From a virus, in the IMG/VR virus record IMGVR_UViG_3300036981_000418, positions 1 through 49,659 of that record: DNA of 49,659 nt. The stretch is one strand, 5' to 3'. The notes beneath the pieces are model-generated. The model searched no databases and was not told where the DNA came from. It saw only the letters and a list, made by a program, of their open reading frames with translations. Each line of letters begins with the position of its first letter. Within the stretch, counting starts at the first letter, position 1. Positions 1-49,659 of this stretch are shown piece after piece. Made by a program: the position numbers and the translations under genes.

Positions 1-272
1 TTCTATCATTGTCATACTCATTTTACCCGATGTAAATTTTGAAATATCTAAAACATTGTTTATTATTTTTATTAAACGCTTACTTGATTCAGCAATGGTT
101 TTTATAATTTTATAATGCTCAGAGTCAGAATACTTTTTCCAATTCTCAGACAATAAGCTTGATAAATTTACTAAGCCATTAATTGGCGTACGTATTTCAT
201 GACTTATATTATTTAGAAAGTCTGTTTTTATATTTAAAGCTTTTTCTAAATCTTCTGACTTTTTTGTTAAAG
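1..272. repeat. Left copy of 272-bp near-identical terminal repeat
   Basis: Bases 1-272 align without gaps to 49388-49659. I see three differences: position 11 (G versus A), 49 (T versus C) and 145 (C versus G). In the encoded kinase these give Thr/Ile, a silent Leu change and Glu/Asp. The match reaches both window edges, so its true length is unknown. Confidence 0.95.
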
Positions 273-870
273 CAATGTTAAGTAATTGTTGTTCTAGAAA
301 GAGATTATTATCATGTATTTTCTTTTTGTTGTGAGAGCTTGTTAGTAAATAATATAACGGAGCGGTATAACTACCAAACACAACTATTAAATCACTTGAT
401 AAAATTACGTTGGCGTTAGTAAAGTAAACCGCTAAGTAAGCTAGCGATACTCCAATAACCAAAAGAAAAATATAAGCAATCCAATCCATAAAAAACGTTA
501 AAGCTACTACCCCAACTAGTCCATTAATTTGCCATATATTTGACTCTGGGTTTTGAAAAAGCATGAAAAAAAAGAAAAATGGAAAACAATAAGTCAGAGT
601 AAAATACCAATATATCGGTAAAAATCGTTTGGTTGATTCTGGCCAGAAATTCTTAAGTGTCAATCCCAAACCAAGTGTAACAGCTATAACTCTTAAAATT
701 AAATTTTCATCATTGATATGATTTATATTTATATTAAAAATATAAAAGAACAAATAAAAGAAAACTATTGAACAACCAAATTTAACAAATAAAGACTCAA
801 AGTCTTTAGCTTCTTTTAACATACTCCCATACAGCTCGCCAAAGAAATGAGTAATTTTTTTGTTAAACAT
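1..870 (-). CDS. Hybrid sensor histidine kinase, CqsS/LqsS-like, 5' part (runs off the window)
   Basis: Reading down from the ATG at 870 gives 290 codons without a stop before the window edge. Residues about 30-145 hold several hydrophobic segments, including IYWYFTLTYCFPFFFFFML followed by NPESNIWQ. This resembles the membrane sensor domain of CqsS/LqsS kinases, which detect alpha-hydroxyketone signals. A short linker leads to a HisKA domain with the H-box NISHEIRTPING; His224 is the predicted phosphate acceptor. The ATP-binding and receiver domains lie outside this end, but a nearly identical gene carries them at the right end. The start lies 3 bases after the stop of the SAHH-like gene, so the two are probably co-transcribed. 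The kinase call is secure; the CqsS likeness is by eye. Confidence 0.88.
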   Translation of the reverse strand, partial: MFNKKITHFFGELYGSMLKEAKDFESLFVKFGCSIVFFYLFFYIFNININHINDENLILRVIAVTLGLGLTLKNFWPESTKRFLPIYWYFTLTYCFPFFFFFMLFQNPESNIWQINGLVGVVALTFFMDWIAYIFLLVIGVSLAYLAVYFTNANVILSSDLIVVFGSYTAPLYYLLTSSHNKKKIHDNNLFLEQQLLNIALTKKSEDLEKALNIKTDFLNNISHEIRTPINGLVNLSSLLSENWKKYSDSEHYKIIKTIAESSKRLIKIINNVLDISKFTSGKMSMTMIE

Positions 871-873
871 ACT

Positions 874-2040
874 TTATCCAACCATTTTATTTAAATTTCC
901 GCTCATAAAATTATTGTTAAGTTTAATTATTTGACCATCATCTTTATTGTAAAATACCGCCTCACAAACACCAATAAATAACATTGCCATAAAATATTGG
1001 TACTGCTTTAATGGCACGCTAACTCTGCTACCACCACTAAAATTAACTGGAAAGCCACAATTTAATAGGCATAACCCATTATAATAAACATCATCGTGCG
1101 TATTCCATTTTTTACCTGATAATTGTCTAAATTTTACTCCATCAAATTCTCTATCAGACGATGACACACTTACCAAAATAGCTTCTTCCCTTAAAGAGTC
1201 ATAGTAATTATGACTCATTACTTGATTACCGGTTGCACCAATAATTATATCAAATTCACTAAAATCAAAATTATCAAGTTCACTAAGCTCTTTAATAGAA
1301 TCAAAACCTTTTATTTTATGTTGAAAACAATCATTTTTTAGCATTTTACGAACAGCATTTCCAATTGCACCTGAGCCAACTACTAAAATATCTTTAGGGG
1401 GTACAGATGAAATGTTAAGCTTTGCTTTAAGATTATCCGTTATAGCTTTTGCAATTAAAGGAGATTCAAATTGTAATTTTGACCTAGATTGAGCCACATC
1501 AATAACTGGAAATTTTAATGACATAGCAGCCAACCTGCGATATCCTGAAGATGTAAATTCAACCCCGCAAAGATTAGTGTAGTCCTCAGCTAAATACTGA
1601 GCCGCAGTAATTAATGCCCCACCATCATCTAATATGATAATTTTTGCATCTTTAGGGGGTTGCATTCTTTGAATTTGATTCTTTAAGAGGCTGGTAACCG
1701 ATTCTTTGAATTGTTGATCAAATGACTTATCAGAATCAAATTCTATACTTGATTTACAAACAAATATCCCCTCTTTAATCATGTTCTCCATAGTCTTTTC
1801 ATCGCTAGAATAACATTTACCTATCAACGCAATATTATTCTCATCTAAACCAAGATTTATCATTGAACGAATCATCATATGTGCTGAAGGCAAGATATGG
1901 TGGCATGCTATTAGATAGGCGTTTTTAAGATGATCTCTGGGGAATAATTTTTCACTATATTCTATTGCGGGCAAAAGTGCATACTCAGAATAGCGTACAT
2001 ATTCTTTTTCATTCAAAAATTTGTTTATATTTTTTAACAT
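874..2040 (-). CDS. S-adenosylhomocysteine-hydrolase-like NAD-binding protein
   Basis: This 388-residue protein resembles SAHH (AdoHcyase), which splits S-adenosylhomocysteine with a bound NAD. Visible landmarks are ILDDGG (residues 136-141), ETSSGYRRL-like FTSSGYRRL (162-170), PVIDVAQSRSKLQFE (178-192, matching the family's P-x-I-x-V-x-D-S-x-x-K region) and a Rossmann motif VVGSGAIGN (220-228). It is shorter than typical SAHH (about 430-470) and lacks its usual C-terminal Lys/Tyr tail, so activity is uncertain. It lies directly upstream of the sensor kinase in one operon. A role in making, breaking or sensing a SAM-derived signal is a guess from that pairing. Another option is a general dehydrogenase using the same fold. 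Confidence 0.7.
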   Translation of the reverse strand: MLKNINKFLNEKEYVRYSEYALLPAIEYSEKLFPRDHLKNAYLIACHHILPSAHMMIRSMINLGLDENNIALIGKCYSSDEKTMENMIKEGIFVCKSSIEFDSDKSFDQQFKESVTSLLKNQIQRMQPPKDAKIIILDDGGALITAAQYLAEDYTNLCGVEFTSSGYRRLAAMSLKFPVIDVAQSRSKLQFESPLIAKAITDNLKAKLNISSVPPKDILVVGSGAIGNAVRKMLKNDCFQHKIKGFDSIKELSELDNFDFSEFDIIIGATGNQVMSHNYYDSLREEAILVSVSSSDREFDGVKFRQLSGKKWNTHDDVYYNGLCLLNCGFPVNFSGGSRVSVPLKQYQYFMAMLFIGVCEAVFYNKDDGQIIKLNNNFMSGNLNKMVG

Positions 2041-2180
2041 AATCTTTGCTCTGCTTTTGACAAATGTATTTACAATTATGTAATATTTTTATATAAATTA
2101 ACTTATCTCACATTAGGGGTAACATTCCTAATATACGCCTTAAAAAAGAAGTTAGTCAATAGTTAATAGGAGTAATTTTA
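2041..2180. promoter_or_regulatory. Divergent intergenic region with inverted repeat
   Basis: This 140-base spacer separates the SAHH-like gene (minus) from the plus-strand gene at 2181. It contains the inverted repeat ATTAGG (2112-2117) and CCTAAT (2127-2132) with 9 bases between, a possible operator. TAGGAG just before 2181 is a good ribosome binding site. I could not pick a convincing -35/-10 pair in either direction. Confidence 0.4.
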
Positions 2181-2453
2181 ATGACACAACCTGATTTCAA
2201 AGTGTTATCCTTTCCAACTTCTGAAAAAAGCATATCTTTACCTAAAGACAAAATAGAATTGGTGCAATTGATTAAAAAAGAACATAAAGCAAATAATGTT
2301 ATAGTTATTTTTGATGACAATGACGGTATATCAATAACCTCCTCTTTTAGAGATAGATTAGGATTAGATACCCAACAGTTTTTATGCGACGCTGTTATGA
2401 GGATGTCTTTTGAAAGATTCACCGTTTTTGACGGTAATGAAGGTAAAAACTAA
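2181..2453 (+). CDS. Small protein of unknown function (90 aa)
   Basis: The ATG at 2181 is preceded by AATAGGAG at good spacing. The protein is polar, with a central VIVIFDDNDG strand-turn and no signal peptide or membrane segment. I recognise no family. It begins a two-gene plus-strand unit with the gene at 2486 and sits between the kinase/SAHH pair and the integrase operon, where phages often carry small accessory genes. An antisense ORF over the same bases has no ribosome binding site and is disregarded. Confidence 0.65.
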   Translation: MTQPDFKVLSFPTSEKSISLPKDKIELVQLIKKEHKANNVIVIFDDNDGISITSSFRDRLGLDTQQFLCDAVMRMSFERFTVFDGNEGKN

Positions 2454-2485
2454 CGATAACAAATCAATAAAGGAACAAATCTAAA

Positions 2486-2755
2486 ATGCAAAACTATTAC
2501 AATCGAAAATTAACATACCCTGATCTTCAAGATTATATAGGAGTATTAACTGCTCTAGCACATGATAAAAAATATGAGTCTCGTTCTGAATATGAAAAAA
2601 ATCATACTTGTGCATCTATAAAAGTAATTGAAAGAATACTTAAAAACAATGATATAACTGATGAACAGAGAAAAGGATATGAAACAACTATAAAATTATT
2701 AAAAGAAACAATTAATGCTGAAGAAACTATTATTAAAGATGCTTTAGAACAATGA
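2486..2755 (+). CDS. Small helical protein of unknown function (89 aa)
   Basis: The ORF starts 33 bases after the previous stop, with AAAGGAAC upstream. The sequence is charged and mostly helical, with no recognised family. Its last 11 residues, EETIIKDALEQ, are encoded by a 35-base stretch that recurs exactly inside the unrelated gene at 31323-31790. The C-terminus may therefore have been acquired by recombination. It converges on the integrase operon, whose last stop is 26 bases away. Confidence 0.65.
   Translation: MQNYYNRKLTYPDLQDYIGVLTALAHDKKYESRSEYEKNHTCASIKVIERILKNNDITDEQRKGYETTIKLLKETINAEETIIKDALEQ
2719..2753 (+). repeat. 35-bp exact repeat, copy A
   Basis: These 35 bases are identical to the minus strand of 31550-31584. 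Both copies are read in the same frame, as EETIIKDALEQ. In this copy the gene stops one codon later (TGA); in the other it continues. Confidence 0.9.
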
Positions 2756-2780
2756 GGATCTTTAAAGCGATATCTGTGTA

Positions 2781-3389
2781 TTAGCTTCTCTTAATTAAGA
2801 ATTCTTCTATTTCTTCTTGTGTCATTCCTGTTTTTAAATTCATATCATTTAACCACTCTTTAAAATCATTTAAAGATTTTCTCCAAAAATTAGGCCATTC
2901 TAATAATTGAGAGTCTGTCATCATAAGTAACTCACGTAAGTTATTAGGATAGCCTGGATCTTTATTTAAAAAACAATTTAAAATTCTTACTGACAACCCA
3001 CGATTCTTTTCCCATCCCAGTAAATAATCTGCTAAATTATCTAAAGCCTGTTCACTTAAGGGTTCTTCGAATAATTTTCTAAGTTCTTTATCTTCTTCTA
3101 ATACAGGCTTGTTAAGGTTATTAGTTTCATTATTATCACCTCTTAACCAATCCAACAATTTATCTCTATCGGCTAGACATTCTTCTTTTGTGTCATAAGT
3201 TAAAGCTGCATACGTCATACTATCATCTGAATTTAATTTTAATACAAAATCTCCGGGTGTTTCATATGTATCAATAAATATAGTATTTATATTTTTATTA
3301 TATATACAATAATTCCATCCATCTAATGATGATTCACACATATAACCAATTATATTACCTTCTAACTTAAGTTTACTTTTATTAGTCAT
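2781..3389 (-). CDS. Protein with RNA polymerase alpha C-terminal-domain-like region
   Basis: This 202-residue protein has a mixed N-terminal part (1-85), an acidic helical linker (95-128), and a C-terminal region (131-189) that closely follows the alpha-CTD of bacterial RNA polymerase: GLSVRILNC, a spacer, then LLEWPNFWRKSLNDFKEWL and LKTGM. The E. coli DNA-contact residues Arg265, Asn268, Cys269, Lys298 and Ser299 map to Arg135, Asn138, Cys139, Lys171 and Ser172. Gly296 is replaced by Trp169. Unlike RpoA it has no assembly domain. AAGGAG precedes the ATG at 3389. It is the last gene of the integrase operon. It could bind promoter DNA or sigma/activators as a free alpha-CTD; that is inference. 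The similarity is by eye but covers the whole domain. Confidence 0.75.
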   Translation of the reverse strand: MTNKSKLKLEGNIIGYMCESSLDGWNYCIYNKNINTIFIDTYETPGDFVLKLNSDDSMTYAALTYDTKEECLADRDKLLDWLRGDNNETNNLNKPVLEEDKELRKLFEEPLSEQALDNLADYLLGWEKNRGLSVRILNCFLNKDPGYPNNLRELLMMTDSQLLEWPNFWRKSLNDFKEWLNDMNLKTGMTQEEIEEFLIKRS

Positions 3390-3392
3390 ATT

Positions 3393-3671
3393 CTACTCCT
3401 TTGCAATATCCCCTTTAATACGTTTATCTACTTCCCATATAGCATTATTTACCTGCCATACAGATTTTTTAAGCATATCTTCTTGATAAAATATTCTTTT
3501 ACCAATTGCCATTTTTTCATAACTATCTAATCTTTTGTCTTTTTTATTTTGTAACTCATCATATTTAGTAGCATAAAATACCAATCTTTCAAAGTATTTC
3601 TCTTTGAGATTGGTTAACATATTAATCATGTCATCAAATTGCTCAGGAGTTATAACAACTCTGTTATCCAT
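3393..3671 (-). CDS. Small protein of unknown function, integrase operon
   Basis: The longest reading starts at ATG 3689, but the ATG at 3671 is preferred because the sequence around it (FMDNRV) duplicates the start of the upstream gene (FMDNKV) and overlaps that gene's stop codon. From 3671 the protein has 92 residues. It is helical and rich in Lys/Glu, with no family recognised. Its stop lies 3 bases before the ATG of the alpha-CTD-like gene, so translation is probably coupled. Confidence 0.6.
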   Translation of the reverse strand: MDNRVVITPEQFDDMINMLTNLKEKYFERLVFYATKYDELQNKKDKRLDSYEKMAIGKRIFYQEDMLKKSVWQVNNAIWEVDKRIKGDIAKE

Positions 3672-3933
3672 AAAGCTGTTTTCTATCATTTTTTTCTTTA
3701 TAACTATATTTAAGTTTATCTATAAATGGAGAGTCATCTACTGCAACTATAATAGTAACATTCACGTTTGTTTCTCTATCTAAACTACCTACAAATTTCA
3801 TTTCAGCTTTATGTTCAGAGGATTTTATTGTGCCCATTTCTTGTAAATTTAAAAAGACTAATCCATTAATATCTAGAGCAGTATCAACTGCTTTACAAAG
3901 TTTCTTGAGTATAGGTGCTACTTTATTATCCAT
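3664..3933 (-). CDS. Small protein of unknown function, integrase operon
   Basis: An ATG at 3951 gives 95 residues. The ATG at 3933 (89 residues) is preferred because GGAG lies 12 bases upstream and the start overlaps the preceding stop at 3926-3928. The segment EMKFVGSLDRETNVNVTI resembles MFKGKIDNETNIEVFIKL in the 61-residue protein encoded at 5343-5528, so the two look like paralogues on either side of the integrase gene. Function unknown. Confidence 0.6.
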   Translation of the reverse strand: MDNKVAPILKKLCKAVDTALDINGLVFLNLQEMGTIKSSEHKAEMKFVGSLDRETNVNVTIIVAVDDSPFIDKLKYSYKEKNDRKQLYG

Positions 3934-4267
3934 AAAACTGTTTATCTCCATTTTTTATATTATTCTGTATTTCTTTAAGAAAGTTATCGCGTTGTTCTTC
4001 ATTCGAATAAAATACTTCAATATAATCATCACCAGTAGAAAAGTTAATCTTATTTAACTTAACTTTAATAATATATTCAGATCTACCAGTATGTAATTTT
4101 TTAGTATAACTTTCAAATCCAACGACATCTTCGTTTTTTATAACGTAAGGCTCATTACAAATAGAACGCCGCAATCTATCATAATCTCTAATTTCTTGTT
4201 GAGTAGTTATTTCCCCTTTTTCTTGATTCTTAAGAAAATTATTACTAGGATAATAAATAAAACTCAT
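3926..4267 (-). CDS. Unknown 113-residue protein downstream of integrase
   Basis: The ATG at 4267 lies one base after the integrase stop codon, indicating tight coupling. The protein is polar with alternating basic and acidic stretches and a beta-rich centre (SEYIIKVKLNKINF). No signal peptide, membrane segment or known motif is visible. An excisionase role would fit the position, but nothing in the sequence shows a helix-turn-helix. Confidence 0.6.
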   Translation of the reverse strand: MSFIYYPSNNFLKNQEKGEITTQQEIRDYDRLRRSICNEPYVIKNEDVVGFESYTKKLHTGRSEYIIKVKLNKINFSTGDDYIEVFYSNEEQRDNFLKEIQNNIKNGDKQFYG

Positions 4268-4268
4268 A

Positions 4269-5342
4269 TTATTTATCTCCGAATATTTTCTTATTCATAC
4301 TGCTTACCACATCAGTTATATGTGATTGGGAAAGATGACTATAACGACTTACCATTTGCAAAGATTTATGACCTAATATTTCAGCTATTTCCGTAGCGGT
4401 AGCACCATTCATAGCCAGGTAACTAGCAGCACAATGTCTTAAATCATGAAAACGAAAATCTTTTATATTAGCTTTTTTGAGAACTTGTCTCCATTTATAT
4501 TCTATGGTTATATGTTTAGTAGAAATTTTACTTACAAATACATAACTATCATTACTTTTTTTACAATCATCTAACCATTGTAATAATTCAAAAGCTTTCC
4601 CTACTAAAGGCAATCTTCTAATCTCATTATTTTTAGTCTCATGTAAAATAATTGCATTTTTATCTAAATATACATCTTTCCATTTTAAAGTAAGTAACTC
4701 CATTTTTCTTGCTCCCGTGCTAAGAGCAAGTATTACTAAAATATATAAATCAGGGTGTTTTTCTCCTTTGCATACATCAAGTATAGTATCAAGTAGATGT
4801 TGACGCTCTGTATCAGTTAGATATCTGACCCTTCCTCTTGGTTCCTTTAATTTAGCAATATTCCTCATTGGAGATATTTCAAGCCAACACCATTCTTTAA
4901 TAGCTACATTAAATGCATGATTAAGCACTGCCATGTATCTATTAATAGTGCTTGCAGATCTTTGTTCTTTTATATCTAATTCTAATTGAGCTAATTTATC
5001 TCTGGACTCTACAATCATAGCAGTAGTGATTTCATTTAAATTATAATCACCTAATTGTTTTTTCCACCAAAGTAATTGAGGTTTTTGCTTAGCAATAGAT
5101 TTAGGTTTTCTAATTAAAATATTATCTATATAACGCTCTACTAAATCACTAAAACTATGTTTTTCTTTTATTACTTTTAAATATCTTTTTTCTCTAATAG
5201 CAGCTTCGGTAATGGAAGCCCATTTTTTGCCATCTGCTAATTTATCAAATGTACAACTGACAGAAGGAGCTCCTTTTATATCAATTCTAACTCGATAAGA
5301 AAATGATTTGTCTTTTTTAAGACGTTTTTCAATACTTGCCAT
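4269..5342 (-). CDS. int: Tyrosine recombinase, phage integrase
   Basis: This 357-residue protein has an N-terminal arm-binding region, a core-binding SAM-like domain (about 65-165) and a C-terminal catalytic domain. The catalytic set is complete: Arg212 (STGARKMELLTLKW), Lys237 (HETKNNE), His299 and Arg302 (FHDLRH), His325 (LGHKS) and nucleophile Tyr334 (SRYSHL). It should integrate and excise the element at an attachment site. No tRNA gene was seen nearby to serve as target. It is second in an operon of six genes; its ATG directly follows the stop of the 61-residue gene upstream (TAAATG). Length and motifs are those of ordinary phage integrases. Confidence 0.96.
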   Translation of the reverse strand: MASIEKRLKKDKSFSYRVRIDIKGAPSVSCTFDKLADGKKWASITEAAIREKRYLKVIKEKHSFSDLVERYIDNILIRKPKSIAKQKPQLLWWKKQLGDYNLNEITTAMIVESRDKLAQLELDIKEQRSASTINRYMAVLNHAFNVAIKEWCWLEISPMRNIAKLKEPRGRVRYLTDTERQHLLDTILDVCKGEKHPDLYILVILALSTGARKMELLTLKWKDVYLDKNAIILHETKNNEIRRLPLVGKAFELLQWLDDCKKSNDSYVFVSKISTKHITIEYKWRQVLKKANIKDFRFHDLRHCAASYLAMNGATATEIAEILGHKSLQMVSRYSHLSQSHITDVVSSMNKKIFGDK

Positions 5343-5528
5343 TTAATATTTAGGAATAGGATTTAACTTAATAAAAACTTCTATATTAGTTTCATTATCT
5401 ATTTTACCTTTAAACATAGCATTTATTTCTTCTTCATTATAAACACTCCTTTCTTGTTTTAGATCTAAACCTTCAATAGATTTAATCTCATTTAATAATA
5501 AATCTAATTTTTGATATAATGTTTTCAT
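5343..5528 (-). CDS. Small protein leading the integrase operon (61 aa)
   Basis: The ATG at 5528 has AAAGGAGTAAAAT just upstream, a strong ribosome binding site, and a promoter lies 48-76 bases further up. The N-terminal half is a coiled-coil-like helix (YQKLDLLLNEIKSIEG). The C-terminal half matches the gene at 3664-3933 around the ETN motif. As first gene before int, a small regulator or directionality factor is possible but unproven. Confidence 0.65.
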   Translation of the reverse strand: MKTLYQKLDLLLNEIKSIEGLDLKQERSVYNEEEINAMFKGKIDNETNIEVFIKLNPIPKY

Positions 5529-5575
5529 ATTTTACTCCTTTATTAATATTAATAGTCCAATCTATTAACAAAGTT

Positions 5576-5624
5576 ATTTTATAATAAATCTAATATAATG
5601 TCAACATGGGATATGTAATCCCAT
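5576..5624 (-). promoter_or_regulatory. Promoter and operator of the integrase operon
   Basis: On the minus strand TTGACA (5599-5604) and TAAAAT (5576-5581) are spaced by 17 bases, a near-consensus sigma70 promoter. Immediately upstream of the -35 lies a perfect inverted repeat, ATGGGAT (5606-5612) and ATCCCAT (5618-5624) with a 5-base spacer. It is well placed for an activator or repressor to control integrase expression. Confidence 0.75.
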
Positions 5625-5708
5625 AACACATTAGCTTAAAACCAAGCATAATACTGAAAACTATTTTTTGATTATTTTCAAATAGGAGGATTTTGGGAGA
5701 TTCATAAT

Positions 5709-5740
5709 AAAAAAGACTGATTTTTACTTCAGTCTTTTTT
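5709..5740. terminator. Bidirectional rho-independent terminator
   Basis: AAAAAAGACTGA (5709-5720) pairs perfectly with TCAGTCTTTTTT (5729-5740) across an 8-base loop. The A and T tracts make it work on both strands, ending any transcript coming down from 5839. Confidence 0.75.
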
Positions 5741-5775
5741 ATTACGTAAACAAATATTGGAGAACTTGTTGTTGT

Positions 5776-5808
5776 TAGATCGAGTAAATAATGAAAAAAC
5801 TCGATCTA
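5776..5808. repeat. 10-bp perfect inverted repeat
   Basis: TAGATCGAGT (5776-5785) is the exact reverse complement of ACTCGATCTA (5799-5808), with 13 A-rich bases between. It lacks a following T-tract and is separate from the nearby terminator. It could be an operator or an integrase or excisionase arm site. Confidence 0.6.
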
Positions 5809-5838
5809 GGATTAGATTATAATATTTTATATATAAAA

Positions 5839-6219
5839 TCAACCTGAACTATCTTTAATTTTGTAAGCATACGAATATATTTCTGAAGCTGTCATATCTA
5901 ATAAAATATTTGCATTTAAAAGATTATTAGGTATTTGACTATTTTTAACTGCTACTTCTGCTACTTGGTTTTGCATCTTGGAGAGCCATGGAAGGGGTTT
6001 GGAAAACAATGGAACAGCCAACCGACTTAAGGTTTCTCTGTTTTCTACATAATTTTTTTTATTTTGTCTGAAGCTAAGTCTTAGAGACGGTTTTACGGGA
6101 GAGGGATTTTCCGAGGGATTTTTTTTAATATAAGTACGAGTATTATTGGAATGGATCTCATCTACACCCATTGCCTTATACCATCTTAATATTTTAATAT
6201 CGCTCGAGCTTAATATCAT
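5839..6219 (-). pseudogene. Probable remnant of uracil-DNA glycosylase N-terminus
   Basis: This 126-residue ORF begins ILRWYKAMGVDEI, as family-4 uracil-DNA glycosylases of alphaproteobacteria do. It ends ILLDMTASEIYSYAYKIKDSSG, resembling the linker just before their iron-sulfur GC-x-L motif, and then stops. The catalytic domain is absent and the preceding bases hold no continuation. The centre (about 5990-6120) is less A+T-rich than its surroundings. It may be a decayed gene or a functional fragment; similarity is by eye and modest. Confidence 0.4.
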
Positions 6220-6291
6220 ATTTATATAGCTTTACAAATTAACTATTGTATTATAATAATTAATACGACAACAATATAACTATATTATAAT

Positions 6292-6741
6292 ATGTCAATT
6301 GATCTTATAGACGCTTTAGTTAAACATTTAAAAACCGATTATGATGCTTTTATAATGTTACAATCCAAAGAAGACTATGACGGTAATTTAAAAGCTATAA
6401 CCAATAGTTTTGGTTTTGACTATATAAATAAGGATAATTTAATCAATGTAGTCTTTGCCTTTCTGTCAGGAACTGTAAAAGTTGCCTATAGCACTAAAAC
6501 TGCGAAATTTAGAGGAAATTTTATTCAAAAAGAAGGAGTTACTGAAGTAATAATATATCGTCCTATATTTATTAATTTAGTTAAAGATAAAAACATTGAA
6601 GTTATAGAAAGACTAACACGTTATGATTTAGCTCCTAAATTACATATATATGATATAGAAGGCTTTAATGAGACGGATTATAATAATTTATGTCAACAAT
6701 TAGAAAAATTATTTAACCCTTTAAGTATGAGACTTGAATGA
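6292..6741 (+). CDS. Unknown 149-residue protein, chaperonin operon
   Basis: The ORF starts with ATG at 6292 directly after TATTATAAT and has no visible ribosome binding site, so the mRNA may be leaderless or the start slightly later. It is a mixed alpha/beta soluble protein with no recognised motif. Its TGA overlaps the ATG of the next gene (ATGA), so the two are translated together and lead into the GroEL homologue. Confidence 0.65.
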   Translation: MSIDLIDALVKHLKTDYDAFIMLQSKEDYDGNLKAITNSFGFDYINKDNLINVVFAFLSGTVKVAYSTKTAKFRGNFIQKEGVTEVIIYRPIFINLVKDKNIEVIERLTRYDLAPKLHIYDIEGFNETDYNNLCQQLEKLFNPLSMRLE

Positions 6742-7682
6742 ATAATAGTGCAATGCGTAACGAATTACTAAATATATATACTTATTTAAAATATCTATCA
6801 GATACAATTGATAATTTATTAGAGGAAACACCAACAGAATATATATATCAGGCAGCGTGGCTCTCTAAATGCTTAAATTTAGAAGAAATTTTAACTGCAT
6901 TTCAAAATCAAATGATCAATAAAAGAGAAAAACTCAACCTAGTACTACAGAAGGCTTTAAAAGAGTTAGATACTGACGTTGATACTAAAATTCAAATTAA
7001 TTCTATAGATAAAATTAATAATTGTGAGAGTACAAAAGACATATCTAGGGGTAACTTTAACGAACTATCTATTAAGAATCGTTTAGATCAACTGAGTTTT
7101 AAAATAAATACACTTGATACTAATTTAGTTCTTTTTGAACAGCAGTTACAAGAAAGCAAAAATATAACCGAATTTACTTCTAATAACTGTGTTAATAAAA
7201 TGGAGAATATTCAAAACCGTATTTTTACTTATTTTACAAATGATCTTAAAGGTCAGCTTTTTGATGAAATGAAAAAATTTAAAGACAAAACAGCATTGGG
7301 GCAACAGGATTTTATATCTTCAGCAGAATCAAGGCTAGAGGCTGTTATATCTTCAATGCAACAGGCTGTTGCAAATGCAATAAATGAACTTGCAATAAAT
7401 GAACTAAAAATAAAGAAAAAAAGAGGCAATAAAAAGAGCAAGATTGAAGAAAAGAGCGATAAAAAAGGCGATAATGATCCTCCCAATAATAAACCTCCAA
7501 AATGGATTAACTATATAGATGAAGTAAAGCAAAAAATGGAAGAAAAAGGATGGAGTTCACATGAAGTTGCAAAACGCGCAAACATTAACTTTAGTTCATT
7601 TAGAAAATTTCAAAGGAAAAATCCACAATTAACTACTGAAATAGTTAATAAAATACTAAAACTTTTTGAAATAAATTATTAA
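6738..7682 (+). CDS. Coiled-coil protein with C-terminal helix-turn-helix
   Basis: This 314-residue protein is mostly long helices (about 1-230). A Lys-rich hinge (KIKKKRGNKKSKIEEKSD, about 226-243) follows, then a C-terminal helix-turn-helix of XRE type: VKQKMEEKGWSSHEVAKRAN, then FSSFRKFQRKNP. Long helices plus a terminal DNA-binding unit suggest a DNA-tethered structural or regulatory protein. It overlaps the preceding gene by four bases, and GroEL begins 16 bases after its stop. Confidence 0.65.
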   Translation: MNNSAMRNELLNIYTYLKYLSDTIDNLLEETPTEYIYQAAWLSKCLNLEEILTAFQNQMINKREKLNLVLQKALKELDTDVDTKIQINSIDKINNCESTKDISRGNFNELSIKNRLDQLSFKINTLDTNLVLFEQQLQESKNITEFTSNNCVNKMENIQNRIFTYFTNDLKGQLFDEMKKFKDKTALGQQDFISSAESRLEAVISSMQQAVANAINELAINELKIKKKRGNKKSKIEEKSDKKGDNDPPNNKPPKWINYIDEVKQKMEEKGWSSHEVAKRANINFSSFRKFQRKNPQLTTEIVNKILKLFEINY

Positions 7683-7698
7683 TAACAAAGGAGATAAA

Positions 7699-9384
7699 AT
7701 GAGTATTAAAACAGTAGAAATTTATCACGGAGATGCAGCACGTAAACCAATGCTAGCCGGTATTAATGAATTTGCAGAAGCCGTTGGGTCAACGCTTGGT
7801 TCACAGGGTAAAAACGTAATCATTGAAAAAGGAGTTGACGGAGTTCATCAAATAACTAAAGATGGCGTTACTGTTGCTAAAAGTATTTATTTTAAAGATC
7901 CATTAAAAAATTTAGGTGCTCAATTAGTAAAAACCGTTACTGAAAAAACTGCTAACTTTATAGGAGATGGTACTACTTCTAGCACTGTTTTAGCTGCTGC
8001 GATGTGTAATGAAGGTTATGAGTATATTCAACAAGATATAAATACCGTTGACCTTAAAAAAGGCTTAGATTATGCAAAAAGTAAATTTATTACATTACTT
8101 GAAAGTTATGTAGATATTATCCCTGATGATAATGATGGAGAAATGGCTTATAAAATTGCTACTATTTCTTCTAATTATGATGAAGATATAGCAGTTACCT
8201 TACGTGACACCTTTAAAAAAGTAGGTAAAAACGGCGTTATAGTAGTAGATAAAGAAATTCAAAGTTCGGAAAAAACTAAAACTATGCATTTAGATCTTAT
8301 TGAAGGATTTAGAGTGGAAAGCGGTTATATTCATAATCAATTTATTTTAGGAAATAGTAATAATAGATGGGAGGCTAATGACTGTAAAATTTTAGTGTTA
8401 CCTATGGATATCACTAATTTTGCTCCGATTCACTCTATTGTAGAGCAATGTGCAAGCAAAGGAGAGCCGATACTGATAATTGCTAATGATTTTACAGGTG
8501 ACTCTGTTAGAACTATGGTAGAAAATAATGCTCGTGGCTCAGTAAAAATATGCGGTATTAAAAGCCCGTCTGTAGGAGAAGAAAAAGCACAAATATTAGA
8601 AGATATATGTATTTATACAGGTGCTAAATATCATAAAACTTCCGATGGTAGGTTTAGAGATGCAATTGTCCGTGAATTTTTAGGAACTGCTGAAAAAGTA
8701 ATAGTAGAACGTACTCATACTACTATTTTAAGCGGGAAAGGTGATCCTATAATGATTCAAAACCGTGTAGATAGTATTACTACTGACATTGATTCAGGGA
8801 CATTAACCGCTTATCAAAGAACTTATTATCTAGCACGTAAAGCTCAATTATTAGGACAAGTTGCTATGATTAAAGTATGTGGTCAAACCGATACCGATTT
8901 ATCTGAAAAGTTAGATCGTGTGGATGATGCTGTGCATGCGACTAAATCTGCTATTACTTATGGTTGTGTACCTGGAGGAGGGTCAACATTATTTAAAATT
9001 TCTCATTTTATGCAAAATTTATTATCGGATAACAATACAAATGGATTTAATGCCGGAATATTAGTGTTTATTAGAGCTTTAAGAGCGCCCATCTCTAAAA
9101 TTATTAGCAATGCTACAGGTTTAGAAGATGTTACAGAATATTTAGATAAAATTAATAAATCAAATCATAAGGAAAGCGGAATATTTGGCTTTGATGCTAA
9201 TACTTCTAGTATAGTCAATATGTTAGATACAAATATTATCGATCCGTATGAAGTAGTAAAATATTCGGTATTAGATGCCGCTGCTGTTGTAGGGATATGG
9301 CTTACTACAGATACGGCTGTAATTAATGTTCGTAAAGATGCAACTGAAAATTTACGTGATTTATTACTTGGAAACGTAGTTTAA
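7699..9384 (+). CDS. Phage-borne GroEL-type chaperonin
   Basis: At 561 residues this is a full-length group I chaperonin. Equatorial motifs are intact: ITKDGVTVA (Asp55, matching GroEL Asp52), DGTTSSTVLA (Asp90, matching Asp87), DRVDDAVHATKSA (Asp410, matching the catalytic Asp398) and VPGGG (424-428). The apical domain keeps GY-x4-F and LIIANDFTG. It lacks the Gly-Gly-Met tail of host GroEL and diverges strongly throughout, so it is not simply the host copy. GGAGATAAA precedes the ATG. No GroES lies nearby; the next gene encodes a 50-residue acidic protein. Phage chaperonins of this kind are known from giant phages such as EL; here it probably folds phage virion proteins, working alone or with host GroES. 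Confidence 0.93.
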   Translation: MSIKTVEIYHGDAARKPMLAGINEFAEAVGSTLGSQGKNVIIEKGVDGVHQITKDGVTVAKSIYFKDPLKNLGAQLVKTVTEKTANFIGDGTTSSTVLAAAMCNEGYEYIQQDINTVDLKKGLDYAKSKFITLLESYVDIIPDDNDGEMAYKIATISSNYDEDIAVTLRDTFKKVGKNGVIVVDKEIQSSEKTKTMHLDLIEGFRVESGYIHNQFILGNSNNRWEANDCKILVLPMDITNFAPIHSIVEQCASKGEPILIIANDFTGDSVRTMVENNARGSVKICGIKSPSVGEEKAQILEDICIYTGAKYHKTSDGRFRDAIVREFLGTAEKVIVERTHTTILSGKGDPIMIQNRVDSITTDIDSGTLTAYQRTYYLARKAQLLGQVAMIKVCGQTDTDLSEKLDRVDDAVHATKSAITYGCVPGGGSTLFKISHFMQNLLSDNNTNGFNAGILVFIRALRAPISKIISNATGLEDVTEYLDKINKSNHKESGIFGFDANTSSIVNMLDTNIIDPYEVVKYSVLDAAAVVGIWLTTDTAVINVRKDATENLRDLLLGNVV

Positions 9385-9393
9385 GGAGAAAAA

Positions 9394-9546
9394 ATGGAAG
9401 AAGAAGAAATTAAACAGAAAGAAATAGATAAAGTTTTATTTGATTCTATTGCAAACAAAGAATGCGAAACTAAAGAAGAAAATAAAACTGCTTTAGGGAC
9501 TGCTTTAGAAGCTGCTTTGCGTAAAATATCAAACATTAAAACTTGA
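9394..9546 (+). CDS. Small acidic protein downstream of GroEL homologue (50 aa)
   Basis: An ATG at 9394 with AAGGAG seven bases upstream starts a 50-codon frame ending at 9546. The frame begins 9 bases after the chaperonin stop. The product opens with a run of Glu residues and ends in an Ala-rich helix (TALGTALEAALRKI). It is far too short for GroES (about 95 residues) and has no mobile-loop motif. A small chaperonin partner or adaptor is conceivable from position only. Confidence 0.6.
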   Translation: MEEEEIKQKEIDKVLFDSIANKECETKEENKTALGTALEAALRKISNIKT

Positions 9547-9571
9547 TAATAAAGCAATTATATGTCATAAT

Positions 9572-9626
9572 TTAAAGAGAGCAAAATTCCTATTGTGAGT
9601 GACGGGTTTTTTGCTCATTTCTTTAA
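9572..9626 (+). terminator. Long hairpin after the chaperonin operon
   Basis: TTAAAGA plus GAGCAAAA (9572-9586) pairs with TTTTGCTC (9609-9616) and TCTTTAA (9620-9626), leaving a 3-base bulge and a 22-base loop. It lies between the 50-residue gene and the gene at 9641, so it may terminate or attenuate. The size of the loop makes it unusual for a plain terminator. Confidence 0.5.
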
Positions 9627-9640
9627 TTTAAGAGGTTAAT

Positions 9641-9865
9641 ATGTCTTTGCGTCAATATTCTTATAGGGATAGTATTTATTTTTTTAATCCAGAAAAAATA
9701 AATTTGATAATACCTACAAGTGGTAGTGTTTTTTTATTTTCATTTGATAATCAAAAAATATTACAAATTGGCTTTGGTAGTCATGATGAAGGAGTAACAT
9801 GGGTTAATGATAATATTATAAGTCCATCTTCTTTAGTAGGTGAAGTTCAGGATCATCCTTTGTAA
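9641..9865 (+). CDS. Unknown 74-residue protein
   Basis: The ATG at 9641 follows AAGAGG. The small protein is beta-rich (SGSVFLFSFDNQKILQIGFG) and ends in a polar tail; no family recognised. It lies behind the hairpin at 9572-9626 and converges on the YoeB toxin gene. An inverted repeat (CTTGAA-ATA-TTCAAG, 9870-9884) follows its stop. Confidence 0.55.
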   Translation: MSLRQYSYRDSIYFFNPEKINLIIPTSGSVFLFSFDNQKILQIGFGSHDEGVTWVNDNIISPSSLVGEVQDHPL

Positions 9866-9923
9866 AAGTCTTGAAATATTCAAGGTAGGTAAGATGTTTC
9901 TATTAGTCTTAAATAATTAAACC

Positions 9924-10178
9924 TTAATAATGATATCTACATTGAATTATTATTAAGTTATTGTTTTCTATTTTATAAACTAATCTATGTTCTGCATCTA
10001 TCCTTCGCGACCAATATCCTACCATGTCAAATCTTAATGGTTCAGGTTTTCCTATACCAACAAATGGATCTCTTAAACAATCTTTTATAAGCTCGTTTAT
10101 GCGTTTTAATGTTTTTTTATCAGTTTCTTGCCAATATAAATGATGCTCCCATCCCTCTTTAGAAAACAAAAGATTCAT
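9924..10178 (-). CDS. yoeB: YoeB toxin, ribosome-dependent mRNA interferase
   Basis: At 84 residues it has the exact length of YoeB. Glu46, Arg65, His83 and Tyr84, the catalytic residues of E. coli YoeB, fall at the same numbers here (GKPEP, RRIDAEHRLVY, C-terminal CRYHY). It cleaves mRNA in the ribosomal A site when freed from its antitoxin. It begins 3 bases after the yefM stop, so both come from one transcript. All active-site residues are intact, so it should be functional. Confidence 0.95.
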   Translation of the reverse strand: MNLLFSKEGWEHHLYWQETDKKTLKRINELIKDCLRDPFVGIGKPEPLRFDMVGYWSRRIDAEHRLVYKIENNNLIIIQCRYHY

Positions 10179-10181
10179 TTT

Positions 10182-10442
10182 TCACTCATTCATTAAATCT
10201 TTTAAATCTTTTTTTATAAATTTTTTCTGTTTTACTTCTTCCATAGCTTTATATAAAAGAATTGCATTTTTAGGGCTTTTTAAAAGATAAAGTGTTTCTT
10301 GAATTGAGTTATAGTCTTCCTCTGAGATCAGTACTGCTTTATTCTTTTTTCCAACAATATATACCGGTTCATGAGAGTCTACAGTATAATCAATTAGCTT
10401 AAATAAATTTGCTCTTGCCTGGGTTGTATTATATATTTCCAT
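10182..10442 (-). CDS. yefM: YefM antitoxin (Phd/YefM family)
   Basis: This 86-residue protein opens with the YefM-type DNA-binding fold (TTQARANLFKLID, then EPVYIVGKKNKAVLISEEDY), followed by a helical, charged C-terminus that wraps the toxin. It neutralises YoeB and represses the pair's promoter. The upstream region carries repeats close to TGTACA, the core of the known YefM operator. Its position at the end of the late region suggests it stabilises the element. Confidence 0.95.
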   Translation of the reverse strand: MEIYNTTQARANLFKLIDYTVDSHEPVYIVGKKNKAVLISEEDYNSIQETLYLLKSPKNAILLYKAMEEVKQKKFIKKDLKDLMNE

Positions 10443-10466
10443 CTAAATTACCTCAACATTTATTAA

Positions 10467-10504
10467 TGTACCATTTACAGTACAGCATTAGGTACAGATG
10501 TCAA
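10467..10504 (-). promoter_or_regulatory. yefM-yoeB promoter and TGTACA-type operator
   Basis: On the minus strand TTGACA (10499-10504) is a consensus -35; the -10 is less clear. Downstream, TGTACC (10467-10472) and GGTACA (10491-10496) form an inverted repeat with an AGTACA between them. YefM of E. coli binds palindromes with a TGTACA core, so these are probable autoregulation sites. Confidence 0.65.
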
Positions 10505-10690
10505 CTAAGAAATTTCTATTTCTTCCTTAATTTTTTTCTCTATGGCTTCTTTTATCCATATGTTTCGTGCTTTTGAGTAAATACTGTTTTCTAAATAATT
10601 ATCAATGGCATTTAGCATTTTTGCAGGTATACGAATCGTAATTTTAATGTTGTCGTTTTTACTATCAAGGTTTTGTTCTGTTTTTACCAA
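10505..10690 (-). CDS. Ribbon-helix-helix DNA-binding protein (61 aa)
   Basis: The segment IKITIRIPAKMLNAIDNYLE is a typical ribbon strand plus first helix of CopG/Arc-type regulators, followed by ARNIWIKEAIEKKIKE. Such proteins repress small operons or act as antitoxins. The only in-frame start is TTG at 10690 behind AAGGG at short spacing. The frame stays open upstream for about 20 codons without another start, so the 5' end may be damaged. It has no adjacent toxin of its own. Confidence 0.55.
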   Translation of the reverse strand: MVKTEQNLDSKNDNIKITIRIPAKMLNAIDNYLENSIYSKARNIWIKEAIEKKIKEEIEIS

Positions 10691-10755
10691 TCCCTTATTA
10701 ATAACATTATCTATTAGACCTGTTAAGGTTTGGTTATTTCTTATAGTTAAAATAA

Positions 10756-12867
10756 TTAATCTTCATATTCTTCTTCGTTAATATCTGAGGAGATAGATTT
10801 ACTCATTCCATTAATAAACCTATTTGCAGCTGGATATAAAGACCTTAATTTATCAGCATAATTTTTATTAATTTCCATAGCAACACGCTTACTTGGTGCT
10901 TTCTCTATTTTATTTACCCAGTTATAAAATGCAGGAGAAGTAAGTATATTCTCATTAGTTTTTGCAGCTGCTCTTATTAATCCTTCAGCTGAACTTAAAC
11001 CAACAGCAGCTCCCAATGCTCCATGTGTTGCACCGCCAATTCCTGAAACTATAACTCTAGTAGTTGTTTTTAATGCTGTTTTTAAATGCTGTGCTGTATT
11101 AGGAAAATTTTTATAAGTTTGTATCATAGATAAATGATCATTTAATGATTTCATATTATCTAAAATGACTTTTTGTTCTTTCGGTATATGAGATATTATT
11201 TGATCATAATTTTTTTTAGGTATTTTATTTAATTTTTTATAAAAAAGATTAGCATTAAACTCACTGTTTTTTTCTAAGCCTATTTGATAAAGCAATCCTT
11301 TTGCTAATTGCTCAGGATTATCATTATTCTTAAATAATTTCGGTAAATATTTATCAGCACTATCTTTACTATATAATTCTTTAGTTAATATTGAAACTGG
11401 TGTTCCACCTATTCCTTCTTTGATTTTATTACTAATAGGTTGAATATGATCAGAATAGTCTTTATAATATTTATTAAAATCTTCTCTTGTTTTTATTGCT
11501 TCATCACCTTTAGAGGCAAATTTAATATCAATATCTTTATCTATAGCTTTAGCAAGTTGCTTTATTCTACCTTCATCAACCTTGCCTTCAGTAATCAAAT
11601 GACTGATTTTTTTATTTAAAATTTCTCTTAAAGCAAATCTAGCGTCTTCATAACTTGTAACACCATTTTCTAACGCATTTAAAACTCTAGCTTCTCTCGG
11701 TATTGTAGAATCAGCTAAAAGATTAGAAAGCTTATTAATTTCTAATTCTTTTTTAAAATCTTTAATTGCTTCTACCGTATTAGGGAATTCTATCATTTCT
11801 TCTTGAGGTAAATAATAATTAGTTCGTTCTCCTAAAGTTTTCATTACTTCGTTTTTCTCTTCAGATATATTATGTGCAGTTTGTTTAGCTTCCTGCGCTA
11901 AAATATTTCTGTCTTTTAAAGCTTCTTCAGGCTCTATAGTTTTTAAAGTTTCTTCATTTAATTTATTATATAAGCCTTTTTCCCGTTCAAGAATCTTACT
12001 TCCATACTCATTTTTTGCTTGTTGATACAATCCTCTTATATGAGGAGATTTAGCAGTTAAACCAATACTAGGTTCCTCTCCTATGGACTCTAATAACTGA
12101 GCGGCTTTAGGATCGATATCAATAGACTTTGTAAGTTGCTTAGGAGGTTCAATATTATAAATAAGATTAGCGATACCACTTCCTGCCTGTTTTATAGCTT
12201 TAGGAGCATTTAAAATATTCTGACCTGCAATGGTTGCTAAAAATTGAGAAATAGGATCATTAGGATTATTTTGTTTTACAGCTTCAGAAGTAGCACCACC
12301 TAACGCAGCAGATGCAATTGCTTTTTTACCTTCGGGAGCACCAAGTAAATATTTTAAAGCAGTAGGAGCTTTACTAATAGCATTTTTCACCATACCTATT
12401 TTGGCAGCAGGATTTACAAATGCAACCGCTTCTCTTCCTATCTTCTCATTATCAGTTAAAGGCATGTATTTATCCAATAACTCTTTTTTTAATAGATCTG
12501 ATGCATAAGGTACTGAAGGAATATTAATCGACTCCTCTGCAATATCAGAAAATGGGGCGCGCGGTATTGCAGTAGGATGACCGGCTTGTTTTTCTGTCAT
12601 CCAACTTCCAAAATTTGCTATAGCTGAGGGAATATCAGCCACATAAGCAGGTGCAAGAGCTGCTCCATGAGTTAATATTTTTCCTGAACTTTTGGCTATA
12701 TCTCCTAACTCTTCAAAAGTAGAAGGAACTTGTTCATAAGTATCATTACTAAAGTTATTACCTTCAAGTGCATTTAAACGTAAAAGCATAGCTTGTTTTT
12801 GTGGACGTGAAAGTTGGTTTATATCTACCGACTCTAACTGTTTAGCTGTTAAATTATTAAAATCCAT
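10756..12867 (-). CDS. Large virion protein, probable DNA-ejection protein
   Basis: This 703-residue protein is the last gene of the late region. It has an Ala/Gly-rich amphipathic stretch (about 165-245: KYLLGAPEGKKAIASAALGG), then long charged helices (280-600) and a second Gly/Ala hydrophobic segment (VIVSGIGGATHGALGAAVGL, about 619-638). Helical proteins with Gly/Ala membrane-active patches at this position resemble podovirus ejection proteins that form a channel for DNA entry. There is no sequence motif to prove it. Its ATG overlaps the stop of the upstream gene. Confidence 0.6.
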   Translation of the reverse strand: MDFNNLTAKQLESVDINQLSRPQKQAMLLRLNALEGNNFSNDTYEQVPSTFEELGDIAKSSGKILTHGAALAPAYVADIPSAIANFGSWMTEKQAGHPTAIPRAPFSDIAEESINIPSVPYASDLLKKELLDKYMPLTDNEKIGREAVAFVNPAAKIGMVKNAISKAPTALKYLLGAPEGKKAIASAALGGATSEAVKQNNPNDPISQFLATIAGQNILNAPKAIKQAGSGIANLIYNIEPPKQLTKSIDIDPKAAQLLESIGEEPSIGLTAKSPHIRGLYQQAKNEYGSKILEREKGLYNKLNEETLKTIEPEEALKDRNILAQEAKQTAHNISEEKNEVMKTLGERTNYYLPQEEMIEFPNTVEAIKDFKKELEINKLSNLLADSTIPREARVLNALENGVTSYEDARFALREILNKKISHLITEGKVDEGRIKQLAKAIDKDIDIKFASKGDEAIKTREDFNKYYKDYSDHIQPISNKIKEGIGGTPVSILTKELYSKDSADKYLPKLFKNNDNPEQLAKGLLYQIGLEKNSEFNANLFYKKLNKIPKKNYDQIISHIPKEQKVILDNMKSLNDHLSMIQTYKNFPNTAQHLKTALKTTTRVIVSGIGGATHGALGAAVGLSSAEGLIRAAAKTNENILTSPAFYNWVNKIEKAPSKRVAMEINKNYADKLRSLYPAANRFINGMSKSISSDINEEEYED

Positions 12868-15800
12868 TACTCTAATTCTTTTTGTAATTGTTGTTTTTGA
12901 CTTTTATTAACTTCACTTAAACCATCATAACTAGTTTCTGCATTTTTTTCTAAGAAATTAGGATTAAACATTTCAGGCCATGTCTCCAAACTTTCTTCAT
13001 TTAATCCTTTTCTTATAAATTCCTTAGTTTTTTTATTTCTTATATTTTTAAATACGCTTATATTTTTTAACCATGTATCATATAAAAGATCAAATCCTCT
13101 AGTGTTACCATATTTTGCTAAATATGTTTCTTTAGCTGTCGCTTCAATTTGTTTAAGTTTTACTGCCGCTAGTTTTACATCTGTATTTTCTTTTATTGAG
13201 TCTATAGTATTGCGAGGATTAGTACTCATTTCTTTAGCACTTTCAACATCTCTATCAGTCATTTTATCAAATACTCTTTTTGCATCAGCTAAATCAACTA
13301 ATTTAGACTCTTTAAATGCCTGAGCGGCGGTTGCTGCCTTTCCTTTTCCTAGTCCTAATGAATAAGATGCTTCACTTCCTAAATTTCCAATAGGAGCTAA
13401 CAAACCGGTGTTTAAATTTGGGAAGTTACTTTTTAAACTTTCTAATTTATTTTGATTTTCCTTAGCTTTCTGTGCTTCTTCTTGTAATTTAGTTAGATTT
13501 TTTATATCCTGATCATAATATTCTTTTTCAGCAGCATTAGTTGGTAATTTAGGATTCCTAGTAATTTCAAAAAGCTCTTTTGTTTTAGGAGTTTGAATCT
13601 CATTAAATTCTGTAGGTATAGCAGTTTCATAAGACTCTTGATTAATACTTTGTGGTATTACATTATAATCAAAATATTTTGATTCTCCGGTTTGTGGGTT
13701 AATAGTATTTACTCCTGCTAATCTTCCGTTTTTTATTACCGGAACAACTACATTTCCACTTGGATCTAATGCACTTAGAGGTCTTGATGAAATATCACCA
13801 CCGCCGATTTCTGCCATTATTTTTTGATATTGTGCCTCATGCAATCTCTTATTTAATTTTTTCTCATCAGCTTGATCTAAATAATCGATAATAGATTTTT
13901 TAAATCCTAAATTTTGATCATCCAGTCCTTTATTATATTCTTTTGCATGCATGAATTGACTTAGTCCTTGAGAATTACCTTTTACTAAATCTTGCATTAC
14001 ATCTGATGAAGTTCCAAGCTTACTAGAAAATCCCATTAAATAATGCGCCCAAGGATCTTGTGTATTTCCTCCGGTATTTTGCGCACGAGTCATTAAATCT
14101 TGTAAATATTGATCCTTCATTTTATCAATCATACCGCCATCAGCATGTCTTTGAATCATTCCACCCTCTGCTTTACTCATCATATTTGCAGCCATTAGTG
14201 AGCCAACCATATTTGCCCCTTGCGCCCATGGACTTACTTGTTCATTTCGAGTCGGAGGACTTGCTTTATTAGAAGTTTCGCCGAGAATACTTCCAACAGG
14301 CAATTGATGAGTCATTCTATTTAAAATATCAATCTGACGAATAGGATAATTAACTTCATTTTCAAACTCTTGATGTTCTAGATCAAGTTTGCGTTGTTCC
14401 ACGTCTCTTTGAGATTGCCCTACAGTACGCAAAGCCTCCATATCAAGCAATTTATTCTTATGGTTAACATCCATTAACTTACTTATATCTTCAGCAATTT
14501 TACCTTTCTTTAAAATTTCGTCTCCTTGAAGATTAGCTTTATTCAATTGATAATTAAGATAAGTTCTTTTATCTTCTGAAGCAGTCGCACGAGCTTTATC
14601 ATAGGCACTTGCTAAAAATTGTGTTTCGTTGTCCATTAAACTTTCCATTAAATCACGACGAGCACGATCTTGCGCTTCTGCTCTAGCTCCGGTATTAAAA
14701 GAGCCTCTAGCTATAAATGGCGCAGATACTTTAGGCATTATATTTTCTTTAAAATTACGCATTGCCCTTTTTTGAATTAAATCTAAAACACTATTAGTTT
14801 TGGGATTAACATAACCTTCTATATTTTCATTAGTAGTCTTTTCTTTAGCTCTTTCATCTGCTTCACCTAAATTTTCAGTAGGAGATTTTTCTTTAAGCTT
14901 TTTAAGGTCATCAATAGTTTCTTTTACAGTTTGTTCATATTCAGGTTTAAGTAAATTCTTACTTAATAAATCGTAAGCAATAGTCTCTTCTTTAGAAGGC
15001 TGAGCAATTCTAGGCTTTGTATAATAAGGATATGGCTTATCAGGACTAGTAGCTTGTGCAGTACGGGCAGCTACATTTTTAGCTATATTAGTATGCCAAA
15101 TAGGCTTACCGGCAAATGTAAGATGCTCCATGTCAGCGGTAGGATATCCTTCTTTACTGTTCAACATAGCTTCTAAAGCTGCTTTTCTTTCTTCCTCAGT
15201 GTATTGTTTGCCGGTATTGGGGTTTGTATTAGCTTTTTCTATTTCTTCTCTAGCCTTAGCTTTTCTTTCTTTTATATCTTGTTCAAGATCTTCCTTAGCG
15301 ATTTTATCTATAATATTTCGATATTCTATTAAATTATCAGTATTGCCATTTGCTATATCTTTTTCATATGCATTTTCTACAAGAGTTTCTAATGCTTTTC
15401 TCGGATTATTAATTTTATTTCTATTATATTGCGCAGCAAGATCAGGATGTTTTGCTAATATAGAGGCAGAGTCATTATAATATTCTAAAGTACTTCTATT
15501 AGCATCAAAATTAACATTTCCTTCTTGATTAGGAACTTGAGTATTAGAATTTTGCTTACTATTTTGATTTAATATTTGTAAAGGATCTTCTTTTTTTATT
15601 TGCTCTCGTTGATCAATAAGAGTTTGTATATTTTGCGCTAATTGTTCTTGAGTACTTGCTAGATTTTGATATTCTTCCGAATTAGGATCTAAAGTCTGAG
15701 TATATTGTTGACTTTTTTCTTGTAATTCTTTAGCCGCATCTTTTGCAGTGATTAATTCTTCTTGTATACGGCTCAACTCTTTTAATCTAATAGTTTCAGC

Positions 15801-16181
15801 TTTCATCTGATCAGTTTCAGCGTGTCTTAAACTTTCTAAATTTGATCTTTCAGCTTTTATTTGCGTTGGTAATTGAGCAATTTGGTTTTGGTAGTTATCT
15901 ATTTGTTGTTGTACATTTTGAAAATTTTGCCATTGAGAATGAAAAGCAGGATTTTGACTATATATACTTTCAAATGAATTTTGTTGTTCGTAGCCACCAC
16001 CAGCTCCCCATTTTCCATTAAGATAATTTTGCATAAAAGATGGCAACTTGTCAAAAATTTCACTTTTCTGCTTTTCTAATCTTAGTATAGAAGTTTTTGC
16101 AGTTTCTAATTGCTCAGTTAATTTTCTAAGATTTACCTCTTTATAAAAAATAGCTGAATTAGAATTTTTATAATTAGCCAT
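12867..16181 (-). CDS. Giant coiled-coil virion protein (1104 aa), probable ejection protein
   Basis: The largest gene of the window encodes long coiled coils (residues 1-350), an Arg/Ala-rich segment (ARAEAQDRARRDLMESLMD, about 500-530), and near the middle the paired motifs KAEGGMIQRHADGGMI. The C-terminal part is helical and charged. No lysozyme or transglycosylase motif was seen. Size, position among the last late genes and the GG-M-I motif shared with its neighbours suggest an internal virion or ejection protein. It begins 2 bases after the gene at 16184 ends. Confidence 0.6.
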   Translation of the reverse strand: MANYKNSNSAIFYKEVNLRKLTEQLETAKTSILRLEKQKSEIFDKLPSFMQNYLNGKWGAGGGYEQQNSFESIYSQNPAFHSQWQNFQNVQQQIDNYQNQIAQLPTQIKAERSNLESLRHAETDQMKAETIRLKELSRIQEELITAKDAAKELQEKSQQYTQTLDPNSEEYQNLASTQEQLAQNIQTLIDQREQIKKEDPLQILNQNSKQNSNTQVPNQEGNVNFDANRSTLEYYNDSASILAKHPDLAAQYNRNKINNPRKALETLVENAYEKDIANGNTDNLIEYRNIIDKIAKEDLEQDIKERKAKAREEIEKANTNPNTGKQYTEEERKAALEAMLNSKEGYPTADMEHLTFAGKPIWHTNIAKNVAARTAQATSPDKPYPYYTKPRIAQPSKEETIAYDLLSKNLLKPEYEQTVKETIDDLKKLKEKSPTENLGEADERAKEKTTNENIEGYVNPKTNSVLDLIQKRAMRNFKENIMPKVSAPFIARGSFNTGARAEAQDRARRDLMESLMDNETQFLASAYDKARATASEDKRTYLNYQLNKANLQGDEILKKGKIAEDISKLMDVNHKNKLLDMEALRTVGQSQRDVEQRKLDLEHQEFENEVNYPIRQIDILNRMTHQLPVGSILGETSNKASPPTRNEQVSPWAQGANMVGSLMAANMMSKAEGGMIQRHADGGMIDKMKDQYLQDLMTRAQNTGGNTQDPWAHYLMGFSSKLGTSSDVMQDLVKGNSQGLSQFMHAKEYNKGLDDQNLGFKKSIIDYLDQADEKKLNKRLHEAQYQKIMAEIGGGDISSRPLSALDPSGNVVVPVIKNGRLAGVNTINPQTGESKYFDYNVIPQSINQESYETAIPTEFNEIQTPKTKELFEITRNPKLPTNAAEKEYYDQDIKNLTKLQEEAQKAKENQNKLESLKSNFPNLNTGLLAPIGNLGSEASYSLGLGKGKAATAAQAFKESKLVDLADAKRVFDKMTDRDVESAKEMSTNPRNTIDSIKENTDVKLAAVKLKQIEATAKETYLAKYGNTRGFDLLYDTWLKNISVFKNIRNKKTKEFIRKGLNEESLETWPEMFNPNFLEKNAETSYDGLSEVNKSQKQQLQKELE

Positions 16182-16183
16182 AA

Positions 16184-17791
16184 TTATTTCCCCATTTTCC
16201 TATCAACTTTCCTTTGAGCATTTTTAAAATATTCAATAGCTGATTTTGCTTTTTTAGGGATAGTATTTCCGTTAGTTCTTTTATCATTACGGACTAATTT
16301 ATAAAATTCTTGAAATATGCTATCTGCTTTTTTTAAATTACCGTCACCAACTGCAACAGTAATATTTTTATCAAATCTATATTCACCTGGACTTACTGCT
16401 ACAGGTTGTTTTTTAGTGAGTTCGGTTTTAATATGTACCGGAACTTTCTCGTAAGCTTCATGAACATCTTTGTTTTTATAAATATAGTTTTTTAAATTAT
16501 CTAATTCCTGATATCCGGCATCAGTATGACCATCTCCAAGACCGGAAGTAACATCAGCAGGCATAATATAATCACCGACATCATAATCATCATGTATATT
16601 ATCTTGTTGCCCTTTGCCATCTCCTATTATCCCACCGCTTTTATCTTCAATTCTACCGCCCTGAGCATAATATTGTCCCGTTTTAAATCCATACATAGGA
16701 CTCATTCCATAAGAAGAACCGATCTCGGTTTGATGGCTATTAAGATAATCACGTTGCGGCTCTTTATGAGCAGTTACATCGACCTTATTGGCACTTGCAA
16801 AATAATCATTTACTCGGTTTTTCTTTTCTTGTTCATTTTTATTATAATCATTCATCTGTTGAGTATATTGTTTTTGCATTTTCAAATTATCTTGATTAGC
16901 TTTATATAACATCCCTCCCATTAAAGCTGTCGGAATCATTACTTTCGGTGTAAACATCGATCCTAATCCTAATGAACCCATTAATCCTGATGAACCTGAA
17001 GCAGCTGCAGGAGCAGCAGCGGCAGCTGTAGCAGCATTTTGTGCTTGAATACTAGCATTTGCAGTTGTAGCACCAGCAGCACCTCCAGCACCTCCAAATA
17101 AACTACCGAGCGCAGGAGCGGCTAATGACCCAAGTCCACCAAATGCAGCAGCTTTTAATGCATCTTTTGGTTTTCCTCCGAAAGCCATATGTCCAAGTCC
17201 TGCACCTGCTGCTGTTGCAAGTCCACTACCAAGCACACCTAAAGCAGACCCGGTTAAAGCCCCTCCAAGAGCTGGCCCGGCTAAACCTCCTAAAAGAGCA
17301 CCGATTAGAGGAAGGAAATATTGCCGTTTTCCGTCTTTAGGATTAACACTTGAGAATCCTCGTACTTCATCAAAAAAATCTAACATGTTAGAGGGACATA
17401 AACATATTTCAGTATCACCACCAATGCCCTGGGAAGCTTCTACAGTAGCTAAAGGACTCTCTGGTTGAATAGTTGTTTTATCTTTATTTTCTTCTGTAAA
17501 CTCATCTAAAGCGTATTCTACTTCACTATCATCTACTTGATGTTCATTTAAATTCTCAACAATCTGTCTTACTAAACGTAAATAAGTAGGATCGGAAAAT
17601 AATTCCGCTAAAGGCATGAATGAACGGATATTACCATGTTCAGGCAAACGGACTTCATTACCTTGAAGAGAATTAAGTAATTCTACTTCTTTTAAATTAA
17701 AATGAGCTTCTTCAGGCACAACTCCACCTGATTTAGCCATTTGGGGATATTTATGTTTTGTTAAAATCTCTCTTAAAAGCTCTTCTTGCAT
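16184..17791 (-). CDS. Gly/Ala-rich virion protein with IPADV-type motif
   Basis: The 535-residue protein has an acidic N-terminal part, then a long Gly/Ala-rich hydrophobic region (about 155-300), then YAQGGRI. After that comes DVGDYIMPADVTSGLGDG followed by an AG-x4-L pattern, a motif common in phage virion proteins as GEYVIPADVVSxLGxG. A second, degenerate copy (PGEYRFDKNITVAVGDGN) lies about 65 residues later. The Gly/Ala region may insert in membranes during DNA delivery. No enzyme motif is visible. Confidence 0.6.
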   Translation of the reverse strand: MQEELLREILTKHKYPQMAKSGGVVPEEAHFNLKEVELLNSLQGNEVRLPEHGNIRSFMPLAELFSDPTYLRLVRQIVENLNEHQVDDSEVEYALDEFTEENKDKTTIQPESPLATVEASQGIGGDTEICLCPSNMLDFFDEVRGFSSVNPKDGKRQYFLPLIGALLGGLAGPALGGALTGSALGVLGSGLATAAGAGLGHMAFGGKPKDALKAAAFGGLGSLAAPALGSLFGGAGGAAGATTANASIQAQNAATAAAAAPAAASGSSGLMGSLGLGSMFTPKVMIPTALMGGMLYKANQDNLKMQKQYTQQMNDYNKNEQEKKNRVNDYFASANKVDVTAHKEPQRDYLNSHQTEIGSSYGMSPMYGFKTGQYYAQGGRIEDKSGGIIGDGKGQQDNIHDDYDVGDYIMPADVTSGLGDGHTDAGYQELDNLKNYIYKNKDVHEAYEKVPVHIKTELTKKQPVAVSPGEYRFDKNITVAVGDGNLKKADSIFQEFYKLVRNDKRTNGNTIPKKAKSAIEYFKNAQRKVDRKMGK

Positions 17792-17811
17792 TATTATCCT
17801 CTAAATTATTA

Positions 17812-18129
17812 TTAATTGTGTCCCAAATGTCTTTTTATTAACTCTTGAGCAAGTTTTGTTCCATGATTAATTAATTTAGGAGCTTCTTCTACGATATGAT
17901 GAGCACCGGAATGAATATATTCGGGAATTTTCTTCATTTGATTGCCAATAACTTCAGAGGATACAGAAGGTAAATGATTTTTTATTTTTTTAAGAACTGC
18001 GCGAGAAGAATCATAAATATCTCCACCGAAACTATGTTCTTGATAAGCTTTTTCAACTAAATTATGAACATGTCCACCATGAGAATAATTACTGGTTTTA
18101 GGTTTTCTATTGCATTTATAATTTATCAT
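17812..18129 (-). CDS. Small His-rich virion-associated protein (105 aa)
   Basis: The protein carries the repeated motif SHGGHVHNL and EHSFGGDIYDSS, a version of the GG-hydrophobic motif seen in the surrounding late genes, then helices and a His/Leu-rich end (IKRHLGHN). It lies between two large probable ejection proteins and is likely a minor virion component. Confidence 0.55.
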   Translation of the reverse strand: MINYKCNRKPKTSNYSHGGHVHNLVEKAYQEHSFGGDIYDSSRAVLKKIKNHLPSVSSEVIGNQMKKIPEYIHSGAHHIVEEAPKLINHGTKLAQELIKRHLGHN

Positions 18130-18149
18130 AAAAATTTTCCTAATTCATA

Positions 18150-19760
18150 TTAATCAAAAGGATTAGTACTAGCAAAAGGATTACGTCCAACATTACTAGA
18201 AGATATATCGTCAAAAGGATTGCGTCCGACATTACGAGTAGGAGTAGTTCGTAAATTAATATTCCTAAAAGGTATGTCTGCAAACTCTTGAGGATTTACT
18301 TTAATATCATTGAAAGGCGTAGAAGACCTATCCGGTGTTTTATTAAATCTAGGAATTGTAGGAAGTTTATTATAAGCTGCATTTCCAGCACTATAAATAT
18401 TATTTCCTAGATTAGATGCAGCTGTTGAGGCGGTATCATAAACTTTTTTTCCAAGACCATATGCTGCATTTCCAAAATCAGATGCAGCATTATAGGCTGC
18501 GTTTCCAAAATTAGATGCAGCATTATAGGCTTTATTTCCTACCTCTGAAAACGATGGAAACCTTGAAGAAGATTGATTAGGATTTTGTGAATTAGAATTA
18601 ATTCCAGGTGCATTGCCACCGCCACCACCTATATAATTATAAAAATTATCTGCTAATTCAATTCCTTTGTTTCTACCTTTAGAAGCAGCAGCATTATAAG
18701 CCATATTACCTGCAATATTTCCTGCAATAGGAGCTGCAAGATGTCCTATAAGAGGAATTCCAGCAGCTAAATTTTGACCGACTTTTTGACCGACAAACTG
18801 TCCTCCTAATCCTCCAATCGCGCCGCCTATTGGTGCTGCAATTCCTCGCATTACATTTTGTATTAATCCCGGTTTAGATGCGTCATTACCTTGCATACTA
18901 GAAGAATTTCCGTTATTAAAAGCACCATAAGCAGCTTTTCCAACGTTATATATATCTCCAAGACCATATGCATTACCTGTACCTTTATATAAATCATTTG
19001 CAACACTATAAGCTGCGTTTCCAACTTTTGGAGCTACATATGAAGCTGCATTATAGGCTGCGTTTCCAAGACCGGAAGCTGCATTATAGGCTGCGTTTCC
19101 AAGACCGGAAGCTGCATTATAGGCTGCGTTTCCAAGACCGGAAGCTGCATTATAGGCTGCGTTTCTTACTCCTGAAAGTGATGGAAGTCCCCAAGCAGAA
19201 GATTGACTAGGATCTCCAACTATATCACCATAAGCATGACCTTCTCTAGGTGGCGTAGACATTTCATTTAACATTTGAGGAGGAGTTGATGTTTGTGATT
19301 CTTTTCTCATAGAATCTTTAATAGGTCTAAATGCATTATTTAAACCATCAAACATATTACCAAGATGATATTCTTTATGACCTGTATGAGCATTAGTTGT
19401 GCCTAAAGAATAACTATCATCTAAAAATTTAGCTAATTCATCAGGCACTAAAGATAATTCGGAATTTTCTCCTGAACCATTATGTTTTAATGTATTAATA
19501 TAATCATTAATCATTCCGCCATTAGCTTTTTTTTTCTCTATTTGACTCTTTAAATGAATTGCAATATTAGGTTGTGCAAATAATGTTTTTAATTTTGAAA
19601 AATCATGCTCAACATCTTCATTATGAACTAAATGATGTAAATTACGAAGACCTTTTACAGAATCATTGTCTAAATGCACAGGAGTAGAACCGGTTTGATG
19701 AGCAAAACTTCTGATCATATTTAAATGATTATTATTATCTAAATTCATAGATTGTCTCAT
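18150..19760 (-). CDS. Ala/Gly/Asn-rich repeat virion protein (536 aa)
   Basis: The N-terminal 150 residues are polar and contain KKKANGGMINDYI. The centre is built on 11-residue repeats (AAYNAASGLGN), four nearly identical and several degenerate, forming amphipathic small-residue helices. A Gly/Ala hydrophobic stretch follows (IGGAIGGLGGQF, LAAPIAGNIAGNMAY), then further AAYNAAS repeats and a polar C-terminus ending in repeated GRNPF. The pattern fits a membrane-active or structural virion protein delivered with the DNA. It starts the set of probable ejection genes; a good AGGAGAG site precedes the ATG. Confidence 0.6.
   Translation of the reverse strand: MRQSMNLDNNNHLNMIRSFAHQTGSTPVHLDNDSVKGLRNLHHLVHNEDVEHDFSKLKTLFAQPNIAIHLKSQIEKKKANGGMINDYINTLKHNGSGENSELSLVPDELAKFLDDSYSLGTTNAHTGHKEYHLGNMFDGLNNAFRPIKDSMRKESQTSTPPQMLNEMSTPPREGHAYGDIVGDPSQSSAWGLPSLSGVRNAAYNAASGLGNAAYNAASGLGNAAYNAASGLGNAAYNAASYVAPKVGNAAYSVANDLYKGTGNAYGLGDIYNVGKAAYGAFNNGNSSSMQGNDASKPGLIQNVMRGIAAPIGGAIGGLGGQFVGQKVGQNLAAGIPLIGHLAAPIAGNIAGNMAYNAAASKGRNKGIELADNFYNYIGGGGGNAPGINSNSQNPNQSSSRFPSFSEVGNKAYNAASNFGNAAYNAASDFGNAAYGLGKKVYDTASTAASNLGNNIYSAGNAAYNKLPTIPRFNKTPDRSSTPFNDIKVNPQEFADIPFRNINLRTTPTRNVGRNPFDDISSSNVGRNPFASTNPFD
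19042..19164. repeat. 33-bp tandem repeat, 3.7 copies
   Basis: Three identical 33-base units (19042-19074, 19075-19107, 19108-19140) are followed by a 24-base partial copy. The length is a multiple of three and the units encode 11-residue protein repeats on the minus strand. Diverged copies lie at about 18370-18540 in the same gene. Confidence 0.92.
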
Positions 19761-19805
19761 CTTTTCTCTCCTTTTTATTCCCTTATTCTTTTAATTTTAA
19801 TCTAT

Positions 19806-20021
19806 TTATTGATATAAGTGAAATTTCTGTATGATATCTCTAACCAACGCAAAAACATGCTTATCTACATCCTCAAAATCGGCATATAATGCTTTAGAAA
19901 ATAGCACCCAATTTTCTTCTATAATTTTTTCAGCTCTATAAGCTATAATCTTATCGTGTTTTATTTTATCGAGGTTAATTTCTATGGTTATAATTTTTAA
20001 TTTAGCCATTACAAAACTCAT
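19806..20021 (-). CDS. Small protein, paralogue of its upstream neighbour
   Basis: The 71-residue product ends VRDIIQKFHLY, matching LIKNIVLKFHLY at the end of the gene at 20021-20212; the rest aligns loosely. The two genes overlap by one base. The products are charged, with no membrane segment or known family. They lie between the tail genes and the ejection genes. Confidence 0.55.
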   Translation of the reverse strand: MSFVMAKLKIITIEINLDKIKHDKIIAYRAEKIIEENWVLFSKALYADFEDVDKHVFALVRDIIQKFHLYQ

Positions 20022-20212
20022 TAATATAAATGAAATTTCAATACGATATTCTTAATTAAATCAATTAAGTGTCTTTTTTTTATGTTAATATCTTTTGAAA
20101 AAATAACTCTTACAAAAGCTTTGTTTACTTCCGAATTGCGATAAAGAACTTCATTAGTTTTGCTCTCTATTAAGGAATGCTTTTCCATAAATGTAAGGTT
20201 TGTTTTTTTCAT
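20021..20212 (-). CDS. Small protein, paralogue of its downstream neighbour
   Basis: The longest frame starts at 20272 inside the upstream gene, but the ATG at 20212, two bases after that gene's stop, fits the tight spacing of this region and gives 63 residues. The C-terminal FHLY block is shared with the gene at 19806-20021, suggesting tandem duplication. Function unknown. Confidence 0.5.
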   Translation of the reverse strand: MKKTNLTFMEKHSLIESKTNEVLYRNSEVNKAFVRVIFSKDINIKKRHLIDLIKNIVLKFHLY

Positions 20213-20214
20213 AT

Positions 20215-20505
20215 TTATGTTATTGCAAAAAAAGAAGTTGAACTTACTAGAAATAAAACCCATTTTTTCCAATCATCTTTATTCGGATAAGAAAGACGAG
20301 TAGGAAATGGGACAGAAGAATCTAAATTATTGTTTTTAATAAATTGATTTGCCCATTCCCACCAATTATCAACTGTGTAAGATGTAGTACTAGTTTCATC
20401 ACTTACTTTAGCAATATCAAAATTAGGAAGATCAATACGAAGTTGTGAAGCCCAACTTTTGAAGGTTGGGAGGGTAGGATTTTGAATGAAATATATATTT
20501 GGCAT
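20215..20505 (-). CDS. Trp-rich phage protein of unknown function (96 aa)
   Basis: Three similar blocks are seen: FKSWASQLRIDLP, WWEWANQFIKNN and WKKWVLFLVSS. Each has a paired Trp followed by a hydrophobic helix, so the protein looks like an internal triplicate. Next to the tail hub gene, it may be a small tail component. It ends in a hydrophobic stretch. Confidence 0.55.
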   Translation of the reverse strand: MPNIYFIQNPTLPTFKSWASQLRIDLPNFDIAKVSDETSTTSYTVDNWWEWANQFIKNNNLDSSVPFPTRLSYPNKDDWKKWVLFLVSSTSFFAIT

Positions 20506-20511
20506 ACTTAC

Positions 20512-22107
20512 TTACTTTATAACTTGTGTTGGTTGAGGGCGTTGGTCTCCGATTGATAATACTACTTGACTTCTTCCCAATATAAAATTGCCTCCTACTT
20601 CATTTGATACAAATTCAATAGCCCATATTCTTGCCATTCTATCGTCATTATCAATGTCAATCTTTTCAGTAGTGGGAGTAATAGTATAAGTTCGTGAATA
20701 AAAAGGAGGAGTATTAGGCCATGCTTTTTTTAATATTCTAAATTCAATATTACCGGTTTGAACAAAATCATTTTCTAAGCGTTTTAAAATAGTACAAGTA
20801 TCATTTTTTACGTCATCTTTTGGAAAAGAAAAATATCTAGTAACAATACGCGATTTAATTGCAGTAACATCATCATATAATATTTGATCTACACCGAATT
20901 CATGCATCCATATCCCATAAGTCTTCACAGGGACTCCCATTACAGGAGGGATAAAAGGATCTACTGAAGACGTTGCTGCTGCAAGTAATGGATAAGGTAA
21001 AACAGCGCTAGGAGGAACGCTACATGTTCTAGACATAAGAGCGTCGTAAAAAGTATTATATTCAGTATTATATATTAATGTTTGATTGCATTCTGTAGAA
21101 TCCCCACTCGGCCAATGAATCCAAATTTCAGAATATTTTTTAACAACTGTAGTGAAAATTCTTCCTTGATATTCTCTATTTAAATTATTAAAAAAATAAT
21201 CAGTGCTTAAATTATTTGAAAGTTTTCTAACTATGCCATCATATAAATAAAACTGTGTATTACCTACCCAATAATAAATATTATTATACTCACAAACGCT
21301 ACTACTACTTAATACGGAAATAGTATCGTCAAGAACTACCGAACTAAAAGTGTCTAAAGTAGCATCATATGTTGAACGTACTAATTTATCTACACACCAA
21401 AATAAAACAGAGACATTAATATTATCACGAATCGTCGCAGCAGTAATAATTTTAGGCGTATTAGCAATAACAGCAGTATTAACAATCGGCCATACTAAAG
21501 GATCAGAAGCCTCAGACCATTGAATTACGCCAAAATTTCCATAAGCAATAACAAATGGTGTAGCTACAATTACACCTCCCGAGGCAGTAACCGGCGCAGG
21601 AGTTGGAACTGCATTATTTAATACTATATCAAAAACACTTGTATCATATGCCCCTCCGTAATAAATATTGCCTTCAATATTACTGTTAGCATTAATATCA
21701 TTAGGAGCAACTTGAGCAAATATTACTGAAAACGGGACACGGGTAGCTGAATCTAAATAGTTTATTTGATCAAATGTCCAAATATTACCTGAAGCAGGAA
21801 CATAACCAGAAGGAGTTCTATTAATTTCAGTGCCAACTATTAATCCATTTGAATCAATATTAAGAAAGCTAATTCCGCCTACTTCTCTTCCTAAATAAAC
21901 ATTTATTGCATTTGAATCATTAAATTCATATAATGTTCTTATAACTTCAGTTGTGCCAGGATATATTAATTTATATCCACCCATTTTTTTAGGGCTATTG
22001 TCGTAAAATCTACACCATTCTCCATCAATATAATATTCAGAATTATAACGCGTATTATCTCTTTTTATACCTACCTTAGAGTCTAAAGATATTACTATAT
22101 CCGCCAT
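20512..22107 (-). CDS. P22 gp10-like tail hub / DNA stabilisation protein
   Basis: The 531-residue protein is beta-rich throughout, with repeated W/Y-containing blades (FGVIQWSEASDPLVWP, VGNTQFYLYDGIVRKL, EIWIHWPSG). It opens with the type of sequence seen in gp10-like proteins (YNSEYYIDGEWCRFYDNSPK). In P22, gp10 (472 residues) plugs the portal after packaging. The neighbouring adaptor and fibre genes fit this placement. Assignment is by pattern and context. Confidence 0.65.
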   Translation of the reverse strand: MADIVISLDSKVGIKRDNTRYNSEYYIDGEWCRFYDNSPKKMGGYKLIYPGTTEVIRTLYEFNDSNAINVYLGREVGGISFLNIDSNGLIVGTEINRTPSGYVPASGNIWTFDQINYLDSATRVPFSVIFAQVAPNDINANSNIEGNIYYGGAYDTSVFDIVLNNAVPTPAPVTASGGVIVATPFVIAYGNFGVIQWSEASDPLVWPIVNTAVIANTPKIITAATIRDNINVSVLFWCVDKLVRSTYDATLDTFSSVVLDDTISVLSSSSVCEYNNIYYWVGNTQFYLYDGIVRKLSNNLSTDYFFNNLNREYQGRIFTTVVKKYSEIWIHWPSGDSTECNQTLIYNTEYNTFYDALMSRTCSVPPSAVLPYPLLAAATSSVDPFIPPVMGVPVKTYGIWMHEFGVDQILYDDVTAIKSRIVTRYFSFPKDDVKNDTCTILKRLENDFVQTGNIEFRILKKAWPNTPPFYSRTYTITPTTEKIDIDNDDRMARIWAIEFVSNEVGGNFILGRSQVVLSIGDQRPQPTQVIK

Positions 22108-22116
22108 TTTATACCT

Positions 22117-23949
22117 TTATACCGGGTTAACTATAAGCCATTGAATAAAAGAGGTGTCTCCTACCGTTCTAGATACAACTCTAAAACTACCATTAGCTAT
22201 AGTATTGACTGATATAACACCAACTACTCCTACACTAGTTAAAGAAGTAAGAAATATTCTTGATGTTGTTTTACATGCAGTGGTATTTACTACTACGTTA
22301 GTAGTGCCATTTAATTGAACTGTTCCAACAGTTCCATTTGCAGCACTATTAGCAGTTACAACTAGATTAGCTATTGAATTAACAGCCACTGCTGTACCTG
22401 TAGCTCCAAGTATCATAGTATTAGAATTTGAAACTTGTGCATTCGCACCAATTGCCATAGCATTAGTTAAACTTCCAACAGTAGAATCAGAATTGTCACC
22501 AATAAATATACATTGATTGTTACTGTTATGAGAATCTCCTGCAACTCTTCCTATAACAATATTATTAGTACCAGTAGTATTGGAAGAAAGAGACTGATAA
22601 CCAATTGCTGTATTACCTGAACCAGTAGTATTTGAATTAAGTGCATTAGCTCCAAAAGCTGTATTCTGTAGCCCAGTAGATATCACACTTCCAGTATTAA
22701 TACCAACGGCTGTGTTATTAGTACCAGTAGGAAGCGGAGAAGGAACTGAATTAGTACCGAGAAAGAAATTATTTGAAGTTAAATTATTATAAATAGGAAC
22801 AGTGTAGGGAGTGGCTGTTGATAAAGCCACATTAATACCGACTAACCCATTTTGTAAACTTCCAAGATTTACTTGATTAGGTAAAGAAGGACTTGAGTTA
22901 GATACCCAAAAGCTAGCTAAATTAGAAGCTGCATTACTTGGAATATTATATAATTCAACGGTATCAGTAAAAAAAGCATATCTTTCCTGATCTTTTAAAG
23001 CATAATTATTTACTCCGCTAAGAACTGAAACTGTGATCGCAAAACCACCGACAGTATTATTATACATATTATATATATTTACTTGTACAGGCGTAAAATA
23101 AACATTTATGTTATTAGATAAAGTTCCGGAAAATATAATAATATTATTATTAGATTGAGTAGGGGTTAAAGTTATATCAATACTTGCAGATACATCTAAT
23201 CCAAGTAGTGAATTATTACCAAAATTTAACCTTCCAATTCCAATAGCATTATAATTAGCACCTCCCGTTATAAAAGTAGAATCTCCAGGAGCAAGATCTA
23301 AAGTAGGCTCATTATTAATAGTATAACCAAGAGGAGCTTGTAGAGTTAAAAGACCTCCAATTGTACTATTATTAATAATTCCAACTATAAATCCATTTAC
23401 AGGAGTAGGAAGAGTAATATTATTAGTACCGCCGGTGTAACTAAGTATCGTACCACGATCACTAGGCTGAACAGCATAGCTGCCTGCTATTATTGTTTCA
23501 GAAAGGTTAGTATTAATCTTAGAATTAGTAAGAGAAGAAAGTCCGTAACCTGCTAAAGCATTAGCATCTGCTCCCGAAGCTCCTATACCTAATAATAATG
23601 TTGCCCATACCCCGGCAACGCTATTATTATCTGTTACAGTACATTGATAAAGTTGCCCAGGATCAATAGTGGCTAAAGAAATGCCATCATTATCATAAAT
23701 AGTAAATTCAAGACTTCCAAAATTAAATATTTGAAATGTTCTACCCGTTCCTACTAAATTAGCAGGTGGAAAAATAAATTGATTAGCAATATTATCAGTA
23801 CTTACATACATTTGTTGAGCAATTATAAACTGTGAATTTGAGTTATTCTCAGGCCATGCAAAAGTAGAATTTCCAATTAAATTAATTTCTTCATATCCAT
23901 ATTGACTAGGTGAGGCAGGAAATAAAGAATAGGGATTAATAAATGTCAT
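22117..23949 (-). CDS. Tail fibre / adhesin with YadA-head-like repeats
   Basis: This 610-residue beta-rich, Asn/Thr/Gly-rich protein has no signal peptide. At roughly residues 405-490 it carries successive repeats NTAVGINTG, NTAFGANAL, NTAIGYQSL and NIVIGRVAG. These resemble the left-handed beta-roll repeats of trimeric autotransporter heads and of some phage fibres. The N-terminal part probably attaches to the tail and the repeats reach the receptor. Its ATG overlaps the end of the upstream adaptor gene by four bases. Confidence 0.7.
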   Translation of the reverse strand: MTFINPYSLFPASPSQYGYEEINLIGNSTFAWPENNSNSQFIIAQQMYVSTDNIANQFIFPPANLVGTGRTFQIFNFGSLEFTIYDNDGISLATIDPGQLYQCTVTDNNSVAGVWATLLLGIGASGADANALAGYGLSSLTNSKINTNLSETIIAGSYAVQPSDRGTILSYTGGTNNITLPTPVNGFIVGIINNSTIGGLLTLQAPLGYTINNEPTLDLAPGDSTFITGGANYNAIGIGRLNFGNNSLLGLDVSASIDITLTPTQSNNNIIIFSGTLSNNINVYFTPVQVNIYNMYNNTVGGFAITVSVLSGVNNYALKDQERYAFFTDTVELYNIPSNAASNLASFWVSNSSPSLPNQVNLGSLQNGLVGINVALSTATPYTVPIYNNLTSNNFFLGTNSVPSPLPTGTNNTAVGINTGSVISTGLQNTAFGANALNSNTTGSGNTAIGYQSLSSNTTGTNNIVIGRVAGDSHNSNNQCIFIGDNSDSTVGSLTNAMAIGANAQVSNSNTMILGATGTAVAVNSIANLVVTANSAANGTVGTVQLNGTTNVVVNTTACKTTSRIFLTSLTSVGVVGVISVNTIANGSFRVVSRTVGDTSFIQWLIVNPV

Positions 23950-24599
23950 TGTAAACTCCTTGTAAAAAATCCTGAGGTCTTGCGCATTTGTTCTTCGCGT
24001 TGATATTTGCCTAATGTATCGGCATATAATTGATCATATTTAGTTCGTTCATCAGCTTTTTCGTATGGAATAGCTTCAAGTAAACATCGATAAAGTAATA
24101 AATTATAAGCGTTATTAGTAAGAGTGTTAGTCGGAGTAAGTTCACTAATAGCTAAAGGTAATTGATAATATATTATTCTAGCCTGATAATTCTGATCAGG
24201 AGTGGGCGCTATTAGAAAATTATATACATCTGCTTCGGCAATATACTCAGGAGTTGCTAATATTGATTGATTAGGCGCATATTTATAACAATAATCTAAT
24301 GATGCTGATTTTAAGGGTGTTAAAACATTAAATAAGGTTGGTGTAGCAGGATTAGCAGTAAAAATATAAAATGTAGATAGATTTTTATAATCAATAGGCT
24401 TTGAAAATGTCGGTTGACCGGCGAATATAATAAAATCCCTAGTAACTCGATCTTCAATACTCTTTAAATCAAGCGCAATTGCTTGTTGAGCATTAGATAT
24501 AAATCTTGGTATCTCATTAGAAAGTGACAATGAAGAATTCTGCATATATTGCTGTATATCATTGACCAATCCAAAATAATCATTTTGAACTAATGGCAT
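23946..24599 (-). CDS. Head-tail adaptor-like protein
   Basis: The 217-residue protein has an N-terminal helical region (YFGLVNDIQQYMQNSSLSLSNEI, RFISNAQQAIALDLKS), a beta-rich centre and a helical C-terminus. This pattern is typical of phage adaptor or connector proteins that join portal and tail. It lies between other tail-adaptor genes. The start has the ribosome site AGGAGACAACT shared by several late genes. Confidence 0.55.
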   Translation of the reverse strand: MPLVQNDYFGLVNDIQQYMQNSSLSLSNEIPRFISNAQQAIALDLKSIEDRVTRDFIIFAGQPTFSKPIDYKNLSTFYIFTANPATPTLFNVLTPLKSASLDYCYKYAPNQSILATPEYIAEADVYNFLIAPTPDQNYQARIIYYQLPLAISELTPTNTLTNNAYNLLLYRCLLEAIPYEKADERTKYDQLYADTLGKYQREEQMRKTSGFFTRSLQ

Positions 24600-24618
24600 A
24601 GTTGTCTCCTACTCTCTC

Positions 24619-25329
24619 CTACTCTTGGCAAAGTATATTAGTGTAACCTCCGTCACTATTTATACCTGCATTACTCATTACTATGAATTTTACACTTTTA
24701 TTAATTATTTGGGAATTAAAAGTTGAAAAATTAATGTTTTGCAAAATTGTAGAAGCATTAGTATTATTTGCTCCGGGTTGTAAGATTATATAAAGCGGTG
24801 TCCCATTTAATCCGCCCCGAATAGTTCCAATATTTACTCCACCAATTATTATATAACTTCCACTTACAGTTATTGATCCGCCGGTTGTAATAGTTAAATT
24901 ATCTTCTAAAGTTAGATTATCAGAGATAAGCACTTGTAAAATACCTCTACTTAAGTCTGTAATGCCGTTTGCTTGGGATATAGTTATGTTAGGATTAATA
25001 ATCACTGGTGAACCGCCAATAGTGTAAATAACTGTGTTACCGGTGTTATTAAGTGTCACAGTCTCAGTAGGTTGCACATAAAAAGGACGAGGATTCTCAA
25101 CAGAAAATGGATCGCCAGGCAATGCTAAAACTTTTCCTTGAGGATTAGGCTCTGTTAAAAAATCTTTATGAACATAAAATCCATTAAAAGTTAAAGTATT
25201 ACCATACCACTCATATTGTTTTCTTAAATCATAATGCATAATCTTAAAGCCGGATGTATCACATTTAGCAATAGGATGATGATTCTTAAAAGAATAAGGT
25301 TGATAACGACGATTTTTCTTATATTTCAT
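24619..25329 (-). CDS. Phage structural protein with CD-x-SGF N-terminal motif and beta-solenoid tail
   Basis: The N-terminal 80 residues (KCDTSGFKIMHYDLRKQYEW, GFYVHKDFLTEPNPQG) resemble a conserved small podophage family that lies beside tail-adaptor genes. From about residue 95 the sequence turns to short repeated beta strands (TLEDNLTITTGGSITVSG), suggesting a beta-solenoid extension. It may decorate the tail hub. Its GTG/ATG region overlaps the previous stop by four bases. Confidence 0.5.
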   Translation of the reverse strand: MKYKKNRRYQPYSFKNHHPIAKCDTSGFKIMHYDLRKQYEWYGNTLTFNGFYVHKDFLTEPNPQGKVLALPGDPFSVENPRPFYVQPTETVTLNNTGNTVIYTIGGSPVIINPNITISQANGITDLSRGILQVLISDNLTLEDNLTITTGGSITVSGSYIIIGGVNIGTIRGGLNGTPLYIILQPGANNTNASTILQNINFSTFNSQIINKSVKFIVMSNAGINSDGGYTNILCQE

Positions 25330-26396
25330 AAATTAAACTGAAAAATATATGGTGCATGTTCAGTATCTTCTTGTTCAATATCCTCCATAGATTTTTCAGC
25401 TAATTGCATTAAATTAACCATTTTATCAGGCGATATTTCGATACCCATTATTTTATCTTTCTGGGCGAATTTAAGAGCTAAATTTGCACATAAAGCCTCA
25501 TAAAATCTATTAGGAATATTAATGACATCTGTTAAATTAATAATCTTTGGATTTAGTATTTTTAAGTTGAGAATAAGATAAGGATAATCAGGGTTACCAT
25601 CAGGAACCGGCCATAAAGTAATTGAAGGATTAATATCTCTATTAAATAAATAACTTGAAACACTTCCTGTTAAATCTTTAGTTGCTATCCCTAAATATTG
25701 ACTGCGACTGAGTAAGCTAATTTGTCTTGAGATATTATGTGTGCAGAAATAAATCTCTTGAATATTTAATATATCACCGCCAGTCTCTCTAATTCTCCAA
25801 GCAAAAGCGAATTGAGCTACTTTATTAACAAACCATACTTGTTGCCCTTGCGTATAAGTCTGAGATCCTGGCGCAATTACTGTAGTCCAAATGTCATCAA
25901 TATAATTATAAACATTTATCGCATATTCAATAATAAGATTATATTGAGTAGTAACATTTGCCTGAATACCTATATAATCTATAGCAAAACCATCATTATC
26001 ATATTGAAACTCAATCCACCCATTTGGCGAGTTTTGAATACAAGCAGTATTAGGGTTGCCATCAAATGCATTCTCAGCAACACCAGAATCAGAAAACGCC
26101 GCTCCTCCAAGTTGTCTTTTAATCTTCGCAACAGATACTTCGCGCTCAGGAAGGTCAGCAGTGCCTATCGGTAATTGGTAGCTTTTCTGACTTGCTACAA
26201 GATTAACCATAAACGGTTGAATACTATAAAGATTATTATATCTTGCCCAATCAGTAAGTAAGATATTTAAAGAATTTATTGCACTATTAAGAGGATTTCC
26301 AACTAATTCAGGTAGACTTAACCCGATACGTTCAAAAGACTCTATAATAACCTCATTTGCCGTTACATTTATAAAAGGATTTAGGGTAATTGTCAT
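25326..26396 (-). CDS. P22 gp4-like tail adaptor with inserted discoidin-like domain
   Basis: The outer parts, NEVIIESFERIGLS to NLYSIQPFMVNL (13-66) and FYEALCANLALKFAQ with a helical end (about 300-350), look like tail accessory factor gp4, which binds under the portal. Between about residues 96 and 218 sits a segment with AENAFDGNPNT, GWIEFQYD and a final ILNIQEIYF. This is the layout of an F5/8 type C (discoidin) carbohydrate-binding domain. P22 gp4 has only about 166 residues; the insert explains the extra length. Such a domain on the tail may touch surface glycans. Confidence 0.6.
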   Translation of the reverse strand: MTITLNPFINVTANEVIIESFERIGLSLPELVGNPLNSAINSLNILLTDWARYNNLYSIQPFMVNLVASQKSYQLPIGTADLPEREVSVAKIKRQLGGAAFSDSGVAENAFDGNPNTACIQNSPNGWIEFQYDNDGFAIDYIGIQANVTTQYNLIIEYAINVYNYIDDIWTTVIAPGSQTYTQGQQVWFVNKVAQFAFAWRIRETGGDILNIQEIYFCTHNISRQISLLSRSQYLGIATKDLTGSVSSYLFNRDINPSITLWPVPDGNPDYPYLILNLKILNPKIINLTDVINIPNRFYEALCANLALKFAQKDKIMGIEISPDKMVNLMQLAEKSMEDIEQEDTEHAPYIFQFNL

Positions 26397-26407
26397 TTAA
26401 CCCTCCT

Positions 26408-27097
26408 TTATAATGTTCCTTGTTGAGCCATAAATGCTTGAAATGTAGGAGCTACCCCTGAATTAATCACAAATCTAATTGCATAAACAGGTGCTGCAAA
26501 ATTTAAATATTGTGAAGTCGAGAGATTAGCTACTACTGTACCTGTGCCTGTATTTCCTCCAGGTGCTATTATGGGAACATTAAGCCAATTATCTGTAGGA
26601 TCAAATGTTGGTAGGGAAATGTAATTCTCAAAAGGAAACAATGTATATTGCAAATCATAATTTATCGTTCCTCCTACTTCAATTTGTACTGCCCATTGAG
26701 ATTTTTGAACATTCATTGACATTTTAAAAGGTACAGATTGAGCTAAGATACCAAAACCTACGCTCATCGCAGTAATATTTCCGTTAGTAGTTAGAGAAAT
26801 TAATGTACTATAATATTGAACTGAAGACTTTGTATTATTATTAGATCCAGTTAGAACTTCAGTAACGATATTTCCAAATACATCTTTACCAACAATAGTA
26901 ACATTAGTTGCTGAGTTATTTCCAACTGAGGTAAAAGTAATTTGTCGATTCCACTGTGGAGTTGATACTACAATATTTGCATTTGCATTAAGAGCAGCAT
27001 AATTAAGTACTAATGCTCCAGCGCCTGTTCTACTTTGAACAGCAGCATAAAAGCTAGTATTAGCAGCTAAATAGCTATTAAGTACTTGAATCTTCAT
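26408..27097 (-). CDS. Beta-sandwich virion protein, probable capsid decoration
   Basis: The 229-residue protein is beta-rich and Asn/Thr-rich, without membrane segments. The core NVTIVGKDVFGNIVTEVL followed by ITAMSVGFG aligns with FTIWGFDQDDVFMTEKIS and AISVG in the next gene upstream, suggesting two paralogues. Placed just after the capsid gene, they are probably head decoration or head-tail proteins. Confidence 0.55.
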   Translation of the reverse strand: MKIQVLNSYLAANTSFYAAVQSRTGAGALVLNYAALNANANIVVSTPQWNRQITFTSVGNNSATNVTIVGKDVFGNIVTEVLTGSNNNTKSSVQYYSTLISLTTNGNITAMSVGFGILAQSVPFKMSMNVQKSQWAVQIEVGGTINYDLQYTLFPFENYISLPTFDPTDNWLNVPIIAPGGNTGTGTVVANLSTSQYLNFAAPVYAIRFVINSGVAPTFQAFMAQQGTL

Positions 27098-27112
27098 CAG
27101 TAAATCTCCGTT

Positions 27113-27934
27113 TTAATTATAAGGAACTACGTACTGAGGCACTCCATAAACAATTCTATAATTTTGTTGATTTACATCATTAGTGCTTGCAGACATAAGC
27201 CAGACCACAACAAGCCTGTTTATTCCATTAACAGTAAAAGCTGATAAATTTACAGTACCTCTAATATCTCCGGTAATTGCTGTTGCAGGTGCCGTCTGAT
27301 CAGCAATTGTGTAACTAGTACCTATACCAGTTGCTGGAATTGGAGCAATTATAGTGGGTGCTCCAAAATTACCTGAACCAAGAATTCTATTAACATTATT
27401 TAATACATAAGGAAGACCAATAATAGCAGTTGTACCTACTGAAATTGCACCAACAGTAGCACCCCCTGCCCAAACTCTAGTAACTCCAGCGAAAGCTTTC
27501 TTACCGAAGATTGTAGTACTAGCAGATACACTAATTTTTTCAGTCATAAATACATCATCTTGATCAAATCCCCATATAGTAAAGGTAGTAGTAGTAGAAC
27601 CAACAGCTAAAGTAATAGATACTGCACGTGGAGTATCAAAAAAATAAACTGTATCAGTTGTATTAGTATAATTGTTATAAATACCAGGTACTGCTGTCGC
27701 ACCAACACTAGCTGTAAGAGGTATATAAGAAGCACTAGTAGTTGCAGGTACTAAATTAGCTAATGTAGTAGTGCTTCCAGCCAATGGCACAACCGAAAGA
27801 GAACCAAGTTGAGGTTGTAGAACACCTACTTGACTTCCCTTTAAAGCTTTAGCTTTTACTTTGCCAATGCTAATTAAATTACCAACATTATTAGGTTGAT
27901 AAAATTGATTCTGCTTAGTTAATGAAAAAACCAT
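27113..27934 (-). CDS. Beta-sandwich virion protein, probable capsid decoration
   Basis: The 273-residue, Thr/Val/Ala-rich all-beta protein starts 15 bases after the capsid gene ends. It shares the strand pattern of the 229-residue protein that follows it. It opens with a short Lys-rich arm that may bind the capsid. No enzymatic motif is present. Confidence 0.55.
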   Translation of the reverse strand: MVFSLTKQNQFYQPNNVGNLISIGKVKAKALKGSQVGVLQPQLGSLSVVPLAGSTTTLANLVPATTSASYIPLTASVGATAVPGIYNNYTNTTDTVYFFDTPRAVSITLAVGSTTTTFTIWGFDQDDVFMTEKISVSASTTIFGKKAFAGVTRVWAGGATVGAISVGTTAIIGLPYVLNNVNRILGSGNFGAPTIIAPIPATGIGTSYTIADQTAPATAITGDIRGTVNLSAFTVNGINRLVVVWLMSASTNDVNQQNYRIVYGVPQYVVPYN

Positions 27935-27949
27935 TATAACCTCTTTAAA

Positions 27950-28852
27950 TTAAAAACCTTGGCAACAAATAGTTGATCTAGCATTACTTGGACCACTTGA
28001 ATAACGATCAAAACCACCCATACCAACAGTTCTATTTTTTTCATCCATCCACGTTGAAACTTCAGCCATGTTTTTCTCATAGAAAAGCAATCCGTTTGGA
28101 CATGTTGTAAATAAAAAGAATGAATTAGGATTAGTTAAGTAAGGATTAACCACATAACCACCTTTTATAAATCCCTGATGATATATAACACCGATATCAC
28201 GATTAGCAGTACCAGGACGTTCAGCATTAAATAATACTCGAGCCACATCATATTGAAGAGTTGGTGAACAAAGTAATTTATCACCTTCATAATTCAATAC
28301 TTTACCAGCAGCATCAGGTAATGTCTGAGCAATTGTTATCATATCTGTAAGAGCTGTCTCACTAAAAGTAGCAGGAGAAAGAACGTTAGAATATACACCA
28401 ACTGCAGTTGGATGTTGATTTGATGCAAATGCTTGACCATCTCCAATCGGATTAGTATTATTAAACGCAAAATTAAATACGTTAGTAGCATTTACGTCAC
28501 GAGTTAATACTAAAGAAGTTTTAATTTGCTCTCCGGCATTTGGAAATTCATCAGTATATAAATTATCGTCTATTGATTCAAAAGTGAACTCTATAGCTGA
28601 CGAAAAGCTCGTATGATCGTATTGCGTTTTATTGATAATGAAGTTGGTTTGTAGTTCATATGCTTCACCTTCGTTCATTGCTTTCGCATATCCCATTGGT
28701 GCATATTCAACAACTATATCAAATGCTTTTTTAGTTGGAACTATTTTAAAATATTTTTTATATAAACTTTCATAATATTTAGCATCACATAATACTAAGC
28801 TTAATCCAGGCCACATAAAATTTATAATTTGTGATCTTGTTACTTGTGCCAT
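27950..28852 (-). CDS. Major capsid protein
   Basis: The 300-residue protein has the size and composition of HK97-fold capsid subunits. An N-terminal helix region is followed by VEYAPMGYAKAMNEGEAYE and an E-loop-like segment. A long central helix comes next (LTDMITIAQTLPDAAGK), then a P-domain/A-domain stretch with LLCSPTLQYDVARVLFNAE and VVNPYLTNPNSFFLFT. It resembles gpT-type capsid proteins. The position after scaffold and behind a strong internal promoter supports the call, since capsid protein is needed in large amounts. Confidence 0.75.
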   Translation of the reverse strand: MAQVTRSQIINFMWPGLSLVLCDAKYYESLYKKYFKIVPTKKAFDIVVEYAPMGYAKAMNEGEAYELQTNFIINKTQYDHTSFSSAIEFTFESIDDNLYTDEFPNAGEQIKTSLVLTRDVNATNVFNFAFNNTNPIGDGQAFASNQHPTAVGVYSNVLSPATFSETALTDMITIAQTLPDAAGKVLNYEGDKLLCSPTLQYDVARVLFNAERPGTANRDIGVIYHQGFIKGGYVVNPYLTNPNSFFLFTTCPNGLLFYEKNMAEVSTWMDEKNRTVGMGGFDRYSSGPSNARSTICCQGF

Positions 28853-28902
28853 TTAAATATCTCCTCTTAAATGTTTTATTAATTAATTATGGTAAAAGGT
28901 AA

Positions 28903-29505
28903 TTATAAAATGTAACTATAAGGTATAAACAGAGCATTATTTAATGATGTACTCCATGCGTTACTAGGTGATACATTTACTAATTTCATATTAACACCGC
29001 CAGCTCCTATTTTTGTTGTTGAATAACCTGTTGAAGTATTGCCATCGACAGTTCTAAAACCAACTGAAGTACTAAAATTATTAAGACTTCCTATTTGAGT
29101 TTGGGCAAAACCGGTAGGTAATTGTATTGCATCAGCTTGCATATCATAAAGTGTGAGTTGATCTACTTCTACCGCTACATATGTTTGAACACCTGTAGGT
29201 TTTATTGTATTAGCTGCCCAATATTGTTGGATCGTTGATGGAATAACTCCTTGATTTGCACTTGGTGCAACTATTCCTGTACCACCGGTTGTAAAATCTT
29301 TAAATGCTCTTGCTGAACCTAGAAATGGTGGATTGCCTGAAGTAGCAACAGTTATAAGACCGGCAGTAATTGCAACAGGAGTTCCTACAAAAATATTTGC
29401 AGCAGTTCCACTTCCTATAGCATACCATAAGTAATTTGCTGAATAAGGATGAGAAGCCATAGATTTTACTGGATTCATTCCTAAATTTTGATTATAAATT
29501 CCCAT
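28903..29505 (-). CDS. Probable head decoration protein
   Basis: The 200-residue beta-rich protein is encoded directly before the capsid gene. It has the sequence GTPVAITAGLITVATSG and a GTAANIFVGTP strand pair of the kind seen in small head decoration proteins. It is the first gene behind the internal late promoter, with AAAGGAGATAAC before the ATG, and is therefore likely abundant. Confidence 0.6.
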   Translation of the reverse strand: MGIYNQNLGMNPVKSMASHPYSANYLWYAIGSGTAANIFVGTPVAITAGLITVATSGNPPFLGSARAFKDFTTGGTGIVAPSANQGVIPSTIQQYWAANTIKPTGVQTYVAVEVDQLTLYDMQADAIQLPTGFAQTQIGSLNNFSTSVGFRTVDGNTSTGYSTTKIGAGGVNMKLVNVSPSNAWSTSLNNALFIPYSYIL

Positions 29506-29552
29506 GTTAGTTATCTCCTTTAATTAATATAAGTTTTCCGACCTATATTAAT

Positions 29553-29581
29553 ATTGTAGGTAACTAACAAAGAGATGTCAA
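29553..29581 (-). promoter_or_regulatory. Internal late promoter for capsid genes
   Basis: On the minus strand TTGACA (29576-29581) and TACAAT (29553-29558) are separated by exactly 17 bases, a near-perfect sigma70 promoter. It lies 48 bases upstream of the decoration/capsid genes and behind a terminator. Confidence 0.8.
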
Positions 29582-29675
29582 AAATTTGTAATAATGATTG
29601 ATTTCTTGAAAAATAAAGAAAAAATAAAGAATAAAATGTTTTGATTTAAACTATAATTTGTTTATAAAGAAAAAT

Positions 29676-29710
29676 AGGAAATTTTAATGGATGCGCCGTT
29701 AAAATTTCCT
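29676..29710 (-). terminator. Rho-independent terminator in the late region
   Basis: AGGAAATTTTAA (29676-29687) pairs with TTAAAATTTCCT (29699-29710) over an 11-base loop. On the minus strand the stem is followed by ATTTTTCTTT. It starts 4 bases after the stop of the gene at 29714 and separates it from the capsid unit. Confidence 0.8.
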
Positions 29711-29713
29711 AAA

Positions 29714-30241
29714 TTAAAAATCATCATCTCTAATCGGACGTCTTTCGTGACGATATTCTTTTACCTTACCTTCAGCTCTTTCAAATAATCCTGGATTCGC
29801 TGGAGAATAATTTGGTTTTCGACCACCTGTTGCAGCGCCTTGAAGCGCCAATTCATAATGAGCTTTCTCATGATATTCCCAGATATATTTATCTATCTCC
29901 ATCAATATCTGTCCATGTCTTATTATCACATCTTCATTATTATTTTTATTCTTTTCAGTAATAATATTAAAATATGGATGCATACTTTTTTTAACAGGTA
30001 TCCAACCCTTTTCCATAAGTTCCATTTGATAATCGCGTTTACTGGCAGGATTAAGATCTGCAAACAACCATTTTTTATCATAAGGAATTATTTCTTCAGG
30101 AATATGTAATTTACCTCGACGGCTATTCATCATAGTCGTTCTATACTCATCATAAGATAATTTAGTTTTGCGGTTGTCCTCAGAGCGAGTTTTAATAGCT
30201 TTAAAACTTACTGCATCTTCTTTGATTTTATTATTAATCAT
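29714..30241 (-). CDS. Unknown late protein between scaffold and capsid genes (175 aa)
   Basis: The product is charged and mainly helical with a basic C-terminus (KVKEYRHERRPIRDDDF). It begins at the stop codon of the scaffold-like gene (ATGA-type overlap), suggesting coordinated production. Its place between scaffold and capsid suggests a head assembly role. No family recognised. Confidence 0.6.
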   Translation of the reverse strand: MINNKIKEDAVSFKAIKTRSEDNRKTKLSYDEYRTTMMNSRRGKLHIPEEIIPYDKKWLFADLNPASKRDYQMELMEKGWIPVKKSMHPYFNIITEKNKNNNEDVIIRHGQILMEIDKYIWEYHEKAHYELALQGAATGGRKPNYSPANPGLFERAEGKVKEYRHERRPIRDDDF

Positions 30242-31299
30242 TAGTATTCACCTCTTTCATGAGCTTTATTTAATTGATTTTTATCATAAAATTTCTTATA
30301 TAATTTAGCTTTAAGTTCAATATTTACCGGTTTATGATTTAAATCCTTTACTTCAATTTTTTTAATTAATCGTCGAGCCATATTATTTGCTAGATCTACA
30401 CTTCTTTTATCTTTCATAACATCTCCATTTCTTCTTACTGCCGTTATAGGATTATTTATTAAATTACGCATTCTCTCACCGTGAGTGCTATATTTATTAT
30501 GCATAACATCTTCTACTTCTTTATAAAAATCACTAGAATAAACCTTGTTTTTTTTACCGCTAAACACATATTTTTTCTTTAAATTTTCCATAACTACTAT
30601 GGTATCGTCAACAAGTCCTTGATCATAATGCTCCGAAGACGGATTCATATAAGGGTTAGTTTTAACAAAATTCCTAGAATCAAGATCTAATTTATTAAGG
30701 TCAAATTTAGAAGATTGTTTTCGCGGAGTAGAGCGATTATCAGTTGCATACTCTTCATCACTAGAATAGTCCTGCGGTGCTTGCTTAGCAAATTCTCTCA
30801 TTTTTAGATCTAAATTAAAGCGCGCTTCATTTAACTTCTCTAGAGTGTCCTCAGCTTGAAATATACGCGTCTTTTCTTCTTTTATTTCCGCATCTCGTTT
30901 AATAGCTTTAACAGTTTCAATATCCTCTTGTACTTTTTTATATTCAGCAGTTATTTTTTCTGCTTGTTGTTGATAAATAAGTTTACGTTGCTGGGCTATT
31001 TCATATTCTTTAGCAATTTTTTCTTCATTGCTTTGATTAACTTGCTCTTCTAAAGCATTTAAACGCTCTACAAGCTTTTTATTATTATCAATTTCTTCTT
31101 GTTTAGCGCGCCTGCTACGTTCATCAAAAGAATATGAGTCAATTTCTTCTTCTTCTTGATCATCAAGATCAAAATCATTAGTATCGTCATCATCTATATG
31201 CTCATCTACTATTTTTTGAAGATCTTGTTCAGTAGTTGGCACTCTTCCTTCTAAAATCGCCTCTTCTTCATCATCTAAAAATTTATTTTTATCATCCAT
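30241..31299 (-). CDS. Probable scaffolding protein
   Basis: The 352-residue protein begins with a very acidic segment (about 1-60) and continues with a long coiled coil (65-175: VERLNALEEQVNQSNEEKIA). It ends with a basic helical tail. This acidic/coiled-coil/basic layout, and a position between portal and capsid genes, match phage scaffolding proteins that guide procapsid assembly. The sequence itself is not diagnostic. Confidence 0.6.
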   Translation of the reverse strand: MDDKNKFLDDEEEAILEGRVPTTEQDLQKIVDEHIDDDDTNDFDLDDQEEEEIDSYSFDERSRRAKQEEIDNNKKLVERLNALEEQVNQSNEEKIAKEYEIAQQRKLIYQQQAEKITAEYKKVQEDIETVKAIKRDAEIKEEKTRIFQAEDTLEKLNEARFNLDLKMREFAKQAPQDYSSDEEYATDNRSTPRKQSSKFDLNKLDLDSRNFVKTNPYMNPSSEHYDQGLVDDTIVVMENLKKKYVFSGKKNKVYSSDFYKEVEDVMHNKYSTHGERMRNLINNPITAVRRNGDVMKDKRSVDLANNMARRLIKKIEVKDLNHKPVNIELKAKLYKKFYDKNQLNKAHERGEY

Positions 31300-31322
31300 T
31301 GACTGTCTCCTCTAGGTTGATA

Positions 31323-31790
31323 TTAAATATAAGGCGTTAGAAATAAATGATCGATATAGTAAGGATCAGATACATGTGCTTTTAGAGTAATATCAGGTAA
31401 CATAGCAACATATTCACCACCAACTTTGAATTTGTCATATTCATATTTGGAAAATTTATACCATTGACCTATATAAAAACGCTGACCATTAGGGAAACAT
31501 TCTTTATCTTTAAAACAATCTTCACCAAAAGCTAAAATCTTAAAGACAGATTGTTCTAAAGCATCTTTAATAATAGTTTCTTCAACATATTGGCAAATCA
31601 TGCCTTTATTATCCATTTTATAAAGCTTGCCATATACATAATTCCTTTCCGGTCTAATTATGTCATAACCAATTTCTTTAATTATGTTTGCTGTGACTTC
31701 TTCTTCAGTCCATTCTTTCTTGAATTCTTTGTGCCATGTTTTTGAGATATTAAAATTATTCTCATGTTTTACAAAATCTTTTCCGTTCAT
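31323..31790 (-). CDS. Unknown late protein (155 aa) carrying the 35-bp repeat
   Basis: The product is mixed alpha/beta with aromatic-rich strands (RFYIGQWYKFSKYEYDKF) that suggest a small beta barrel. At about residues 69-79 it contains EETIIKDALEQ, encoded by a 35-base sequence identical to the end of the gene at 2486-2755. The ATG follows AGGAGACAACA. Function unknown. Confidence 0.6.
   Translation of the reverse strand: MNGKDFVKHENNFNISKTWHKEFKKEWTEEEVTANIIKEIGYDIIRPERNYVYGKLYKMDNKGMICQYVEETIIKDALEQSVFKILAFGEDCFKDKECFPNGQRFYIGQWYKFSKYEYDKFKVGGEYVAMLPDITLKAHVSDPYYIDHLFLTPYI
31550..31584 (-). repeat. 35-bp exact repeat, copy B
   Basis: The minus strand of these bases equals 2719-2753 exactly, about 28.8 kb away in the opposite orientation. 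It lies in frame inside the 155-residue late gene. Confidence 0.9.
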
Positions 31791-31814
31791 TGTTGTCTCC
31801 TATGAATAGATAAT

Positions 31815-32045
31815 TTATATTATAGTTGTTCCTGAAAATTTAATCTTTAAGGCAGCAACTCTTTCTGATTCACTTTGGAATCTTCCTAGTTCTTCTAATA
31901 TTTCTTGGATTGTTTTTCTTCGTGCAAAAATCAGATTATATTGATTAATATCGTCTTGAATAAAGCTTTTATCTAACAGCTGACGTGTAGATTCGCCATA
32001 CATAGATTCTAAACGTTGTACAAATTTTTCTAAGTCCATCATCAT
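31815..32045 (-). CDS. Unknown small helical late protein (76 aa)
   Basis: The product is helical and charged (LEKFVQRLESMYGESTRQLL, then IQEILEELGRFQSESERVAAL) with no known motif. It belongs to the run of small genes between portal and scaffold. Any of the first three codons (ATG ATG ATG) may start it. Confidence 0.55.
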   Translation of the reverse strand: MMMDLEKFVQRLESMYGESTRQLLDKSFIQDDINQYNLIFARRKTIQEILEELGRFQSESERVAALKIKFSGTTII

Positions 32046-32140
32046 TATTATATTGTTGCCAATTGCTAATTAATAATAGTGTAATAGAAAAAAATTTTTA
32101 TACAACGTTTTTTTTAATACTTATCACGAAAGTATTAATA

Positions 32141-32641
32141 TTATCTGTAAGACTTAGTACGACCACCTCTTTTCTGACCTTGTGCCGCTTCCATTTGCCT
32201 TTTAGCATAAGCGTTTTGATCTTCAGCTCCTTGAGCTTGTGCATTCATCATTCTTTCTTGAGCTGCAGATGATTTATTTGCTTGACGCATTTGATTAAAC
32301 GCCATACCTGCTTGAGCTGCAGTACCGGCAGCATTAACTGCATGTCCTATATTTCCGGCATTTCTAGCAAGAGTACCGCCAACAGCACCAAGACCTTTTG
32401 CGCCTAAACTAGCAGCTTTAGTACCTAAACTAAGACCTTTTGCTAAATAAGGAGCAGCCATACCTGCACCTTTAGCAAGCATACCGATTAAACTTCCTAA
32501 AAAATGATGCTCTCTCGTTGCTTTTTTATGAGTTTTTTTATCAATATTTTGAGTATCAAGAGTTTTACCGCAAAGCATTTGTCCTATCATATGATGCTCT
32601 CGCATTGCTTTTTTAATATGTGATTTTCTAACATTTTGCAT
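32141..32641 (-). CDS. Small basic Ala/Gly-rich late protein (166 aa)
   Basis: Two N-terminal motifs, REHHMIGQML (15-24) and REHHFLGSLIGML (44-56), repeat each other, with a related REPHFIGAMLGA in the adjacent 107-residue protein. A Gly/Ala-rich amphipathic stretch follows (about 57-110), then a Gln/Ala helix and a basic end GQKRGGRTKSYR. It may be a minor virion protein that interacts with membrane or DNA. Confidence 0.6.
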   Translation of the reverse strand: MQNVRKSHIKKAMREHHMIGQMLCGKTLDTQNIDKKTHKKATREHHFLGSLIGMLAKGAGMAAPYLAKGLSLGTKAASLGAKGLGAVGGTLARNAGNIGHAVNAAGTAAQAGMAFNQMRQANKSSAAQERMMNAQAQGAEDQNAYAKRQMEAAQGQKRGGRTKSYR

Positions 32642-32658
32642 TTTATAATCCTATTTAA

Positions 32659-32982
32659 TTATTTCTTTTTAAATCTATTAACTAAATCTATAATAGCAGG
32701 TATTGCTGAGGCAGCACCTAACATAGCTCCAATAAAATGAGGCTCACGTTTAACTCTTTTACCTTTTTTATGACCGCCAAATTTACCAGCAGAAGGAGCT
32801 GGAGTCATCACACTATGAAAAGGAGTAATACCATCCATGCCACCCATGCCACCCATAGCATGCTTTGTACGTGTTATACATCCACCTTTTTTACGTTTTA
32901 ATCTTGTTACTGATTCACTCTTGCCAGTAGGAACTTTAGCATTAGCTGAACCTAGTTTACTTTTTATTTGATCTAAATACAT
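32659..32982 (-). CDS. Small basic Gly-rich late protein (107 aa)
   Basis: The protein is rich in Lys, Gly and Met. It contains RKKGGCITRTKHAMGGMGGM in the middle and ends REPHFIGAMLGAAS plus a hydrophobic helix and FKKK. The REPHFIG motif recurs in its downstream neighbour. The charge suggests DNA or capsid-interior contact. AGGAGACAACA precedes the ATG. Confidence 0.6.
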   Translation of the reverse strand: MYLDQIKSKLGSANAKVPTGKSESVTRLKRKKGGCITRTKHAMGGMGGMDGITPFHSVMTPAPSAGKFGGHKKGKRVKREPHFIGAMLGAASAIPAIIDLVNRFKKK

Positions 32983-33022
32983 TGTTGTCTCCTCAATTTA
33001 ATGTTAATAACTTAACTACATA

Positions 33023-33051
33023 AGTGTAGTATTATTTAATATAATTTGCAA
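33023..33051 (-). promoter_or_regulatory. Possible internal late promoter
   Basis: In the 126-base gap after the portal gene the minus strand reads TTGCAA (33046-33051), 17 bases, TACACT (33023-33028). An inverted repeat ACTACA-CTTA-TGTAGT overlaps the -10. It is plausible but weaker than the promoter at 29553. Confidence 0.4.
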
Positions 33052-33108
33052 AATTATGTAAAAATGATATTTCTAGAGAATTAGAAATCGCTTATAAACG
33101 ACCCAACT

Positions 33109-35667
33109 TTAAATCTGCTGTAATTTACTTGATATCTCAGTCAATTTAATCTTTGCTGCAATATTTGCTTTCTCTATTTCTTTCTCACGATCTATCATTG
33201 CTTTTTGAAGCGTAGTTTGTTGAACAATTTGCGCTTTTTGAAGTTCAGTTTGAGCTTTAATATTATCAGTCTGCGCACGTTGTTCAATTGCATGAGCATC
33301 AACCTGAACTTTTTGAGCCTCCACTTCAACTTGATTTTGCATAACTTGATTAGGATCAAGTGGGGGCGGTGTTTGCTGGGCAATTTGTTGTTGTTGTTGT
33401 TGATCTTGAGCAATAGTTTGTGCCTCCATAAGAGCAATCTGATTAAGGATTACAGAATCAAGCTCAGCCACGTCTTCAGGTAATTTAAACTCTGCAATTT
33501 CCTCTTCTGAGGCACCTTCTTGTGCAAGACTTTCTTTAATTTGAGCTTCAAGTTTATTTAAAGCATCAAAGAATTTTCTTTGTGCCATTAACATCATAGC
33601 ATTATTTAATATAGGTTGCTTAGTCTCAGGCGCTAAATCTTGCATTGCATTTAATGAATCTATGAATGTTTGTAATGCTAATATATAAGCTTCCTGATCT
33701 TGCTCTCTAAATGCTTTTACCGGCTGTGATGCCATTAAAGATGCATTCTCCATCAAAGGAGTCATCGGTTGTATTTGGGCTTCAGGTTTTAAAATCTCAT
33801 CAGGATTAAAATCTAAATTAGTTACATAATTACGTAATATATAATCTACATTAATTTGAGTATATTTATCTGCTAAATTAAGTAAGTTTTCATACTTAAT
33901 CATATCAATATATTGAGATGAAACTTTACTATTAGCCGTCGGAGTAATAATTACATTAGGGTCATTAAAATCAAACTCATTAATTAACTCTCTAAACTCA
34001 AAACTCATATATTGAGGATCAATTAAATGAGCATATTTCTTAAGTTGAGTTAAAAATATTCTATATTCACGAGTTAAAGCGTCATAAATACCACGAATAA
34101 TAAAATTAGGTATTTTAGAAGCTTCATCTATCATCATCATAATAGAACTTGCAGGGGTATTAGCACCGATATCACCTATATTATTTAAACTCAGGGTAAT
34201 TTGATCTACGCCTTGTTCATAATATTGCATCAATTCAGATAACGAAGGAGATGCTTGTGGAAAGGGCAGCGGACTAATTTGCTCGGATAGTTTAAAATTC
34301 CCACCAGTATCAATCGGTATCATGCTACCAGGGAATAATACTTGTGTGGTATTGGTGTTTTTAATAGCTTTATTAATTAATACTGTCGGATGACTTGAAT
34401 AAGCACCTGCATTAGCAATCATTCTGATTTTATTAGTAGCTGATTTAACTAAAGGAGCAGCCAAGTGTAATAGTCCCCAATTCCAACTTTCAGAATTAGG
34501 AAAATATGAATTCTTTACAAAATTTTGAATGGTTTTAAAATTAGAATCATCAGCTTCCCAGAACTCATGAATAGCTGCAATTCTTCCTGAAGAAATATCA
34601 ATGTCAATTAAATATGGCAAATCTCTTTCAACTGGTGGTTTATAATCTCCCAAATCTCCAAAATCATTTAATTTATATCTAACTCTAACTTGATAAAATT
34701 CATAAACATTATCATCTCTATCTTCACTAGTATCAACCATATCATCATCGTACTCATCATCATCTTCACCATAGCCAGATCCAATAGGACGATAGTTATA
34801 TTCAAGAAAATCTTTATTAGCAATTTTAGCATCTAATTCAAATTTGCTCATATGAACACGTTGAGATATACGAGTAGCATCATCAGCACTACGTGAGTAA
34901 GGATTAACTTCTATATCTAATGCAGGCAGATAATAATTAACAAGTTTTTTCTCTACCGAATCATAATAAATTTTTTGGTAAACATTCCCTTCTAAAGCTA
35001 AATCATAAAAAGAATTTCTTTTATCTTCTTTGTAATTAGGAATAGCTAAATTAAAATATTGATTAATAAAATTCTTAAGCTTAAGAGCTTTATCCTTTAA
35101 TTCATTTGTTCCTTCTGTAATTGAGAAATTAATAATTTCTTCGCCTAAGAAAATAGATGATAAAGTTGAAGTAGCTTTAATTATAGCGTTGTTTAAAGCA
35201 TAAGATTTATCAGATGACATTTGTTTGCGACCATCTGTTGTTTGGTTATCAGAACTTCTTGGATCATCTTTAGTGCGTATATTAAATTGTTCTTTACCTT
35301 CTCTAATATTATCTAACCATTGTTCACGAGATTTTTTATCATTATTAAGATTATCCATTACATCTTTAGCAATAGATTGTCTTGTGTGTTCAGGAATTAA
35401 GTCAGCTATATTCTTTAATTCATAGATTAAATTAGTTTTAATGTCCTCATTATCTTCATCAACTACTTTTTTGCCTTGTTGTATTTCATTATCAAGCTCA
35501 TCTTCTTGCTCTTGCCCTTGATTCATTTCAAGATTAGCATTAAATAAATCATCGGTTATATCGCGTTCTTCACCGTTTAACTCTCGTGTTAAAGATTGAT
35601 TCTTTTGCTCTATTTTATTGACTAATTTCTCCTGTCCGATTCTATTAAATACATCTTGCAACTTCAT
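33109..35667 (-). CDS. Portal protein
   Basis: The 852-residue protein follows the large terminase gene by 8 bases, the standard place for a portal. An acidic helical N-terminus (1-110) precedes the portal core (about 115-640). The long C-terminal region is helical and Gln-rich (QQQQQIAQQTPPP), matching the barrel helices of P22-type portals (gp1, 725 residues). In the virion it forms the dodecameric DNA channel and docks the terminase. Position, size and architecture agree; individual residues are not diagnostic. Confidence 0.75.
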   Translation of the reverse strand: MKLQDVFNRIGQEKLVNKIEQKNQSLTRELNGEERDITDDLFNANLEMNQGQEQEDELDNEIQQGKKVVDEDNEDIKTNLIYELKNIADLIPEHTRQSIAKDVMDNLNNDKKSREQWLDNIREGKEQFNIRTKDDPRSSDNQTTDGRKQMSSDKSYALNNAIIKATSTLSSIFLGEEIINFSITEGTNELKDKALKLKNFINQYFNLAIPNYKEDKRNSFYDLALEGNVYQKIYYDSVEKKLVNYYLPALDIEVNPYSRSADDATRISQRVHMSKFELDAKIANKDFLEYNYRPIGSGYGEDDDEYDDDMVDTSEDRDDNVYEFYQVRVRYKLNDFGDLGDYKPPVERDLPYLIDIDISSGRIAAIHEFWEADDSNFKTIQNFVKNSYFPNSESWNWGLLHLAAPLVKSATNKIRMIANAGAYSSHPTVLINKAIKNTNTTQVLFPGSMIPIDTGGNFKLSEQISPLPFPQASPSLSELMQYYEQGVDQITLSLNNIGDIGANTPASSIMMMIDEASKIPNFIIRGIYDALTREYRIFLTQLKKYAHLIDPQYMSFEFRELINEFDFNDPNVIITPTANSKVSSQYIDMIKYENLLNLADKYTQINVDYILRNYVTNLDFNPDEILKPEAQIQPMTPLMENASLMASQPVKAFREQDQEAYILALQTFIDSLNAMQDLAPETKQPILNNAMMLMAQRKFFDALNKLEAQIKESLAQEGASEEEIAEFKLPEDVAELDSVILNQIALMEAQTIAQDQQQQQQIAQQTPPPLDPNQVMQNQVEVEAQKVQVDAHAIEQRAQTDNIKAQTELQKAQIVQQTTLQKAMIDREKEIEKANIAAKIKLTEISSKLQQI

Positions 35668-35675
35668 ACCAATGC

Positions 35676-37319
35676 CTACTTATAATTGAATATATTAAAA
35701 TCAGTTTGATTCTCAGGCTCTTCATAAATATCCTCATGAATCAATATACGTTCACGTTTAAGGCTTATAAGAACCTGGCTCATAGTATCAATAATATCAT
35801 TACTCGAATGAGATGGGAAATTTATGGCAGCTTCTAAGAATCTCTCAGCATGTTTAAATAATTTCTTACTTTTGAAAGATTCTCGAACATATACCCTGCC
35901 ACTAGCTATTTCAGGCAAACATGAACGCGCTCTTGCAACTTTACCCCCATGACCTTGAGGATTAAATCCTTTAGTAGGAATGCCTGCCATGTATAATTCA
36001 TTCATTAACGGATCACCAAGTGTTTTTTTCTCTATTAATACATAATCTACTGACTTCTTCCCTCCTATAGGATTATCATAATCGATATCTTTATAATTAT
36101 GAGCCATTCTTTTTGCCATCTCTCTCATAACATGAAATTCTATATGACCGCAGTAAAGCTCTAGTAACATAATACAAGTTAGACCGTAGAAGTTTTTAAA
36201 TACTCCCCAAGTAGTACATACGGACATAGAAGGATCAGAATTTTCATTAGCTTTTTTACCGATTAAAGCAGTGTCCCAAGACTGTATAATCATTTTCCAA
36301 TCAGGAGCATTCTCCTCATCCCAAATCATAAAATCATCTTTTATAAAGATACCACCTTGCATTGGTGATGGTCTTTGTTGATATAAGGAGGCATAAGCAA
36401 ATGCCCCTTTAATTTTCTTTTCTTGTTCAATATAACGCTTCGGGTGTTTAATAGGCCATAATAACTCACCTTCATTACGCCTCGGATCAATCCATTTTTT
36501 GCCGTTTGTAGAAGGAAGTATAATAGTTGAACAACAATGAGATTTTTCAAACTCCATAGGTAGTCTTAAATGTACGATGTTCTTCTGATTTTCTAAAATA
36601 TGACCGGTTAAATCTTCCATGTGAGGTCTATGTTGTAATATAATCTTACAACCTGTTTGTTTGTCATTAAGACGATCGCTCATGGTACGATCATACCAAT
36701 TGTTTACCGCTGTTCTTCTAGCCTCAGAGTCCATATCTTCAATGGAGTTCGGATCATCCAGTATTATTTGATCTCCACCCATACCAACACCACCTCCAAC
36801 AGAACAAGCAATCCGATATCCTTTTTTATTATTGGAGAATTTCTGGATGGCATTGTTATCATCTCTAAGTTTAAATACATTTCCAAATATTTCTTGATAC
36901 CACCCACTATTAATCAGATCTCTACATTTAAGCGAATGTTCATTGGAAAGTTTAGCGGCATACGTACCACACAGAAATTTCTTCCATGCATCACCACTAC
37001 CCCACACCCACGCAGGATACATTATAGAGATGATAGAGGACTTCATACAACGAGGAGGCATGTTCACTATCAAAAAGTTAATATCACCTCTATTACATGC
37101 CTCTAAATGCTCTGCAATAGCTTGTATGTGCCAGTTGTCATAAAAGGTAACATTTAATCCCTCTAAAGCTGTCCAAGCATCCTTAATAAACAAATAAAAA
37201 TTGTCTTTATATTTAGCTTGTTGCTGCAATGCATAGTCAGATACGTGATTTGTAGTATCAAGAATGGCAAATTTCTCCTCTAATGTTAAGACTTTCTTAT
37301 GAAAACTTAATCTATTCAT
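35676..37319 (-). CDS. terL: Terminase large subunit
   Basis: The 547-residue ATPase-nuclease pumps DNA into the procapsid. The ATPase half shows a deviant Walker A, NMPPRCMKSSI (where PPRHGKS is usual, so Met replaces Gly), and Walker B QIILDDPN; coupling motif QHRPH follows. The nuclease half shows IIQSWDTA (first catalytic Asp), an acidic IEKKTLGDP and a late SSNDIIDTMSQ (final Asp). Its ATG overlaps the small terminase stop by 8 bases. Call is secure. Confidence 0.92.
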   Translation of the reverse strand: MNRLSFHKKVLTLEEKFAILDTTNHVSDYALQQQAKYKDNFYLFIKDAWTALEGLNVTFYDNWHIQAIAEHLEACNRGDINFLIVNMPPRCMKSSIISIMYPAWVWGSGDAWKKFLCGTYAAKLSNEHSLKCRDLINSGWYQEIFGNVFKLRDDNNAIQKFSNNKKGYRIACSVGGGVGMGGDQIILDDPNSIEDMDSEARRTAVNNWYDRTMSDRLNDKQTGCKIILQHRPHMEDLTGHILENQKNIVHLRLPMEFEKSHCCSTIILPSTNGKKWIDPRRNEGELLWPIKHPKRYIEQEKKIKGAFAYASLYQQRPSPMQGGIFIKDDFMIWDEENAPDWKMIIQSWDTALIGKKANENSDPSMSVCTTWGVFKNFYGLTCIMLLELYCGHIEFHVMREMAKRMAHNYKDIDYDNPIGGKKSVDYVLIEKKTLGDPLMNELYMAGIPTKGFNPQGHGGKVARARSCLPEIASGRVYVRESFKSKKLFKHAERFLEAAINFPSHSSNDIIDTMSQVLISLKRERILIHEDIYEEPENQTDFNIFNYK

Positions 37320-37836
37320 TTTTTAACTTCTTAACTTTCTCTGCCATTTCCATTAATTTAGAAAAGCCATCAGAAGCAAGAAAATCATTAGCAACACTAT
37401 CTAACATTTCAGTTGCAAATTTAGCACCTTCCATACTTACCACTCCATTACCCAGATCCTCTAATAAGCGTAAACGAGTTGTCTTTATGTCCTCAATTGT
37501 TTTAATGCCTCCAAAGTCATAATTTAAAGCATTAGTGATCGGAAATTTATTAGTTCCTTTTAAAGATTTATGAGTTAGTTGTAGTATAGCGGAATTGCCT
37601 TTAGCCATTTCTTTTAAAGCGCAATCATCCCAAAAGCCTCTAAGTTGCTCTTTTATATCTAGAGTAGCTTGTTTAAACTTAGGATACTTTTTACACCAAT
37701 CGTAATAAGTACTATTGTCTATACCGTATACATTACATGACTTCTGAATATGACCTGCATGAGCTTTATATATTTCTAAAAACTTCTCAGGATCTTTATA
37801 CGGTTTATTGGTTTTATGGGGTTTTTTGGTTTTCAT
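37312..37836 (-). CDS. terS: Terminase small subunit-like protein
   Basis: From the ATG at 37836 the product has 174 residues (a GTG at 37854 adds six). It carries an N-terminal helix-turn-helix (HIQKSCNVYGIDNSTYYDWC) followed by a helical oligomerisation region, as small terminases do when they recognise the packaging site. It directly precedes terL and overlaps the methyltransferase gene upstream. Confidence 0.75.
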   Translation of the reverse strand: MKTKKPHKTNKPYKDPEKFLEIYKAHAGHIQKSCNVYGIDNSTYYDWCKKYPKFKQATLDIKEQLRGFWDDCALKEMAKGNSAILQLTHKSLKGTNKFPITNALNYDFGGIKTIEDIKTTRLRLLEDLGNGVVSMEGAKFATEMLDSVANDFLASDGFSKLMEMAEKVKKLKNE

Positions 37837-39052
37837 ACTCACAATTAGTTTCACTACTTAACATTGCTTTTTTACCGCTCAGCTTTTCCCAACGCTTAAC
37901 AATTACATCGCAATAATGCGGTGATAATTCCATCATTAAGCATTTGCGATTTGATTTTTCACATGCGATAAGAGTAGTGCCTGAGCCACCAAATGGGTCA
38001 TAAACATAATCTTCTTCTTTAGTATTATTCAGCACGGGCTTTAGCATACATTCAATAGGTTTTTGAGTTGAATGACCCATAGTTTCTTCTTTATCAGAAT
38101 TGCTTATAAAATTATTATTTTTAATTTCCCAAACAGTTGATTGATCTCGCGCTCCTTGCCAATTATGCTTCTTGTCTTTCTTGACCATATATAAACAAGG
38201 TTCATGTTGCCAATGATAATCACCTCTACTCAGTACAAAATGTTGTTTAACCCATATAATTTGATTTATAAGTTTATAGCCACATATTTCTAAATGCGAG
38301 GTTACTAAGTGAGTGTATTTACCTGCGTGCCATATATACGCTATATCTCCGTTAAATAAAGAATATGCCTCAGACCAATCAATACGATCATCATTAAGTA
38401 CTTTACCTTTAGACTTGCTGTTTTCTCTCCAAGAAGCAGCATATTGAACTCCATAAGGCGGATCTGTAACCATAAGTATCGGACTAATACCATCCATTAA
38501 ACTTTCAACAGTAGTAGCAACCGTACTATCACCACACATCAATCTATGATCACCTAGTAACCATATATCTCCTTGTTTTGTTATCGGTTGATTATTAATA
38601 TCAACTGTAACAATTTCATCTTCGTCTTCAGCTATTTCTATTTCAGGACTTACAGGATCAAACATTGTATCAGGCATTCCCCATTCTTTGAGATCATCCA
38701 TATCAAAGTTATTAGCTAACATATCCATGTCCCAATCACCAAAACCTAGATTGTCTCTAATATTTAAACGTTTGAGTTCTTCTTCAGATAACAGTCTATT
38801 TGGCTTTAAAACATGAATATCATCATGTTCTCTAAAACCTGCGGCAAGAAGGGCTTTTTTACGTGAATGTCCGCCAATGATAACGTTATCATAGGAAACT
38901 AAAATACGTCGATGATAGCCGTCTTGTTTTATGTCATTAACTAACCTTTTAAAGTCTGCTGTATTTATTCTACGCGGGTTAATATCATAATCTTTTAACT
39001 CTTTAAGCTTAACAGTTGTTTCAATCCATAAGATTTTTTCTGATTGTGCCAT
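37814..39052 (-). CDS. ParB-domain / DNA methyltransferase fusion
   Basis: The 412-residue protein has an N-terminal ParB/Srx-like domain (about 12-100) with NPRRIN and the phosphate-loop motif IIGGHSRKKAL. A beta-class N4/N6 methyltransferase follows: TDPPYG (196-201) comes before DPFGGSGTTLIAC (352-364). Such fusions are common beside terminase genes and may methylate phage DNA for protection or to mark it for packaging. No restriction enzyme is adjacent. Its ATG overlaps the stop of a 38-residue ORF by one base. Confidence 0.92.
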   Translation of the reverse strand: MAQSEKILWIETTVKLKELKDYDINPRRINTADFKRLVNDIKQDGYHRRILVSYDNVIIGGHSRKKALLAAGFREHDDIHVLKPNRLLSEEELKRLNIRDNLGFGDWDMDMLANNFDMDDLKEWGMPDTMFDPVSPEIEIAEDEDEIVTVDINNQPITKQGDIWLLGDHRLMCGDSTVATTVESLMDGISPILMVTDPPYGVQYAASWRENSKSKGKVLNDDRIDWSEAYSLFNGDIAYIWHAGKYTHLVTSHLEICGYKLINQIIWVKQHFVLSRGDYHWQHEPCLYMVKKDKKHNWQGARDQSTVWEIKNNNFISNSDKEETMGHSTQKPIECMLKPVLNNTKEEDYVYDPFGGSGTTLIACEKSNRKCLMMELSPHYCDVIVKRWEKLSGKKAMLSSETNCEYENQKTP

Positions 39053-39168
39053 TAAAGATTATCCTCCACATATTCTGCTAGTTTTATAGAATATTCTCTA
39101 AGTAGTTTTATTTTATCTTCATCGTCATCGGTTAACTCATAAAACAACTCATAGTTGTTTTCTTCCAT
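39052..39168 (-). CDS. 38-residue acidic peptide heading the late operon
   Basis: The ATG at 39168 is preceded by AGGTGA at good spacing, and its TAA overlaps the ATG of the methyltransferase (TAATG). The product is acidic and helical (LTDDDEDKIKLLREYSIKLA). Overlap and ribosome site argue for translation. It may serve to couple or regulate expression of the next gene. Confidence 0.55.
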   Translation of the reverse strand: MEENNYELFYELTDDDEDKIKLLREYSIKLAEYVEDNL

Positions 39169-39192
39169 TAAAAAATCACCTATAATATTAAT

Positions 39193-39711
39193 ATGTTTAC
39201 TCATATAACTAAATTATTAATTATGTCTATTGCCAATTGTAAGAAATTAACTTTCAAACGTCAACCAATAAAACCAAAAGAATCAACTATTGGTAAAGTA
39301 TTTATGCAATTATTCAATTATGCTAATGCAGGTGGAAGGATCCCTAAGAATACTATTTTGGTTAAAAATACTAATGAACGTAAAATTACTTCGAACAAAA
39401 ACAATCGTTTAACGACTTATAAAGGTAAACAAATAGCGCAACGCACCTTAGATATGCTTTATATGCGTAGTTTAGCTCAGCAAGGTATGATGGCAGGTTT
39501 ATTTGATTATACCTTTAAATATCAAGTAGAGCATGCAGGTAAGAAATTTGCTTGTGTAGCCGAAATTGAGCTAAAACGTGACCAAACAGAGAAGCTTTCA
39601 GCTACACAAGTAATTTATAAGCAGAAACTTGATAATATAGAATGTCCTAACATTACAACACATGACCCTGAAGTTGCCCTTAGGTTTCTAATTGATTTAT
39701 GCAAAAACTAA
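39193..39711 (+). CDS. Unknown protein divergent from the late operon (172 aa)
   Basis: The ATG at 39193 lies 7 bases after TATAAT, so the mRNA could be leaderless. An alternative ATG at 39223 (MSIANCKK) gives 162 residues; neither has a ribosome binding site. The protein is basic and alpha/beta, with the segments FMQLFNYANAGGRIPKNTI and HAGKKFACVAEIELKRD. No family recognised. Its position suggests a late-gene regulator, but no DNA-binding motif is visible. Confidence 0.6.
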   Translation: MFTHITKLLIMSIANCKKLTFKRQPIKPKESTIGKVFMQLFNYANAGGRIPKNTILVKNTNERKITSNKNNRLTTYKGKQIAQRTLDMLYMRSLAQQGMMAGLFDYTFKYQVEHAGKKFACVAEIELKRDQTEKLSATQVIYKQKLDNIECPNITTHDPEVALRFLIDLCKN

Positions 39712-39737
39712 TATGCACTTTATAAATTGCATAATAA

Positions 39738-40505
39738 TTAGAATCTAAATGTTACACCGGCAGTAATTGAAGTTGTACTAGTATTAAGCCTTAAAGTTTT
39801 AGAACTTGGTAATATATTTTTATATTTCTGTGGAATCTTTTGCGGATTCATACTAAGGACATTTTTAATATGTATGTCGGTAGATTGTCTAGGAATATAT
39901 TTAACATCGACATTGACGCCAAACGAATCATTACAAGGTATATCAAAGCCAATTTGTCCTACGATACCACCGCCATTTTTAAATTTAATATTACTTGCTC
40001 CACCTTTTATAAAGCTATGTGAATAACCTATGCCTATGTATGGTCTAACATACGCGTCTGGAAAAAAGTAATATTGAATAAGTGCAGTAATAGGTATAAT
40101 ACTTATTGGGCTTAAATTTTTGTTATGAGCGTTTACATAAAGAGCAATGGTATCAGCTTTGCTATTTGTTTCAGTTGATATTTTAATTACTTTATGACCG
40201 ATAGAGCCTTCGATAGCAATATTATCAGTCAGAAAATAACCAGCAGCTATCTCATATATACGGCCATTATGAATTTTAACGTCAGCTTTATTAATCAAGG
40301 CGTTTGGATAAAATTTATTGTTTAGTGTTAAATCTTGTCCATAATTTAAATGGCCTTTATATGCAGAAAACATATAACCACCACGTAATTTAATTATTAC
40401 TTTATTAGTAGGGTTAACAATATCTTCAGCCATAGCAGGCAAAGAAATTATAATGCTCAAAATGCTTATTATTAAGGCTATGCTTGTTTTTTGTAGTGTT
40501 GTCAT
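39738..40505 (-). CDS. OmpW-like outer-membrane beta-barrel protein
   Basis: A signal peptide (TSIALIISILSIIISLPAMA, cleavage near residue 26) precedes a beta-barrel sequence. OmpW-like features are GYFLTDNIAIEGSIGH, ALIQYYFFPDAYVRPYIGIG and a final strand ending in Phe (AGVTFRF), the usual outer-membrane sorting signal. OmpW proteins form small hydrophobic channels and are often surface antigens. As a single gene with its own promoter inside a phage, it looks like a lysogenic-conversion cargo gene. The OmpW call is good; its role is inference. Confidence 0.8.
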   Translation of the reverse strand: MTTLQKTSIALIISILSIIISLPAMAEDIVNPTNKVIIKLRGGYMFSAYKGHLNYGQDLTLNNKFYPNALINKADVKIHNGRIYEIAAGYFLTDNIAIEGSIGHKVIKISTETNSKADTIALYVNAHNKNLSPISIIPITALIQYYFFPDAYVRPYIGIGYSHSFIKGGASNIKFKNGGGIVGQIGFDIPCNDSFGVNVDVKYIPRQSTDIHIKNVLSMNPQKIPQKYKNILPSSKTLRLNTSTTSITAGVTFRF

Positions 40506-40525
40506 AAGAAGTCCTCCTATATTTT

Positions 40526-40554
40526 ATTATAGCATTTATTTTTATAAATATCAA
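40526..40554 (-). promoter_or_regulatory. Promoter of the OmpW-like gene
   Basis: The minus strand reads TTGATA (40549-40554), 17 bases, then TATAAT (40526-40531). A strong AGGAGG lies just before the ATG at 40505. The gene can therefore be expressed on its own in the lysogen. Confidence 0.8.
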
Positions 40555-40690
40555 AACAACCTCCTCATTTCATGTCTAAAAATGTTGCCTAATTTTTAAG
40601 CAAAGTGAATAAAATGACAGCAATAGGCGTTATTGGATAATATTTGCACATACTTACCCACAATTTTTGTGGATATTATTATGAGGTGTT

Positions 40691-40730
40691 GATGACCACT
40701 AGTGATTATTAATCACCACTAGTGGTCATC
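40691..40730. terminator. 14-bp perfect hairpin at the end of the cytosine methyltransferase gene
   Basis: GATGACCACTAGTG (40691-40704) pairs with CACTAGTGGTCATC (40717-40730) over a 12-base loop. The right arm lies inside the last codons of the methyltransferase gene. No T-tract follows on the minus strand, so it may be an RNA-stabilising or protein-binding element rather than a simple terminator. Confidence 0.6.
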
Positions 40731-41620
40731 AATTCGTTAAGTCTATCTATAATCGCACCCCCATAAGCTTTTATGGCATTCACAGCAACGCTGTTTCCTA
40801 ACTGCTTCATAGCTTGTGTTTCTGTTACCGGAAACCTAAAATTTTCAGGAAAACCCTGCATTACACGACCTTCCTTAGACGTTAGTCTCACATGATTATT
40901 ATTAACTATATAAGAGTCCCAGTTTCTCCTATCTGCAAGACCTGAACCTCGACCACCTACTCGTAACGTATAGCCAACCTTTTTATTACACTCACCCCCC
41001 AATATGTCTGACATGGTTATTTTTAAAGGAATCTTTTGCGGATGTATAAAATCAGTTTTATATTTATCCTCTTTTCTAAATCCAACAACAAACAATCTAG
41101 GCCTATGCTGTGGGAGTCCAAAATCTGAGGCCTTTACTATTTTATAATGAAAATCATATCCAAGCTCATTTTCTATGATATCCTTTATAATAGAAAAAGT
41201 TTGCCCGTAATCATGCTTTAAAAGGTGTCTAACATTTTCAAGAAATATAGCTTTCGGCTTTTTAAGCTTTATTATATCTCTTATTCTAAAAAACATATTG
41301 CCACGAGAGTCTTTCTCTTCTTTAAAACCACGCTTAAACCCTGCCTGGCTAAAAGGCTGGCACGGAAAACCTGCACATAGAATATCAAAATCAGGTATTT
41401 CTTTATTTATATCCTCATAAGCAATTTTTAAAATATCATTATTAAACTTACTCGAAGCAAACAACTCCGGTGATATAGATTTTAAATTACATTCATAGGT
41501 TTTACGAGCGTAAGGGTCTATTTCCGATGCGAAAACGCATTCCGCACCAAGCTCATGAAATGCATGGTGAAAACCTCCTATACCTGCAAATAAATCTATA
41601 AATTTATATTTCTTTATCAT
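40709..41620 (-). CDS. C5-cytosine DNA methyltransferase
   Basis: From the ATG at 41620 (AGGTGA just upstream) the enzyme has 303 residues; the frame is open 14 codons further. Motifs in order: I FAGIGGF (11-17), IV GFPCQPFSQAG with catalytic Cys87, VI ENVRH (128-132), VIII QHRPRLFVVGF, a target-recognition stretch with GGRGSGLADRRNW, and X GNSVAV. It transfers methyl from SAM to cytosine C5. No cognate nuclease or very-short-patch endonuclease lies next to it, so it is probably an anti-restriction or regulatory orphan methylase. Confidence 0.95.
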   Translation of the reverse strand: MIKKYKFIDLFAGIGGFHHAFHELGAECVFASEIDPYARKTYECNLKSISPELFASSKFNNDILKIAYEDINKEIPDFDILCAGFPCQPFSQAGFKRGFKEEKDSRGNMFFRIRDIIKLKKPKAIFLENVRHLLKHDYGQTFSIIKDIIENELGYDFHYKIVKASDFGLPQHRPRLFVVGFRKEDKYKTDFIHPQKIPLKITMSDILGGECNKKVGYTLRVGGRGSGLADRRNWDSYIVNNNHVRLTSKEGRVMQGFPENFRFPVTETQAMKQLGNSVAVNAIKAYGGAIIDRLNELMTTSGD

Positions 41621-41655
41621 TTTCACCTGAACTATGAGTTTTTTACACCTTGAAA

Positions 41656-41746
41656 TTAGCATTCGTAGATTAACTCTACAAGCCTTGTTTATCCAAGTAA
41701 ATTAATCTACGTGATAAAAATTTAGCATTCGTAGATTCGTAGATTA
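41656..41746. repeat. Cluster of CGTAGATT repeats upstream of the methyltransferase
   Basis: A 16-base direct repeat, TTAGCATTCGTAGATT, occurs at 41656-41671 and 41722-41737. Further CGTAGATTA units lie at 41738-41746 (forward) and 41703-41711 (reverse). They fall between the methyltransferase and the divergent plus-strand promoter, so they could be repressor sites or iteron-like origin elements. Confidence 0.7.
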
Positions 41747-41769
41747 TATAATAATATTTGTTATTTATC

Positions 41770-41831
41770 ATTGTTATGTGTTGACATCTATTGTTATGTG
41801 TTGTATGCTTGTTTTGTAAGTATATACTTAC
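41770..41831 (+). promoter_or_regulatory. Early promoter with direct-repeat and palindromic operators
   Basis: TTGACA (41781-41786), 17 bases, TATGCT (41804-41809). The 14-base direct repeat ATTGTTATGTGTTG (41770-41783 and 41790-41803) overlaps both elements, and a perfect 16-base palindrome GTAAGTATATACTTAC (41816-41831) covers the predicted start of transcription. The arrangement is that of a repressed early phage promoter. Confidence 0.75.
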
Positions 41832-41867
41832 GATATAACAACTACATAAAACATAAGGAGCAACAAA

Positions 41868-41999
41868 ATGAGTAAATTAAGAATGATCGACATTACTGTA
41901 GGAGCTTATAAAAACAGACATATCTCTCTATTAGAAGCATTAGAAATAATTATGCTTTATATAGGAATTACTCTTAAACGTGATCAAATAAAAGGGTAA
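41868..41999 (+). CDS. 43-residue peptide, paralogue of the one at 46690
   Basis: The ATG at 41868 has AAGGAG at ideal spacing. The peptide AYKNRHISLLEALEII followed by MLYIGITLKRDQI aligns along its length with the peptide encoded at 46690-46818 on the other strand. It is a single amphipathic helix-turn-helix-like unit. It heads the plus-strand early operon behind a strong regulated promoter, so a small regulator is likely, but no family is known to me. Confidence 0.65.
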   Translation: MSKLRMIDITVGAYKNRHISLLEALEIIMLYIGITLKRDQIKG

Positions 42000-42003
42000 A
42001 ACT

Positions 42004-42309
42004 ATGCTTATTTTAAATTTGACACCCGACCAATATATTCGATTGTCGTTAGAAGAAGAAAAAATATTGCAATCGTATTATAAAAAAATTGCTTTAAGCC
42101 AAGAACAATATAATAAATTATCTGACGAAGAAAAAGAGCCATTGTCTTATGAAGACTCTCCTTTAGATGAGTATTGTGGTAATTTGACTTTAAATTATCT
42201 AACTCAATTAATCGATAATAATGATATAGGTTCAAAAATGGCGCGATATTTAATAGGCAATTTAAATATGCTAATCATTCAGCTTAAGCTTTTAAAACAA
42301 GGTCATTAA
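42004..42309 (+). CDS. Unknown acidic protein, early operon (101 aa)
   Basis: It starts 4 bases after the 43-residue peptide ends. The product is acidic and helical (LSLEEEKILQSYYKKIALSQ). Its C-terminal helix RYLIGNLNMLIIQLK loosely resembles VQFLIDNLQNMVDKMK of the gene at 46313, the equivalent position in the mirrored operon. Function unknown. Confidence 0.6.
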   Translation: MLILNLTPDQYIRLSLEEEKILQSYYKKIALSQEQYNKLSDEEKEPLSYEDSPLDEYCGNLTLNYLTQLIDNNDIGSKMARYLIGNLNMLIIQLKLLKQGH

Positions 42310-42310
42310 A

Positions 42311-42805
42311 ATGTTTAAAACCCAAGAAGAGCTAGAAGAATATTTGAGGGGAGATCCCTCAAGTATTCAATGTTTAATATGTAAAAAGCAATATAGACAT
42401 TTAACTAATCATATAAGTTCAAAACATGAAATAAGTGTAATAGATTATAAACAACTATACGGTATTCCTAGAATGGAAGCTTTATTTTGCTCAAATACAA
42501 AAAAACTTATCTCCCAAAAACATTTAGAATTGTGCAAAGATCCTGTGCATTTAGAAGGATTAATCGTTCGTGCAAAAGCCATGAAATATTTGAAAAGATC
42601 AAGAACATTTAAACATGTTTTAGTGACCAAAAACAAATTAATTGCTAGAAATGTAGCTAAAACAATATATACAGAAGATAAGGCGACCAACCTATTTAAT
42701 GATATTAAAAAGAGTGGCTTATCAATTAATAAATATTGCATTATTAATAAGACAGGTCATAGAAATATTTCATCTGTGCTAAGAAAATATAATCTTATTC
42801 CTTAA
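42311..42805 (+). CDS. Ros/MucR-family zinc-finger regulator
   Basis: The 164-residue protein has CLICKKQYRHLTNHISSKH (residues 21-39), a Cys2His2 finger with the nine-residue spacing typical of the prokaryotic Ros/MucR family, followed by the conserved DYKQLYGIP. Ros-type proteins repress or organise promoters by binding A+T-rich DNA and are characteristic of alphaproteobacteria. The basic C-terminal half (100-164) may add a second DNA-binding unit. It follows the previous gene by one base and may be the repressor of the adjacent operators. Confidence 0.8.
   Translation: MFKTQEELEEYLRGDPSSIQCLICKKQYRHLTNHISSKHEISVIDYKQLYGIPRMEALFCSNTKKLISQKHLELCKDPVHLEGLIVRAKAMKYLKRSRTFKHVLVTKNKLIARNVAKTIYTEDKATNLFNDIKKSGLSINKYCIINKTGHRNISSVLRKYNLIP
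42339..42367 (+). promoter_or_regulatory. Hairpin within the start of the MucR-like gene
   Basis: The arms 42339-42350 and 42356-42367 (core TTGAGGG / CCCTCAA) form a 12-bp stem with one T-G pair and a 5-base loop, at codons 10-19. It is a strong RNA structure for so A+T-rich a region and could modulate translation or transcription. Confidence 0.5.
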
Positions 42806-42820
42806 AGGATAAATAAAATA

Positions 42821-43030
42821 ATGACTATTCCTGCTTTAAATAATTTAGTTACAGTTGAACAACTTGTTAAAAAATACCCTCAATTAACTTTAGGAGGTGT
42901 TAGATGGTGGATATTCCACCGTAAAACAAATAATCTTCAAGATAGTAAAGCAATTATTAAAATATCCAGAAAAATATTTATAGATGAAACTAGATTTATT
43001 GACTGGTTATATAAAAATAAGGTAAAATAA
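42821..43030 (+). CDS. Small winged-helix/excisionase-like DNA-binding protein
   Basis: The 69-residue product, NNLVTVEQLVKKYP then GVRWWIFHRK and FIDETRFIDWLYKNKVK, resembles excisionase-type winged helices. It is a clear paralogue of the gene at 46111-46326, sharing the IIKISRKIFIDETRFIDWL block. Small proteins of this type bend DNA for excision or regulate phage promoters. Confidence 0.7.
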   Translation: MTIPALNNLVTVEQLVKKYPQLTLGGVRWWIFHRKTNNLQDSKAIIKISRKIFIDETRFIDWLYKNKVK

Positions 43031-43055
43031 TAGAAAATAAGTTTGCGTATTAAAA

Positions 43056-43511
43056 ATGAGTACAGAAAATTTCTATACAAATCAGGAGGAGTTTTGGGGG
43101 TTAAATCAAAATGATCCGATAATTAATAGAGCCTCAACTATAAAAGAAGTGTTTAACGGTATAATTAAAATATTAGTTATAATCAAAGGTATTGATTCCC
43201 TTTATTTATTGTTTAATAAATATCAAAATCCCGATTGCAATTTTATAAACAAAGATATAAAACTGATCGTTAGTAACGATACTAAGTTAGTTTTAGAAAA
43301 AAAAGACAATGAATCAGATACTATTGTATCACTACTGAAAAATCCTGTTTTAAATATAAAGACTAATATTATGATTGATAATAAAGAAAAAGATACAAAT
43401 CCTCTAGCTACTACAGTTTTTGAACAGTCTAATACTAATCCTCCTGTTTGTAATGATATGCATATAATAGATTTACCAGGCGAAAGCAGAGATGTTGTTA
43501 TTATTGAATAA
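43056..43511 (+). CDS. Unknown early-operon protein (151 aa)
   Basis: Residues 29-55 (IKEVFNGIIKILVIIKGIDS) form a hydrophobic helix, possibly membrane-associated. The remainder is polar, ending in an acidic tail. No ribosome binding site is obvious and no family is recognised. Confidence 0.5.
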   Translation: MSTENFYTNQEEFWGLNQNDPIINRASTIKEVFNGIIKILVIIKGIDSLYLLFNKYQNPDCNFINKDIKLIVSNDTKLVLEKKDNESDTIVSLLKNPVLNIKTNIMIDNKEKDTNPLATTVFEQSNTNPPVCNDMHIIDLPGESRDVVIIE

Positions 43512-43520
43512 TAAATCAAA

Positions 43521-44117
43521 ATGAAAATTAGCAATTATACAGATATAAGCGATATATTACTTAGTTCTGGATTAAAAGCTATATTCATTAGTGGATCAAC
43601 AAGTTTAATTTATACTGGTGCGTTTGCATTACCTAAATTAACGTTAACTAAAGTTATCACTGATACTACTGCTGCGTTTGTTAGTTTTGCAATAAGAGGA
43701 TATGCTAATAATTGCCTTGATAATATGCAATATATGGGTGGCTTTTTTGGAGGATTTTTAAAATACAAAATTATGGGAAATAACCCATTTCTTGGTGGAA
43801 TTAATAATTTTGGTTATGAAGCATGTAATTTCCATAAAATAAATTCTAATTTTTGTGCATTAATATTAGAACCTGCTGAAGCAGTGACAAAAAATTTAAT
43901 AAATATTCCTATTGATTTAAATGAAATTACTTTATCTTTGGTTAAAGGAATAGCTTTTAGTGCAATTTTAATTACAAACATAGAAATTGTTTATTCACCA
44001 TTAAATCAATATTTGAATTTTAAAGTTGAAGATATTAAAGATAATATAATTTCTTTAAATAATTCAAATATGTGTTTATTAGGAGAAACTAATTTTACAA
44101 ATATGAATGAGGATTAA
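43521..44117 (+). CDS. Unknown hydrophobic protein, end of early operon (198 aa)
   Basis: Two or three hydrophobic stretches are visible (GLKAIFISGSTSLIYTGAFA, about 17-36; GGFFGGFLKYKIMG; GIAFSAILITNIEIVYS, about 147-163). Membrane association is likely but topology is unclear. It starts 9 bases after the preceding gene and overlaps the convergent 54-residue ORF by four bases. A superinfection-exclusion role would be typical of this place but is unsupported. Confidence 0.5.
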   Translation: MKISNYTDISDILLSSGLKAIFISGSTSLIYTGAFALPKLTLTKVITDTTAAFVSFAIRGYANNCLDNMQYMGGFFGGFLKYKIMGNNPFLGGINNFGYEACNFHKINSNFCALILEPAEAVTKNLINIPIDLNEITLSLVKGIAFSAILITNIEIVYSPLNQYLNFKVEDIKDNIISLNNSNMCLLGETNFTNMNED

Positions 44118-44278
44118 TTTAGCTTTTTCTCTTTTAGCTTTTTTAATTGCCACTGTACATCCTCAATACGCTTTTTAAGAGCATATCGGATATTCTTAGG
44201 TAAATCCTTCCAGTTATTAGCCTCCATTAATCTTGCTAGTTCTGCTTCTAACGATTGTAGTACTTTATTATTAGTCAT
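44114..44278 (-). CDS. Small basic helical protein (54 aa)
   Basis: The ATG at 44278 comes 3 bases after the stop of the preceding gene. The product is one or two charged helices (NKVLQSLEAELARLMEAN, then RIEDVQWQLKKLKEKK). Tight spacing at the end of the replication operon supports translation. Function unknown. Confidence 0.5.
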   Translation of the reverse strand: MTNNKVLQSLEAELARLMEANNWKDLPKNIRYALKKRIEDVQWQLKKLKEKKLN

Positions 44279-44281
44279 TCT

Positions 44282-44578
44282 TTAATGTATTGATTGATTT
44301 TCTGACGACAGTTCCTTACAAATACGTTTTAAACTATCATGCTGAGGCATCTCATAGCGTATATCCAATAGTTCTCCTAGGTGAATTATTACGGTACTTA
44401 TTATGCTACTAAATATTACATCTTTATTTTCTTTATTATTTGCCTTCATGTTAAGGCTATCAAGCTCTTCTCTGATTTCATCGGACAATTTTTTAAGCAA
44501 TCCACCTATTTCTTCAGAAAATGGCGGATATAATTTAGTAGTTATTTCTGCCATTTTATTAATAGTTAATTTTTTCAT
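44282..44578 (-). CDS. Unknown helical protein downstream of replication gene
   Basis: The ATG at 44578, one base after the upstream stop, gives 98 residues; a longer reading from 44599 would overlap that gene. The protein is helical (IGGLLKKLSDEIREELDSLN) with a hydrophobic segment (VIFSSIISTVIIHLGELLDI). No family recognised; it may assist the replication protein. Confidence 0.55.
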   Translation of the reverse strand: MKKLTINKMAEITTKLYPPFSEEIGGLLKKLSDEIREELDSLNMKANNKENKDVIFSSIISTVIIHLGELLDIRYEMPQHDSLKRICKELSSENQSIH

Positions 44579-44579
44579 A

Positions 44580-45632
44580 TTAATATTTCTTTTTAACAAC
44601 TTTAATTGATTGCAACATTCTGTCTAACGCCGCATCTAAATTATCATCAATAATTCTTTTTTCAAACTTACCATGTTCTTTATCATATCTGCAACTTAGT
44701 TTTTGTGCTATTTGCTTGATATAGTTATTTTTAACCCCGTTTTGTAGTTTCACCCAATTTATCGGTGTGGGGTTTGGTTTTTTAACGTTATTTTCTCTAT
44801 CTAGTCGCTCCTGAGTAAAATCTCGTAATCGATGGTAGGGCGAATAAACTGATTTTATACTGAATATCTCTTTTTTAATCTCAAAATTTTCAATTTTTTC
44901 ATTGTTATTATAATATACTTTATTTTTTATATTACTTGATACGACATTTTTTTTCTGGGCAATTTTTAGCAAAGTAAAAAGCTTTTTTCTTCTAAGAGTA
45001 TTCTCGCTTTTAGCCAGTATGCCTGCTCGTTTGTAAGCTTCGCGTACTTTACTGCTTTTGACCCATGCATAATCCCATAGCATTTGTTTAGTAACTCCAT
45101 ATTGATTTAATAAAGTTCGAAGCATGGTTATATTATACCAGCAAGTTGTATCTCGTTGAGTAGATGCCTTTCCTTCAGAATCAGTTGTCTTTCTTCTTTC
45201 ACTGAGATGTTTAATCTCACACATTCCTGTCTTTTTCAAAAAATTTCTTACTCTAGTATAAGTTTTTAGATCATAAAGATCTAAACACACTTTCTTTAAA
45301 ATCTTATCTGGTATTTTTTTCCAAACTTCACCATCTATAGCTTTAAATTCTGCTTCTATTATATGTAATATACTACCTATAATCATAGACACCGCAGGAA
45401 AAAATTTATCATTCTTAAATAAATTATTAATAAATATTTCTATTTTAGGAGATATCTCAGGCGCTTTAAACCTAATATTACAGGCATTAAAAGGATCAAT
45501 ACTAACTTTAATATTAAGAATATTGAAATTATCATTAATATCTTTGTAACAAACCTTACCAAACACACCACTTTTATTAATAAAGTTATGGTTTTTTTGT
45601 TGACAGGGGGTATTTGATGAGGTAATGTTCAT
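44580..45632 (-). CDS. Probable winged-helix replication initiator / replisome organiser
   Basis: Starting at ATG 45632 (AAGG upstream) the protein has 350 residues; an in-frame GTG at 45707 would add 25. The segment from about 115 to 185 (LYDLKTYTRVRNFLKKTGMC, then a basic loop and TTCWYNI) has the layout of winged-helix replisome organisers: a recognition helix, then a wing, then WY-x-I/N. The C-terminal half is basic and helical. Location in the early region opposite the recombinase fits replication. The call rests on fold pattern and place, not on a named motif. Confidence 0.5.
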   Translation of the reverse strand: MNITSSNTPCQQKNHNFINKSGVFGKVCYKDINDNFNILNIKVSIDPFNACNIRFKAPEISPKIEIFINNLFKNDKFFPAVSMIIGSILHIIEAEFKAIDGEVWKKIPDKILKKVCLDLYDLKTYTRVRNFLKKTGMCEIKHLSERRKTTDSEGKASTQRDTTCWYNITMLRTLLNQYGVTKQMLWDYAWVKSSKVREAYKRAGILAKSENTLRRKKLFTLLKIAQKKNVVSSNIKNKVYYNNNEKIENFEIKKEIFSIKSVYSPYHRLRDFTQERLDRENNVKKPNPTPINWVKLQNGVKNNYIKQIAQKLSCRYDKEHGKFEKRIIDDNLDAALDRMLQSIKVVKKKY

Positions 45633-45711
45633 TTCGAAAGCCTTCCTAAAGCGTAAAGCCTTCGGATGTTTTTGGAATTTTCTAGCGGGAATTTCATAAA
45701 AAACCACTCAT
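45629..45711 (-). promoter_or_regulatory. Overlapping leader ORFs before the replication gene
   Basis: A 5-residue ORF (ATG at 45711) ends in a TGA overlapping the ATG (45697) of a 22-residue ORF. That ORF's TGA overlaps the ATG of the main gene at 45632. Both junctions read ATGA. Translational coupling of an initiator to a leader peptide is known in plasmids. The alternative is an N-terminal extension from GTG 45707. Confidence 0.4.
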
Positions 45712-45733
45712 TAAATTTCTTTGGTCGGTGTTT

Positions 45734-45762
45734 AATATAGTTGGTACTTAATTAATTTACAA
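45734..45762 (-). promoter_or_regulatory. Promoter of the replication operon
   Basis: The minus strand reads TTGTAA (45757-45762), 17 bases, TATATT (45734-45739). It lies just beyond the terminator at 45779 and gives a transcript starting near 45727. Confidence 0.55.
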
Positions 45763-45778
45763 GCTCTTTGTGTTTTAT

Positions 45779-45807
45779 AAAAAAGGCTCCTTAGCGGAGC
45801 CTTTTTT
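45779..45807. terminator. Strong bidirectional terminator
   Basis: AAAAAAGGCTCC (45779-45790) pairs perfectly with GGAGCCTTTTTT (45796-45807) across a 5-base loop. It closes the minus-strand operon starting at 46818 and insulates the replication operon. Confidence 0.92.
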
Positions 45808-45809
45808 AT

Positions 45810-46013
45810 TTAGAAACTAAAATGTAATGCTTGAATTAAGAAAAACACAATTGAAATTACTAATATAACTAACAAACAATTCAAACAGTTATTCTTTTTC
45901 TTCTTATTTATCTCTGCATTATTAAATCTTTCTCTAGGATCTTTCCAAAAACTATACAATTTATCAAAGCTAGTTTGCTTTTGTATCTCTATTCTTATTT
46001 GTTCTTTGGTCAT
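45810..46013 (-). CDS. Small tail-anchored membrane protein (67 aa)
   Basis: A charged cytoplasmic part with a Lys run (KKKKNN) is followed by one membrane segment, CLLVILVISIVFFLIQAL, at the C-terminus. Single-span proteins of this size can be holins, antiholins or exclusion factors. None of these is indicated by motif. It ends 3 bases before the terminator. Confidence 0.6.
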   Translation of the reverse strand: MTKEQIRIEIQKQTSFDKLYSFWKDPRERFNNAEINKKKKNNCLNCLLVILVISIVFFLIQALHFSF

Positions 46014-46110
46014 AGCTTACCTAATAAAAAGTTATCTATTTATAAGTAATATTACAACAGAATCTCTTTATAATGCAAATTTCTGCATATTGTTACGTTC
46101 TGTCAACTGG

Positions 46111-46326
46111 CTATGTCTTCATTTTATTCTTTTGTAGCCAGTCAATGAACTTATTCTCATCTATTAATAACTGTCTTTCGATTTTAACAATTGCTCCGCT
46201 TTCTTTAAGACCGTTTTCATTACGGAGACGTAACCAAAATTTTAGTCTTGTTGCAGTTAATATAGTAGGCAATCTTCTTGCCATCTCGTTTATAGTGATT
46301 AGATTTCTAGGATCAGATAGGGTCAT
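46111..46326 (-). CDS. Small winged-helix/excisionase-like DNA-binding protein
   Basis: The ATG at 46326 (AAGGA upstream) gives 71 residues and overlaps the previous gene by 14 bases; a longer start at 46359 is less likely. RNLITINEMARRLPTI followed by RLKFWLRLRNENG and LLIDENKFIDWLQKNKMKT parallels the protein at 42821-43030 throughout. It may compete with that paralogue for the same sites. Confidence 0.7.
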   Translation of the reverse strand: MTLSDPRNLITINEMARRLPTILTATRLKFWLRLRNENGLKESGAIVKIERQLLIDENKFIDWLQKNKMKT

Positions 46327-46678
46327 TAATAATTTCCTTTTTGAAAGCATTTTCTTCATTAGAATTTTTAACTTTCATCTTGTCAACCATATTTTGCAAA
46401 TTATCTATTAAAAACTGAACAGCAACTACATCTAAATACATATTTAATCCTGTAATATGTTGATTGTCTTTAAATGTTTGTATATTAATAACTATAGCTT
46501 CTTGATCAGGAAAATCATGATTATTAAAGGATTTTGACATCTGCATTAGAGTAGAATTTCCTCTGTTATCTACAGATGTAATATTTAAAAGATCTTTTAA
46601 TAAAGTAGGATTTTTCGGATCATAATTCATATGAATATTATAAATTCCTAATTTAGTATCTATACATTTTTTGCTCAT
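46313..46678 (-). CDS. Unknown protein of the minus-strand early operon (121 aa)
   Basis: The product is polar and mixed alpha/beta (DFPDQEAIVINIQTFKDNQH) with a C-terminal helix (AVQFLIDNLQNMVDKMK). It occupies the second position of its operon, like the 101-residue gene in the mirrored operon, with weak resemblance in the last helix. No function assigned. Confidence 0.6.
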   Translation of the reverse strand: MSKKCIDTKLGIYNIHMNYDPKNPTLLKDLLNITSVDNRGNSTLMQMSKSFNNHDFPDQEAIVINIQTFKDNQHITGLNMYLDVVAVQFLIDNLQNMVDKMKVKNSNEENAFKKEIINDPI

Positions 46679-46689
46679 AATACTGTCCT

Positions 46690-46818
46690 TTAAAACATTG
46701 TTTTTGCTGAGATTTGTTTACGTTTAGCGGTTAAACCTACATAAAGAAGTATTATCTGCAATACTTCAGAAAAAGTAATATATCCATCATTATATGCTTG
46801 CATAGCTTTTTTAATCAT
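46690..46818 (-). CDS. 42-residue peptide, paralogue of the one at 41868
   Basis: The ATG at 46818 has AAGGAG upstream. The peptide AYNDGYITFSEVLQIILLYV, then GLTAKRKQI, matches the 43-residue peptide on the other strand in most hydrophobic and charged positions. It heads the minus-strand early operon and its promoter region shares sequence with that of its paralogue. Confidence 0.65.
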   Translation of the reverse strand: MIKKAMQAYNDGYITFSEVLQIILLYVGLTAKRKQISAKTMF

Positions 46819-46841
46819 CTTTAAACTCCTTGTTTTAAGTT

Positions 46842-46893
46842 ATAAGCAAATACTTACAAATTAAATATTACATACAACATAATTGCATGTCAA
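46842..46893 (-). promoter_or_regulatory. Early promoter and operator of the minus-strand operon
   Basis: On the minus strand TTGACA (46888-46893), 17 bases, TAATAT (46865-46870). GTAAGTATTTGCTTAT (46842-46857) lies downstream, an imperfect version of the 16-base palindrome at 41816-41831, at nearly the same distance from the promoter. ATGTTGTATG in the spacer also recurs there as ATGTGTTGTATG. Confidence 0.65.
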
Positions 46894-46989
46894 TACATTA
46901 TATATAATACATATATACTATTCGATAGCTCGTTAAAGTTACCCCATATAATGTCAATGCATTATATATACAAAATAATACATTGACAA
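46887..46989. repeat. Direct and inverted repeats in the divergent control region
   Basis: A 20-base sequence at 46887-46906 recurs at 46951-46970 with one change. The second copy forms an inverted repeat with 46976-46989 (TGTCAATGCATTAT against ATAATACATTGACA, one mismatch). The 230-base region between the divergent operons therefore carries several symmetrical protein-binding sites and no gene. Confidence 0.65.
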
Positions 46990-47011
46990 CTTATAATTTT
47001 TGTTCTATATT
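46984..47011 (+). promoter_or_regulatory. Promoter of the recombination operon
   Basis: TTGACA (46984-46989), 16 bases, TATATT (47006-47011), with the -35 embedded in the inverted repeat. AAAAGGAG precedes the ATG at 47048. Confidence 0.65.
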
Positions 47012-47047
47012 TAAGAATGTTATATAATTTAAAAAAGGAGCAAAAAT

Positions 47048-47917
47048 ATGTTAGATTTATCAAAATTAGAAGCAAAAATTACATTAAAACCTCATAGGTG
47101 GGTAGTTTATGGTGGCGAAGGAGCTGGAAAAAGTACATTAGCATCTCAAGCACCTAACCCTATATTCTTATGCGCTGAAAATGGCGCTGAGGCTCTTCCT
47201 GTACGAGCTCATCAAATTAAATCCTATCAGGATCTTACGGACGCTATACAATGGTTATATAAAGAAGAGCATGACTATCAAACCGTAGTTATCGATACTA
47301 TGGACGCCCTTGAGAAACTAGTATGCACTAAAATTGTAGAAGAACATAATAATGATCCTCGCAATAATAGAGTTGAAACACTTGCTGAGATTAATCAGAA
47401 AGTCTATAGAAAAGGTACTATTTTATTTCTCGAAAAATGGTCAAAGATAACATCTGCTTTAGATGCATTACGTAATAAACGTAATTTAAATATCATATTA
47501 TTGGCACATAGTAACTTTGAAGGTAAAACAATCCAAGACCCTATTAATGGCTCTTATACTAAATTTGATCTAAAACTTGATAAAGACGTCACTTCTCATT
47601 TAGTTGAATGGGCAGATTGTGTGTTTTTCTTATGTAAAGATATGTATGCAATATCTTCTGCTGCTGAAACTAAAAAAGGCAAAATACGTATGGCAACTGA
47701 TGATCGAGTAATAATAACTGAAGATAATGGTAGAGTAAGAGCTAAAAATAGATTTAGACTGCCACCAAAGGTTGTAAATCATATTGATAAAGCTTATGAT
47801 TTATTACATGAGATGATTGTAGATTATATCGATACAAGCAATTCTAATATTGTTGATTTTAAAAAATCTAACGAATCTAAAGAAAGAGATGTAGCTGCGT
47901 ATTTAGGAGCTGGTTAA
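47048..47917 (+). CDS. Sak4-like RecA-fold ATPase, single-strand annealing recombinase
   Basis: The 289-residue protein has Walker A GGEGAGKST (22-30), Walker B TVVIDT (79-84) and a sensor-like IILLAHS (about 154-160), and no other large domain. This is the layout of phage nucleotide-binding proteins of the Sak4 group, which anneal DNA strands during recombination and replication. The next gene encodes an SSB-like protein, the usual Sak4 partner. An ATPase with another role in DNA metabolism remains possible. Confidence 0.8.
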   Translation: MLDLSKLEAKITLKPHRWVVYGGEGAGKSTLASQAPNPIFLCAENGAEALPVRAHQIKSYQDLTDAIQWLYKEEHDYQTVVIDTMDALEKLVCTKIVEEHNNDPRNNRVETLAEINQKVYRKGTILFLEKWSKITSALDALRNKRNLNIILLAHSNFEGKTIQDPINGSYTKFDLKLDKDVTSHLVEWADCVFFLCKDMYAISSAAETKKGKIRMATDDRVIITEDNGRVRAKNRFRLPPKVVNHIDKAYDLLHEMIVDYIDTSNSNIVDFKKSNESKERDVAAYLGAG

Positions 47918-47942
47918 TTAATAACTTAAAAGGAGTAACAAA

Positions 47943-48512
47943 ATGAATGCAAATGAAAAACTAGACTGGACTAATATTGAAAATATTATGCTAAATGAAG
48001 AAGCTAAAAAAACTCAGTTATCACAAGCTTTACTGCCTAATAATATTTACGATGCTATAATCTCAGGTTCTGAGCTTAAGCAATCAAAAAAAGGCGATAA
48101 CTATCTTAGTATAGCTTTTACCATCTTAAGTCCTGACGCTTATAAAAACCGCATTATCTATGACATTTATATGCAAACTCATGACAATGTTGAAGTGGTT
48201 GATCGTGCTAAATATAAACTCCGTCAAGTGTGTATGGCAGTTATGGGGAAATTAGCAGATTATCCAGTTGACTTAATCGGTAAAAAAGCTAAGCTTTCTA
48301 TTAAAATAATTGATGATAAAGATACTAATGGCATTCTTAAAATTAACTCAGAAGGAAAGTCTTTGCAAAAAAATGTAATTACAAGAATATTGAGCATTAA
48401 TGAATTTGTTCCTAATATTCCACAATCTAAACTAAATTATAATGAGTCAATTGAAAAAAAACCATTATTAGATATCAATAATCTTGATTTAGAAGACGCA
48501 ATACCATTCTAA
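47943..48512 (+). CDS. SSB-like single-stranded DNA-binding protein (DUF669-type)
   Basis: The 189-residue protein has a beta-rich core (NNIYDAIISGSELKQSKKG, NYLSIAFTIL, RIIYDIYMQT) consistent with an OB fold. Its acidic tail ends LDLEDAIPF, mimicking the SSB tip (DDDIPF) that recruits replication and repair proteins. AAAGGAG precedes the ATG. It is paired with the Sak4-like gene, forming a recombination module. Confidence 0.75.
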   Translation: MNANEKLDWTNIENIMLNEEAKKTQLSQALLPNNIYDAIISGSELKQSKKGDNYLSIAFTILSPDAYKNRIIYDIYMQTHDNVEVVDRAKYKLRQVCMAVMGKLADYPVDLIGKKAKLSIKIIDDKDTNGILKINSEGKSLQKNVITRILSINEFVPNIPQSKLNYNESIEKKPLLDINNLDLEDAIPF

Positions 48513-48523
48513 TGATTTCCTTT

Positions 48524-49659
48524 TTATAGAAGGATTTTATTTACAAATTCACTTATCTCTTTATGACTATAGGGTTTTCTAAAAAACCCTGTAGCTCCAA
48601 GTTCCATAGCTTGAGAATAACTAGCCTCATCAGAAGGATTACTAGCACTTTGAATAATTACCGGAATAGCAGCAAGAGACTCATCCGATTTTATTTTTCT
48701 TAAAACATCTAAACCATGCATACCAGGCATCATTAAATCTAAAAATATAAAATTAATTTTATTTACATTTTGGCTAAGATATTCTAATCCGTCTACTCCA
48801 TTATAAAAACTAATTACTTCATATCCATCATTGTTTAAAATCATTCTCATTACAGCATGAGAAAGTTCATCGTCATCAATCATTAAAGCAGTACCCTTTA
48901 TTGAATTAGAATCAACTTCTTGATCAAGTTTCATAAGTTCTAATCTAGGTAGAGTAAAGTGAAAAGACGATCCTATAATTTTATTTACCGCCCATATTTT
49001 TCCATTATGAGCAGCAATAATCTCTTTGCAAATAGATAAGCCCAACCCTGTACCACTTGTATAACCTTTAGTTTTATTACTTTGTATAAAAGGATTAAAT
49101 ATTTCTTCCAACTGTTGTTCTGGTATTCCAATCCCTTCATCATCTACAATAACTTCTAGATTCTTACCTTGAGTTATCAAAGAGATTTTAATTTTTCCTG
49201 CTTTACTAAATTTAAAAGCATTATCAATTAAATTACGTAAAACTTGATTAACCCTATCTGGATCCATCTTCACAGTGCTGTCTATTCCAATCTGTATATT
49301 GGTCTCAATAACAATGTCTTTATATTGAATGAGATAAATAGACTCGAACTCCACAATTATTGCTTTTAATAACTCTTCTAAATTACCTTCTATCATTATC
49401 ATACTCATTTTACCCGATGTAAATTTTGAAATATCCAAAACATTGTTTATTATTTTTATTAAACGCTTACTTGATTCAGCAATGGTTTTTATAATTTTAT
49501 AATGCTCAGAGTCAGAATACTTTTTCCAATTGTCAGACAATAAGCTTGATAAATTTACTAAGCCATTAATTGGCGTACGTATTTCATGACTTATATTATT
49601 TAGAAAGTCTGTTTTTATATTTAAAGCTTTTTCTAAATCTTCTGACTTTTTTGTTAAAG
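48524..49659 (-). CDS. Hybrid histidine kinase, 3' part (runs off the window)
   Basis: The visible part covers HisKA, HATPase and receiver domains. N-box NLIDNAFKFSK, G1 DDEGIGIP and G2 GTGLGLSICKEII are intact. The receiver has the acidic pair in MIDDDE, phosphoacceptor Asp in IFLDLMMPG and Lys in FRKPYS. The order kinase then receiver is that of CqsS. The frame is open at the window edge, so the start lies outside. Its stop is 12 bases from the SSB stop in convergent orientation, with no junction debris, which suggests it belongs to the element rather than to interrupted host DNA. Confidence 0.93.
   Translation of the reverse strand, partial: LTKKSEDLEKALNIKTDFLNNISHEIRTPINGLVNLSSLLSDNWKKYSDSEHYKIIKTIAESSKRLIKIINNVLDISKFTSGKMSMIMIEGNLEELLKAIIVEFESIYLIQYKDIVIETNIQIGIDSTVKMDPDRVNQVLRNLIDNAFKFSKAGKIKISLITQGKNLEVIVDDEGIGIPEQQLEEIFNPFIQSNKTKGYTSGTGLGLSICKEIIAAHNGKIWAVNKIIGSSFHFTLPRLELMKLDQEVDSNSIKGTALMIDDDELSHAVMRMILNNDGYEVISFYNGVDGLEYLSQNVNKINFIFLDLMMPGMHGLDVLRKIKSDESLAAIPVIIQSASNPSDEASYSQAMELGATGFFRKPYSHKEISEFVNKILL
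49388..49659. repeat. Right copy of 272-bp near-identical terminal repeat
   Basis: It aligns without gaps to bases 1-272, with differences at 49398, 49436 and 49532. The repeat covers the HisKA region of the kinase gene, including the phosphoacceptor His. Confidence 0.95.

Follow-up and report, generated by a model that had tools for sequence, protein, structure and literature searches.

The window analysed here, the whole 49,659-nucleotide stretch of virus record IMGVR_UViG_3300036981_000418, encodes a free-standing C-terminal domain of the RNA polymerase alpha subunit (alpha-CTD) within a 202-residue protein that lacks the assembly domain of that subunit (alpha-NTD). Through the alpha-CTD, RNA polymerase recognises UP elements and is contacted by many activators, and we give a probability of roughly 0.55 to the reading that the window protein is a transcription regulator of the phage, constructed around a captured alpha-CTD and acting at promoters. 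The domain was probably captured from a bacterial, probably proteobacterial, rpoA gene, and comparison with other viral sequences shows that the window protein is no isolated oddity but an instance of a module that phages have acquired again and again. The record has a G+C content of 31% and carries a direct terminal repeat of 272 bases (1-272 and 49388-49659, 98.9% identical), which points to a genome of about 49.4 kb that is probably complete and either circular or terminally redundant. A tRNA scan of the window found none.

The alpha-CTD protein and its operon

The gene is the last of six in a minus-strand operon, in which a gene for 61 residues is followed by the integrase gene and by genes for 113, 95 and 98 residues. 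Its place in an integrase operon had been proposed in the initial annotation and agrees with the gene map, since the integrase and three small genes precede it, neighbouring genes being separated by only a few bases or overlapping. The features are as follows.

5606-5624, no strand: palindrome ATGGGAT-N5-ATCCCAT, the sole perfect site in the window
5576-5604, minus strand: operon promoter TTGACA-17-TAAAAT, top of a consensus scan (11/12)
5343-5528, minus strand: first operon gene, 61 residues (open reading frame, promoter upstream)
4269-5342, minus strand: tyrosine integrase (Phage_integrase, E=1e-30; PHROG 1, E=5.9e-65)
3926-4267, minus strand: operon gene of 113 residues (open reading frame)
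3664-3951, minus strand: operon gene of 95 residues (open reading frame that overlaps its neighbours)
3393-3689, minus strand: operon gene of 98 residues directly upstream of the alpha-CTD gene (open reading frame, strongly conserved)
3396-3401, minus strand: Shine-Dalgarno sequence AAGGAG of the alpha-CTD gene
2781-3389, minus strand: gene of the alpha-CTD protein (202-residue open reading frame with a PF03118 match; full-length relatives at the same place in L002 and L003)
3114-3389, minus strand: N-terminal part, residues 1-92 (no known family; low-confidence model)
3015-3089, minus strand: two extra helices before the alpha-CTD, residues 101-125 (model; absent from the RpoA alpha-CTD)
2820-2999, minus strand: alpha-CTD domain, residues 131-190 (Pfam, phmmer, AlphaFold2 and Foldseek)
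2883-2885, minus strand: codon of W169, at the position of E. coli G296 (alignments)

The hexamers and the spacer of the promoter are kept in five related genomes. The palindrome lies directly upstream of the -35 box, and a single copy is present in all four other genomes containing this region; its arms are invariant in the five genomes while its centre varies. It has the appearance of an operator at the position that the alpha-CTD of the polymerase itself would be expected to occupy, and it probably represents an operator of the operon.

Membership of the window protein in the family PF03118 (RNA_pol_A_CTD) is secure, as residues 131-181 matched with E=1.1e-7 and 31.9 bits against a curated cut-off of 23.8 bits, and the related proteins scored 35.6 and 29.8 bits. 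A phmmer comparison with PDB sequences returned alpha-CTDs of RpoA from E=7e-7 over residues 131-190, the best being the Caulobacter domain, and of the NCBIfam RpoA models only the C-terminal part was matched (best E=1.2e-11, residues 128-196). The remainder of the protein had been described as unlike RpoA and proved so, as neither Pfam nor phmmer with the RpoA NTD detected an RpoA domain outside the alpha-CTD. Lacking the assembly domain, the window protein is not an RpoA, and it is not expected to be incorporated into the polymerase as a subunit.

An AlphaFold2 model of residues 101-202, built from 42 aligned viral sequences, reached a pLDDT of 90.3 and a pTM of 0.82, with block means of 94, 91 and 75 in the first, second and third blocks of the fragment. 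The compact helix-hairpin-helix fold of the alpha-CTD is present in this model, and all credible Foldseek matches in the PDB were alpha-CTDs of RpoA, the top one being a Caulobacter alpha-CTD on AT-rich DNA; the earlier description of a free-standing, portable alpha-CTD accordingly finds support in the sequence profile, the PDB sequence matches, the fold model and the fold search. The outcome named at the outset as a refutation, a predicted structure lacking this fold or matches confined to unrelated families, did not occur. The two extra helices were predicted at positions 2-8 and 13-24 of the fragment. A model of the full-length protein built from three sequences (pLDDT 46.5) was too poor and was set aside. 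For the N-terminal part, a low-confidence model predicts a strand-strand-strand-helix arrangement in residues 1-92; this part gave no Pfam or PHROG match above the cut-offs and, unlike the proteins of other phages in which a sigma or helix-turn-helix (HTH) domain is joined to the alpha-CTD (L047, L033 and L050), no match to an HTH family. Likewise, no PHROGs family matched the alpha-CTD protein.

In the fold alignment, the window protein was about 40% identical to the RpoA alpha-CTD of Caulobacter crescentus (PDB 9zum), with which it shares the helix-hairpin-helix fold and, in E. coli numbering, R265, N268, C269, K298 and S299. Thus five of the six DNA-contact residues are kept and G296 alone is replaced, by Trp, and the alignments thereby confirm what had been noted from the sequence at the outset. 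In contrast to RpoA, the window protein is a phage gene product that has no alpha-NTD but an additional N-terminal domain and two additional helices, and its alpha-CTD differs by a small insertion after 'NKD', by G296W and by the loss of most of the 261 determinant. This loss on the sigma-facing side (D259N and E261G) is found both in the window protein and in its relative in L003.

Close relatives and the variable slot

Searches that used either the integrase or the 98-residue protein as query detected only five other contigs of the same phage group. At the place of the alpha-CTD gene, the six related genomes contain three alpha-CTD alleles (those of the window, L002 and L003), two genes with other C-termini, and one genome without the gene. 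The protein in L009/L014 has residues 1-88 in common with the window protein and then a different C-terminus, so that the N-terminal part also occurs apart from the alpha-CTD; the protein in L010/L016 shares about the first 21 residues before its sequence departs, and L015 has a different gene of 106 residues. The possibility, raised by eye, that the C-termini in L009 and L010 are degenerate alpha-CTDs was rejected, as their scores did not exceed those of shuffled sequences and the hhalign probability was below 1%. These alleles, swapped C-termini and the gene replacement show that the slot is exchangeable and, with two relatives lacking an alpha-CTD there and one lacking the gene, that the function is dispensable or exchangeable. 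The window gene is itself a mosaic: over residues 1-97 it equals the L002 gene at 99.7% of bases, while beyond residue 97 it is nearer to L003 (95%) than to L002 (89.5%).

The alpha-CTD half of the gene has changed mainly at the amino-acid level, with 30.5 non-synonymous versus 2.5 synonymous differences between the window and L002 and 35 versus 3 between L002 and L003. Whereas dN exceeds dS in this half, the integrase and the 98-residue protein are under purifying selection (dN/dS of the latter 0.08-0.22 across the six genomes), and for the pair of window and L002 the alpha-CTD half differed strongly from these two genes (Fisher probabilities of 3e-5 and 4e-4). Set against neutrality, the excess of dN has weak support and is no more than suggestive, with P values of 0.002-0.06 (window-L002 and L002-L003) and 0.1-0.26 (window-L003), which depend on the pair and on the mutation model and come from three pairs that are not independent. 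The three alleles vary at positions 257, 260, 261, 287, 288, 291, 296 and 302, among others, with Gly at 296 in L002 and Trp in L003, while positions 265, 268, 269, 298 and 299 are unchanged. Positions 257, 260, 261, 287 and 288 coincide with, or lie close to, the determinants by which the E. coli domain faces sigma and activators. The reading frame of the alpha-CTD is open in all three genomes, which come from different metagenomes, and the insertion is in frame.

A protein search of genomes found no close relative of the alpha-CTD protein. The nearest kin of the integrase (48-50%) were in an Anoxychlamydiales MAG and in Legionella adelaidensis, and the kin of the terminase (37.5%) in Roseobacter phages. 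Elsewhere in the window we observed a phage GroEL chaperonin (7699-9384; PHROG 5725, E=5e-109), which is kept in L002, L003 and L014, and an OmpW-family outer-membrane protein (39738-40505; E=1.5e-20). A hybrid histidine kinase with a receiver domain is split by the contig ends (48524-49659 and 1-870); it is intact in L002 (577 residues), while L003, L010 and L015 showed only a lone receiver protein at the corresponding position. It adjoins a gene (874-2040) for a distant relative of S-adenosylhomocysteine hydrolase of 388 residues. L015 encodes a cargo protein of 669 residues (3882-5891), a stretch of which resembles, by eye, an OTU-type cysteine protease; this resemblance, if true, would hint at a eukaryote-associated host.

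Viral alpha-CTD proteins beyond this phage group

When 2.9 million viral contigs were scanned twice with alpha-CTD alignments, 27 and 48 loci emerged, which lie on 57 contigs in total (18 contigs in both lists); the encoded proteins measure 93-306 residues. When these were searched for the RpoA N-terminal domain with phmmer, none of the viral proteins tested contained it and only the three cellular controls did, so that the scan proteins are not rpoA contaminants. The window protein fits the working group defined in this way, that of virus-encoded alpha-CTDs without an alpha-NTD. Several other candidates were discarded: the plasmid match H1 (Yoonia), considered as a near full-length homologue, is an unannotated complete rpoA, the plasmid matches H8 and H9 are complete rpoA genes, and the INPHARED matches from Acinetobacter, Salmonella, Staphylococcus, Listeria and Enterococcus are annotated rpoA or host-like sequence in phage records, used solely as cellular references.

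In other phages the alpha-CTD is fused to sigma region 4 (L047/L063, L050, which is a faecal phage record, and the leading gene of a tandem pair in L056), to an XRE-type HTH domain (L033/L084) or to MerR/excisionase-like HTH domains (L068 and L050); elsewhere it is accompanied by coiled coils or followed by helical tails. In L056 (5221-6790) a protein with a sigma-region-4-like domain and an alpha-CTD, a second alpha-CTD protein and a sigma region 4 standing alone (E=8.5e-13) are encoded in a row, a trio that forms a phage set of the promoter-reading parts of the polymerase. Several viral alpha-CTD genes adjoin genes for ERF, RecT, SSB, RusA or exonucleases, and with such neighbours they probably lie in early regions. 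R265, which was outside the search pattern of the scan, is present in 39/39 non-redundant viral domains with a residue there, and N268 and C269 each in 28/39; residues 296-303 were inside the pattern, so their conservation is uninformative. A tree built from viral together with cellular alpha-CTDs rests on about 75 columns and is weak in its details; in it the viral domains scatter among host phyla, and a single viral clade was rejected (p-AU 1.5e-6). Viral alpha-CTDs are thus of more than one origin, the domain having been captured several times by many unrelated phages.

Phage proteins of this type were already known as annotations (UniProt, Goe8 gp5, L02 ORF40). UniProt A0A6J5SA90, from an uncultured Caudovirales phage, is 89% identical to the window protein over 103 alignment columns and thus its close kin, and gp005 of Bacillus phage vB_BmeM-Goe8 and ORF40 of Erythrobacter phage vB_EliS-L02 are, like both of these, short phage proteins with an alpha-CTD. 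Goe8 gp005 differs in its N-terminal part and in having a Firmicutes-like alpha-CTD, and ORF40 is an alpha-CTD protein by annotation in the L02 description (PMC9127768). Among isolated phages, the domain is also present in gp26 of Microbacterium phage Mazun, and Mycobacterium phage Marley1013 and Ruegeria phage V16 gave weaker matches. In the papers searched for free-standing or phage-encoded alpha-CTDs we found only annotation-level mentions and no functional study; new here are the indications of repeated capture, the joining of the domain to HTH domains and to sigma region 4, the slot with its exchangeable content and the raised amino-acid change in one phage group.

Possible functions

Activators and modifiers of phage T4 and the lambda CII protein act through the alpha-CTD/UP-element/sigma-4 site of promoters. 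The T4 system (PMC2988021) and lambda CII (PDB 8igr, a complex also among the structures listed by Foldseek) contact or modify the host alpha-CTD, whereas the window protein carries its own. As a transcription regulator, it would bind A+T-rich minor grooves, for instance UP-element sites, in the manner of the RpoA alpha-CTD and would occupy promoters of the host or the phage at about -40 to -60, either displacing the host alpha-CTD, with the activators that use it, or taking its place, and the N-terminal domain together with the fast-changing 261 and 287 faces may choose the partner. The retained DNA face and the company that the alpha-CTD keeps in other phages, namely sigma region 4 and HTH domains, favour such a role in transcription. 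On the other hand, the helix-hairpin-helix domain may simply be a DNA-binding module, and G296W and the small insertion could alter the DNA contact.

On this alternative view, the domain anchors the protein to DNA with no relation to the polymerase, and the N-terminal domain performs the function, for example in recombination with the integrase. The shared operon, the recombination genes beside other viral alpha-CTD genes and the match of generic HHH profiles to the domain in some relatives fit this proposal, which we nevertheless regard as improbable, since both sequence and fold resemble RpoA and not other helix-hairpin-helix families and the fusions elsewhere are to transcription modules. 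Slightly less doubtful, though still unlikely, is a decoy that occupies host UP elements or alpha-CTD-dependent activators and so lowers transcription from strong host promoters, much as happens when a phage has the alpha-CTD of its host removed or modified. The protein keeps its DNA-contact residues and has no means of joining the polymerase, and the host alpha-CTD is a real phage target: Rac of phage LUZ19, itself no alpha-CTD, is an acetyltransferase that causes cleavage of RpoA and removal of the domain (PMC7552054). However, with its 261 determinant largely lost the protein would be a poor sigma-facing mimic, and its location in an operon with the integrase speaks for lysogeny or early regulation more than for shutdown.

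The variable slot and the excess of dN over dS would also be accounted for if the protein were bait that absorbs attacks aimed at the host alpha-CTD, either by rival phages (proteolysis, ADP-ribosylation) or by host defence; a known phage does attack this domain (PMC7552054). Bait should present a host-like surface, yet the identity of the window copy to the closest cellular alpha-CTDs observed is only about 40%, and no defence gene was identified in the slot, which makes this explanation very unlikely. The least probable reading, to which we give hardly any weight, is a captured fragment of host DNA that no longer has a function: a dN/dS value close to 1 or higher over the alpha-CTD half would suit it, but the open frame in three genomes, interrupted by nothing other than an in-frame insertion, the good ribosome-binding site, the retention of the DNA contacts except G296 and the several captures in other phages speak against it.

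Regulation of transcription at promoters thus remains the preferred reading of the window protein. A wider proposal, which we advance tentatively and consider possible rather than probable, is that the alpha-CTD has served phages, in repeated captures, as a plug-in component for promoter regulators of their own, and that in the phage group of the window its sigma- and activator-facing sides are under diversifying selection in an exchangeable slot of the integrase operon, which would provide strain-specific transcription or immunity. Isolated relatives that are tractable in the laboratory exist in the Bacillus megaterium phage Goe8 and the Microbacterium phage Mazun. The occurrence of the alpha-CTD without the rest of the subunit in phages of several host phyla would point to a general way of rewiring host transcription with the host's own parts, in which the alpha-CTD is joined to sigma region 4, to HTH or to unknown domains.
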